A stretch of 38,297 bases of DNA from positions 1 to 38,297 of the IMG/VR virus record IMGVR_UViG_3300042344_000517; one strand, given 5' to 3'. The notes under the pieces are model-generated. The model was not told where the DNA came from and did no database searches. It worked only from the letters and a program-made list of their open reading frames with translations. The position numbers and the translations under genes are program-made. The DNA comes from a virus. Below, one piece after another: positions 1 to 38,297 of the stretch. How positions within the stretch are numbered: position 1 is the stretch's first letter; every line of letters begins with the position of its first letter.

Positions 1-8
1 CTTTTATA

Positions 9-37
9 ATATTACCACGGCGCAAGAAAAAAGTCAA
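9..37 (-). promoter_or_regulatory. Sigma70-like promoter reading out of the left edge
   Basis: On the minus strand TTGACT (32-37) is followed by a 17-bp spacer and an extended -10, TGG plus TAATAT (9-14). It matches the promoter family repeated through the window. Its gene lies beyond base 1. The -35 box is also the 3' arm of the terminator hairpin at 32-60. Confidence 0.75.
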
Positions 38-60
38 GGAGATTTTCATCGTCCTTGACT
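32..60 (-). terminator. Intrinsic terminator after the DUF262 gene
   Basis: A 9-bp perfect stem (32-40 with 52-60) with an 11-nt loop is followed on the minus strand by a T-rich tract. It lies 11 nt past the stop of the DUF262 gene. Its distal arm doubles as the -35 box of the next promoter. Confidence 0.8.
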
Positions 61-70
61 TTGGTGTGGT

Positions 71-1252
71 TTAAGCTGACACTGTATTGATTTTTGTTTT
101 ATACTTATAAACTGCTGTTACGTTTTCGTCTGTCATTACCTTTGACTTAACCAATCCATTGGCCAACAGTTCATATCGCTTCTGACACTTTGGGGTTTCA
201 CGACCACGGAGCAACGCTGCGTATGTCATCTTTTTGTCGCCAACCTTGTGGTCAGCTTCAGGATTCTTCTTCAAAAGAGTGTTGATTTCCACAAACTTTT
301 TCAGAAACATATTCACATCCTTGATCTGATTACGATGACGGTGATAAAACACAAACAAGTCAAACACAGTTTGCTTACTTAGCTTCATACTTTCCTTGAA
401 GATATCTTCATTTGGAGCAACCCACGTATTAAAGAATTCATCTACGTCATTCTTAAAACAAGTTGACTTGCTATTTAGCTCAGAGCCAGTTTCATATTCA
501 CTATAAAGAATACCATCACTGATGTTCTTCTTGAATCCAAAACTATGGAAGAATGCCATACCAGCAAACTGTGAGTCAATCTTACGACGGTTATAATCCT
601 GTTCTGAAAAGATTGAAAGAATCCAACTACGGGTACTGAAATTCTTGTAATAGTTCTCACCCAATTCCCGACAAATCTTTGAGATGGGACTAATAATAGC
701 GTTACGCTTTTCAGCAGCGTTCAATTCACATCCACTATTTACAGCGATGAAAATGTCACTCAACTGTGAACGAGTAGCCTTGGTATACACTTCCAGTGTA
801 ATTGTACGAGTAAGAATAAAATCCTTAACTGATTCGCTTAGATCAGCCCACCGCTGTTCACGCTTGATAGTAAACTTATTGCCTAGATTGTCACAATATG
901 TTCCAGCACGCAATTCCAGTTGGTTAGTAAACAACAATCGTAGGGTAGTAAAACGGTTGTTGCTATCAAGGTTAAGATAGTTAGCTCCCTCGGAAAGCCA
1001 ATCGGAATAATAGTTGATATCTTCCGTTGACAGTGAATTCTTCCGGCATTCAACTACATCAGCAAAAATAAACTTGCTTGGAGCGATTCCCTTAAATAGC
1101 GAATCAAGATAACTGCGTGACTTTGCACCGTCCCAACGTGCAGGACTTTGAAAACTATCGTCGATAAAGACGCTATCGAGAAACTTCTTTACATTGGAGA
1201 GTTCCCAGTTTTCAGTTGTGGACTTAATTGTCTTTTCATTTGTACCGATCAT
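71..1252 (-). CDS. DUF262 (GmrS/ParB-Srx-like) domain protein
   Basis: A 393-residue protein with DUF262 landmarks. There is an N-terminal FQSPARW segment followed by a predicted helix (YLDSLFKG), where the family has FQR-x-W and a 'lidSil.g' helix. LDSNNRFTTL stands where the family has the DGQQR-T-L nucleotide-binding motif, and FIAVNSGCELNAAEKR matches the family's F-x-x-N-x-x-x-x-L-x-x-x-E-x-R block. DUF262 forms the NTPase/ParB-like half of type IV restriction proteins such as GmrSD. No HNH half (DUF1524) is present, so this is a stand-alone version. The start has a good upstream AAGGAAA and no leaderless promoter. It could be a partner, decoy or antagonist of a host GmrSD-type system (inference). 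Confidence 0.7.
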   Translation of the reverse strand: MIGTNEKTIKSTTENWELSNVKKFLDSVFIDDSFQSPARWDGAKSRSYLDSLFKGIAPSKFIFADVVECRKNSLSTEDINYYSDWLSEGANYLNLDSNNRFTTLRLLFTNQLELRAGTYCDNLGNKFTIKREQRWADLSESVKDFILTRTITLEVYTKATRSQLSDIFIAVNSGCELNAAEKRNAIISPISKICRELGENYYKNFSTRSWILSIFSEQDYNRRKIDSQFAGMAFFHSFGFKKNISDGILYSEYETGSELNSKSTCFKNDVDEFFNTWVAPNEDIFKESMKLSKQTVFDLFVFYHRHRNQIKDVNMFLKKFVEINTLLKKNPEADHKVGDKKMTYAALLRGRETPKCQKRYELLANGLVKSKVMTDENVTAVYKYKTKINTVSA

Positions 1253-1402
1253 ATTATTATTTTCCTTTTATTACTGGATTTGGGTTATGACATAATTGTC
1301 TAATTAATAATTTTTATCACAGACAGCGTAAGTGCTTTTTGGATTTAAATTAAGAGTTGTGAACCAGTTCCTCACAACAAAATCATCTTAACATTGGTTT
1401 CT
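1253..1402. other. 150-nt intergenic region with an inverted repeat
   Basis: No credible gene is seen. On the minus strand it is the leader of the DUF262 gene. A 7-bp inverted repeat, GTTGTGA (1356-1362) with TCACAAC (1372-1378), lies just after the upstream gene. It has no strong T-tract, so it may be a weak terminator or an operator. Confidence 0.4.
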
Positions 1403-1924
1403 TTAATTGTCAAGCGGAACGTTGAGCGTCTTCCAAAATTTTTCGTTGAGAATTTTTACAGGTACTTCGTTTTTTAACTCGAAATTAGGATGTTCATACA
1501 CATAATTGAGCAAACTTTTTGCTGAAATATAAAACAACACCATTTTATCCTCACACAACTTGATACAAAAATACCCACCGTTGTTGAGAACTTCAGCTTT
1601 GTCTTCCCAAATCAATTTTTTAAGATTGCCTGATGTATGTCCAAGATAAATTGTATTTGTCGGAGATACACGACGAACGTCTACACGAACGGTGGGATCA
1701 TCTGTTAATTCAAAATCCCACTTGCTGTTTGCTGGACTCTTTTTGATATTGGTATAACCGCTTTTGGTGGTCAAATAATCCAATATGATTCGTTCAATCA
1801 ATTCCCCACATCCGCCAACTCTAACTTGATTGTAAACATAGTCATTAATCATCTTGTATCGTTTCAGTTCTTTAAGAGAAATTTCTCCCAGACTATAAAC
1901 CTCAGATTTGAATTCAATTTTCAT
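1403..1924 (-). CDS. Possible PD-(D/E)XK nuclease-fold protein
   Basis: A 173-residue protein of unknown function. A helix with GGCGELIERIILDYL is followed by WDFEL and then VRVDVRR. This order (Glu in a helix, Asp, then D-x-R where the fold has D/E-x-K) resembles the core of PD-(D/E)XK nucleases such as restriction and repair enzymes. Lys is replaced by Arg, so activity is uncertain. The ATG overlaps the end of the upstream deaminase gene by 11 nt, suggesting translational coupling. No close family is recognised and the fold call is inference from motif order only. Confidence 0.45.
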   Translation of the reverse strand: MKIEFKSEVYSLGEISLKELKRYKMINDYVYNQVRVGGCGELIERIILDYLTTKSGYTNIKKSPANSKWDFELTDDPTVRVDVRRVSPTNTIYLGHTSGNLKKLIWEDKAEVLNNGGYFCIKLCEDKMVLFYISAKSLLNYVYEHPNFELKNEVPVKILNEKFWKTLNVPLDN

Positions 1925-2318
1925 TTTTAATTACATCTCCATTAGAATCGCTATACCACACTTCACCCACATTAAATTGCTTGATCACACTTTGACAACC
2001 ACAACACGGCTTGCTGTTGTTCAACTTGCCAGTTCGATCTACCCTAAGAACAACCATTTTAAAATCCCTAAGATCCTCCTTGCCACTCTTCATACACACA
2101 CTCAACTCAGCGTGCAAACCAACCAGTTGATGGTTTTTATAATCGTATTTAAGTGTCTCAGGATGACTCTTACAGCTATTTGTACCAATATGTACAATCT
2201 TTCCACACTTAATCAAAAAAGCTATATGACTACACCTATGCTCTAGGTTAAGCGGACACATAGCTTTGGCAATGTCAATGGTACGCTTCAAAATCTTACT
2301 GTTCATTACTAAATTCAT
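1914..2318 (-). CDS. Cytidine/deoxycytidylate deaminase-superfamily protein
   Basis: About 134 residues with the zinc motifs of the CDA superfamily: HAE (Zn ligand His plus proton-shuttle Glu) and PCCGCQ (the PCxxC Zn ligands). It is distinct from the fuller dCMP deaminase gene elsewhere in the window, and its substrate (nucleotide or nucleic acid) cannot be told. A longer frame would begin at a TTG at 2348, but that TTG is part of the -35 box. The real start is ATG 2318 or, more likely, ATG 2306, because the -10 covers 2317-2322. The promoter predicts an almost leaderless mRNA. Confidence 0.7.
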   Translation of the reverse strand: MNLVMNSKILKRTIDIAKAMCPLNLEHRCSHIAFLIKCGKIVHIGTNSCKSHPETLKYDYKNHQLVGLHAELSVCMKSGKEDLRDFKMVVLRVDRTGKLNNSKPCCGCQSVIKQFNVGEVWYSDSNGDVIKNEN

Positions 2319-2345
2319 AATACCAGCGACTTTATAAAAAGTCAA
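2317..2345 (-). promoter_or_regulatory. Leaderless-type promoter of the CDA-like deaminase
   Basis: TTGACT (2340-2345), 17-bp spacer, TGG plus TATTAT (2317-2322). The spacer contains the dyad GACTTT-N4-AAAGTC. The -10 overlaps the first in-frame ATG, so translation probably starts at ATG 2306, about 10 nt past the -10. Confidence 0.8.
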
Positions 2346-2390
2346 CAACCTTTTTTATATTTTGAAATTTTGAGGTGGGTATGATATGAT

Positions 2391-3104
2391 ATGTTTATGG
2401 AAAATCTTTATGTTGAAAAAGTAAACAATTTGACTGCCAAAGAATTGATTGTTAAACATCATTATACACACAAATGGACCATAGCTGAGTTGTGTATAGG
2501 AATCTTCGACAAAAGCAAAGGTAGTGTATTTTTTGAAGCGCCTAAGCTGGTTGGGGCGGTTGTATTTGGACCAACTGCTGGTGCTAATGTGGCTAGAAGT
2601 GTATCACCTTTACTAAATCATTCCAATTTATGGGAGTTGAAACGATTGTGGGTAGAAGATGATTTGGGTAAAAATACTGAAAGTTGGGTTATTGGTCAAT
2701 GTTTGAAATATATCAAACTCAATCATCCTGAAATAAAATGTTTGATAAGTTATGCTGATCCTGATGCTGGACACATCGGTACCATATATCAAGCTACCAA
2801 TTGGCTGTATCAAAATATTGAAAGACCCAAAGGTACCAGTGGTTATATTGTTAGTTTTGATGGTGGTGTTAAATGGCAACATTCACGTACACTATTTAAC
2901 AAATATGGTACGTTTAACTATAACAAATTAATAGAAGTACTACCCAGACCATTTAAAATCAAAGAATTGTCAGTCAAAGAAAGATATATCTATCCACTGG
3001 GAAGCAAAGTGGAAAAGAAAAATCTGATTAAAAGTTTGAATTATCCCATTATAGAATATCCCAAACTCAAATCAGATAAAGAAACAATAATAGAGTTTAA
3101 TTAA
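2391..3104 (+). CDS. mom: Mom-like DNA modification protein (GNAT-related)
   Basis: A 237-residue protein on the opposite strand to nearly all neighbours. The order of motifs is that of the phage Mu Mom family (GNAT-related fold), which makes N6-carbamoylmethyl-adenine in phage DNA to evade restriction. An N-terminal HHYTHKW is followed by LVGAVVFGP, then LWELKRLWVEDD with S-W-V-I-G-Q, then LISYADPDAGHIGTIYQATNW. All of these blocks are seen here; function follows from the family. GAGGTG lies 13-14 nt before ATG 2391, and ATG 2397 is an alternative start. The 3' end overlaps the convergent neighbour by 8 nt. Separate orientation fits late or tightly controlled expression, as in Mu where Mom is toxic (inference). 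Confidence 0.72.
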   Translation: MFMENLYVEKVNNLTAKELIVKHHYTHKWTIAELCIGIFDKSKGSVFFEAPKLVGAVVFGPTAGANVARSVSPLLNHSNLWELKRLWVEDDLGKNTESWVIGQCLKYIKLNHPEIKCLISYADPDAGHIGTIYQATNWLYQNIERPKGTSGYIVSFDGGVKWQHSRTLFNKYGTFNYNKLIEVLPRPFKIKELSVKERYIYPLGSKVEKKNLIKSLNYPIIEYPKLKSDKETIIEFN

Positions 3105-3945
3105 TAATCTTCAACTGAATATTACCCAGTGTAAGATTCTGCACAATAACATTCTTAGCATCAAGCAATTCATACTTGCTATCCACTCGCTTTACTTTAC
3201 GATTGCCCTTCTTGCTCTTACGATACACAACGACACCACCACTATAACTTTTAACAATCAGTTGCGCAACTTTCTTACGCCATTCGTAAGCTGAAAAGTT
3301 ATTGATAACATCAATCAAAATAGTACCAGTAATCTTGTTACGAATATCAGTATCAGATTTGATCATAACCAACAAATTATCAAACAATTCAAAATCAGCA
3401 CTGGAAAACTCAGTGATCTTCTTACGAAAATATTGATTAAAATACTTGGTAACGTTACTGTCAACAAAATAGGCATTCAAAATCTTATCACAAAACGAAC
3501 GAATCATAACAAGTTCATTGTAACGATCAGTGACTTCACCCCTCGTTTTGATAGCAAAATCAATAATGCCACTTTCCTTCTTCAATTCATACGACTTGTC
3601 ATTAAGCGTTACATCACCAGTTTCACCACGTTTGATATTGCTCTTGCGTGAATCACCAAGCATCAAAAACATAGACAACTCACCACGACCAGTTTGATGC
3701 TTGATGTTCTCAGGCAACGCAAGCACATTGTCAATTTTATGTGCATCACTGTTAACATCATTCACTTCCTTGAGGAACTCATCCACACTGTCAAATTGAG
3801 GAAGCTTGTTGATGCCAATGTCAGTCAACGATGCAACCAAGTGGTCAACCCTAGAAAGGTGAGACTCAGACTTGTTTTTCTTCTCAAGCTTGAGAAGTCC
3901 ATTTTTGATTTGATTGCTAAAAAAAGTGGTAGATTTGGTGCTCAT
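3097..3945 (-). CDS. Putative PD-(D/E)XK endonuclease-like protein
   Basis: A 282-residue protein. Residues around GRGELSMFLMLGD, then GDVTLNDKSYELKKESG, give the E...D...E-x-K arrangement of PD-(D/E)XK nucleases, a layout seen in many large-phage proteins of unknown role. The C-terminal half is basic (KSKKGNRKVKR). An upstream in-frame TTG (3975) falls between the promoter elements, so ATG 3945, 10 nt past the -10, is the start chosen. The stop is convergent with, and overlaps, the Mom-like gene. Substrate is unknown: it could be a structural, packaging or degradation nuclease. Confidence 0.55.
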   Translation of the reverse strand: MSTKSTTFFSNQIKNGLLKLEKKNKSESHLSRVDHLVASLTDIGINKLPQFDSVDEFLKEVNDVNSDAHKIDNVLALPENIKHQTGRGELSMFLMLGDSRKSNIKRGETGDVTLNDKSYELKKESGIIDFAIKTRGEVTDRYNELVMIRSFCDKILNAYFVDSNVTKYFNQYFRKKITEFSSADFELFDNLLVMIKSDTDIRNKITGTILIDVINNFSAYEWRKKVAQLIVKSYSGGVVVYRKSKKGNRKVKRVDSKYELLDAKNVIVQNLTLGNIQLKIIN

Positions 3946-3955
3946 CACAAGTACC

Positions 3956-3983
3956 AATCTACCACCTTTTTTCAAAATGTCAA
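3956..3983 (-). promoter_or_regulatory. Leaderless-type promoter of the PD-(D/E)XK-like gene
   Basis: TTGACA (3978-3983), 16-bp spacer, TGG plus TAGATT (3956-3961), then 10 nt to ATG 3945. It fixes the start codon of the gene. Confidence 0.8.
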
Positions 3984-3987
3984 CAGC

Positions 3988-4713
3988 TTATTTTAAACCT
4001 TTATAAGTTTCAATTGGCTTTTTTGTAGCCAAGTCTTGGTCAAGAATGTCAATTGCTTTTTTCTTAGACTTATAAAAAGCGTGGGTCAACAATTTAAGAT
4101 CCACATCTTCAACGTCATATCCCATCTTAATATACTTAACCAATCGTTTCAATGTTACACTAGGATAGTAAATACTACCTTCATTAAACTTCAATTTATT
4201 AGTCTTGATATCATCTAAAATGCCATTTTCATAAACTACATTGGTACCATCATAAGCAATGCGACATACATTGATATCAAATGACTTAAATAGTTCTTCA
4301 ATAGTATCAAAATATTTGAATGTTACGCACTGAATCTTCCAATCAACATCCATATACTTAATTGTAAGTGTACAATGCCACTCACTGTATATGGTAGATT
4401 CAATTTTTATATATCCCGCAGTAACACTGCTTACACTCAGATCATATACAAACTTTTCAAATTGTTCTTTGTTTTTAAAGAATACATCTACATCAGCATT
4501 TGTTAATGGTAACTTACGATAGGTTCTATGTAAACAACCACCAGCAATCCACGGACCATTTTCAGTACACTTAGGCAATAACTCAATCAAATACTCCAAC
4601 ACACTTGATGTGGGTAAATGCTTTACAAATAAATTTAATGTGGTCTTTTCTAGTTTCATTGGAACTTTATATGGTTCTTGTGGTAGTTCCACAAATTTAA
4701 TATCCAGATTCAT
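3988..4713 (-). CDS. Putative nucleotidyltransferase (pol-beta/MNT fold)
   Basis: A 241-residue protein with nucleotidyltransferase-fold signatures: WIAGGCLHR (residues 55-63, the GG helix-turn), then ADVDVFF with the metal-binding D-x-D at 74/76, and a possible third Asp at about 124 (MDVDWK). The family transfers NMP to RNA, proteins or small molecules. Proteins of this kind also occur in phages alongside RNA repair enzymes. Its start overlaps the end of the small upstream gene by 17 nt. It could act on tRNA ends, but nothing in the sequence shows the acceptor. Confidence 0.6.
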   Translation of the reverse strand: MNLDIKFVELPQEPYKVPMKLEKTTLNLFVKHLPTSSVLEYLIELLPKCTENGPWIAGGCLHRTYRKLPLTNADVDVFFKNKEQFEKFVYDLSVSSVTAGYIKIESTIYSEWHCTLTIKYMDVDWKIQCVTFKYFDTIEELFKSFDINVCRIAYDGTNVVYENGILDDIKTNKLKFNEGSIYYPSVTLKRLVKYIKMGYDVEDVDLKLLTHAFYKSKKKAIDILDQDLATKKPIETYKGLK

Positions 4714-4933
4714 AAATCTTCTTCAATACGTTGGGATAACAATTGTCTGGGTAGTCTTTACTATTCTTTCCACTACTATAACTCAAACAAATTGATTCTT
4801 CAAGCACTGGTTCAAACTTTCGTTTGGTCTTGTAAAACATATTTACACTATTATTGGTGCAAGTTTGATAAAAATCACAACCTACACTCATACACATACC
4901 AATATCATTTGTCTTGATACTATACTTTTTCAT
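4697..4933 (-). CDS. Small cysteine-rich hypothetical protein
   Basis: A 78-residue protein with cysteines in CMSVGCDFYQTC and two more downstream, consistent with a small metal-binding or oxidation-sensitive protein. Function is not recognised. The longer open frame runs upstream through the terminator hairpin and the RNA ligase 3' end, so ATG 4933 is taken. That ATG is only 6 nt past the hairpin and has no Shine-Dalgarno sequence. It is followed by a 17-nt overlap with the nucleotidyltransferase gene. Confidence 0.6.
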   Translation of the reverse strand: MKKYSIKTNDIGMCMSVGCDFYQTCTNNSVNMFYKTKRKFEPVLEESICLSYSSGKNSKDYPDNCYPNVLKKIYESGY

Positions 4934-4939
4934 AAAAAT

Positions 4940-4967
4940 AAGGGAGGTACTGTTACATACCTCCCTT
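4940..4967 (-). terminator. Intrinsic terminator/attenuator after the Rnl5-type ligase
   Basis: A strong GC-rich stem (GGGAGGTA, 4942-4949, with TACCTCCC, 4958-4965, extendable by A:T pairs) lies within 8 nt of the ligase stop. On the minus strand a T-rich run follows and leads directly into the next ATG. It therefore acts as an intercistronic terminator or attenuator. Confidence 0.75.
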
Positions 4968-4973
4968 TTGATA

Positions 4974-5984
4974 TCAATCCTTACTTCCAAGAAGATACGT
5001 ATTGCTAATAGCCTTGAAACTAAACTCCTTCTCAAGACCACGTACAACCACACCTTCCCTATCAACTTCCATATTCAATACACTCTTACCTTCAGCATAC
5101 TTCAACATATAGTCAACAATATTGTTTTCATTTGGAATTACAAATCCATACTTCTCAAGTACAGGCACCATCTGCAATTGCAAACCAAACAATACCCACT
5201 CAAGTTCATCAAAGAACATACGGCGACCCTTATCAATGTCATAACCAGTAAAGAAGTACAACTTGTGGTCGCTCAATCCATACAAATTACCATTGATACC
5301 AGCACCAATTAGTTCTCCCTGCAAAGCAATATTCTTGCCGTGTTTAGTCATCTTGTCCTTCAATTCAAGCACCTTGGCCATACGCCATAGACTATTGTCA
5401 TCAGTTTCAGACAACTCCCAATTGCGGCCACAAACACCAAATACACCGTTGTTAAAATAACAAGTGAAACTAGTACCATCCAACTTTTCAGTTATATAAG
5501 CACGCTCACCAACTGGACTAAATCCAACTTCACTCTCAAAGTTCTGAATACGAATTTCCTCAGTCTTTGGAATAAAGCTAGGAAATGTTCCCTTGATCTT
5601 TCCAGCCAATTGAGCGGGAATAGGAGGTTCATACTTGACAATATCAAGAGCCTCAGTCAAATCATCACCTTCCTTTGGATTACTAATACCCTCTGGAATT
5701 GGAGTCAATAGACCCTGACTGATCTGTCCACGGAGCCTAATGGTCTTGAGACGAAATCCCTCAGTAGAACCCATACGCTTGAAACTACTCTTGCGTAGAA
5801 ATTCAAATTGAGGGCGGATCGGCAAAAAGCTGTCAATTTCGTAATAAACAGCCAAATCACCCACCTTGTATTTAGTCACAGAATCTACTACCCACCAACC
5901 CCCCACACGATATGCGCAAATTTTATCTGCTCCTTCAATTAACTTGATTTCTTCAATTTTTTTGATTGACGCTAGTTTTCTCAT
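4974..5984 (-). CDS. RNA ligase, Rnl5 (Deinococcus DraRnl-like) family
   Basis: A 336-residue protein, the size of DraRnl (about 340). The N-terminal 50 residues (GADKICAYRVGGWWVV...VGDLAVYYEIDSFLPI) resemble the OB-type domain of this family. The nucleotidyltransferase motifs follow: motif I KLDGTS with the adenylated Lys at 167, motif Ia/III region GVCGRNWEL (183-191), QGELIG with Glu 224, motif IV EGVVVR (310-315), and motif V FSFKAIS with Lys 324. The family seals nicks with 3'-OH RNA and 5'-phosphate ends. With the kinase and phosphoesterase elsewhere in this window it fits tRNA/RNA repair after host attack (inference). The ATG lies inside the 3' end of the homing endonuclease gene (32-nt overlap). 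Confidence 0.85.
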   Translation of the reverse strand: MRKLASIKKIEEIKLIEGADKICAYRVGGWWVVDSVTKYKVGDLAVYYEIDSFLPIRPQFEFLRKSSFKRMGSTEGFRLKTIRLRGQISQGLLTPIPEGISNPKEGDDLTEALDIVKYEPPIPAQLAGKIKGTFPSFIPKTEEIRIQNFESEVGFSPVGERAYITEKLDGTSFTCYFNNGVFGVCGRNWELSETDDNSLWRMAKVLELKDKMTKHGKNIALQGELIGAGINGNLYGLSDHKLYFFTGYDIDKGRRMFFDELEWVLFGLQLQMVPVLEKYGFVIPNENNIVDYMLKYAEGKSVLNMEVDREGVVVRGLEKEFSFKAISNTYLLGSKD

Positions 5985-6684
5985 AAAATTTTTTTAAACT
6001 ATTTTTTATTTTTTCTCTCGTCTCTAACGATACACTATGTCCCTTCAAAGTACAAGATGTTTTTCTTCTTTTTTCCGGATTTAGATTTGCATTTCTGATG
6101 TTTTCAAGTGCATCTTTAGAAAAAGATTGTTTTTTCCTTTCAGGTCCTATTTTTTGAGTATTGCCTCTACCAAACAACCATCCATTTGGTATACCCTCAT
6201 CATCTTTGAATTTTTTAGATTCTAGTGTTATGGGATTATGATACCATTTTTTACCGATTTTAGATTTAATTTGATTTAATTTATGTTGTACTGACCAAGT
6301 GGTACCTGTTTTAGCTTTTCTCATTTTTTCTCTCGTTTCAATCGAACGAGTTTTTCCTTTATTTAGTTGACTTATTTTTAATCTTGTTTCAGCTGTCATA
6401 GGTTGACCTCCCCATGCATATGGAGTTATATTATAACCTATGTCTCTATTTGTAGAATTAAATTTTTTAATATAAAATTCTTCTTTTTCTCTAGCGTCGT
6501 TAAATGTAAAACATTCTTCTAATATTTCTCGGTTAAAACTATTTTTTCCATATTTTTTAATTGCACTGGTAATTAGTTTTCCACTACCAATGTATCCATC
6601 ATCAATGTTATCAGTTTTATGTTGACCTATGTATATTTTATTATTGACTGTACAAGTTGTTTTATATATAATCCATTTCTTCAT
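5953..6684 (-). CDS. GIY-YIG homing endonuclease with NUMOD3 repeats
   Basis: A 243-residue protein. The GIY-YIG domain is at the N terminus (IIYKTTCTVNNKIYIGQ, with IYK...YIG in the two signature strands, and the Glu-bearing REKEEFYI segment). NUMOD3-like DNA-binding repeats follow (TAETRLKISQLNKGK, SIETREKMRKAKTG, SLETREKIKNSLKK). A W-Y-H-N-P...GWLFGRG module typical of phage free-standing homing enzymes lies between them. It is inserted just upstream of the RNA ligase gene and overlaps its start by 32 nt. Expression is probably limited by a hairpin over its own start codon. Its natural target is probably a nearby site in related phages that lack the insertion. Confidence 0.88.
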   Translation of the reverse strand: MKKWIIYKTTCTVNNKIYIGQHKTDNIDDGYIGSGKLITSAIKKYGKNSFNREILEECFTFNDAREKEEFYIKKFNSTNRDIGYNITPYAWGGQPMTAETRLKISQLNKGKTRSIETREKMRKAKTGTTWSVQHKLNQIKSKIGKKWYHNPITLESKKFKDDEGIPNGWLFGRGNTQKIGPERKKQSFSKDALENIRNANLNPEKRRKTSCTLKGHSVSLETREKIKNSLKKFYEKTSVNQKN

Positions 6685-6699
6685 ACTAATAAGTATGAA
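6680..6699 (-). promoter_or_regulatory. Start-codon-sequestering hairpin of the homing endonuclease
   Basis: A perfect 8-bp inverted repeat, TTCATACT (6680-6687) and AGTATGAA (6692-6699), has an AATA loop and contains the ATG of the homing endonuclease in its arm. Comparable hairpins over the ribosome-binding region of T4 homing endonuclease genes delay their translation until late transcription. Confidence 0.6.
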
Positions 6700-6742
6700 A
6701 ATGAATATTGTTAATTACAACTTGCTATCTTATTTTTCTAAA

Positions 6743-7060
6743 TTAATAACTGGTAAACTCAACCTCAAGTGACTTGAAATTAATAGTAGACGGATCTACA
6801 TTCAAATCAATTCCATCATTTACAACAAACACCTTCAAGTCCTTCTTGGTATCAAGCGAGGGTCCACCACTACAGCTACAACCAGAGCTGTAACACCAAG
6901 TGACGTTACCATCCTTGTCAACACCAATACCCTCATAAGAGTGGTGACCATAACCACCATCCCAATTCTCAATCTCCTTGAAAATTACGATGTGGTCATC
7001 ATCAAACTTGCTCTTAGGAAGAGTGTCCCAATTCTTTACAATGTAATCTACGATATTCAT
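6743..7060 (-). CDS. Conserved hypothetical protein, CSCSGG motif
   Basis: A 105-residue protein. The centre is Gly-, Cys- and His-rich (GGYGHHSYEGIG, CYSSGCSCSGG), followed by DTKKDLKVFV. The pattern suggests a small globular protein, possibly metal-binding; no function is recognised. It is the only gene behind its leaderless-type promoter before the homing endonuclease. AAGGAG lies before the ATG, but the predicted transcription start falls inside it. Confidence 0.65.
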   Translation of the reverse strand: MNIVDYIVKNWDTLPKSKFDDDHIVIFKEIENWDGGYGHHSYEGIGVDKDGNVTWCYSSGCSCSGGPSLDTKKDLKVFVVNDGIDLNVDPSTINFKSLEVEFTSY

Positions 7061-7069
7061 TACTCCTTA

Positions 7070-7098
7070 ACTCTACCACGTAGTTTAAACAAAGTCAA
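7070..7098 (-). promoter_or_regulatory. Leaderless-type promoter
   Basis: TTGACT (7093-7098), 17-bp spacer, TGG plus TAGAGT (7070-7075), 9 nt to ATG 7060. The -35 follows directly on the T-tract of the upstream terminator. Confidence 0.8.
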
Positions 7099-7102
7099 CA
7101 AA

Positions 7103-7130
7103 AAACCCGCCAGATTTCTCTAGCGGGTTT
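7103..7130 (-). terminator. Intrinsic terminator after the SPFH lipoprotein
   Basis: AAACCCGC (7103-7110) pairs with GCGGGTTT (7123-7130), with a 12-nt loop. A run of six T follows on the minus strand. It separates the SPFH operon from the next promoter. Confidence 0.85.
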
Positions 7131-7148
7131 CTCCACTTATCCTACCAC

Positions 7149-8054
7149 TTATCGGTTGGTATTTCCAACATTAATGAACGGCACAACTCCTCCGCCATTA
7201 TATACCGGCAACTTACCATCCCACCTCTGAAGCGCTTCATACTGAACCAGTGCCGGGGTTAGAGACTGAGCCAACACCAAGTTAGCCTTGGACTGAGCCT
7301 CTGCCTTAAGAGCAATACTCCGAGCCTCACCCTCTGCCTTGGCAATGTTACTTTCCTTCTCACCACGAGCCTTCTCAATCACCTGATCCGCCTCAGCCTT
7401 ACTTTGACGAACCTTGGTTTCAGCCTCAATAGCCTTCTGACTAGCTTCTAGTACAGCATTGATACGAGTCTGAACACTCTGATCAACACGAAGACCACCG
7501 TGGAAGCTGATCAACTCAAACCTAAATCCCTTGGGTCCAAGTTGGACGTTAAGATTGCTCTTAACATTGTCAAGAAGATACTGCTTCCTCTCACCAAAGA
7601 TGTCACTAGCCTTCATAGTACTAGCAACACGATTGAATGCGTTATTCACCTCATTCCTCATAAATCCATGAGTAATAACATCAGGCGACTGACGAAACTC
7701 AACGAAAATCTGAGGAACCTTCTCAGCAATAAACGTGTAAGCCAGAGCAATATCAGCATTAACCACCGCACCTTCAATACTATTGAAAGTTACACTGTCA
7801 TCGCCAGGACTTTCCTTGCTCCCACGTTCACGATCCCACACAGCATTCTGCATAAAAGTAGGGAACTTATAGATATCCTCAGTGATAGGGTTGTAGAACA
7901 CACCACCAGTAACCAACGGGAAATCATTGACTCCCTTCTGGCTACCCCACTGATTTACCTTGATACCAACATAACCAGGCTCAACCCTATCACAACCAGT
8001 GAAAGTTGAGATGGCGACGATACCGGCGATTAGACTAACGATCTTCTTATTCAT
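7149..8054 (-). CDS. SPFH/band-7 (prohibitin-like) lipoprotein
   Basis: A 301-residue protein. Residues 1-20 are a lipoprotein-type signal ending in F-T-G-C (Cys 20 or so). The SPFH domain follows (VEPGYVGIKV...DDSVTFNSIEGAVVNADIALAYTF). Next comes an Ala/Glu/Lys-rich coiled coil (EAETKVRQSKAEADQVIEKA and onward) and a C-terminal LPVYNGGGVVPFINV typical of the family. SPFH proteins form large membrane rings that organise proteases or lipids. A phage copy could protect the envelope, regulate host FtsH-like protease or affect lysis or superinfection (inference). It overlaps the upstream two-TM gene by 8 nt and closes the operon. Confidence 0.82.
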   Translation of the reverse strand: MNKKIVSLIAGIVAISTFTGCDRVEPGYVGIKVNQWGSQKGVNDFPLVTGGVFYNPITEDIYKFPTFMQNAVWDRERGSKESPGDDSVTFNSIEGAVVNADIALAYTFIAEKVPQIFVEFRQSPDVITHGFMRNEVNNAFNRVASTMKASDIFGERKQYLLDNVKSNLNVQLGPKGFRFELISFHGGLRVDQSVQTRINAVLEASQKAIEAETKVRQSKAEADQVIEKARGEKESNIAKAEGEARSIALKAEAQSKANLVLAQSLTPALVQYEALQRWDGKLPVYNGGGVVPFINVGNTNR

Positions 8055-8298
8055 TTTCTTTGTTTTTATTTTCTTTGTTTTTATTTTCTTCTAGTTTCTT
8101 GACCAACTTGGTCACATCACTTTTTAAGATTACCAGCGTGCTGATAAAAAGTCCAGCAAAAAGTGCGGACCCGATAAGATTTGCAATGTCACTTTTTTGA
8201 TTAATCAATATCACGGATGTGTTAAAAACATAAGCACCCGCTGTCATCAAAACAAAATACTTTGTGCAATACTTTACAATATTTTTATTACTAAACAT
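8047..8298 (-). CDS. Two-TM membrane protein with ENKNK repeat tail
   Basis: An 83-residue protein with two hydrophobic segments (about residues 14-32 and 39-59), then a charged tail (KKLEENKNKENKNKENE) made by a 15-bp tandem repeat. AAGGAG lies at normal spacing before the ATG. Its 3' end overlaps the SPFH start by 8 nt, so the two membrane proteins are probably made together. It could be a partner of the SPFH protein, or holin-like; no family is recognised. Confidence 0.65.
   Translation of the reverse strand: MFSNKNIVKYCTKYFVLMTAGAYVFNTSVILINQKSDIANLIGSALFAGLFISTLVILKSDVTKLVKKLEENKNKENKNKENE
8054..8090. repeat. 15-bp tandem repeat in coding sequence
   Basis: A TTTTCTTTGTTTTTA unit is present in about 2.5 copies and encodes the NKEN/KNKEN tail of the two-TM protein. 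Its last copy runs into the start of the SPFH gene. Confidence 0.8.
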
Positions 8299-8301
8299 AT
8301 A

Positions 8302-8691
8302 TTAATTCTCCTTGATATAAAGTTCTGGAACTTCAGTGGTCAATGGAATAACTACATCATTCAAAGGTTCATCTGATTCAGCTGAATCATAATCGCCGTC
8401 TCTTGTGTTTGGAATAGGCAGATTATCAATATTCCAATTTGCACGACATTCTTTGGCAGTCTTCTTTAGTGGAGGAAGTTCATTGCCATCCTTGTCATAT
8501 ACAATGACATACTGAAAACTATTATCATAGGTACAATCGTTGTACTCACTATGAACTACCATAACCATTGTGGTTGCTTCAGGAGGATAATACTTCTTGG
8601 CAAACGCAATATGTTCACTATACTTTTGTGTATTAGGAACGTAACCAAGTTTGGCTAGATCCTGTAATGTTGCTCTACGATATGAACTCAT
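8302..8691 (-). CDS. Hypothetical protein
   Basis: A 129-residue soluble protein with a C-terminal acidic stretch (RDGDYDSAESDEPLNDV). Contains VMVVHSEYNDCTYDNSFQYVIVYDKDG, a likely beta-rich core. Not recognised. It sits in a head-to-tail operon, 3 nt from both neighbours. Confidence 0.6.
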   Translation of the reverse strand: MSSYRRATLQDLAKLGYVPNTQKYSEHIAFAKKYYPPEATTMVMVVHSEYNDCTYDNSFQYVIVYDKDGNELPPLKKTAKECRANWNIDNLPIPNTRDGDYDSAESDEPLNDVVIPLTTEVPELYIKEN

Positions 8692-8694
8692 ATA

Positions 8695-9081
8695 TTAAAA
8701 CTTTAGAACTTCCTCACGGATAATAGACAGATGTTCATATTCATCACCATATAGGTCTTCGTGGATACACTGAACATCACCAAAAAGTTCAATTAGTGAT
8801 TCAAGCAGTGGATTTGGCTTATATTCCTTCGTTGCATTATCCCACTCACGTTCAACTTCTTCACCTTCTACTACAATCTTGAGATCTTCATATCCAATAT
8901 AGAATGAGGTTGCGCCACCATCGTTAAATTCGTGGTTATTAAGATACATCTCAATGCTGTCCAGTGTAGGATTATCAACAAAGATCTTCTTTAGTTCAGC
9001 CTTAAACTCCTTCTGGAGTTCTGACTTAACTGTGTTGAGTTGATTCTTTAGCTCTTCAATTTTCTTAAGTGACTCTTTCAT
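8695..9081 (-). CDS. Hypothetical protein with N-terminal coiled coil
   Basis: A 128-residue acidic protein. Residues 1-35 are heptad-like (LKKIEELKNQLNTVKSELQK). The remainder has FNDGGATSFYIGYEDLKIVV and an acidic C terminus. Not recognised. It is transcribed with the DUF6915 gene from the promoter at 9586-9614. Confidence 0.6.
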   Translation of the reverse strand: MKESLKKIEELKNQLNTVKSELQKEFKAELKKIFVDNPTLDSIEMYLNNHEFNDGGATSFYIGYEDLKIVVEGEEVEREWDNATKEYKPNPLLESLIELFGDVQCIHEDLYGDEYEHLSIIREEVLKF

Positions 9082-9099
9082 ATGTTTTGTTTTGTTTTG

Positions 9100-9576
9100 T
9101 TAGTCTCCGATTACATTTTTAATACTACCACCGAAAGTTTTAGAAGTCAAACCATTTTTAGCACGGGATTTACGACCTTCATCAATCTTCACAAAGCTAG
9201 GAGGATGTGAAATGCCATTCTGCATCCAACTCTTGAACTCCATTTCAGCCAGATAATCTTGTGCTGAAGGAATAAACTTATTAGCAAAGTCTTCCAAACA
9301 ATGTTGTTCACCAATATCCCGCACACTTACACTACGTCCATCACTATTAATAATAGTAGGAAAACGATGATCACTTGTTTCTGGACCACTATTAGCAAAC
9401 TTTACTCGTTCCAGAATATTACTAAGAAACCAACTATTGTGGGTTAGAGCACGATGTCGGTTATCCGCAATTGCACCCTTACTACAATCCATAAAGGCGT
9501 GAATAGGTTCATAATCCTGTGGCTGACCGCCGAACTTACGGACTGAACTTTGAGCGTGAATATATGGCTTTGACAT
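9100..9576 (-). CDS. DUF6915 family protein
   Basis: A 158-residue protein matching the DUF6915 pattern: HAQSSVRKFGGQPQDYEPIHAFMD, SKGAIADNRHRALTHNSW, then INSDGRSVSVRDIGEQHCLED. The conserved His/Asp/Glu residues suggest a metal site. The family is common in phages and bacteria and has no known activity. It is the first gene of the operon ending with the SPFH lipoprotein. Confidence 0.75.
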   Translation of the reverse strand: MSKPYIHAQSSVRKFGGQPQDYEPIHAFMDCSKGAIADNRHRALTHNSWFLSNILERVKFANSGPETSDHRFPTIINSDGRSVSVRDIGEQHCLEDFANKFIPSAQDYLAEMEFKSWMQNGISHPPSFVKIDEGRKSRAKNGLTSKTFGGSIKNVIGD

Positions 9577-9585
9577 AACAAACTC

Positions 9586-9614
9586 AATCTACCACAGGTT
9601 TTATAACAAGTCAA
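9586..9614 (-). promoter_or_regulatory. Leaderless-type promoter of the DUF6915-SPFH operon
   Basis: TTGACT (9609-9614), 17-bp spacer, TGG plus TAGATT (9586-9591), 9 nt to ATG 9576. It is placed directly after a terminator T-tract. Confidence 0.82.
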
Positions 9615-9620
9615 AACAAA

Positions 9621-9646
9621 AATCCCCTCTTTTTACGGAGGGGATT
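9621..9646 (-). terminator. Intrinsic terminator after the phosphoesterase gene
   Basis: AATCCCCTC (9621-9629) pairs with GAGGGGATT (9638-9646), with an 8-nt loop and a T-run on the minus strand. Confidence 0.88.
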
Positions 9647-9653
9647 TGTATAC

Positions 9654-10328
9654 TTAATGATGTTTATCTTGCTTAACGTGGTTCTTATTCAACATAATCT
9701 TCTGAATCTCTGGGAATGACAACGGCTTACCGTGACCATCCCAACCTACATCCAGAATTTTATTGTCTGGATAATCTACCTGAGTGGTTGGATTGGTATA
9801 GTGACTATGACCACTCAACTGCCAAGCACCCTTTTGCATTTGGTTAAAGATTTGATGTGGGTAATGATGAATAACAATCATATGACCGTTTACAATCAAT
9901 TCCTTATAATAACCCAGATAAGTTAGTTTACCAATTGCATATGGATACACTTCAATGCCATCATTAGGACTGTTACCAGTGAATCTAACCATATTCAAAT
10001 GGCCAGCAACAGCATCTTCATAATGCTTACGAATACAGCTGTTATGATTGCCCCAAATATAAGCAATGTTTTGACAATTGATTCTAGCCAGAATTTCATT
10101 GAACTCAGGCGGAGTAATATTAAGACAAAAATCACCAAGATGAATTAGTGTATCTTCTGGACGCACCACTTCATTGATCTTCGCAATCAAAGCATCATCG
10201 TGTTCATAACGATCTTTATATCCTCTAGCTTCAAATATGAAGCTTTGATTATGTCGGAAATGAGTATCACTGGTAAAGAATACCTTGTGATCATCATTAT
10301 GAATTAGTTTTAGCGGTCTTTCAAACAT
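9654..10328 (-). CDS. Calcineurin-like metallophosphoesterase
   Basis: A 224-residue protein with the full metallophosphoesterase signature: D-x-H (Asp 21, His 23), GD (65-66), GNHN (93-96), H at 154-155 and GHSH (173-176). These residues bind two metals. Its start overlaps the end of the polynucleotide-kinase gene by 8 nt. Kinase plus metallophosphoesterase side by side mirrors the kinase-phosphatase modules of bacterial Pnkp. The likely substrate is therefore a 2',3'-cyclic or 3'-phosphate RNA end, but a general nucleotidase role cannot be excluded. Confidence 0.82.
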   Translation of the reverse strand: MFERPLKLIHNDDHKVFFTSDTHFRHNQSFIFEARGYKDRYEHDDALIAKINEVVRPEDTLIHLGDFCLNITPPEFNEILARINCQNIAYIWGNHNSCIRKHYEDAVAGHLNMVRFTGNSPNDGIEVYPYAIGKLTYLGYYKELIVNGHMIVIHHYPHQIFNQMQKGAWQLSGHSHYTNPTTQVDYPDNKILDVGWDGHGKPLSFPEIQKIMLNKNHVKQDKHH

Positions 10329-10779
10329 AAATTACCTCATCAATGCCTTCATTTGTAGAAGGTTCTTCAAACTTAGCAAGCATTTTGTCGATTACAAAAG
10401 TAGGTACAACTCTACCACCTTCACTACCTCTCTTCTGGTTTCGTGCAATTAATCCATCACGATCCATCTTGAATACAAGAGCAACTACCTTTGCACCATA
10501 CTTTTTGGCTGTATTAGTGTAGTCACTTCGTTCTCTACGATTTACACTAGTTGCGTCTACTAATACATTTTTACCATCTTTTAGAAATTCGTCAACCTTT
10601 CGTTTGATATGACCAAAAACTTGATTTGTGCAAGTTTGGTCCGTTTCTCCACTTCCAAATTTTGCACGTAGTTCATCACTACTTAGATATTCAATATCTT
10701 TGTCTTTAATAAAGTTCTTTGCATAAGTTGACTTACCACTTCCAGGCAAGCCAACGGCAATATAAATTGTGTTATTCAT
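10321..10779 (-). CDS. Polynucleotide 5'-kinase (T4 Pnkp kinase-domain family)
   Basis: A 152-residue P-loop kinase of AAA_33/T4 Pnkp type. Walker A is GLPGSGKST (10-18). SSDELR and VDATSVNRRER match the substrate-Asp and lid regions of the kinase domain. A basic lid (ARNQKRGSEGGRVV) follows. It contains only the kinase half (about 150 residues), not the HAD phosphatase of T4 Pnkp; a metallophosphoesterase gene overlapping its 3' end may supply that role. It probably heals RNA or DNA 5'-OH ends for the window's RNA ligases. Confidence 0.8.
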   Translation of the reverse strand: MNNTIYIAVGLPGSGKSTYAKNFIKDKDIEYLSSDELRAKFGSGETDQTCTNQVFGHIKRKVDEFLKDGKNVLVDATSVNRRERSDYTNTAKKYGAKVVALVFKMDRDGLIARNQKRGSEGGRVVPTFVIDKMLAKFEEPSTNEGIDEVIYV

Positions 10780-10785
10780 ATGTGT

Positions 10786-10814
10786 ATATTAACATCTACT
10801 TGTTATAAAGTCAA
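10786..10814 (-). promoter_or_regulatory. Leaderless-type promoter of the kinase/phosphoesterase operon
   Basis: TTGACT (10809-10814), 17-bp spacer, TGT plus TAATAT (10786-10791), 6 nt to ATG 10779. It is divergent from the plus-strand EF-hand gene. Confidence 0.8.
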
Positions 10815-10860
10815 GAGAAAATTGTAAAGAGGAAGTAAAAGATGTTTATTTGGGGTGGTT

Positions 10861-10876
10861 GATATGGTATATATGT
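10861..10876 (+). promoter_or_regulatory. Possible plus-strand promoter of the EF-hand gene
   Basis: An extended -10-like TGG plus TATATA lies about 45 nt upstream of the EF-hand ATG in the divergent intergenic region. No good -35 is visible, so this is tentative. Confidence 0.3.
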
Positions 10877-10914
10877 AATGTAATCAATGGTGGTTACACA
10901 AACAAAGGAAATAT

Positions 10915-11229
10915 ATGTTAAAATATCTATTAGTATTAACCGCAGCATTATCTCTAAATGCTCAAGAAGGTCCAAAAGGTCCACCTCCAGGTAATCGTCC
11001 TCCTCGTCCAAAGTTGACAGAGGAACAAAAAGCACAACGTGTTGCTTTGGTTGCTAAATATGATGTGAATAAAGATGGTAAGTTGGACAAAGAAGAACGT
11101 ACCAAGGTCAGTGATGATGATCGTAAATTAATGAGAAGTTTTGGTCCACCACCAGGCGGTCCAAGAGGTCCAAAACACGATGGTCCACCAAAAGATGGTG
11201 ATAGACCAACCAAACCAAAGAAGAACTAA
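10915..11229 (+). CDS. Secreted EF-hand calcium-binding protein
   Basis: A 104-residue protein on the plus strand. Residues 1-17 form a signal peptide (MLKYLLVLTAALSLNAQ). A Pro/Gly-rich segment (GPPPGNRPPRPK) follows, then LTEEQKAQRVALVAKYDVNKDGKLDKEE, a canonical EF-hand loop with Asp/Asn/Asp/Lys/Asp...Glu spacing, and a second Pro/Gly-rich, basic tail (PPPGGPRGPKHDGPPKDG). Such short EF-hand proteins are common in Gram-negative bacteria, especially Planctomycetes/Verrucomicrobia, and unusual in phage. AAAGGA lies at good spacing before the ATG, unlike most genes here. It is flanked by a divergent promoter and a bidirectional terminator, so it is an independent cassette, probably acquired from a host. 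Confidence 0.75.
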   Translation: MLKYLLVLTAALSLNAQEGPKGPPPGNRPPRPKLTEEQKAQRVALVAKYDVNKDGKLDKEERTKVSDDDRKLMRSFGPPPGGPRGPKHDGPPKDGDRPTKPKKN

Positions 11230-11238
11230 TAAACAAAT

Positions 11239-11264
11239 AACCCCACTAAATTAATAGTGGGGTT
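11239..11264. terminator. Bidirectional terminator, 26-nt hairpin copy 1
   Basis: A 10-bp stem AACCCCACTA/TAGTGGGGTT with an AATTAA loop, T-rich on the plus strand. It lies between convergent genes. The same 26-nt hairpin recurs unchanged at 12708-12733 and 13160-13185. Confidence 0.88.
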
Positions 11265-11287
11265 TTCATATTCAACTAATATGTGAA

Positions 11288-11602
11288 TTAGGCAGTGGTT
11301 GTTGGATCATTGTCACTAGCAGCTTCCAAACGAGCAGCTTGTGCATTTACCAAGTCAGCAGCAGCTTGAATTGCTTCTTCACTTGGATGTGGAGTGTTTA
11401 ATACTGTTACAGCACTATCAGTTGCAGCACTCAAACGTGCCAATGCGTCTTGTAGATTATTAATTGCAGCCATAATTTCGTTTAACCTTTCAGTTTGTTG
11501 TTTGTTACTATCTAAAACAGCTTTCAATAACACTAAATCATAACACTCGTTATTATCGTTATTACCAAAAACCATCTTAAAAAACTTTTTTAGTGTATTC
11601 AT
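11288..11602 (-). CDS. Alanine-rich coiled-coil hypothetical protein
   Basis: A 104-residue protein. After a short hydrophobic/basic N terminus (LKKFFKMVFG), residues 30-95 are Ala/Leu/Glu-rich and helical (EIMAAINNLQDALARLSAATD, EEAIQAAADLVNAQAARLEAA), ending DPTTTA. This suggests a small oligomeric virion or membrane-associated protein; no family is recognised. It lies in the putative late block between two terminators and lacks the TTGAC-type promoter. Confidence 0.6.
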   Translation of the reverse strand: MNTLKKFFKMVFGNNDNNECYDLVLLKAVLDSNKQQTERLNEIMAAINNLQDALARLSAATDSAVTVLNTPHPSEEAIQAAADLVNAQAARLEAASDNDPTTTA

Positions 11603-11655
11603 ATAATATTAAATATCAAACTCTTGTATATAATTAGTTACATTAAAGTAAAAAA

Positions 11656-11683
11656 CCCCACCAATTTATTTTAATCGGTGGGG
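11656..11683 (-). terminator. Intrinsic terminator after the 324-residue virion-like gene
   Basis: CCCCACC (11656-11662) pairs with GGTGGGG (11677-11683), with further A/T pairs toward the loop. A six-T run follows on the minus strand. Confidence 0.85.
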
Positions 11684-11705
11684 CTTGATATAAAGATTAT
11701 CTTTT

Positions 11706-12680
11706 TTATACTAATACAGCGTCATATAACTGGGTTGAATTTGCAGCTTTTATTCGAAGATGAACTTTGCCATCACTCGATGTCATTACATCAATTACCT
11801 CAGCGCCTTTTAAAGCAAGTTCAGGTAGTGAACCACCATCAGTAGTTACTTCACTTAATGCTAATTGTGGCAGTCCCAATCGATTTGCTAATGCTTCAAC
11901 TTTAGATTGGTTACCTTTACGAACTTTTAGTTCAGCTAGTTCATCAACCATATTAAAGTATTCTTGTCCTTTGGAACTAATAATTTGAGATTTGATATTA
12001 CGTTTTTCATCTTCCAAAGCTGGAGTGTCACCGTCGTAGCTTAAAGCTACACTCTTAAGAGTTTCTATAATTTCGATGTATCGTTCAATCATAGATACAA
12101 TGTCACCAGTGTCCTCGTTCAATTTTTTACGTAGAAGACCCAAGTGTTTTTGAAATGTTTCATCTACTGGTCTTTTTAATCCACCATCTGTATAAAGTAT
12201 GTCTAATACTTGTTTAAAGTTTTCATCACTCCAATTTGGAAAGTTGCTTCTAATATCGGAATCTCCTTCTCCTTGACTCAAACTTACAAAATCTTTAGCT
12301 GAGATTCCCAAAGAATATGAACCTTTACCAAAATGTTTTATATATTGCTTAGCAGTATCTTTTACTACTTCATCTGATACGCCACTACCTTTTTTAACTT
12401 TTTTAACAATTTTTACAAACTCGTTTCCTTTCAATTCATAACCACTTTCTTTGAATTCATCCACCAATTCATTAAATGCAGGCGTACCTTTTTCAATATC
12501 TAAATCATCCAAAACGGTATCAACTTCAAATGAAGAGGCATAACCACTACTATTTTGATCTAGCCAAAAGCCTAGTTTAGCACCTATGGTGTCGTCGTCA
12601 GGCTCAAATAATCCTTCATTCAATTTTTTATTGAGAAGACCTAAATGTTTTTTAAATGTTTCGTTAAGTTTATTACTCAT
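11706..12680 (-). CDS. Putative internal capsid protein with two targeting-like motifs
   Basis: A 324-residue protein. Residues 5-22 (LNETFKKHLGLLNKKLNE) and 172-189 (VDETFQKHLGLLRKKLNE) are near-identical copies of a short amphipathic helix ending in L-N-E. A third copy opens the neighbouring 122-residue protein. In T4-type phages, internal head proteins carry short N-terminal capsid-targeting helices cut by the prohead protease after (L/I)-x-E, so a comparable role is likely (inference). The two copies split the protein into a 150-residue acidic module and a 135-residue module, as if two such proteins had fused. No catalytic motif is recognised. Confidence 0.6.
   Translation of the reverse strand: MSNKLNETFKKHLGLLNKKLNEGLFEPDDDTIGAKLGFWLDQNSSGYASSFEVDTVLDDLDIEKGTPAFNELVDEFKESGYELKGNEFVKIVKKVKKGSGVSDEVVKDTAKQYIKHFGKGSYSLGISAKDFVSLSQGEGDSDIRSNFPNWSDENFKQVLDILYTDGGLKRPVDETFQKHLGLLRKKLNEDTGDIVSMIERYIEIIETLKSVALSYDGDTPALEDEKRNIKSQIISSKGQEYFNMVDELAELKVRKGNQSKVEALANRLGLPQLALSEVTTDGGSLPELALKGAEVIDVMTSSDGKVHLRIKAANSTQLYDAVLV
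12114..12167 (-). repeat. Internal copy of the LNETFQKH...KLNE motif
   Basis: This stretch encodes residues 172-189 of the 324-residue protein and resembles, at base and residue level, the 5' ends of this gene and of the next gene (12764-13132). It supports fusion of two genes that each once had their own targeting motif. Confidence 0.75.
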
Positions 12681-12707
12681 ATAATATAAATATATAGAAA
12701 AATAAAA
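12681..12707 (-). promoter_or_regulatory. AT-only leader, possible late promoter
   Basis: Only 27 nt separate the hairpin from the ATG, with TATATATTTATAT on the minus strand. There is no room for a separate -35, which suits a -10-only late promoter as in T4-type phages. The matching leader before the 122-residue gene (13133-13159) has the same length and core. Confidence 0.4.
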
Positions 12708-12733
12708 AACCCCACTAAATTAATAGTGGGGTT
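12708..12733 (-). terminator. 26-nt terminator hairpin copy 2
   Basis: Same 10-bp stem and AATTAA loop as at 11239-11264, followed by six T on the minus strand. It ends the 122-residue gene's transcript. Confidence 0.88.
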
Positions 12734-12763
12734 AGTGTTTTAATTATTTAAATGATTAATTAT

Positions 12764-13132
12764 TTACTTATTAGTAGAGTTATTAAAATCATCAATAATA
12801 CTTTCTATCTCCTCCTTCGCATTTTGTCTTCTGCCAAAATATTTTGAACTAGTAAATCTATGAACCGCAATCAACCTTTTTATTCTTTCAGCCTTCTCAG
12901 GATCACTCACTTTCACCTTTTCATACGCGTCTTCCCATTTTTTCCTCAATTGAATATTGTCATATCCTACCTTGCCGCTAAGTAATACAGCACCCGCAAC
13001 AGCCATAGCTGTCAATATATCTTTAAAACCTTCATTTAAAAGATCAACATTTTCTTCAGACATAGATTCATTCAATCTTTTGTGTAGAAGAGTTAAATGC
13101 TTTTGAAATGTTTCGTTAAGTAAATTGTTCAT
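12764..13132 (-). CDS. Putative internal capsid protein with N-terminal targeting motif
   Basis: A 122-residue protein. Residues 5-22 (LNETFQKHLTLLHKRLNE) match the motif of the neighbouring 324-residue protein. A hydrophobic stretch follows (DILTAMAVAGAVLLSGKVGY, about 37-56), then a basic, helical C terminus (RIKRLIAVHRFTSSKYFGRR). Cleavage after L-N-E would leave a roughly 100-residue product containing the hydrophobic segment. It could be an internal head protein ejected with DNA. Not recognised beyond the shared motif. Confidence 0.6.
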   Translation of the reverse strand: MNNLLNETFQKHLTLLHKRLNESMSEENVDLLNEGFKDILTAMAVAGAVLLSGKVGYDNIQLRKKWEDAYEKVKVSDPEKAERIKRLIAVHRFTSSKYFGRRQNAKEEIESIIDDFNNSTNK

Positions 13133-13159
13133 ATCTATATAAATATATACAAAAAATAA
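13133..13159 (-). promoter_or_regulatory. AT-only leader, possible late promoter (copy B)
   Basis: Contains TATATATTTATAT on the minus strand immediately upstream of the ATG of the 122-residue gene. It has the same length and core as the leader at 12681-12707 and no TTGAC-type -35. Confidence 0.4.
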
Positions 13160-13185
13160 AACCCCACTAAATTAATAGTGGGGTT
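13160..13185 (-). terminator. 26-nt terminator hairpin copy 3
   Basis: Identical stem and loop to the two other copies, followed by TTTT on the minus strand, 7 nt beyond the RNA ligase stop. Confidence 0.88.
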
Positions 13186-13191
13186 ATTGTT

Positions 13192-14283
13192 TTAGTTCTT
13201 TAATACTTGAAATAGTAACTTCTTATATTCTTCCTTGCCCAATGGACGATTATCCAAAATTTTGAACAAAAAAGCCGCACGATTGGTATTACCATAAGCT
13301 GAAATTACTTGTTCAGCCTGTAACTTACGAGTAGGTAGAGTCTTGAGTCTGTTATTCACAAAATCATTCATACCACTCACAATCAGATCCACTTCCTTCT
13401 TAGCATCACAAATACGGCTAATTGTACCTTTAATTTGCTCTGCTAACTCAAAATCAAAAGTGGTAAAGATATAGTTGTAGAAAGTCCGATAGTCAGGCAT
13501 ACCTTGCTCTAGCCAGACATCCAATACTTTTTCTAGTGAACTAAGTTCAGACTTTAGATGATGTAACAGGAGATATTTTGATGCTTTAATCTTATGAATA
13601 ACTTGGTCATTCTTACTATATAAACATACACCCTCTTTATTCTGCCACTTATCTACAATCTGTAACATATCAGATATATCAGTAAAAGTATAGATTTCTG
13701 GACGAAGTAAATCATACTTCTTAGCCATAGCATCCAACATATCTTGTTGTGCAAGTGAATAGTTGATATGATTAATAAAACCAATCAACTTCCACATAGG
13801 TTCATCACCATACGATAGCACAATTTTATTGATTGGAGACAGCCATTCCCAAATGATAGAATAATCCCAAGTATCATTATTATCCTGCAACTTATTTAGA
13901 ATAGTTGACTTGAATAGTTCCAACTCAAAACCATTAGCCAGCTTAGACGCATCAACAGTTCCACGGGTACGCAGAATATATTGTCCGTTATACTTGCTAA
14001 CAATTAAAGTGCTACCGTCAAGTTTTTCAACAATAGTTGCATTCTTTAGTGAGTTAGGAACAGGAAAGTGATCAGGATTCTCACCCCAGTTGGTAAACTT
14101 AGGAAATGATGCACTAATAACTTCACCAGCATAATTCACAACCACACTACGCATGTGCTTGTTGTCTTGAGTCCACTTGGTGCCGATATGTTGAGGTTGA
14201 ATCAAATAAACAATTTCACCATTAAGTGAATGTTCATGCACCATAAATTGGGTGAGGTCAACCTTTTCTATGTCAATCTTCAT
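13192..14283 (-). CDS. rnlA: RNA ligase 1 (T4 Rnl1-like)
   Basis: A 363-residue protein, close to T4 Rnl1 (374). The covalent nucleotidyltransferase motifs are in order: motif I KLDGS with nucleophile Lys 87, Ia around RTRG (105-108), III in WDYSIIWEWLSPINKIVLSY with Glu 146, IV KEGVCL (216-221) and V HKIKASKY (230-237). The all-helical C terminus fits the tRNA-recognising domain of Rnl1. T4 Rnl1 rejoins host tRNA cut in the anticodon loop by defence nucleases after end-healing by Pnkp. Here the kinase and phosphoesterase genes are 3 kb away and behind the same promoter type. It is a second ligase beside the Rnl5-type one. Confidence 0.87.
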   Translation of the reverse strand: MKIDIEKVDLTQFMVHEHSLNGEIVYLIQPQHIGTKWTQDNKHMRSVVVNYAGEVISASFPKFTNWGENPDHFPVPNSLKNATIVEKLDGSTLIVSKYNGQYILRTRGTVDASKLANGFELELFKSTILNKLQDNNDTWDYSIIWEWLSPINKIVLSYGDEPMWKLIGFINHINYSLAQQDMLDAMAKKYDLLRPEIYTFTDISDMLQIVDKWQNKEGVCLYSKNDQVIHKIKASKYLLLHHLKSELSSLEKVLDVWLEQGMPDYRTFYNYIFTTFDFELAEQIKGTISRICDAKKEVDLIVSGMNDFVNNRLKTLPTRKLQAEQVISAYGNTNRAAFLFKILDNRPLGKEEYKKLLFQVLKN

Positions 14284-14289
14284 ATGTCT

Positions 14290-14317
14290 AATTTACCACG
14301 ACTTTACGGAAAGTCAA
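14290..14317 (-). promoter_or_regulatory. Leaderless-type promoter of the Rnl1-like ligase
   Basis: TTGACT (14312-14317), 16-bp spacer, TGG plus TAAATT (14290-14295), only 6 nt to ATG 14283. The spacer holds the dyad GACTTT-N4-AAAGTC. Confidence 0.85.
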
Positions 14318-14636
14318 CGAAAAATTTAGAACCAGAAGGTGGATTCATCATTGGTTGGACAGACACAATTTCGTCGGCAGTTATAGTAGGCATCACTTTA
14401 TTAATAACAGGAAATATGACTTCTGAGAACGGAGGATTTTTCTTCCAATGACGATCCATCTTTTCACGTTGCTTTTTGGTTAATGGTCGCCACGTATCCC
14501 AAAGAATAGATTTACCATCTTTGGATATAGTTCCCCAACCCTTAAGAAAGTCATGGATACGCTGATTTGCGTATGTAGAAGATATACCAATAGTGTTAGC
14601 ATTACACTTCTCACGATATCTACGATTATTTTTCAT
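14304..14636 (-). CDS. Hypothetical basic protein
   Basis: A 110-residue protein, strongly basic at the N terminus (MKNNRRYREKC), with a WDTWRPLTKKQREKMDRHWKK segment. Not recognised; DNA or RNA binding is possible from charge only. It is transcribed alone from its own leaderless-type promoter, and its 3' end contains the -35 region of the ligase promoter. Confidence 0.6.
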   Translation of the reverse strand: MKNNRRYREKCNANTIGISSTYANQRIHDFLKGWGTISKDGKSILWDTWRPLTKKQREKMDRHWKKNPPFSEVIFPVINKVMPTITADEIVSVQPMMNPPSGSKFFVDFP

Positions 14637-14642
14637 AAAATC

Positions 14643-14670
14643 AATTTATCAAGACTTTAAAGAAACTCAA
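14643..14670 (-). promoter_or_regulatory. Leaderless-type promoter
   Basis: TTGAGT (14665-14670), 16-bp spacer, TGA then TAAATT (14643-14648), 6 nt to ATG 14636. The -35 overlaps the end of the DUF3307-like gene. Confidence 0.7.
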
Positions 14671-15074
14671 GCCAAATATTTCAGAATCAAATAATTGCAA
14701 ACTAGATGGTAGGTATTATCGCTTATAATGTATAGCCAAGTACTAATAAACTTGGGTCTAGCATCTGGATCGGTATTTTTCCAATCATCATAATAACCAG
14801 TTACATTACATTTGTCATATGATGGATAGGACCAGTCTGGACCTATACGATTTTTATACCACACAAAGTATTTGATAATACACCATCTGTCTTGAACGAA
14901 GTGGGTAGCAAATATTAGAAATAATGCCAATAAATTTTGGGTAAGCAACAAAAATGGTACAGTATATAACACACAATGAACCAAACAAGGAATGGATCGC
15001 TTGTTTTTGTTTAACGCCATCCAATCACTTTGAAAGTAATAGTCTGCTACTAAATGTACCAATAACTGTTCCAT
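14667..15074 (-). CDS. DUF3307-like membrane protein
   Basis: About 135 residues. The start HLVADYYFQSDWMALNKNKR and the following CLVHCVLYTVPFLLL match the DUF3307 pattern (H-x-x-x-D-x-x-x-Q, then a K and H-hhhY membrane helix). A second helix (LLALFLIFATHFVQDRW) and a C-terminal hydrophobic segment follow. ATG 15074 is preferred over an upstream TTG. Membrane proteins of this family occur in several phages with unknown role. Confidence 0.65.
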   Translation of the reverse strand: MEQLLVHLVADYYFQSDWMALNKNKRSIPCLVHCVLYTVPFLLLTQNLLALFLIFATHFVQDRWCIIKYFVWYKNRIGPDWSYPSYDKCNVTGYYDDWKNTDPDARPKFISTWLYIISDNTYHLVCNYLILKYLA

Positions 15075-15091
15075 ATAACCCAATCTTGTTT

Positions 15092-15316
15092 TTATCCAAT
15101 TTGTAATGCATCAACAACATTAGCTTTAACTTCTTCATTATGGATGGTTGACGCATCCTCATGTTTGCCATAATACCATGCACTATGATAGTCAAGCACA
15201 ATCTTGAGATTTTCAAAAGTGTCTACATCATTGTATCCACCTTCATAACCACGAACAACCACACGCAAATCTGGTGGGTACATTTGTAGTCGTTTAATCA
15301 ATTGATTCACATTCAT
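15092..15316 (-). CDS. Small conserved phage protein
   Basis: A 74-residue protein beginning MNVNQLIKRLQMYPPDLRVVVRGYEGGYND, a pattern common in small phage proteins (L-x-x-L-x-x-x-P-x-x-x-x-V, then GYEGG) of unknown function. ATG 15316 is used instead of an upstream TTG. It begins at the stop of the preceding gene. Confidence 0.65.
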   Translation of the reverse strand: MNVNQLIKRLQMYPPDLRVVVRGYEGGYNDVDTFENLKIVLDYHSAWYYGKHEDASTIHNEEVKANVVDALQIG

Positions 15317-15317
15317 A

Positions 15318-15839
15318 TTAATTAACAAAAGTTACATTTTCAAATCCAACAATCCAACCACCTTGCTTGGTAGCATTTTCACTAACAGTTACTTGATAAG
15401 TGTCTGGTCTAATTCCAGTAATGTAATGATCTTCATATTTACGAAGATTCTGTTTCGCATTAACCTTCTTACCAACCACATCCTCTGGAATGGTCAAAAA
15501 GTTTTCTTTAACCCATTGAGCAAACATTTCTCTTTCAAGAGAACTCTTCACAAAAAGAGCATCATCCAGAATATCTACTAGTTCAGTGTTTGGTTCAACA
15601 TATTTGTAATCATGCAAATATTCAGCAAGTTGATAACCATCCAAATCATAATGACCAAGACACTCAATAATGTCGTCTTCATATGTCGAACGAGGTTCAT
15701 TAAGACCCTCATCTTCATTCCATTTCTGGTAATTATCAACCAATCGTTTGAATTGGGTATTCGCACGATTGATGTTTTTAAGATCAAACTTAGGACGCTT
15801 TACTGCATCTTTTAGGTTCATATAGGTTTGTTCACTCAT
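15318..15839 (-). CDS. Hypothetical acidic protein
   Basis: A 173-residue protein. The middle is acidic and helical (YEDDIIECLGHYDLDGYQLAEYLHDYKYVEPNTELVDILDDALF), and the C terminus is beta-rich (YQVTVSENATKQGGWIVGFENVTFVN). Not recognised. First gene behind a leaderless-type promoter. Confidence 0.6.
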   Translation of the reverse strand: MSEQTYMNLKDAVKRPKFDLKNINRANTQFKRLVDNYQKWNEDEGLNEPRSTYEDDIIECLGHYDLDGYQLAEYLHDYKYVEPNTELVDILDDALFVKSSLEREMFAQWVKENFLTIPEDVVGKKVNAKQNLRKYEDHYITGIRPDTYQVTVSENATKQGGWIVGFENVTFVN

Positions 15840-15845
15840 AAGTCT

Positions 15846-15873
15846 AGATTACCAAAGATTTATATTAAGTCAA
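15846..15873 (-). promoter_or_regulatory. Leaderless-type promoter
   Basis: TTGACT (15868-15873), 16-bp spacer, TGG plus TAATCT (15846-15851), 6 nt to ATG 15839. The stop codon of the upstream YkgJ-like gene lies inside the -35 box. Confidence 0.8.
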
Positions 15874-16187
15874 GAGATTTCTGGACACAAAGTTGCGTCA
15901 TACGCCATTGGTAAAGATGGATTTCTACCGTCTTCCCAAGGGAATTTACGACATACAGATGGATAAAATTTATGAGAGTGAATGGTACATTCATTATTTT
16001 TCCAAAATACACATCTGCCATTCCAAGTTTGAGTACGATATTCTTTTTTATCATTATCAAAAAATATGAACTCAACACCAAATTCTTTTAGTAAAGATTC
16101 ACCCTCTTCATTTGACAAAAATGTTCCCCATTTACAACATACTGAATTATGAGGACACGTATTACATGGTAATTCCATTTTACTCAT
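15870..16187 (-). CDS. YkgJ-type zinc/iron-chelating protein
   Basis: About 105 residues with the YkgJ (CxxCC) pattern: LPCNTCPHNSVCCKWG, CVFWKNNECTIHSHKFYPSVCRKFPWE, and a C-terminal LCPEIS. The conserved cysteines probably chelate Fe or Zn. The start at 16187 forms an ATGA overlap with the upstream gene and fits the domain better than the longer frame. Function in phage is unknown. Confidence 0.72.
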   Translation of the reverse strand: MSKMELPCNTCPHNSVCCKWGTFLSNEEGESLLKEFGVEFIFFDNDKKEYRTQTWNGRCVFWKNNECTIHSHKFYPSVCRKFPWEDGRNPSLPMAYDATLCPEIS

Positions 16188-16381
16188 ATCTTTGGAAGTT
16201 TGTAGTCTGGAATTTGACCGGGAAACCAAAAGAAATCCTCATCAAAACTATAGAAAAAGTTCTGATTAATTGCATGATTGTACGCTTCAATCACAATTCT
16301 ATCATTTAATTGACGTTGTTTACCCCTAAATTCCATATGAGGATATTTAGATTTAATTTCTTCGGGAACGTGAATGTTCAT
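16184..16381 (-). CDS. Small hypothetical protein
   Basis: A 65-residue protein starting MNIHVPEEIKSKYPHMEFRGKQRQLNDR. The aromatic C-terminal half is FFYSFDEDFFWFPGQ. ATGA overlaps at both ends support the start at 16381. Not recognised. Confidence 0.6.
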   Translation of the reverse strand: MNIHVPEEIKSKYPHMEFRGKQRQLNDRIVIEAYNHAINQNFFYSFDEDFFWFPGQIPDYKLPKI

Positions 16382-16626
16382 AATCTGGGTTTGTTCTTGG
16401 TTTTCCACTTATCGTAATGACCGGGAAAATTACGTTCAATATTTGATTCAATTATCTTAGACGCTTTAGAATCTAAAATTTCAGCACCACAAGTGTCACA
16501 ACGTTGAATTGTTACATCTTTGGTTACACAACTTCTTCCCCCACTTAATTGTGAGAAATAATTGACAGTAACATCTTTGTATGTTCCAGTCTCACATTCA
16601 AAACACTGTGATGGTCTAATATTCAT
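16378..16626 (-). CDS. YgiT/MqsA-type zinc-finger protein
   Basis: An 82-residue protein with two CxxC knuckles: CFECETGTYKDVTVNY near the N terminus and VTIQRCDTCGAEI, the layout of YgiT-type zinc fingers (N-terminal half of MqsA antitoxins). No HTH follows, so this is the zinc domain alone, common as a small phage protein. Confidence 0.68.
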   Translation of the reverse strand: MNIRPSQCFECETGTYKDVTVNYFSQLSGGRSCVTKDVTIQRCDTCGAEILDSKASKIIESNIERNFPGHYDKWKTKNKPRL

Positions 16627-16793
16627 TTTTCAGCAATCCAATCGTGAAATCGTTGTGGTAAACACATATACACAACAATCAATCCAATAGAAATAATTGT
16701 GGGAGATACATCCACTTTAAATAACTTATAAAGCAATATACTGGTTAACAATGATACTGACAAATTAATAAAAAATACTAAAAAGATTTTCAT
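16623..16793 (-). CDS. Small two-TM membrane protein
   Basis: A 56-residue protein with two hydrophobic segments: IFLVFFINLSVSLLTSILLY and a second around PTIISIGLIVVYMCL, ending in a polar DWIAEK. ATGA overlaps join it to both neighbours, which supports it as real despite its size. Not recognised; holin-like size, but there is no lysis context. Confidence 0.6.
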   Translation of the reverse strand: MKIFLVFFINLSVSLLTSILLYKLFKVDVSPTIISIGLIVVYMCLPQRFHDWIAEK

Positions 16794-16951
16794 AGAAATA
16801 TTGCTTGAATGCTTTTTAACTTACGATTCAATTCTTCATTATGTTTTTCTAACGCTTCGATTTTCTGAAGCAACCTAGCATTTTCTTTATGTAATGTATG
16901 TAGTTGATCCATCAAATCTCTTAAAATATCCGTATTACTTTCAAATTCCAT
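16790..16951 (-). CDS. Small coiled-coil protein
   Basis: A 53-residue protein that is almost entirely heptad-like (ILRDLMDQLHTLHKENARLL and onward through KIEALEKHNEELNRKLK). The ATG and stop overlap neighbouring genes (ATGA at the 3' side). It may dimerise with a partner; function unknown. Confidence 0.55.
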   Translation of the reverse strand: MEFESNTDILRDLMDQLHTLHKENARLLQKIEALEKHNEELNRKLKSIQAIFL

Positions 16952-16952
16952 A

Positions 16953-17165
16953 TTATTCTACCTTTCCATATACAGTTTCAACATCAATATAATAATTGGG
17001 TAGTCCATATGGACGAATAGTAAACTTCCAAGTCTTTTCACGGTCCTTGAAGTTATAACCACTGATATAACCAATACCACGATTGGTATTTACCTTATCA
17101 CCACAACGATACGGAAGAGGATTATCAGCCAGTACCTTAGCGAACAACTCATTATTATTGATCAT
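16953..17165 (-). CDS. Small hypothetical protein
   Basis: A 70-residue protein with YRCGDKVNTNRGIGYISGYNF, resembling a small SH3/KOW-like beta barrel, then ending in VETVYGKVE. Not recognised. First gene behind a leaderless-type promoter. Confidence 0.6.
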   Translation of the reverse strand: MINNNELFAKVLADNPLPYRCGDKVNTNRGIGYISGYNFKDREKTWKFTIRPYGLPNYYIDVETVYGKVE

Positions 17166-17171
17166 AGATAA

Positions 17172-17200
17172 ACTCTACCACACCTTTTTTTAAATGTCAA
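17172..17200 (-). promoter_or_regulatory. Leaderless-type promoter
   Basis: TTGACA (17195-17200), 17-bp spacer, TGG plus TAGAGT (17172-17177), 6 nt to ATG 17165. The -35 lies within the last codons of the dCMP deaminase gene. Confidence 0.82.
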
Positions 17201-17708
17201 ACACTTTTCCGTCAAAATATGCTTTACATCCTAAAATTCTATCAATGGTATGTACTTCTACTCCAGATTCATTAAACATTGTGAAAGTAGCATTGTCATG
17301 TCCCTTCCATTGTTCTCTTTGTGTTGAGTTACACAAATCATTGAATTGTTGATGTATATAAACACATTTGATACCACTTTGAATTATACCCCTAGCACAA
17401 TCTGCGCATGGAAGCGCATTGGTATAAAGAATTGCGCCATCGGTGTTTATACCGTACTTGGCAGCTGCGTAAATTGCATTACGTTCGCCATGTTCATACC
17501 ACTTGTATTTTTCTGGTCTTTCGTGACGTAATTCATTTTTGTCATCTACTCCAATAGGAATACCGTTGTAGCCTGTTGAAATGATACGTTTGTCTTTTAC
17601 AATAAGAGCGCCAATCTTGGTCTTGGGATCTTTGGATTTACTAGCAACCCAATAAACTCCTTGCAAAAACCATTCGTTCCAGTCTGGAGGTGTATAATTT
17701 AATCCCAT
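17190..17708 (-). CDS. cd: dCMP deaminase
   Basis: A 172-residue protein of the ComE/dCMP deaminase family. SKDPKTKIGALIVKD and STGYNGIPIGVDD are family blocks. The zinc site is HGERNAI plus PCADCARG. It converts dCMP to dUMP, feeding the thymidylate synthase made from the operon 4 kb upstream. Length matches T4 dCMP deaminase (193) less the extra insert. It overlaps the preceding gene by 10 nt. Confidence 0.87.
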   Translation of the reverse strand: MGLNYTPPDWNEWFLQGVYWVASKSKDPKTKIGALIVKDKRIISTGYNGIPIGVDDKNELRHERPEKYKWYEHGERNAIYAAAKYGINTDGAILYTNALPCADCARGIIQSGIKCVYIHQQFNDLCNSTQREQWKGHDNATFTMFNESGVEVHTIDRILGCKAYFDGKVFDI

Positions 17709-18262
17709 AGTTGTTGATAATATTCAGCGAACAATAACATTCCTTTTTTACGACGTTCTTCTAGTTCTTCATTTTTCTTCAGATATTCATCCCAAGCTTG
17801 TTTTTGTTCTGGTGTTTTTTCACGTTTGATATTTTTAAAGTAATCATCCATATTGTCAACTTCATATCTAAACATAGGAGTTGGATTGAACTTTTCTTCA
17901 TCATGCATATATTCAAATGTCCAAATCAATTCATCCAATATTTCATTCCATCGTTCAGGTGTAATATCTGGTGGGTATGTATGAACATTGATCTTCTTGA
18001 AATGTTTTAGTCTGGGTAGAATAAAATTTGTAAGTGTCCAGTCCAAACTCCAACATTCACTATCACTTACACCATAACGCATACGTTGATAGGTACTAAT
18101 AATCCATCGTTTTACATCATAATATTTGTAATATACACGCCATCCATAGGCAATATGATCCAATATCCAATCGCCATATTTGTTGGTTCTGTACCAAGGT
18201 TTCAATTCAGTAGCTTCAGATTTTTCTAAGCTTTCGTTGATTTTTTTAGCGTTGAGATCCAT
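17699..18262 (-). CDS. Conserved phage hypothetical protein
   Basis: A 187-residue protein. RMRYGVSDSECWSLDWTLTNFILPRLKHFK followed by P-x-x-x-x-x-x-x-W-N-E-I-L-D-E-L-I-W-T-F is a pattern found in many phage and bacterial hypothetical proteins. The C-terminal 60 residues are charged and helical (KQAWDEYLKKNEELEERRKK). First gene of a two-gene unit with dCMP deaminase. Confidence 0.7.
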   Translation of the reverse strand: MDLNAKKINESLEKSEATELKPWYRTNKYGDWILDHIAYGWRVYYKYYDVKRWIISTYQRMRYGVSDSECWSLDWTLTNFILPRLKHFKKINVHTYPPDITPERWNEILDELIWTFEYMHDEEKFNPTPMFRYEVDNMDDYFKNIKREKTPEQKQAWDEYLKKNEELEERRKKGMLLFAEYYQQLWD

Positions 18263-18270
18263 ATTATTAT

Positions 18271-18298
18271 ATTATATCATAGTATATTTGACTGTCAA
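18271..18298 (-). promoter_or_regulatory. Consensus sigma70-like promoter of the dCMP deaminase unit
   Basis: TTGACA (18293-18298), 16-bp spacer, TGA then TATAAT (18271-18276), both hexamers perfect sigma70 consensus, with 8 nt to ATG 18262. The -35 forms a TTGACAGTCAA palindrome and directly follows a terminator T-run. Confidence 0.9.
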
Positions 18299-18304
18299 AC
18301 AAAA

Positions 18305-18326
18305 ACCCCACATTTTACTGTGGGGT
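18305..18326 (-). terminator. Intrinsic terminator
   Basis: ACCCCACA pairs with TGTGGGGT around a TTTTAC loop, and five T follow on the minus strand. It ends the 18354-18805 unit. Confidence 0.88.
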
Positions 18327-18353
18327 GTGTGATGAATAAACAAACAAATAAAA

Positions 18354-18578
18354 TTATTGAACGTTCTTCAAACCAGGATGTGCTTTGTGCCAAGGCATTT
18401 CGTGTACAACAGTACCTTGTCCTTGATTCCACTTTGAATCTTGATGAACTGGTTGTGGTTGTTGTTGTGCTTGTGCCATTTGTTGTGCGGCTAACATAGC
18501 ATTTGCTGCGCCTGGATTGTTGCTGGTAATACCAACTACTGGATTTTGTGTTTTGATTCCCAAATAAAGACCTGACAT
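18354..18578 (-). CDS. Gln-rich small hypothetical protein
   Basis: A 74-residue protein. The centre is Ala/Gln-rich and low-complexity (AMLAAQQMAQAQQQPQPVHQ), and the C terminus ends MPWHKAHPGLKNVQ. ATG 18578, with AAAGG upstream, is preferred over the longer frame. Not recognised. Confidence 0.6.
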   Translation of the reverse strand: MSGLYLGIKTQNPVVGITSNNPGAANAMLAAQQMAQAQQQPQPVHQDSKWNQGQGTVVHEMPWHKAHPGLKNVQ

Positions 18579-18607
18579 AATGTTATACCTTTCTTTAAGT
18601 ATAACTA

Positions 18608-18805
18608 TCAAGCTTTGGCTTCATTATACACAAAATTATCACTGAACATAGAATATAAATAATCGTGATGTTTGTCTTCTAAAAGATACTCTCGTATATC
18701 AATTATACGACGGTCATCATCACAATGACATTGCATATAAATCTTATCCCGTTTTATTTTAGCTGCGGTGTCACAATAGTTACAAGTAATTTGAAGGTCG
18801 TCCAT
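18608..18805 (-). CDS. Small zinc-ribbon-like protein
   Basis: A 65-residue protein with ITCNYCDTAAKIKRDKIYMQCHCDDD, a C-x-x-C ... C-x-C ribbon. The C terminus is acidic and aromatic. ATG 18805 is chosen over an upstream frame that runs into the terminator. It begins 35 nt after a terminator without a clear -35, so its promoter may be late-type. Confidence 0.6.
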   Translation of the reverse strand: MDDLQITCNYCDTAAKIKRDKIYMQCHCDDDRRIIDIREYLLEDKHHDYLYSMFSDNFVYNEAKA

Positions 18806-18840
18806 ATACTTTAAAATATCATAAACAATGCAAAAGTAAA

Positions 18841-18866
18841 GGGATGTCACAGTTACGTAACATCCC
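18841..18866 (-). terminator. Intrinsic terminator after the PPP-like phosphatase
   Basis: GGGATGT (18841-18847) pairs with ACATCCC (18860-18866). An inner GTTACGTAAC palindrome offers an alternative fold. A T-rich run follows on the minus strand. Confidence 0.75.
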
Positions 18867-18898
18867 TCTGTAATTTGTTACAAATAAACCTTTATTAC

Positions 18899-19678
18899 TT
18901 ACAGATCTATGTAATTTTTTAACTCCAACTTTCCATCGGTCATTACAAGATACTGATTCATATGACAATCAATACAAATATTATTTGCATCTGTAATATT
19001 AATGTATCCTTCACTATTGTGTTGTTTAGCTCTACCAGTTTCCCATTGACTAGTATGACCCACAATTTGTTTCAAATCATCAATAGGACTAAACTCATGA
19101 TCAAAATCACACCAAACAATGCCACCAGTTCTATTCATACCGCCTCTACTACGTCCAACTTGATAAAACCAATGAAGATCATTTGAAAGCAATTTGGAAG
19201 ATGCTTGTTTTGACTGTTCATCAAGATAATTAAATATATCCGTGTTAGTTTTAATCTGTGGAGGTAATAGTCTAGTATCCAATCCAGCGTGGGTTAGTAG
19301 AATATCATCCAACACAATAAACCAATGAAACTTGTTACGAACAGTTCCACGATCTTTACCTAATGTTTCGTCAATAGTTCTATATTTCCATTCTTCATAA
19401 CCACTACACATCGCACTTTCATTGTAATACAGATAATGTATATCGTGGTTACCAAATAGAGTATAGTTCTTTGGGTTGGGTAGAAACGTGTCTCTTAGAT
19501 ATTTTGTAGTAGCTTCGTAATGAATTGGATCATCATATACAAAGCTATCATACCAATCACCCAAAACAATGTTGATATCAGCATCCTCTTTAGTGAGGAT
19601 CTTATCAAGTTTATTAATATCATTGTGTGGATCAGCAACAATGACAATCTTCTTTTTATCTGAATTAAAATTTAACAT
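18899..19678 (-). CDS. Calcineurin-like phosphoesterase (PPP type)
   Basis: A 259-residue protein with a complete set of metallophosphatase motifs: DPH (16-18), GDW (40-42), GNHD (76-79), a central THAG and a C-terminal GHT. This PPP/ApaH-like layout differs from the smaller phosphoesterase paired with the kinase. Possible substrates are phosphoproteins or dinucleoside polyphosphates. It is monocistronic, between its own promoter and terminator. Confidence 0.82.
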   Translation of the reverse strand: MLNFNSDKKKIVIVADPHNDINKLDKILTKEDADINIVLGDWYDSFVYDDPIHYEATTKYLRDTFLPNPKNYTLFGNHDIHYLYYNESAMCSGYEEWKYRTIDETLGKDRGTVRNKFHWFIVLDDILLTHAGLDTRLLPPQIKTNTDIFNYLDEQSKQASSKLLSNDLHWFYQVGRSRGGMNRTGGIVWCDFDHEFSPIDDLKQIVGHTSQWETGRAKQHNSEGYINITDANNICIDCHMNQYLVMTDGKLELKNYIDL

Positions 19679-19683
19679 AACCT

Positions 19684-19712
19684 ATGTTAACAATTAACTA
19701 ATTAAAAGTCAA
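19684..19712 (-). promoter_or_regulatory. Leaderless-type promoter of the PPP-like phosphatase
   Basis: TTGACT (19707-19712), 17-bp spacer, TGT plus TAACAT (19684-19689), only 5 nt to ATG 19678. Confidence 0.75.
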
Positions 19713-19947
19713 GTGTTTTGTTTTTTACTTTGGTGAGTAACCATCTTACCATATCATATTTGGTAGATGGTTCTCCGTATTTTTTAATTTTATAGTATTC
19801 CATTTCCAACTCATATAGTCTTTGAGTTGTATCTAGTTTTTCAGACCATTTGGGATCTGCAAGAGAATTATCTGTTTGTTTCTCTAGTTTCTCCAAACAT
19901 TCCACTAAAAACTCATATTCTATTTTGGAAAGAATTACTTTTTTCAC
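19702..19947 (-). CDS. Small hypothetical protein
   Basis: An 81-residue, largely helical protein (LSKIEYEFLVECLEKLEKQ...RLYELEMEYYKIKKYGEPS). It starts at GTG, in a GTGA overlap with the micro-gene upstream. Not recognised. Confidence 0.6.
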   Translation of the reverse strand: MKKVILSKIEYEFLVECLEKLEKQTDNSLADPKWSEKLDTTQRLYELEMEYYKIKKYGEPSTKYDMVRWLLTKVKNKTLDF

Positions 19948-20063
19948 TTCTCAGTTGATTTGGATTTCTTTTTATCTCCCCAATTAATTGAGTCGTAATT
20001 TTTATCGTATTGTTTTTTATTGGTTGGTCTGGGTTTGCTCCCCTTGCCGTTCTGGTTGCTCAT
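19944..20063 (-). CDS. GKGSKPRP-type phage microprotein
   Basis: A 39-residue protein starting MSNQNGKGSKPRPTNKKQYD and containing NYDSINWGDKKK. Very short proteins with G-K-G-S-K-P-R-P followed by Y/W-x-x-x-I-x-W-G are frequent in phages; function unknown. It overlaps the upstream gene by 47 nt in another frame and ends in a GTGA overlap with the next gene. Confidence 0.7.
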   Translation of the reverse strand: MSNQNGKGSKPRPTNKKQYDKNYDSINWGDKKKSKSTEK

Positions 20064-20394
20064 AAAATAATTGATATCCTTGTTCTATTGTTTCAAAAAA
20101 AGTTCCCTTGCTATACATTTCACTAGCGATTGATGTATCACTTTTGAGATATTGAGCATTAACGTTTTTCAAAGTAAATGATCCATTTGTTTCATCTGTT
20201 TTTTCATATCCTACAAATAGAATACTGAAATTTTTCTCATGAAGCACATCATCGAATGCTCCATCGTAGTTTTGGATATATACAATATCTTTTTCACTCC
20301 ACTTATTATCAATACGAGGACATACACATAGTCTGTATTGATTGTCAATGAATGCTTTAAATACAAAAGCATTTGGTTTAGTTAGTTTATTCAT
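20017..20394 (-). CDS. Hypothetical protein
   Basis: A 125-residue protein. A beta-rich core (FVFKAFIDNQYRLCVCPRID..., FSILFVGYEKTDETNGSFTLKN) is followed by a helix and a polar Gln-rich tail (PERQGEQTQTNQ). ATG 20394 lies in an 8-nt overlap with the zinc-knuckle gene. Not recognised. Confidence 0.55.
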   Translation of the reverse strand: MNKLTKPNAFVFKAFIDNQYRLCVCPRIDNKWSEKDIVYIQNYDGAFDDVLHEKNFSILFVGYEKTDETNGSFTLKNVNAQYLKSDTSIASEMYSKGTFFETIEQGYQLFYEQPERQGEQTQTNQ

Positions 20395-20566
20395 ATTTTT
20401 CAGCACATTTACCGCAAAGTTGACCAACACCTTCTACATAGTGATATCGATAGTCAATATGTTTGTCTTTGGGTTCATTTGTTTCAACACCACATACAAT
20501 ACATTCTTCCATTTCAGATATTACTTTAAAGTCACCATTGGGTAATTTTTCAATTTTATTATTCAT
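20387..20566 (-). CDS. Small zinc-knuckle protein
   Basis: A 59-residue protein with two C-x-x-C pairs: ECIVCGVETNEPKDKH and GQLCGKCAEKYE, a four-Cys zinc-binding fold. It overlaps the following gene start by 8 nt (ATGAATAA). A specific function is not evident. Confidence 0.65.
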   Translation of the reverse strand: MNNKIEKLPNGDFKVISEMEECIVCGVETNEPKDKHIDYRYHYVEGVGQLCGKCAEKYE

Positions 20567-20569
20567 AAT

Positions 20570-20911
20570 TTATTTCCACAAAACTTGTAATATAACTATT
20601 AATGCACTTAATGCAATTAGTGTCAATGTTTTAATACTTATTTTTTCATTAAAATAAATATGTGTCAATATTGTAAACATAACTATACCAATACTAAATG
20701 TAAAAATTCTATTTGGCCACATTTTTCCATTAAAATATTCTGCTAATAATTTTGTAGCATATATTGATAACAATGTACTAGGCACACTTAACCATATCAA
20801 CCACATTTCATATTTTTTATAAAATGAATTAATAAATTGTCCGTAAATTTGATGCCAACCAATAATATAAACAAATACTAATATTGACAGTGCAAATAAC
20901 AACTTAATCAT
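20570..20911 (-). CDS. Four-TM membrane protein (EamA/DMT-like, phage conserved)
   Basis: A 113-residue protein with four hydrophobic helices, at about 3-20, 37-58, 70-87 and 93-112. IIGWHQIYGQFINSFYKKYEMWL and LWK at the C terminus are features I associate with small phage membrane proteins related to DMT half-transporters. ATGA overlap with the upstream gene. The transport role is unproven. Confidence 0.6.
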   Translation of the reverse strand: MIKLLFALSILVFVYIIGWHQIYGQFINSFYKKYEMWLIWLSVPSTLLSIYATKLLAEYFNGKMWPNRIFTFSIGIVMFTILTHIYFNEKISIKTLTLIALSALIVILQVLWK

Positions 20912-21102
20912 TTTGCCCTCAAAATTGTATTATACTTGTTTACTGAAAGCTTACACAATATGTTTCCTTTACCTACTTTAGCATAAGTATTTTCTTCAAT
21001 ATGAACCAAATCATCAGACTTGATATTTTCACCCTCTTTTAACTTGGTATACTTTTTAATATCTTTATCTGTTAATTCAACAATATTATCAGCGCTCTTC
21101 AT
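20908..21102 (-). CDS. Small hypothetical protein
   Basis: A 64-residue protein: IVELTDKDIKKYTKLKEGENIKSDDLVHIE followed by a short beta hairpin. Not recognised. Overlaps both neighbours. Confidence 0.55.
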   Translation of the reverse strand: MKSADNIVELTDKDIKKYTKLKEGENIKSDDLVHIEENTYAKVGKGNILCKLSVNKYNTILRAK

Positions 21103-21295
21103 ATTCTCCTCTCATTTCTTTATAGGATATTTTATTAAACATTAAAGCGTCACCAATATGAATCATTTGCTCTGTTCTAGTAGCCCAAGGATGTCTAAGT
21201 GCAAAGACAATACTTGCAATAGCGAAATAAAACAAAAAGATAACTATACACCCACTAGCAATGTCTTTAAACAGTTTTGTTATACGATTCCACAT
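21089..21295 (-). CDS. Small single-TM protein
   Basis: A 68-residue protein with one hydrophobic segment (SGCIVIFLFYFAIASIVFAL, about 14-33) and a polar C-terminal domain ending EMRGEYEER. It overlaps the cREC gene by 29 nt. Not recognised. Confidence 0.6.
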   Translation of the reverse strand: MWNRITKLFKDIASGCIVIFLFYFAIASIVFALRHPWATRTEQMIHIGDALMFNKISYKEMRGEYEER

Positions 21296-21638
21296 AACTA
21301 ATAATATTTTGTTTACCCACGGGATTCATAGAGTGTACTACATACGGAGGATGTTTAACACCCTTCTTCATACAATAATCCACAAGCCATTTTGCAGCGT
21401 CATATCCAGTCTTTTCAGTATATGAATCGTATGGAATATCATCACCTTGTAAACCATGTCCATAATGAATATCATTTAAATCGTGATCGTAGCAAACAAA
21501 CTTAGGAAGTCCTCGTAGTGTAATTATGTCTACGAACTCTTGATAGTTTCTTACCACTGAATAATGTTGATCTTTTGGGACATTAACCCAAGTTACATGC
21601 GTTGGAATGCGCAGGTCATCCAAAAATAAATTATACAT
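21267..21638 (-). CDS. cREC: receiver-like domain linked to cyclic-phosphate processing
   Basis: A 123-residue protein with receiver-like acidic clusters: LFLDDLRIP (Asp 7/8), CYDHDLND (Asp 51, His 52, Asp 53), TGYDAAKWLV, and a distinctive HSMNPVGKQNI (102-112). This matches the 'cyclic-phosphate processing receiver' (cREC) family, predicted to act in RNA-end repair. In this window it joins an RNA kinase, a phosphoesterase and two RNA ligases, so a role with RNA ends is plausible; no activity is proven. Confidence 0.7.
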   Translation of the reverse strand: MYNLFLDDLRIPTHVTWVNVPKDQHYSVVRNYQEFVDIITLRGLPKFVCYDHDLNDIHYGHGLQGDDIPYDSYTEKTGYDAAKWLVDYCMKKGVKHPPYVVHSMNPVGKQNIISYVESYNKTV

Positions 21639-21644
21639 ATATTA

Positions 21645-21830
21645 TCATTTTTTAATTTTCTCTTCTAAGTATAGAGTATATCTAGCTTGTTGTCTACAGT
21701 TAACTAGTTTAGAACCTAAGAAATCTGCTTTAATGACGCGAATACCTTTTGAACCATATTCGTTCATTATAGTTTCTAATTCTTCGGTAGTAGATACATT
21801 ATGTATTCTAACGCTATATTTGTATTTCAT
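21645..21830 (-). CDS. DUF4177-like small protein
   Basis: A 61-residue protein: YKYSVRIHNVSTTEELETIMNEYGSKGIRVIKA resembles the DUF4177 pattern (K-Y-K-V, then L-x-x-x-L-N-x-x-G-x-x-G-h-x-V). Function unknown. ATGA overlap with the upstream micro-gene. Confidence 0.6.
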   Translation of the reverse strand: MKYKYSVRIHNVSTTEELETIMNEYGSKGIRVIKADFLGSKLVNCRQQARYTLYLEEKIKK

Positions 21831-21970
21831 CTGCTTGGACGTACCAAACTGCTTAAATCTGGTACAGTATAACCTTGTTTAATTAGTTCACGGGTTTGTT
21901 TTACAAGTCGGTCAAAATAAGCCAACTTCATCTTAATTTCTTCTTTTTCTTTCTTGGTCTGTTTTTTCAT
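21827..21970 (-). CDS. Small basic helical protein
   Basis: A 47-residue protein beginning MKKQTKKEKEEIKMKLAYFD and ending in SSLVRPSR. ATGA overlaps join it to thyA upstream and the DUF4177-like gene downstream. Basic; not recognised. Confidence 0.6.
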   Translation of the reverse strand: MKKQTKKEKEEIKMKLAYFDRLVKQTRELIKQGYTVPDLSSLVRPSR

Positions 21971-23181
21971 ACAGCTACATCAAACTTAATTGTTGGATGA
22001 AACTCATAATCTAATAATTTGATATCATCATACTTGAAATCAAACAGTGATTTAACTTCTGGATTCAACCAAACTCTAGGTAGTTTCTTTGGTTCTCTAG
22101 TTAATTGTAACTTCAATCCGTCAATGTGATTTACATAAATATGCGTATCACCCATTGAATGCGTAAACATACCTGGAACCATATTAACAGTTTGCGCAAT
22201 CATAGCAGTTAACAGTGCATAACTTGCAATATTAAATGGCTTTCCAAGTGCAGTGTCCACGGATCTTTGGTATAACAAACAATTCAAACGACGAGTTGGA
22301 ATATTGTCCTCGTTCAGTTTTTGAATGATCCACACATCAGATTTAGGAAGATTTACAGGACCAACTTGTTTCTGTAAAATCTCAACTCTCTCTTCCAAAG
22401 TCAATTCTTCTGTATGAAAGTGGAAAAGACAATGACAGGGTGGCAATGCGCAATGATCTACCCAGTGTGGATGCCATGCACTCACAATCATACGACGATC
22501 ATCTGGATTGTTTTTTAACTTTTCAAGAACTTTTGTAATTTGATCAATTCTTCCTAGAAAAGTTAATGGTTCATCTCCACAATACGTTCCCTTTGTTCCT
22601 AAAGATTTGAATTTTGGCATCGTTGATGGATCAGTTTTATCAACAATTGTAAAAAATGGAAAATCCCGCCACATTCTACCATAAGTTCCTTCACCCAATT
22701 CACCCCATTCCTTAGCAAATTCAACATCGTTTTTGATTCGGTCAATGAATTTATTTTGTTTTTCCTGTATTGATTTCTTTATACTATCAACCACATCAAA
22801 ATCTTCTGGTTCTAACTTGGAAGCCAATACTCGTTTTTCTTGATTAGACAACAATAATTCATCTGCTAACATTAATCCACCCAATCTTGGTTTGACTTTC
22901 TGATAACGAGAAAATGCCCATTCATTCCAAATACGAACATTGTTATCAACCAGATACTTGATGTTGGTATCTCCACTGATAAACCAAAGCAATTCGTGAA
23001 CAATTGCTGGCCAATGAACTTTTTTGGTGGTTAATAGAGGAAATGCGTTTAGATCCACATTGTATTTGGCTTGAGCACCAAAAATACCAATGGTATCTAC
23101 ACCAGTTCGGTTCTTTTTAAGTCTTCCGTTTGTCAAAATATCATTGACAATTCTGAAATATTCTGTGTCTACTTTGTTCAT
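21967..23181 (-). CDS. thyA: Thymidylate synthase ThyA with large insertions
   Basis: A 404-residue protein against about 264 in E. coli and 286 in T4. Core motifs are intact: KKNRTGVDT phosphate-binding loop, catalytic Cys 249 in LPPCHC, YQRSVDTALGKPFNIASYAL with the dUMP-selecting Asn about 317, and C-terminal VAV. Asn rather than Asp argues for dUMP, not dCMP hydroxymethylation. Extra length comes from three inserts at about 91-157 (charged helical), 175-205 and 255-297. The first corresponds to the small-domain insert known in Lactobacillus casei TS. Adjacent to DHFR, as in many phages, so methylation of dUMP and folate recycling are coupled. Confidence 0.9.
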   Translation of the reverse strand: MNKVDTEYFRIVNDILTNGRLKKNRTGVDTIGIFGAQAKYNVDLNAFPLLTTKKVHWPAIVHELLWFISGDTNIKYLVDNNVRIWNEWAFSRYQKVKPRLGGLMLADELLLSNQEKRVLASKLEPEDFDVVDSIKKSIQEKQNKFIDRIKNDVEFAKEWGELGEGTYGRMWRDFPFFTIVDKTDPSTMPKFKSLGTKGTYCGDEPLTFLGRIDQITKVLEKLKNNPDDRRMIVSAWHPHWVDHCALPPCHCLFHFHTEELTLEERVEILQKQVGPVNLPKSDVWIIQKLNEDNIPTRRLNCLLYQRSVDTALGKPFNIASYALLTAMIAQTVNMVPGMFTHSMGDTHIYVNHIDGLKLQLTREPKKLPRVWLNPEVKSLFDFKYDDIKLLDYEFHPTIKFDVAV

Positions 23182-23182
23182 A

Positions 23183-23677
23183 TTACTTAGTATACTTTAT
23201 AACTTTGTGTCCGTCAAATTCTTTTACAACTTCTTTATTAGTAAACAAATCTTCAAATGGTGGCATAAATGTATCACCCTCATAACTACCATTTACATGC
23301 GTAACATAAAATTCTGTAATATATGGTAATAATCTAACATATGTTTTAGCTCCACCCGCTACAATTAAATCTTCGGTATTACCTTTGCTATACAGCTCAA
23401 CATCCTCCATAGTAATCATTTGACCACTCATAGAGTTATTGTTTACTAGATATTGATTTGTTATATAAGCATCAAATTGTTCCACTGGTCTGGTTAATAC
23501 AAGACATTCTCTATTCTTGAGCATAGGAAGAGTATCAAATGTATTTTTACCCACAATAAGTTTTTTACCCGTGGTAAATTCTTTGAACCACTTAAAGTCT
23601 TCTTTTATACTAGGCCAAGGTAATCCACCATTTTTGCCTATAACTCTATTTTCCGCCATTGCAATAATTGCTTTCAT
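23183..23677 (-). CDS. folA: Dihydrofolate reductase
   Basis: A 164-residue protein: MKAIIAMAENRVIGKNGGLPWPSIKED with the substrate-binding LPW and acidic Asp, GKKLIVGKNTFDTLP for NADPH, LVLTRP, and IVAGGAKTYVRLLPYITEFYVTHV. It regenerates tetrahydrofolate for ThyA, whose gene starts 1 nt downstream. ATGA overlap with the CysC-like gene upstream. Confidence 0.92.
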   Translation of the reverse strand: MKAIIAMAENRVIGKNGGLPWPSIKEDFKWFKEFTTGKKLIVGKNTFDTLPMLKNRECLVLTRPVEQFDAYITNQYLVNNNSMSGQMITMEDVELYSKGNTEDLIVAGGAKTYVRLLPYITEFYVTHVNGSYEGDTFMPPFEDLFTNKEVVKEFDGHKVIKYTK

Positions 23678-24117
23678 TTGATATAGTCTAAGATTAATTT
23701 AATTGATTCTTCTATTGTATGCTTATCAGTATCAATGTCAAGATAATTGGTTAGTGGTGGTTCATAATAATCTACCATTTTACCCTCACGTAATCTGTTA
23801 CTATGTAAATATACTTCTTTAACAGTATGTTTGTTGTTATTTTTTAATGACTCACGTAAATCTCTAAATGGCGATACAAGTGCTACAACAGTATAATCAT
23901 TAGTTGTATCTGAATTGATAGATAAATTTATAGCGGTTTGTACATTTTTACGTCTACCATCTTTTGAATAGTCTACGTTTTTTGTAATTGTTCTTAGTGA
24001 GTCGCCATCTATTATTGTTGCGGTAACATCTTTACGCATTTCGTGTAAACTGTGAACTAGTTCTAATGCTAAAGTGGTTTTACCACTATTTGGCTGACCT
24101 GTAAACCATATTATCAT
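23674..24117 (-). CDS. CysC-like (adenylylsulfate-kinase family) kinase
   Basis: A 147-residue P-loop protein: MIIWFTGQPNSGKTTLALEL (Walker A), IIDGDSLRTITKNVDYSKDGRRKN and VALVSPFRDLRESLK match the APS kinase family (IDGD...R.....F....R..N, then A..SP....R). It is shorter than typical CysC (about 200). The operon partners are two glycosyltransferases and DHFR/ThyA, not sulfate genes. The acceptor may therefore be a sugar or nucleotide rather than APS (inference). Confidence 0.72.
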   Translation of the reverse strand: MIIWFTGQPNSGKTTLALELVHSLHEMRKDVTATIIDGDSLRTITKNVDYSKDGRRKNVQTAINLSINSDTTNDYTVVALVSPFRDLRESLKNNNKHTVKEVYLHSNRLREGKMVDYYEPPLTNYLDIDTDKHTIEESIKLILDYIK

Positions 24118-24761
24118 AACAATACTTTCTTTTCGTGTTTAACAATAACCTCTGGATGTACCCAAACATTTATACCTTGTTCTTTAATCAAATGACAGAA
24201 GCTTACATCTTCCATCGTAAATTCAGTAACATTGCCAAACTGTTTCCACATTGGTCTAAACCAAGGATACTTTAGTTTTTCAAATACACCCTTTTTTATA
24301 AGTATAAAGCCAAATCCAGTGTAATCCACAACAAAAGGATCACTGTGTTCTTTTAACTTAGAAGGTGTTAAAAATTCAAAACTACCATATTTTTTGAAAT
24401 GATCTTCATTCCAATCTTTGACTGTAGCATAGTGTTTACCATCTTGCATTAGATATAGACCAGATGCAATTTCCTTTCGCATATTGTATAGTTTAACGAA
24501 GTTATCTATACTGAATATGTTGTCACTATCAATCCATAACATATAATCATAATCAACTCTGCCTTGCCACGGCTTTTGATTTTCTCCAGCATTAGAATCA
24601 CCACCCAAACACATATTACGTACATAATAAATGTTGCAAGATTCCCTACGAGATAATATTGGAGTGATTTTGTTTTGAATACACCAATTATAAAATGGTA
24701 TAAAGCTATCTAACCATTGACCTGAGAAATTATTGCCGGGTAAACAAATTATTAATCTCAT
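24114..24761 (-). CDS. GT-A type glycosyltransferase-like protein
   Basis: A 215-residue protein. YDYMLWIDSDNIFSIDNF carries the D-x-D metal motif of GT-A enzymes. SRRESCNIYYVRNMCLGGD and FVVDYTGFGFILIKKGVFEKL (acceptor region), plus TMEDVSFCHLIKEQGINVWVHPEV (catalytic ED), match the same domain as the following protein. It lies between the CysC-like gene and a second family member, with ATGA overlaps at both ends. Target could be DNA, capsule or phage surface. Confidence 0.78.
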   Translation of the reverse strand: MRLIICLPGNNFSGQWLDSFIPFYNWCIQNKITPILSRRESCNIYYVRNMCLGGDSNAGENQKPWQGRVDYDYMLWIDSDNIFSIDNFVKLYNMRKEIASGLYLMQDGKHYATVKDWNEDHFKKYGSFEFLTPSKLKEHSDPFVVDYTGFGFILIKKGVFEKLKYPWFRPMWKQFGNVTEFTMEDVSFCHLIKEQGINVWVHPEVIVKHEKKVLL

Positions 24762-25504
24762 ACAGTAAACAGTTTGTTTTGTTGATAAAAGTTACCTTTA
24801 TATCCCTTCCAACCATAGTGTGTCAAGTTGCAAGTTGTATCTACATATATCTCACCACCAATACTTCTATAAAGATTGCAAAAGCCATAATCTTCACTTT
24901 CATATCGTTTGGTTTGTTCATTTATTTTACACGGGAAGAAATCATAGAACTTGTCTCCATATCCCATATACCCATCAATATCATTCTTGTATGCTATATT
25001 AGGCATTTCTCTAGCAATCTGATTAAAGACACGTTTCTTGAACAACATAAAACCAGTAGCCGCATAATTTACTTTCTCTATGGTTTTAACATCTTTCCCA
25101 AATTTGATCTCAGTAGCAAAGTCAGTACAAGCTTCTTCAAATCTATCCCCTATTGTTTCGGGTCCACTTTGTGCCAATAATTTTACTTTGGATGAATTGA
25201 TATATTTCTTCGGGTATAATCCTGAAACAACATCTTTATCAGCTTTCAATAACGAAAAGAAACTGTCTGGTTCAAAACTGATATCACTATCAATAAACAT
25301 CATATAGTCACAATCAGGTTGATTTAGAAAACTAGCAGCTGCAGCATTACGTGCTCTAGCAATTAGACTTTCAAAGTATATACAATCCAAAGCAAATGAT
25401 ATACCTCTCTTTTGTCCTTCAAAGATTAACTTCATCACACTAAACATAAAGTGCGATAACACTGTATGATTATAACATATAACCGGCAAATAAACTTTGG
25501 TCAT
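24758..25504 (-). CDS. GT-A type glycosyltransferase-like protein
   Basis: A 248-residue protein related in layout to its neighbour: ALDCIYFESLIARARNAAAASFL, CDYMMFIDSDISFEPDSF (D-x-D), VVSGLYPKK, NYAATGFMLFKKRVFN and SEDYGFCNLYRSIGGEIYV. The metal-binding D-x-D and the later ED are both present. The pair may act in sequence on the same acceptor. No signal peptide, so cytoplasmic. Confidence 0.8.
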   Translation of the reverse strand: MTKVYLPVICYNHTVLSHFMFSVMKLIFEGQKRGISFALDCIYFESLIARARNAAAASFLNQPDCDYMMFIDSDISFEPDSFFSLLKADKDVVSGLYPKKYINSSKVKLLAQSGPETIGDRFEEACTDFATEIKFGKDVKTIEKVNYAATGFMLFKKRVFNQIAREMPNIAYKNDIDGYMGYGDKFYDFFPCKINEQTKRYESEDYGFCNLYRSIGGEIYVDTTCNLTHYGWKGYKGNFYQQNKLFTV

Positions 25505-25508
25505 AACT

Positions 25509-25976
25509 TTATTCTGTTTGTACTTCTGATTCTTTATTTTCTATAATGTCATTGGTATAACCTTCGTATTTTACCTCACCAATAACATTGATAATAAATT
25601 TGTTGGTAATAGTTCCCTCCAAGTTGCTTGTAACAATATAACTCTCTTGTACACTACCATCAAGAAAAAACACAATCTTTGTGGCACTTGTTTCTAGTAT
25701 CTTCAAATCATTTGTTACAGCATCTAATAAATAAAAGTCTTCAAACGAACTATACATATTATAATCTGGATCAAATGTAAGTTCAAACTCTTTTTGTTGA
25801 AATGCGGATTGATACTTTAAATTAATTAAATAAGTCTTCAGATTCTCTCTTGCTTCGTAGTATCTAGTATTACCCACCAAACTATCATAGTTAATAACAA
25901 TTGCACCAATAATACCAAGCAATATAGTTATTGCTAATACTAATTCTATTAATGTAAATGCTTTATTGTTTTTCAT
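25509..25976 (-). CDS. Type IV prepilin/pseudopilin-like protein
   Basis: A 155-residue protein. The N terminus, KNNKAFTLIELVLAITILLG, is the class III (prepilin) signal: a short basic leader, the F-T-L-I-E block with Glu at +5 of the mature chain, then a hydrophobic helix. The residue before the cut is Ala, not the usual Gly. The rest is a beta-rich pilin-like head (FELTFDPDYNMYSSFEDFYL, IVFFLDGSVQESYIV, KFIINVIGEVKYEGY). It is most like minor pseudopilins (GspH type) of host pili or type II secretion. Such proteins are unusual in phages. It follows the two glycosyltransferases. Confidence 0.75.
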   Translation of the reverse strand: MKNNKAFTLIELVLAITILLGIIGAIVINYDSLVGNTRYYEARENLKTYLINLKYQSAFQQKEFELTFDPDYNMYSSFEDFYLLDAVTNDLKILETSATKIVFFLDGSVQESYIVTSNLEGTITNKFIINVIGEVKYEGYTNDIIENKESEVQTE

Positions 25977-26262
25977 TTATTAGTTTTAGTTTTTGTTGAC
26001 GGTTCAATTGTTTGATTTGATACTCCCTCTTCATTGCTTCACTCTTGGTATCAAAACATTCAGTATATACTAATCTAACAGGCAATCGTGTCTTTGTATA
26101 TTTTGCCCCTAAAGATTTATTGTGGGTATCTACTCGTTTTTCAACATTATTAGAATACCCACAATAAAGTTCTCCACCCCTACATTCTACTATATAACAA
26201 CAATGATTTTTACCAACCACGAATATCAAGTTTTGTTCTAGGAAAAGCCGTTCCCATTCCAA
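25963..26262 (-). CDS. GIY-YIG domain protein (YhbQ/UvrC-type)
   Basis: About 80-99 residues: CCYIVECRGGELYCGYSNNVEKRVDTHN is the GIY-YIG core (CYI...YCG), followed by KYTKTRLPVRLVYTECFDTKSEAMKREYQIKQL, the YhbQ-type extension. The Arg and Glu catalytic residues are visible. ATG 26262 overlaps the upstream gene by 53 nt. A GTG at 26220 would give a domain-only protein and may be the real start. It could be a small structure-specific nuclease. Confidence 0.75.
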   Translation of the reverse strand: MEWERLFLEQNLIFVVGKNHCCYIVECRGGELYCGYSNNVEKRVDTHNKSLGAKYTKTRLPVRLVYTECFDTKSEAMKREYQIKQLNRQQKLKLINEKQ

Positions 26263-26578
26263 TATTACCGTTAGAACTAAATGTTAAGTTACTTAGATTT
26301 GATGTAACTGGTTCTGGTTTTTTGAGTGGGGAATGAATATTGATTGAAATATTCTCACTATTATTAACTCTGATTGCAAAGTTATCACTATCAACAAATG
26401 ACATTACACAACTAGCACCACTACTATGTGTAAATACCAATTTGTCACAATATACAACTGTTTCTACAACTGGTGGTGGTACAATAGGTTCAGATGCTTT
26501 AACACTTGAACCAGCAACAACACCTGCGATTCCGCCAAATAGGGTGGCGAAGAACCCTTTACGATTTAGTTTTTCCAT
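26210..26578 (-). CDS. Exported protein with fibre-like GNIGMGT motif
   Basis: A 122-residue protein. Residues 1-28 form an export signal (NRKGFFATLFGGIAGVVAGSS, ending V-K-A before SEP), close to a Tat-type N-R-R/K-x-F-F. A Pro-rich spacer (VPPPVVE) and a beta-rich middle follow. The C terminus GNIGMGTAFPRTKLDIRG is the pattern 'G-N-V-G-I-G-T-T-x-P-x-x-K-L-x-V-x-G' that closes many tail-fibre and collar stalk domains. The combination is unexpected. Promoter at 26587-26615. Confidence 0.55.
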   Translation of the reverse strand: MEKLNRKGFFATLFGGIAGVVAGSSVKASEPIVPPPVVETVVYCDKLVFTHSSGASCVMSFVDSDNFAIRVNNSENISINIHSPLKKPEPVTSNLSNLTFSSNGNIGMGTAFPRTKLDIRGW

Positions 26579-26586
26579 ATACTAAT

Positions 26587-26615
26587 AACATATCAATAGA
26601 CAGATACTAAATCAA
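26587..26615 (-). promoter_or_regulatory. Probable leaderless-type promoter of the exported fibre-like gene
   Basis: TTGATT (26610-26615), 17-bp spacer, TATGTT (26587-26592), 8 nt to ATG 26578. The hexamers are weaker than in the other promoters. Confidence 0.5.
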
Positions 26616-26626
26616 TATTTTATTTT

Positions 26627-27157
26627 TTAAACATAAACTTGAGCAATATCAACAATTGCTTTCAATTCATCTACAAAATCATCATAATTGTCATGAATTG
26701 ATACAAAGTAATCATCAGGAGTCCAAAAACCCTCACTAAGTTCCCTAGCATTCTTGATTGCTAGTTTAGTCTGCAATTCCACATCAAACTTACGAGAATA
26801 CTCTGGTTCACAATATACTATAATATCTTGTTTGAAAGTAGTATAAATGTTGCGTTCCAATGTTGCACCCAATTCAAACAATGTAATTGGACATAATGTT
26901 TCTTGCGCAAAGTAAAATACTAGAATGTTTGATTCGTGTAGATACTTATGTTCCCACTTAATTTGTTCTTCACTGACCTTTGGATTATTGATATCAAAGT
27001 CTTTACGACGGGGATTATAAATGGTTACATTATAATCCTTCAACTTTTCAACCAATTTGGCTTGCCAGTCCTTGCATGAGCTGATGCCTCCGCCCAGAAA
27101 TAGTGTGGGAATACCTGACTTGCCTTTATGTTTATTAGGAGCTTCAATATATTTCAT
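26627..27157 (-). CDS. Nucleoside 2-deoxyribosyltransferase-like protein
   Basis: A 176-residue protein with TLFLGGGISSCKDWQ, YNPRRKDFDINNP, EEQIKWEHKYL and CPITLFELGATLE. These are the blocks of the nucleoside 2-deoxyribosyltransferase-like family (which swaps or hydrolyses N-glycosidic bonds) and include the catalytic-type Glu. In a cluster with Prs, NadV and NadM-Nudix it may act on nucleotide or NAD-related N-glycosides (inference). Confidence 0.72.
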   Translation of the reverse strand: MKYIEAPNKHKGKSGIPTLFLGGGISSCKDWQAKLVEKLKDYNVTIYNPRRKDFDINNPKVSEEQIKWEHKYLHESNILVFYFAQETLCPITLFELGATLERNIYTTFKQDIIVYCEPEYSRKFDVELQTKLAIKNARELSEGFWTPDDYFVSIHDNYDDFVDELKAIVDIAQVYV

Positions 27158-27160
27158 AAA

Positions 27161-27583
27161 TTATTTGTTGTTAACATTAGTCAATGCTTCATAAATTTCA
27201 CGCCAATCTTTGGTACCATCAAATCCAGCCTTATCATCAAGTAAAAAATTAAAGTAAAACTTGTCTTGAAAATCACACAATGATGTATTAGGACACTCTG
27301 AATTGCAATTGATACCATTAAAATTCAAATCAAAACGTTGAACCACATCTTGAATTGATGTCATATAACTGCTTGTCCAAAGAATAGTATAATGATCTGG
27401 ACTATTGTATAGATAATCAAGAGTTTCCTTGGCATATGGATAAATGACTGCTCCACTATTGAATCGGTTGTATGTACCACTAATGATGGTATCATGTAAG
27501 TCAATACACCAATACAACTTTTCCCATTTACGTTCAACCTTTTGACTTTGAACGTGTTGAATAATTTGAGTCCAAGTTTTCAT
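27161..27583 (-). CDS. HAD-superfamily phosphatase-like protein
   Basis: A 140-residue protein: WCIDLHDTII (HAD motif I D-x-x-D-T), ILWTSSYMTS (motif II Thr/Ser), FLLDDKAGFDG (motif IV DD). Small HAD proteins of this size often act on nucleotides or sugar phosphates. ATGA overlap with prs. It may process a phosphorylated metabolite of the same pathway. Confidence 0.7.
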   Translation of the reverse strand: MKTWTQIIQHVQSQKVERKWEKLYWCIDLHDTIISGTYNRFNSGAVIYPYAKETLDYLYNSPDHYTILWTSSYMTSIQDVVQRFDLNFNGINCNSECPNTSLCDFQDKFYFNFLLDDKAGFDGTKDWREIYEALTNVNNK

Positions 27584-28539
27584 ACAAATAGTTCACTTAC
27601 ACTTTCATTCTGGTTGATACTACGAATAGCCTTAGCAAACAACATACTCACATCCAACTCTGTAACATTAGCTGGTTTGAATCCAATATTACCCCAAGTA
27701 TTTGTTGTATTACTATGAATAAATTCATCAATACTATTGCTTTCCGCCAATCGTTTGATACCCATATCAGTCAAACAACCATGTGTAACAGCACAAGTTA
27801 CCTTTACAGCACCCTGTTTCTTACATTCATTAGCCGCCTGAACCATAGTACCAAGACTTTCTGTAAGATCATCAATAATAACTACGTGTTTATCTTTTAC
27901 ATTACCTACAACATTTTGTAGTTCAACCTTGGTATCACTTACACGCTTCTTACTAATGAATCCAAAATCACTTCTTAGTAGATCCGCATACTTTTCTACA
28001 CGTTTGACCGCACCAACATCAGGTGCCATCAATACAACACTATCCCTATAGGCCAATGAATGATACTTGGTACTGATATAATCACTCAATACTGGTTCAA
28101 ATGTAAGATGATCAAATGGTAGATTAGTAAAACCACCCACTTGTGGACTATGTAGATCCATAGTTACCACCCTATCAATACCAGCAGTAGCAATCAAATC
28201 CATTACTAACCTAGCTGTAATGGGAACACGACTTTTATCCTTACGATCTTGACGGGCATAACCAAAGTATGGAATTACCGCAGTAATTCGTTCTGCACTA
28301 GCACGCCTAGCCGCATCAGCCATAACAAGCAACTCCATTAGGTTTTCATTGGCTGGATTGGTAATGCCTTGAATTAAAAATACATCACTACCACGAATGT
28401 TTTCCTTGAATTGACAATAGGTTTCACCACTTGGAAATTTGTGGTGGTAGATCTTACCTAGTGGTTCATTTAGATTCTGTGAAATCTTCTGAGCCAATGG
28501 TAGATTGCTTGTACCTGCAAATAGTTTAATAGTTTTCAT
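27580..28539 (-). CDS. prs: Ribose-phosphate pyrophosphokinase (Prs)
   Basis: A 319-residue protein of the PRPP synthase family with GTSNLPLAQKI, YFGYARQDRKDK (catalytic loop), VTMDLHSPQVGGF and APDVGAVKRV. The PRPP loop is VVIIDDLTESLGTM. Several usually invariant positions differ: FPSGE for FSDGE, and IDDLTESLGT for VDD(M/I)xDT(A/G)GT. It would make PRPP for NadV. Phage Prs-like enzymes of the NARP1 pathway act instead on ADP-ribose, and the motif changes leave this open. Operon with Pth2 upstream, HAD downstream. Confidence 0.87.
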   Translation of the reverse strand: MKTIKLFAGTSNLPLAQKISQNLNEPLGKIYHHKFPSGETYCQFKENIRGSDVFLIQGITNPANENLMELLVMADAARRASAERITAVIPYFGYARQDRKDKSRVPITARLVMDLIATAGIDRVVTMDLHSPQVGGFTNLPFDHLTFEPVLSDYISTKYHSLAYRDSVVLMAPDVGAVKRVEKYADLLRSDFGFISKKRVSDTKVELQNVVGNVKDKHVVIIDDLTESLGTMVQAANECKKQGAVKVTCAVTHGCLTDMGIKRLAESNSIDEFIHSNTTNTWGNIGFKPANVTELDVSMLFAKAIRSINQNESVSELFV

Positions 28540-28769
28540 TTGTTCAAATCCTTTTCAACTTGTTCATTCCACGATTTATTAATTTCATCTAATTTGTTTG
28601 CTACTTCTTTTAGATGATATGATGACCAAGCACCATTGTTATCTACTGGCCAGAAATAAAAATAACCATCCACATCCATAACTAAACTACCAATTTCTCT
28701 TCCAGGCCAATCTATATTGGCTCGTACACTATACTGGCGTTGGTTAATCTGTTGGTAAATTACACTCAT
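28536..28769 (-). CDS. Small conserved hypothetical protein
   Basis: A 77-residue protein with IDWPGREIGSLVMDVDGYFYFWPVDNNGAWSSYHL, then a helical tail (KEVANKLDEINKSWNEQVEKDL). ATGA overlaps with pth2 and prs. Not recognised. Confidence 0.6.
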   Translation of the reverse strand: MSVIYQQINQRQYSVRANIDWPGREIGSLVMDVDGYFYFWPVDNNGAWSSYHLKEVANKLDEINKSWNEQVEKDLNK

Positions 28770-29146
28770 AGAAGTTTTAGATGTTTAGTGACGGGATCAA
28801 TTACAGAACTATAATCTGGTCCGATAGCTATACAAGTAACGGTAGGTTTATCAAATCCGGCGGTTTCTTCAATGTATTTGACTGATATACCCATCGCAAT
28901 AGCATTATATGCAATGTCAAGCAGTTCCTTTTCACTATCTACACCCACACAAACCTTGAAGAAAGTGCCATATACCCATTCTTTTTCAGCTTTACTCAGA
29001 AGAAGTGATTCTCCATTATATCCACGGATTAGATGGGTAAGAAATGCAATGCTTGCGTGAGCACCTTGAGTAACCATTTTGCCCTTACTCATATTGAGGT
29101 CCTTACGAATTATTATGGTTTGCTTTATTCTGTCGTTTTCTTTCAT
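28766..29146 (-). CDS. pth2: Peptidyl-tRNA hydrolase 2 (Pth2)
   Basis: A 126-residue protein of the archaeal/eukaryotic-type Pth2 family: TIIIRKDLNMSKGKMVTQGAHASIAFL is diagnostic (R-x-D-L-x-M-x-x-G-K-x-x-A/T-Q-x-x-H-A). Then KVCVGVDSEKELLDI and GKPT-like GFDKPTVTCIAIGP. It frees tRNA from peptidyl-tRNA dropped by stalled ribosomes, consistent with tRNA upkeep during phage translation. Its start overlaps the GIY-YIG gene end by 44 nt. Confidence 0.85.
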   Translation of the reverse strand: MKENDRIKQTIIIRKDLNMSKGKMVTQGAHASIAFLTHLIRGYNGESLLLSKAEKEWVYGTFFKVCVGVDSEKELLDIAYNAIAMGISVKYIEETAGFDKPTVTCIAIGPDYSSVIDPVTKHLKLL

Positions 29147-29984
29147 ATATTCCTTTTTGTTTTAAAACTCTAATAATCAAATATTTAGATATTCCGTGTT
29201 TTTTGGCCATTTCATTTGTAACTTTTTTAGTAGATTGATAATCAAATATTAATGATGTTATCATATTTTCATCAACGTGTTTATAACACGGATTTTTACT
29301 CCCGATCATATGATTTTTCATTTTTTCACGACCTTGATCTGTAATGTCAATCCGTTTTCCGTTTATATCTAAATTTTTTTTGTGTGATTCAGACATTTTT
29401 GTTCTAACTACTTGCAATCCAGATTTACTATTTTTAGATATTTTTTCTCTAATTTCAGATGATTTTTGCAGACCATATTTGTCATTATATAATCTTTGTT
29501 TATCTTTTATCATTTGTTTGGCTTTTTCTTTTCCAAACTTCATTTCATATGTTTTTCCTAATTGCATCAATGAAATTTTTTTTCTACCCTCTTCACTTTG
29601 AACAAACTTTTTCAAATATTGAGCTGAATTATTTTTTATCGCACACTGCTTTATTTTTTCTTTTGTAAGTTCCGAATGTTTCCAACCACGAATTCCCCGT
29701 CCGCCTTCCGTTAGATTATAACCATCTTGTGAATTTGTATTATACTCTTTTATAAAAAAAGTTTCTTTTTCATTCAATTCTTCTTCTGAAGACGCATTGT
29801 ATATTACTTCCCATTTGAAATTTTCAGCTCCATACTTTCTAATCGCTCTATGAAGATAGTATGTACTTCCTTTTTTTGAAGAACTTAAATGTGATGATTT
29901 TCTTTGTTTAAGTGTACGGATTGTTTGTCCTACATATTTCATTTGGTTAATCAAGTTAGTTACAAGATAGATAATCATATACAT
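29103..29984 (-). CDS. GIY-YIG homing endonuclease with NUMOD-like tail
   Basis: A 293-residue protein: IIYLVTNLINQMKYVGQTIRTLKQR is the GIY-YIG core (IYL...YVG) and LNEKETFFIKEY supplies the Glu. TEGGRGIRGWKHSELTKEKI and later IREKISKNSKSG/VRTKMSESHKK are NUMOD3-like. The C terminus has a possible HTH (TNEMAKKHGISKYLIIRVLKQKGI). It overlaps the start of pth2 by 44 nt, so it probably inserted at the pth2 start. An alternative start is ATG 29978. Confidence 0.85.
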   Translation of the reverse strand: MYMIIYLVTNLINQMKYVGQTIRTLKQRKSSHLSSSKKGSTYYLHRAIRKYGAENFKWEVIYNASSEEELNEKETFFIKEYNTNSQDGYNLTEGGRGIRGWKHSELTKEKIKQCAIKNNSAQYLKKFVQSEEGRKKISLMQLGKTYEMKFGKEKAKQMIKDKQRLYNDKYGLQKSSEIREKISKNSKSGLQVVRTKMSESHKKNLDINGKRIDITDQGREKMKNHMIGSKNPCYKHVDENMITSLIFDYQSTKKVTNEMAKKHGISKYLIIRVLKQKGIYERKRQNKANHNNS

Positions 29985-30067
29985 TATATATATGGTTATA
30001 AATAACTAAAAATAAATTATCTTTACGCGTTACAATAACTTGTTTAACTTTATCAGTCATAAAAGAA

Positions 30068-30090
30068 GCGGTTTTAGTTAGGATAACCGC
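30068..30090 (-). terminator. Intrinsic terminator after nadV
   Basis: GCGGTT (30068-30073) pairs with AACCGC (30085-30090), followed by a T-rich run on the minus strand, 19 nt past the nadV stop. Confidence 0.75.
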
Positions 30091-30108
30091 AAACCTTTGA
30101 TTTGTCAA

Positions 30109-31503
30109 TTACAAAGCAGCGTTCTTACGAATAGTAGCAAAGTCAACTTCATTGAGCAATACGCCATCATAAAAAACAACCTTCAAATAATCCTCACCAG
30201 GATCATTTTCACCAACAGTCTCAAATTCACCATCAACCTTGATCAACTTGAGCTTGCCCTTCTTGGATGCCTTGGAAACATCCTTGGGATTCTTCTGAAT
30301 GTCATACCACTGACCATCACGATACTGAGCACTACACTTGAAAGCACAACGCTGAGTATCACGATTTACCTTCTGCAACAAACCTCCACCCATACCAAAA
30401 CAAGCAATGTTCTCAGTTGCAAATCCAGCCTTGGTAACAGCATACAGAATCTTCTTGATACCATCAATGTCAATTCCATCACCCCACAACACACGAACCT
30501 TGGGGTTGATAACCTTGTATCCCTTGCTGTTAATGGTTCCGCCGATATTAGCCCACAAATTCTCCATAATCCAAACCATTTCCTCCTCTGGAGTAGGATG
30601 GGTAGGAGTAATAGAGTCAGGACGAACAACAAACACACCGTCACGGTCAAGAATACGATCCTTGAACTTAGTGCCAACAATGTTGCTCACGAAGTTATAA
30701 ATGTCATAGCTGTCAGAAACAACAGACAAAATACCCGTAGGATACTCGTTCAGAAGATTCTCAACAACCTGTTCTTCACCATTCTTACCAAGAGCAGTCA
30801 TAACAGAGTGTTCAGTGGCAGCAACGGAAAACGCCAAACCATTAAGATCAGCATTATAATAGTTCACGGCGACTTCCATAGCCACTACCGTATCAGTCCC
30901 CAAGAAATTAATCAAATGAGCAGCCCCCCCGATACCCGCCGATTCCCAAGAGCTGGCACCCCTAAATCCAAAATCATGCAATCCAAAGTTAAGCAATCCA
31001 CCATCAGAGGTAAGATCAAAATATTCCTTGATATTAACCTTAACTTCACGGGACAAAGCTGCGACTGTAGTACTATACCAAACCTGAGACAAAATAGTCT
31101 CCAAGAAGTTAGTGAGCCAGAAACACTTATTGTCAGTGTTTTCAATAGTCATCAACACATTGTTGATAGGAACAACAGTTCCTTCTTCAACTGACTTGAT
31201 AACAACAGGCAACTTACCGCCATAGTTATTCAGAATGTATTCCCAACCTTCACGGTTAAAATACTTTTCATCACCAAAGTGAGCCTTACACAACTTAGCA
31301 GCATTTTCAATCTTTTCACGGGTAACAACTACACCCTCAAGATGATTCTTAATAATATACTGAAGTCCAAAGAATGGAGTTTTAGCAAACTTAGCACCCT
31401 TACGACATTCAAAGTAACTATAAACCTTCTCAGTGCCAGCGGGATACTGATTCCAGTGATTCAACTTATAGGAATCCGTAGTCAAACAAATGTTCTTATT
31501 CAT
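30109..31503 (-). CDS. nadV: Nicotinamide phosphoribosyltransferase NadV
   Basis: A 464-residue protein, normal length for the family. Recognisable blocks are TDSYKLNHWNQYPAGTEKVYSYFE, HDFGFRGASSWESAGIGGAAHLINFLGTDT, VAATEHSVMTA, SVVSDSYDIYNFV, VVRPDS and FGMGGGLLQKVNRDTQRCAFK. It joins nicotinamide and PRPP to make NMN, which NadM then adenylates. It has its own promoter with a long leader and its own terminator. Phage pairs of NadV and NadM-Nudix are known in KVP40-like phages. Confidence 0.94.
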   Translation of the reverse strand: MNKNICLTTDSYKLNHWNQYPAGTEKVYSYFECRKGAKFAKTPFFGLQYIIKNHLEGVVVTREKIENAAKLCKAHFGDEKYFNREGWEYILNNYGGKLPVVIKSVEEGTVVPINNVLMTIENTDNKCFWLTNFLETILSQVWYSTTVAALSREVKVNIKEYFDLTSDGGLLNFGLHDFGFRGASSWESAGIGGAAHLINFLGTDTVVAMEVAVNYYNADLNGLAFSVAATEHSVMTALGKNGEEQVVENLLNEYPTGILSVVSDSYDIYNFVSNIVGTKFKDRILDRDGVFVVRPDSITPTHPTPEEEMVWIMENLWANIGGTINSKGYKVINPKVRVLWGDGIDIDGIKKILYAVTKAGFATENIACFGMGGGLLQKVNRDTQRCAFKCSAQYRDGQWYDIQKNPKDVSKASKKGKLKLIKVDGEFETVGENDPGEDYLKVVFYDGVLLNEVDFATIRKNAAL

Positions 31504-31555
31504 AATTTTATCTTTCTGTATTGATTTTTATCTGTACCTTAATCTTTACTCTTTT

Positions 31556-31584
31556 ATAATAACCCAGACTTCACTCAAAGTCAA
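31556..31584 (-). promoter_or_regulatory. nadV promoter with long leader
   Basis: TTGACT (31579-31584), 17-bp spacer, GGT then TATTAT (31556-31561). Here the ATG is about 52 nt past the -10, so the mRNA has a real leader. Just before the ATG is AGATAAAATT, closely similar to the nadM leader end. Confidence 0.75.
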
Positions 31585-32537
31585 GGCATATTTCCGTCAA
31601 TGTCAGGCTGAATAAATGTATCTTTCAGCTTGATATTGTTAACAAACTTTTCATTAAACATATCAATCAGAACGTGGTGCGTTTCAACAATATCAGTTTT
31701 ATTCAGATTATTGATAGAAACCCACTTGACTTCTGCAACGTCATCTGCACCCTCTGGTTTACCAAACACATACTTGGCAACAAACAATGCAGTCTTGATC
31801 TTGTCAATTTCTCCACGATAACGCCAATCGTTAATTAATGTAGAACCCAGATACGTGATGTTACCCACTTCAACCCCAGATTCCTCCAACACTTCACGTT
31901 TAGCGTCTTCTTCAAGTGAAATAGAATTGGGATCGCTGAATCCGCCAATCAACCGCCACTTCTTTTCCTCTGGCTTACGTGCCAGAAGCAGTTCACCCTT
32001 ATCATTTACCACAGCAATGTCAACAGTCTGAAATGCGGTTGGAAAACGATATGCAGTAGCAGCAATCATACCAGCACGATAATCTGCTGTGGGAGGATAG
32101 TTGTTACACACACGACGACGAACCTCAGTACCACTAATAAAAGTAGTAGCTTCAAGTTCACAAGTATTGAACTTACCATTGTAACACTTTAGGAAGCTAT
32201 CACGGGAACCATATAGTGTAACAGTCTGCATTGGAAGCAACTGTTCAGCAATAAGCTTATCCAGATTCTTTGACCAAGCAATATCCGAGGGATTATCATT
32301 AATATAATGAATCTCTACAGTGGGGAACTTCTCTGCAATCATTGCTCGCCTTGCACGATAGTCAAGAGGATTGTTGAGAGTATTACGAATGATGCTATTG
32401 CCTAGAAACAGCAATACCCGGTCGTGTTTATTGAGCACTGAAGTGATTAGGTCAGTATGAGCATCGTGCAATTCATTGACCTGGAAGCGACCGACAATAA
32501 CGCCCACATCGGTAGGCTTTGTACCTTTTTCTTTCAT
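31581..32537 (-). CDS. nadM: Bifunctional NMN adenylyltransferase/Nudix hydrolase
   Basis: A 318-residue protein. The N-terminal NadM domain has VGRFQVNELHDAHTDL (nucleotidyltransferase H-x-x-H, 24-27) and FISGTEVRRRV (134-144). The C-terminal Nudix box (about 198-223) has GGFSDPN and REVLEESGV. The Nudix half has a one-residue-longer loop than usual before R-E. It makes NAD+ from NMN and ATP; the Nudix half probably hydrolyses ADP-ribose or related compounds. The same architecture as NatV of phage KVP40. It has its own promoter and long leader. Confidence 0.92.
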   Translation of the reverse strand: MKEKGTKPTDVGVIVGRFQVNELHDAHTDLITSVLNKHDRVLLFLGNSIIRNTLNNPLDYRARRAMIAEKFPTVEIHYINDNPSDIAWSKNLDKLIAEQLLPMQTVTLYGSRDSFLKCYNGKFNTCELEATTFISGTEVRRRVCNNYPPTADYRAGMIAATAYRFPTAFQTVDIAVVNDKGELLLARKPEEKKWRLIGGFSDPNSISLEEDAKREVLEESGVEVGNITYLGSTLINDWRYRGEIDKIKTALFVAKYVFGKPEGADDVAEVKWVSINNLNKTDIVETHHVLIDMFNEKFVNNIKLKDTFIQPDIDGNMP

Positions 32538-32616
32538 AGTTTTATCTATACCTTTCTATGTTTTTTATGTTTATTGTAGTTTGGACGTATTGAATCTTGT
32601 CCTTGCTACATTTATA

Positions 32617-32644
32617 ACTATACCTTAGATTCTGAAAACGTCAA
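32617..32644 (-). promoter_or_regulatory. nadM-nudix promoter with long leader
   Basis: TTGACG (32639-32644), 16-bp spacer, AGG then TATAGT (32617-32622). About 79 nt lie between the -10 and ATG 32537, ending in AGAAAGG and GATAAAACT. Confidence 0.7.
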
Positions 32645-33078
32645 GAGTTTTTTTTCAAAAGTGGGCAGTCAGTCAACCAACAGTCACAGTGAATACATTC
32701 ACCATTGTGGTCTGGTTTACAAGGCAGTTGATGTCTATTACCAATAACTTCTGGGTGATATTGTTGAACAATGTGATTTAGTTCTGTATATTCTTTTAGA
32801 ACACCACGTTCATCGTGTGTGATACACCCATATGAAGATCCATAATAGATAACTTCTACTGGTTCGGTGTAAATATATTTAGCAACAAAGTATAGAATAT
32901 CTCCCTCAAAGATTCTGTTACCTTTACTATCGTGTAAACCAGTGTATTGTTCAATGATAGATTCGTTGCGGTTAAAACATTGAGTAAGATGTGTAACTCC
33001 TTCACCACCATATAGTGAAGCGGTCATAATATACTTTTTTTGTTTGATGTCCCAAATTCTGTAAATGAAGTCTCTCAT
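32641..33078 (-). CDS. YopX-like protein with extra C-terminal Cys cluster
   Basis: A 145-residue protein: IYRIWDIKQKKY, EQYTGLHDSKGNRIFEGDIL and PEVIGNRHQ are YopX-family blocks. A C-terminal C-x-x-C-D-C-W...C cluster (residues 120-140) adds a zinc-like site absent from the other copies. YopX proteins are small phage/prophage proteins of unknown role. ATGA overlap with the upstream micro-gene. Confidence 0.75.
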   Translation of the reverse strand: MRDFIYRIWDIKQKKYIMTASLYGGEGVTHLTQCFNRNESIIEQYTGLHDSKGNRIFEGDILYFVAKYIYTEPVEVIYYGSSYGCITHDERGVLKEYTELNHIVQQYHPEVIGNRHQLPCKPDHNGECIHCDCWLTDCPLLKKNS

Positions 33079-33182
33079 TTTGTTTTATATAATAGAACAA
33101 ATTTTACTTTAGCTACTTTTGTTTTTGAGTTGGTTAAAAAGTATCTTGTATAGGGCTGTTCAGATGTAATGTTGGTATTCAT
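33075..33182 (-). CDS. Small basic microprotein
   Basis: A 35-residue protein, MNTNITSEQPYTRYFLTNSK followed by a basic TKVAKVKFVLLYKTK. Perfect ATGA overlaps with the genes on both sides support translation. Not recognised. Confidence 0.5.
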   Translation of the reverse strand: MNTNITSEQPYTRYFLTNSKTKVAKVKFVLLYKTK

Positions 33183-33409
33183 TTATTATAGTAATCTCGT
33201 GCGTTTGCTTTTACTGGATAAAGAACAAAGTTACTCTTACATATTTCACACATAGCTCTTGCAAATCTGGCATTTTCTTTGCATAAACTAAAATCGTTTT
33301 CTATGTTAGTTAGTTCACCTTCAAGTGCCTCAAATACAGAATTACAATTATGACATTCTCCGTGCCAAATTCTATGTTCAGGTGATCTTCCTCGTTTGAT
33401 ACATTTCAT
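33179..33409 (-). CDS. Zinc-knuckle hypothetical protein
   Basis: A 76-residue protein: KRGRSPEHRIWHGECHNCNSVFEALEGEL and ARAMCEICKSNFVLYPVKA give two C-x-x-C pairs. Likely a small zinc protein. ATGA overlap with the following micro-gene. Confidence 0.62.
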   Translation of the reverse strand: MKCIKRGRSPEHRIWHGECHNCNSVFEALEGELTNIENDFSLCKENARFARAMCEICKSNFVLYPVKANARDYYNK

Positions 33410-33412
33410 ATA

Positions 33413-33853
33413 TTAATGTCCTCCTGAATTATCAATTTTAGTGGGAGCCTTTAAGATTTCTGGATTCTTGTTATAATTACCCAGATAATTATATTGTCGT
33501 TGAACAAATTGTAGAACACCACCAGTTCTTTCATAAATCATAAAACCAAAGTGTTCATATACAACTCTACCAATGGTAGTTTTGATCCCCAGTGGCATTT
33601 CTACTATATCGCCTTCATAGAGATATTCACCATTAGTGGCTTTGAAGCCGGTACATAGTTCAATTTTATAAGCTTCTTGGTCTACATCACATTTTGATGC
33701 ATCGTCTTGACTACTTCCAATAGTTGTTACAAAGTCAACAATGTTACCATCACTATCTAGGTAGTAGTTTGATGCGCAATGTAGTGATGAACCTGGGTAA
33801 CAGGGTTCGTGAGTATAACACTGTGCGTTTTTGCTCCAAATTCTGTATTTCAT
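33413..33853 (-). CDS. YopX-like protein
   Basis: A 146-residue protein with KYRIWSKNAQCY, ELCTGFKATNGEYLYEGDIVEMPLG and LGNYNKNPEIL: the R-x-W start, TG-x-x-D/N-x-x-G-x-x-x-Y-EGDIV core and G-N-x-x-x-x-P-E end of YopX proteins. One of four in the window. Confidence 0.75.
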   Translation of the reverse strand: MKYRIWSKNAQCYTHEPCYPGSSLHCASNYYLDSDGNIVDFVTTIGSSQDDASKCDVDQEAYKIELCTGFKATNGEYLYEGDIVEMPLGIKTTIGRVVYEHFGFMIYERTGGVLQFVQRQYNYLGNYNKNPEILKAPTKIDNSGGH

Positions 33854-33865
33854 ATATTGTTTATA

Positions 33866-33970
33866 TTATCGTTTTAACCAGAGAATTATGCTATAAAGTA
33901 GAACACCACAGAAGAATCCAATCAAGCAATCTGCTAACGATTCTCTAAGAGTTAATTTGTTTTTATTCAT
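33866..33970 (-). CDS. Small single-TM protein
   Basis: A 34-residue protein: KLTLRESLADCLIGFFCGVLLYSI plus ILWLKR, one TM helix after a short polar start. Similar short 'R-E-S-L-x-D-C-x-x-G-F' membrane peptides occur in phages, but I do not know a function. It starts in the gap before the next gene. Confidence 0.55.
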   Translation of the reverse strand: MNKNKLTLRESLADCLIGFFCGVLLYSIILWLKR

Positions 33971-33973
33971 AAA

Positions 33974-34216
33974 TTAGTAACTAGTTTGTTTAGTGATAGT
34001 AAAGCCAAATCCTAAAAACAACAAGTCAAAATAAGTCCAGGTAACATCTTTTCTATAGACTAATTGTGTATCAAATTTGATATCAATGTATTTAGTTGGA
34101 AAATCGTTTACCCATTCATTTCCTGGTTTTGTTCCCCATTTGAATATTGGAAAATGGATATCAATTTCAAATCGGTCAAATAGGTCTTCTTTGTTGTTTT
34201 TAGAATATAATTTCAT
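33974..34216 (-). CDS. Small hypothetical protein
   Basis: An 80-residue protein, aromatic-rich (DRFEIDIHFPIFKWGTKPGNEWVND, TYFDLLFLGFGFTITK). Probably beta-rich; not recognised. Confidence 0.6.
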   Translation of the reverse strand: MKLYSKNNKEDLFDRFEIDIHFPIFKWGTKPGNEWVNDFPTKYIDIKFDTQLVYRKDVTWTYFDLLFLGFGFTITKQTSY

Positions 34217-34237
34217 AGTGTTTAGTATTAAACTATA

Positions 34238-34519
34238 TTAGTTACCATACCACATTCTACCTTCAGCTATATGTTCCCATCCGTCATATTCTTCAATTCT
34301 CCAATCTGTTACATCGTCTGGAATTTCTACTACTTTAAGTTCAGAATATTTTCCACTAGCTTTATCACCCAGAGTTTCTACAACTTCTACAAGAACAGAA
34401 TCATTGCGTAGAATGTCACCTCGTAATGGTCCACTAATGTTCTTTTTTTGAACATATAGTTTTTCAGCTTCTTTACTTAGTCCAAAACCACCATAACACT
34501 TATTGATTACAATTTTCAT
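34238..34519 (-). CDS. Phage GGFGLS-family protein, paralogue 1
   Basis: A 93-residue protein: MKIVINKCYGGFGLSKEAEKLY, LVEVVETLGDKASGKYSELKVVEIPDDVTDW and a C-terminal EEYDGWEHIAEGR. Very common small phage protein of unknown role. Paralogue of the next gene upstream. Confidence 0.72.
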   Translation of the reverse strand: MKIVINKCYGGFGLSKEAEKLYVQKKNISGPLRGDILRNDSVLVEVVETLGDKASGKYSELKVVEIPDDVTDWRIEEYDGWEHIAEGRMWYGN

Positions 34520-34525
34520 ATTATT

Positions 34526-34873
34526 TTATTTCCAAGTTCTATGTTCTTCCACAATATTTTCTCCCTCACCTTGATGATGATTTGTAATATACCATTTAAC
34601 ATCATCTGGAATTTCTACTACTTTAAGTATGCAATATTTTCCGTCACCTGCTTTTTCACCCAAAGTTTCTACAACTTGTACAAGATCTGGGTCACTTCTA
34701 TCAAATATCCAATCGTCAATTAAGTTTTCATCAGTTGCTTCATTTTTAAAAAAAGTTGGATAACCAAAACATTCAGCTTTAACTATCTTATAACCTTTAA
34801 GTTTAGCGTATAGAATACGAGCTTCCTCACTTAATCCAAATTTTCCATAGCTTGAGTTGATAACCACTTTCAT
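34526..34873 (-). CDS. Phage GGFGLS-family protein, paralogue 2
   Basis: A 115-residue protein starting MKVVINSSYGKFGLSEEARILYA, with LVQVVETLGEKAGDGKYCILKVVEIPDDV and a C-terminal ENIVEEHRTW. It carries a 25-residue insert relative to its paralogue. ATG 34873 follows the promoter -10 by 6 nt; the longer frame cannot be used by that transcript. Confidence 0.74.
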   Translation of the reverse strand: MKVVINSSYGKFGLSEEARILYAKLKGYKIVKAECFGYPTFFKNEATDENLIDDWIFDRSDPDLVQVVETLGEKAGDGKYCILKVVEIPDDVKWYITNHHQGEGENIVEEHRTWK

Positions 34874-34879
34874 TTTATG

Positions 34880-34908
34880 AATATACCACAACTTTTTTTA
34901 GATGTCAA
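34880..34908 (-). promoter_or_regulatory. Leaderless-type promoter of the 34.9-32.6 kb operon
   Basis: TTGACA (34903-34908), 17-bp spacer, TGG plus TATATT (34880-34885), 6 nt to ATG 34873. The -35 is inside the 3' end of the coiled-coil gene. Confidence 0.82.
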
Positions 34909-35089
34909 GTTGGATTTTCTCTGCAATTTTGTTGAGTCTTTCTTTTAGGTCTTCATTTTCTGCTTGTAGAGTAGTGGCTTTCAGCATTAGAGCTTGGTAG
35001 TCTAATTGTAGTTGATAGTGTGTTTCTCTGATTGACTTGGTTAGGTCAATTACATCTGGTTGTTTAGTTGGTAGATTCATATAGGTCAT
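34898..35089 (-). CDS. Small coiled-coil protein
   Basis: A 63-residue protein: YQLQLDYQALMLKATTLQAENEDLKERLNKIAEKIQ is one long heptad helix. Two ATGs (35089 and 35080) are possible. Overlaps the upstream gene. Confidence 0.6.
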   Translation of the reverse strand: MTYMNLPTKQPDVIDLTKSIRETHYQLQLDYQALMLKATTLQAENEDLKERLNKIAEKIQLDI

Positions 35090-35438
35090 TATCTTTGATT
35101 ATAATCATTGCATTAACAAAGTCAGACTTTTTGAAAAGAAATACTTTTTGCACCATAATATACTCACTTGAATTGTCTTTTAGTTGTTCATTAATATTTG
35201 AAATTGTCTCTTGATATTCTTTAATTTTTTTATTTTTTTGTTCAAGAAAAACTAAATTATCGTCACTTTCAATATTTTCATATTGTCTGTATTCGTGATA
35301 ACCATCAGTATCTAGTTGATTGTAGGTAATATGTAAAGATACATTGGCTCTATATTTAGCTAAATAATAATTATTCTTTGGTTGTTCTACCGGCGTTGTT
35401 TCTGGTTTCTCGCATAGATTTTTTAGATAGTTTATCAT
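35064..35438 (-). CDS. Hypothetical protein
   Basis: A 124-residue protein with a central coiled coil (LVFLEQKNKKIKEYQETISNINEQLKDN) flanked by beta segments (YYLAKYRANVSLHITYNQ; YIMVQKVFLFKKSDFVNAMI). Not recognised. 68-nt overlap with the next gene upstream. Confidence 0.55.
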   Translation of the reverse strand: MINYLKNLCEKPETTPVEQPKNNYYLAKYRANVSLHITYNQLDTDGYHEYRQYENIESDDNLVFLEQKNKKIKEYQETISNINEQLKDNSSEYIMVQKVFLFKKSDFVNAMIIIKDNDLYESTN

Positions 35439-35556
35439 ATAATTTTTGTGCTTGTTTTGACAATGGTAACACTTGCTTTAGTTGATGTAAAGCTGTAAGT
35501 TCATCTTTTAATGGATGTTGTAGTCTATCTTTTAGTGTTGGCCATTGTGGTTTCAC
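35371..35556 (-). CDS. Small basic protein, GTG start
   Basis: A 61-residue basic protein (LKDRLQHPLKDELTALHQLKQVLP...KSMRETRNNAGRTTKE). It starts at GTG in a GTGA overlap with the upstream stop, like the gene at 19947. The 68-nt overlap with the following gene is large, so this call is less certain. Confidence 0.45.
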   Translation of the reverse strand: MKPQWPTLKDRLQHPLKDELTALHQLKQVLPLSKQAQKLYDKLSKKSMRETRNNAGRTTKE

Positions 35557-36041
35557 AGATTATTGTAATATTCTTTTGCTTTATTATATTCTTCTGCATC
35601 AAGTATGTTATTATCTTTATCTACTTTAACATAGAAAGTTTTTGGGGTAAATGGAAATGATTTGATATACCCAAGACTTTTATTATTAGTATATGTATGT
35701 CCACCATTTTCAACCCAAATAATAGCGTCGAGATAATAACATCCAGTATCATCTTTGAATACTGCACTATCTCTATTGTTTTGAAAGTGTTTATAACCAC
35801 TCATTTCAGTTACATCATTCCATTCATTGTTTTCACCTGTTAATGGACTTAATGTTTCAAATCTGGCAAGTTTGTTAAAGACATCTGTTACATAATTGGC
35901 ACTAAATCCGCTATGTCCTTGATTGGCAAAAGTGGTTAATAGTTCCATAATGGCAGCTTTTGCCATATTATTGTATGCATCTTTACCATCATATCCAATT
36001 AATGATAGTTCTCGTTCTGCGTGTTTAAGTATATTACTCAT
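35553..36041 (-). CDS. Conserved phage hypothetical protein
   Basis: A 162-residue protein. FANQGHSGFSANYVTDVFNKLARFETLSPLTGENNEWNDV and HFQNNRDSAVFKDDTGCYYLDAIIW form a pattern common in phage proteins (GHSG-x-SA, LsPLtGe-x-x-EW, QN-x-R-x-x-x-VFKD). Function unknown. Confidence 0.72.
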   Translation of the reverse strand: MSNILKHAERELSLIGYDGKDAYNNMAKAAIMELLTTFANQGHSGFSANYVTDVFNKLARFETLSPLTGENNEWNDVTEMSGYKHFQNNRDSAVFKDDTGCYYLDAIIWVENGGHTYTNNKSLGYIKSFPFTPKTFYVKVDKDNNILDAEEYNKAKEYYNNL

Positions 36042-36057
36042 ATTTGTGTGTATATTT

Positions 36058-36324
36058 TTATTGATTTAATTTGAATATAAAATAGTTTGATTTTCCTTTT
36101 CGTAACAAAATGTATTTATTATATAATAAGTCATCTGTAGATATTTCTCTATTAATATCAGATATTTTTTTATTATTCAGGTATAACCCCCCACTTTTTA
36201 TTAAACTTTTTGCTTCAGAATATGATTTAACTAAACCAGATAATTTGGCAAGATGTGTAATAGTTGAAACAGAAACATCATCATTTTCAATAATTATCCA
36301 ACTTGATTTAATCTCATCACTCAT
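36058..36324 (-). CDS. Orphan S4 RNA-binding domain (TyrRS C-terminal type)
   Basis: An 88-residue protein. THLAKLSGLVKSYSEAKSLIKSGGLYLNNKKISD, then LLYNKYILLRKGKSNYFIFKL, is the S4 domain with the L-R-K-G-K end as in the C terminus of tyrosyl-tRNA synthetase. No catalytic domain is present. ATG 36324 overlaps the upstream stop and fits better than the long frame. It may bind tRNA-Tyr or another structured RNA. Confidence 0.72.
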   Translation of the reverse strand: MSDEIKSSWIIIENDDVSVSTITHLAKLSGLVKSYSEAKSLIKSGGLYLNNKKISDINREISTDDLLYNKYILLRKGKSNYFIFKLNQ

Positions 36325-36697
36325 ATTCAGTATGTGTTCCTTGTTCAATTGCAATGAATTGATTTTTGTGAATGACAACAATACCTTCAAAATTGAAAAT
36401 ATCTGTATCTGATAATTTCTCTAATGTTTGATATGCTTTATTAGCCATCTCTTGTTGTTTTTGTCTGGATTTTAGAGCACCTTCAGCAGTTACATCTCTG
36501 TAAGAGATTGTTCTTTTGTTCATTAGTGCAGTGCCTACACCGCAGTATGTGATTACTAGAGTGCTTACATATACTTTCTTTTTGTTTGCGTTATCTTTAT
36601 TTTCTTTGTATTTTACTATTACGCCGACAATAAATGCAATTACTGCTATTACTGCTGCAGCAATTAAAATGATGGTAAATGCGTATGCTTCATTCAT
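36317..36697 (-). CDS. Single-TM protein with cytoplasmic domain
   Basis: A 126-residue protein: FTIILIAAAVIAVIAFIVGVIV is one N-terminal TM helix, followed by a basic linker (KYKENKDNANKKK) and a soluble domain (VYVSTLVITYCGVGTAL...EGIVVIHKNQFIAIEQ). ATG 36697 is chosen, 2 nt after the upstream stop. Not recognised. Confidence 0.6.
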   Translation of the reverse strand: MNEAYAFTIILIAAAVIAVIAFIVGVIVKYKENKDNANKKKVYVSTLVITYCGVGTALMNKRTISYRDVTAEGALKSRQKQQEMANKAYQTLEKLSDTDIFNFEGIVVIHKNQFIAIEQGTHTEYE

Positions 36698-36699
36698 AA

Positions 36700-37155
36700 T
36701 TAGTATACATAATCTGTATGATTGCACTTGTTACACTGCACACCTCGTTTAGGAGGATATGTTGCCAACATCGTATTAGGATTATAATAATACAATTCTT
36801 CTCCACACTTTGGGCAAGCAAAGCCAGAGTTGAGGTTATTGACTGCGGCAAAAGTGTTATATGCTTTGTTATTATGTTCCTCAAGACTTTTTAGTGTTTG
36901 TTTTGGAACTTCTGGAACTTCTGTTTGTTTTTTAACATATTCTTCAACTTTACGCAGTCTAATATTTAAGACTGAGATTCTGTTATGAGCGCACTGTAGT
37001 GTTTCGTGAAATCTATAACCTTCTCGTTTCTCTGTAATTGTAGGCGTTCCCATTCGCATATCAGAGTAGTAAGAACCGCATCCAAAAAGAGAATGATATT
37101 CACCTTTTACTTCATATGCGTCACAATTTGGGCAGGTTTTAATATTGTTATTCAT
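36700..37155 (-). CDS. Two-zinc-ribbon hypothetical protein
   Basis: A 151-residue protein with an N-terminal KTCPNCDAYEV and a C-terminal FACPKCGEELYYYN...VQCNKCNHTD. The C-terminal pairs form a full zinc ribbon. The middle is a helix (ISVLNIRLRKVEEYVKK). Nucleic-acid or regulatory role possible; not recognised. Confidence 0.62.
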   Translation of the reverse strand: MNNNIKTCPNCDAYEVKGEYHSLFGCGSYYSDMRMGTPTITEKREGYRFHETLQCAHNRISVLNIRLRKVEEYVKKQTEVPEVPKQTLKSLEEHNNKAYNTFAAVNNLNSGFACPKCGEELYYYNPNTMLATYPPKRGVQCNKCNHTDYVY

Positions 37156-37358
37156 ATAGAAAAATTCACTGGTTGATCAACTATTCTCGGTATTCCTTTT
37201 TCATCACACGCTTTATGATTAAATGATTCATCAAATTTTTCACTCTCTTCTAAATTAGAAGTCGTTGCGCATGCCCATCCAATTTTAGCCATAATAGTTC
37301 TTTCGTGGCTTGATAATACTCGTTTATAAGATGGAAATTGATTGATAATGTCACTCAT
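37152..37358 (-). CDS. Small hypothetical protein
   Basis: A 68-residue protein: PSYKRVLSSHERTIMAKIGWACATTSNLEESEKF. ATGA overlaps with both neighbours. Not recognised. Confidence 0.58.
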   Translation of the reverse strand: MSDIINQFPSYKRVLSSHERTIMAKIGWACATTSNLEESEKFDESFNHKACDEKGIPRIVDQPVNFSI

Positions 37359-37524
37359 ATTTAGTTAGAATATATTCACCCACTTCAGAATCAAATTTGG
37401 CATCATCGAAATAAAACAATGGTACAGATGGTAAAACAACAAGTTCATCAGTAGTTACATTGTATCCGTGACTCACCATTTTGGTATTTGTTTCTTTATC
37501 AAGATAAGTGATTAGAACAATCAT
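37351..37524 (-). CDS. Small hypothetical protein
   Basis: A 57-residue protein: MIVLITYLDKETNTKMVSHG, then TTDELVVLPSVPLFYFD, ending EYILTKYE. ATGA overlap with the YopX gene and an 8-nt overlap with the following gene. Not recognised. Confidence 0.58.
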   Translation of the reverse strand: MIVLITYLDKETNTKMVSHGYNVTTDELVVLPSVPLFYFDDAKFDSEVGEYILTKYE

Positions 37525-37964
37525 TTTAATAGATTTTCGTGTTCAAAGATGTTGCCAATTACTTCAACTCTATGAGATGACTTATCAAAGTCTTCACTAT
37601 CATCATATCTGATATGTTCGTAACTTACAAGATATTTCTGAGTATTCCATCCCCATATCACTTGTCCAATTTCAATTTCACCTTCAATAAGTTTATATTC
37701 AATGTCTTCTCTCCTATTAACAGGAATCGGTCTCATATAGTATCTATTAATTTTTACAATATCTCCTTCATACACTTCTATGTTATTTTTATCATTAAAG
37801 CCAGTGTATTGCTGGATTACATAATCATCGCCACCGCTACCATTTTGTAGATTATGGAAGCGTCCATTTAAATCAATGATAAAGTGTTGTTGATTGTCAT
37901 TATGAGGATAAATCATGCGTTTTGCCAATTTATCCCATACTCTAAATTTAAATCGGTTGTTCAT
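37521..37964 (-). CDS. YopX-like protein
   Basis: A 147-residue protein: MNNRFKFRVWDKLAKRM, YVIQQYTGFNDKNNIEVYEGDIVKI and VEVIGNIFEHENLLK are complete YopX blocks. It is a close tandem paralogue of the gene to its right (same MNNRF start and H-E-x-L-L-K end). Confidence 0.8.
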   Translation of the reverse strand: MNNRFKFRVWDKLAKRMIYPHNDNQQHFIIDLNGRFHNLQNGSGGDDYVIQQYTGFNDKNNIEVYEGDIVKINRYYMRPIPVNRREDIEYKLIEGEIEIGQVIWGWNTQKYLVSYEHIRYDDSEDFDKSSHRVEVIGNIFEHENLLK

Positions 37965-37965
37965 A

Positions 37966-38297
37966 TTACTTTAATAGTTCCTTATGTTCAAATGCATTAC
38001 CAACAACTTCAATAGTTGACAGGTTCCAATAATTCCATTGATAACCTTGTAGGTTGTGCCAACAAACAGGCAACATTGTTTCTCTGAACCCAACAGGTCC
38101 AAAATCAAACATACCTCGTATAAGATCGCCTTCGTAAATGGGAACATCATTGCTATCATTTAATCCAGTGTATTGTTGGATAGTTGCTTCTTTTGGAATT
38201 GATATTGTTCTGGTCAATCCAATTAATTCATCTAAATACATATAATAAAATCTTTTTGTATTTATATCCCACATTCTAAAATTAAAGCGGTTATTCA
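37966..38297 (-). CDS. YopX-like protein (start just outside the window)
   Basis: At least 110 residues, with IQQYTGLNDSNDVPIYEGDLIRG and IEVVGNAFEHKELLK. The reading frame continues past the first in-frame ATG to the window edge, giving NNRFNFRMWDIN, matching MNNRF of its paralogue. The true ATG would be at base 38298-38296, one base of which is off the end. Tandem copy of the adjacent YopX gene. Confidence 0.78.
   Translation of the reverse strand, partial: NNRFNFRMWDINTKRFYYMYLDELIGLTRTISIPKEATIQQYTGLNDSNDVPIYEGDLIRGMFDFGPVGFRETMLPVCWHNLQGYQWNYWNLSTIEVVGNAFEHKELLK

Follow-up and report, generated by a model that had tools for sequence, protein, structure and literature searches.

A phage-encoded prepilin related to the type II secretion pseudopilin GspH of Verrucomicrobiota

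The minor pseudopilin GspH of the type II secretion system (T2SS) and the minor pilins FimT and FimU of type IV pili belong to one protein family, and GspH and FimU have been proposed to act as adaptors between the tip and the filament (PMC8897410). Peptides mimicking the interface at the tip act as inhibitors of the T2SS in vivo (PMC6211770), and the ratio of minor to major pilins affects pilus dynamics, which are increased in Vibrio when minor pilins are raised (PMC13249403). Phages are known to disable the motors of type IV filaments with small inhibitors such as Tip and Aqs1, which are cytoplasmic PilB-binding proteins (PMC11656802), and infection by phage phiAP1 requires a functional T2SS (PMC9765573). 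No description of a pseudopilin encoded by a phage came up in the open-access library searched, although one may exist elsewhere. Here we describe a prepilin gene in IMGVR_UViG_3300042344_000517, which is listed as a virus record and whose full length of 38,297 nt (38.3 kb) is referred to as the window. The carriage of this shortened relative of GspH by phages suggests a tampering with host protein export during infection. The features discussed are collected in Table 1.

Table 1. Position and basis of the main features in the window
Feature	Position	Strand	Basis or remark
GspH-derived prepilin gene, 155 aa	25509..25976	-	ORF; PF07963 above cut-off; 14 viral relatives; dN/dS; GspH profile match
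Leader peptide MKNNKA; predicted cut after Ala6 by host prepilin peptidase	25959..25976	-	Motif A^FTLIE; PF07963
N-terminal hydrophobic helix of prepilin, residues 7-30, Glu at +5	25887..25958	-	Sequence; low-confidence model helix; conserved in all relatives
Head region of prepilin, residues 26-140, FFLDGS at residues 103-108, without host insert	25557..25901	-	Alignment with host GspH-slot proteins
Small GIY-YIG nuclease gene	25963..26262	-	PF01541 8.6e-21; gene may in fact start downstream of 26262
Gene of 122-aa protein; N terminus NRKGFFATLFGG signal-like (by eye, Tat-like); C-terminal motif NGNIGMGTAFPRTKLDIRG of fibre-protein kind	26210..26578	-	ORF; alignment of relatives
EF-hand-like gene with signal-like N terminus, host marker	10915..11229	+	GTDB relatives

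The prepilin reads MKNNKA^FTLIELVLAITILLGIIGAIVINYD at its N terminus, so that the predicted cut separates Ala (-1) from FTLIEL, in which Phe is +1 and Glu is +5, and a hydrophobic helix is present. This arrangement corresponds to the class III signal of type IV filament prepilins, in which a short leader closes with Gly or Ala and is followed by Phe or Met, by Glu in position +5 and by a helix of hydrophobic residues. The prepilin signature that a preliminary description had noted in the sequence was borne out by a match of residues 1-20 to the N_methyl profile PF07963 (24 bits against a cut-off of 21.2, E 2.6e-5), which is the sole match to that profile in the record; the plus strand of the same interval is closed by stops. 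Beyond the N terminus, phrog_24680 matches residues 42-138 (E 4e-4, 6/10 members), and the prepilin-like N termini of phrog_10597, phrog_13280 and phrog_11596 match the N-terminal part of the window protein, the head not being covered. The protein ends in ...DIIENKESEVQTE (also given as IIENKESEVQTE), which is acidic by eye. As for the pilin-like beta head of the preliminary description, a low-confidence AlphaFold model (pLDDT 44) places strands at residues 63-134, which would fit such a head; a second model had a pLDDT of 38, and both are unreliable and were predicted without the distant viral relatives L205 and L206 and without host sequences. Better support for the head comes from the alignment over the full length with host GspH proteins described below.

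Searches of cellular genomes with a profile of the phage proteins point to one particular gene of the T2SS. Three matches at E <= 1e-4 were found in 388 Verrucomicrobiota genomes, and one more in a Pedosphaera metagenome-assembled genome (G028); the genes at L107, L109 and L110 are prepilin genes that adjoin GspG or precede GspI and GspJ, that is, they occupy the GspH slot of T2SS operons. In a further set, 245 genomes from the order of G028, the profile had 24 matches at an E threshold of 0.001, and prepilin genes in the GspH slot account for at least 21 of them (at L172 the GspG side lies off the contig); L187 is another kind of prepilin. One host operon contained matches to T2SSG, GspH, T2SSJ (weak), T2SSK, PilM and the secretin. 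By profile matching and gene order, the best cellular relatives are the GspH-slot genes of T2SS operons in Verrucomicrobiota of Pedosphaera's order. The host relatives stand between GspG and GspI or GspJ, whereas the phage gene lies outside any T2SS operon, with phage genes as its neighbours.

Profile-profile comparison with hhalign gave a probability of 98.4% and a score of 95.6 between the phage proteins and the host GspH slot, against scores of 49.1 for GspG and 50.2 for GspJ from the same loci, and a broader set followed the same trend. The alignment with host GspH spans the full length, stalk and head, with F7, L9, E11, D106, G107 and G133 invariant. Shared with GspH (PF12019, the GspH/FimT family) of verrucomicrobial T2SS are the prepilin N terminus, the stalk GA(I/V)V(I/F)N(Y/F)xSL, the order of strands and the C-terminal F(Y/F)xDGS motif. 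PF12019 is matched by 14/19 rows of the joint alignment, which holds 14 host and 5 phage proteins; the window protein alone has no match to it at E 0.05 or 0.1. The two forms differ in length, the host GspH-slot proteins having 193-292 aa and the phage form 155 aa (136 in L205), and in a large head insert with the motif WExDPxxxPGxF, which is present in host GspH and absent from the phage form. Because of this missing insert and the lack of a PF12019 match for the window protein alone, we name the protein GspH-derived rather than GspH. The viral relative L206, which is 36% identical to the window protein, bridges the two forms, with its PDGTSDEA aligned to PDGSSDSA of the host. Phylogenetic reconstruction groups the phage proteins in a single clade (98/85), apart from GspG and GspJ, on long branches that make its place among the GspH proteins uncertain. 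The Ala before the cut, which had been taken as a departure from the signature, proved to be ordinary, since 6 of the 21 relatives in the GspH slot of hosts have it (Gly in the other 15). Other sources of the gene were considered and rejected: GspG, GspI and GspJ on their lower profile scores, the competence minor pilins ComGD and ComGE on weak matches far below the cut-offs, and a FimT-like DNA receptor on the want of a basic C-terminal DNA-binding tail, the C terminus being acidic by eye.

Relatives of the prepilin were found on 12 other IMG/VR contigs, with 74-100% identity, and a later scan that used the joint phage-and-host alignment added two at 36% identity, L205 and L206. The preliminary description had called for such a search in other phages and had considered pilin-like proteins rare in them; none of the 50,697 GenBank phages of the INPHARED set has a relative, in keeping with that rarity. 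Pairwise dN/dS values of 0.08-0.25 indicate that the gene is under purifying selection, and a chance ORF is ruled out by these values and by the conservation. Two copies are damaged, one by an in-frame stop at codon 57 (L004, 1121-1585) and one whose frame ends after 92 codons (L013, 1234-1512). A scan of GTDB contigs found no close cellular copy of the phage prepilin, which, together with the presence of the gene amid phage genes on 15 viral contigs (the window included), rules out host contamination of one assembly. In addition, 15 other records that share the NAMPT gene with the window, one of them of 303 kb, matched neither the prepilin profile nor PF07963 (the contig of L205 also surfaced in the NAMPT scan, as L041, and is not one of these 15), so that the prepilin gene seems to be an accessory trait, carried by some members of the phage group.

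The phage nature of the window is apparent from its PHROG matches, which include NAMPT (1e-156), an SPFH lipoprotein (6e-60) and a Mom-like protein (1e-48). All phage records in the comparison are linear fragments. The prepilin-bearing relative G012 (locus L013) has genes for wedge proteins of the baseplate, an indication that these are contractile-tailed phages. The EF-hand-like gene stands alone on the plus strand within a block of minus-strand genes, has a GC content of 41% against 34% for the window, and is probably a recent acquisition from a host; 45 of its 51 relatives in the GTDB contig scan lie on contigs titled Verrucomicrobiota. From this gene and from the kinship with the GspH slot we infer that the phages probably infect Verrucomicrobiota.

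In the main clade, two further genes form a cassette with the prepilin gene. The GIY-YIG gene shares the 14 bases at its 3' end with the start of the prepilin gene, and in turn overlaps the gene of the 122-aa signal-bearing protein, which has a weak tail-fibre PHROG match and no Pfam match. Scans for both of these genes found them only on prepilin-carrying contigs; a shorter, orphan GIY-YIG homologue occurs in L028 without the other cassette genes. The cassette has two orders, with the prepilin last or first (L005, L007), and its flanking genes vary. The signal-bearing gene accompanies the prepilin on all main-clade contigs and is absent from the distant relatives L205 and L206, and is therefore a strong but not obligatory partner. 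In the related phage G018, long ORFs of 1367 and 1640 aa (78.7-85.0 kb, L207-L210) weakly match the C-terminal motif of this protein, with E values of 7e-4 and weaker, so that its tail may derive from a fibre. The literature yielded nothing usable that links small GIY-YIG nucleases to natural transformation.

A hairpin of 14-21 bp was also observed inside the GIY-YIG ORF, upstream of the prepilin start (26110-26174, minus strand). Its RNA fold has an energy of -25.1 kcal/mol and a z of -4.8 in the window (-5.3 in L003), and its register is kept in relatives by compensatory changes, with 19 cells changed on both sides versus 8.7 in shuffles and 83% pairing in register versus 38-53% when slid. 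The orphan GIY-YIG gene of L028 lacks the hairpin (z -0.35), and comparison with Rfam gave no convincing match. The hairpin could regulate the prepilin gene that follows directly downstream, or serve the nuclease as a target.

In the explanation that we consider best, the phage gene would encode a phage-adapted minor pseudopilin descended from the GspH of a verrucomicrobial T2SS. Host pili and T2SS pseudopili had both been named as possible targets, of which homology favours the pseudopilus, and we give an even chance to the proposal that the phage prepilin acts in, and alters, the host T2SS pseudopilus, its cleavage, its incorporation, the effect on secretion and the benefit to the phage being steps that we infer. 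The preliminary description had also raised a blocking of receptor pili, a stop to superinfection and a help in exit, which are conjectural roles. The prepilin would enter the inner membrane during infection, would lose its leader after Ala6 through the prepilin peptidase of the host, and would join the host pseudopilus in the tip-adaptor position of GspH, replacing it. Because the phage head is without the large insert of host GspH, the tip would be altered, and an altered tip may retune or jam the host T2SS. Such a change could shut a T2SS-dependent entry route for competing phages or change the exported cargo; the exclusion of competitors is conceivable since phiAP1 needs a functional T2SS (PMC9765573), tip-mimicking peptides inhibit the system (PMC6211770) and the minor-to-major ratio shifts pilus dynamics (PMC13249403). 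The effect could be a block, a retuning or a redirected export. Neither a prepilin peptidase nor a T2SS ATPase above the Pfam cut-off was found in 17 phage records, which are fragments, so that this absence is weak evidence.

Like Tip and Aqs1, the phage prepilin may target the type IV filament machinery of its host, possibly with a similar purpose (PMC11656802), but it would act as a subunit and not as a cytoplasmic motor-binding protein. If true, the supply of a reduced pseudopilin by a phage would be a different tactic, in which the filament is altered from within. The phage form also makes the function of the GspH position and of the head insert testable, and offers a way into the Verrucomicrobiota, a phylum in which secretion systems and phages have received little study.

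Among the other explanations, it is possible but unlikely that the phage prepilin enters host type IV pili in the manner of FimU or FimT, with effects on twitching, on the uptake of DNA or on phage adsorption that depends on pili. The common family of GspH, FimT and FimU (PMC8897410), the weak ComGD and ComGE matches and the precedent of phages that inhibit type IV pili through PilB-binding proteins (PMC11656802) are all compatible with it, but at least 21 of the 24 cellular matches lie in T2SS operons, the relatives found have no pilus operon context, and the C terminus IIENKESEVQTE is, by eye, acidic, unlike the basic DNA-binding tail. A helpful auxiliary subunit, by which host type II secretion, for example of polymer-degrading enzymes, would be kept or raised during infection and so feed the infected cell, seems to us distinctly unlikely: the missing head insert, which is conserved in the host, argues against a simple replacement of GspH, even though strong purifying selection and the conserved core fit a working subunit, other window genes are metabolic (NAMPT, NMNAT-Nudix and PRPP synthase), and more minor pilins lead to greater pilus dynamics in Vibrio (PMC13249403). 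A role outside filaments, with the stalk as the anchor of a membrane protein that perhaps holds its fibre-like neighbour at the membrane, or as a minor part of the virion, is improbable, for although the signal-bearing neighbour is constant in the main clade and the host head insert is gone, the prepilin cut site, Glu at +5 and the DGS core are retained under selection, also in L205 and L206 where the partner gene is missing.

Returning to an altered pseudopilus, a more elaborate version, to which we attach little probability, would make the cassette a portable kit that redirects the host T2SS: the phage pseudopilin would replace GspH, the T2SS would export the fibre-like neighbour, and the infected cell would become coated and its phage receptors masked.

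Other genes of the window were noted in passing. The Mom-like DNA modification gene (2391-3104, plus strand) matches PF25680 at 2e-43 as well as its PHROG at 1e-48. NAD-related genes are clustered on the minus strand at 27580-28539, 30109-31503 and 31581-32537, and encode NAMPT, a fusion of NMNAT with Nudix and, judged by its sequence, a PRPP synthase (in the order 30109-31503, 31581-32537 and 27580-28539), which together are a predicted phage NAD-salvage set; this set resembles the pathways of NAD reconstitution that serve in anti-defence. The phage of L206 has an NAD-synthetase-like ORF, recognised by eye. Finally, the thymidylate synthase slot of the window (21967-23181, minus strand, 404 aa) has counterparts in L004, L008 and L012 that are 28-34% identical to it, and such low identity amid otherwise similar surroundings suggests a replacement of the thymidylate synthase gene.
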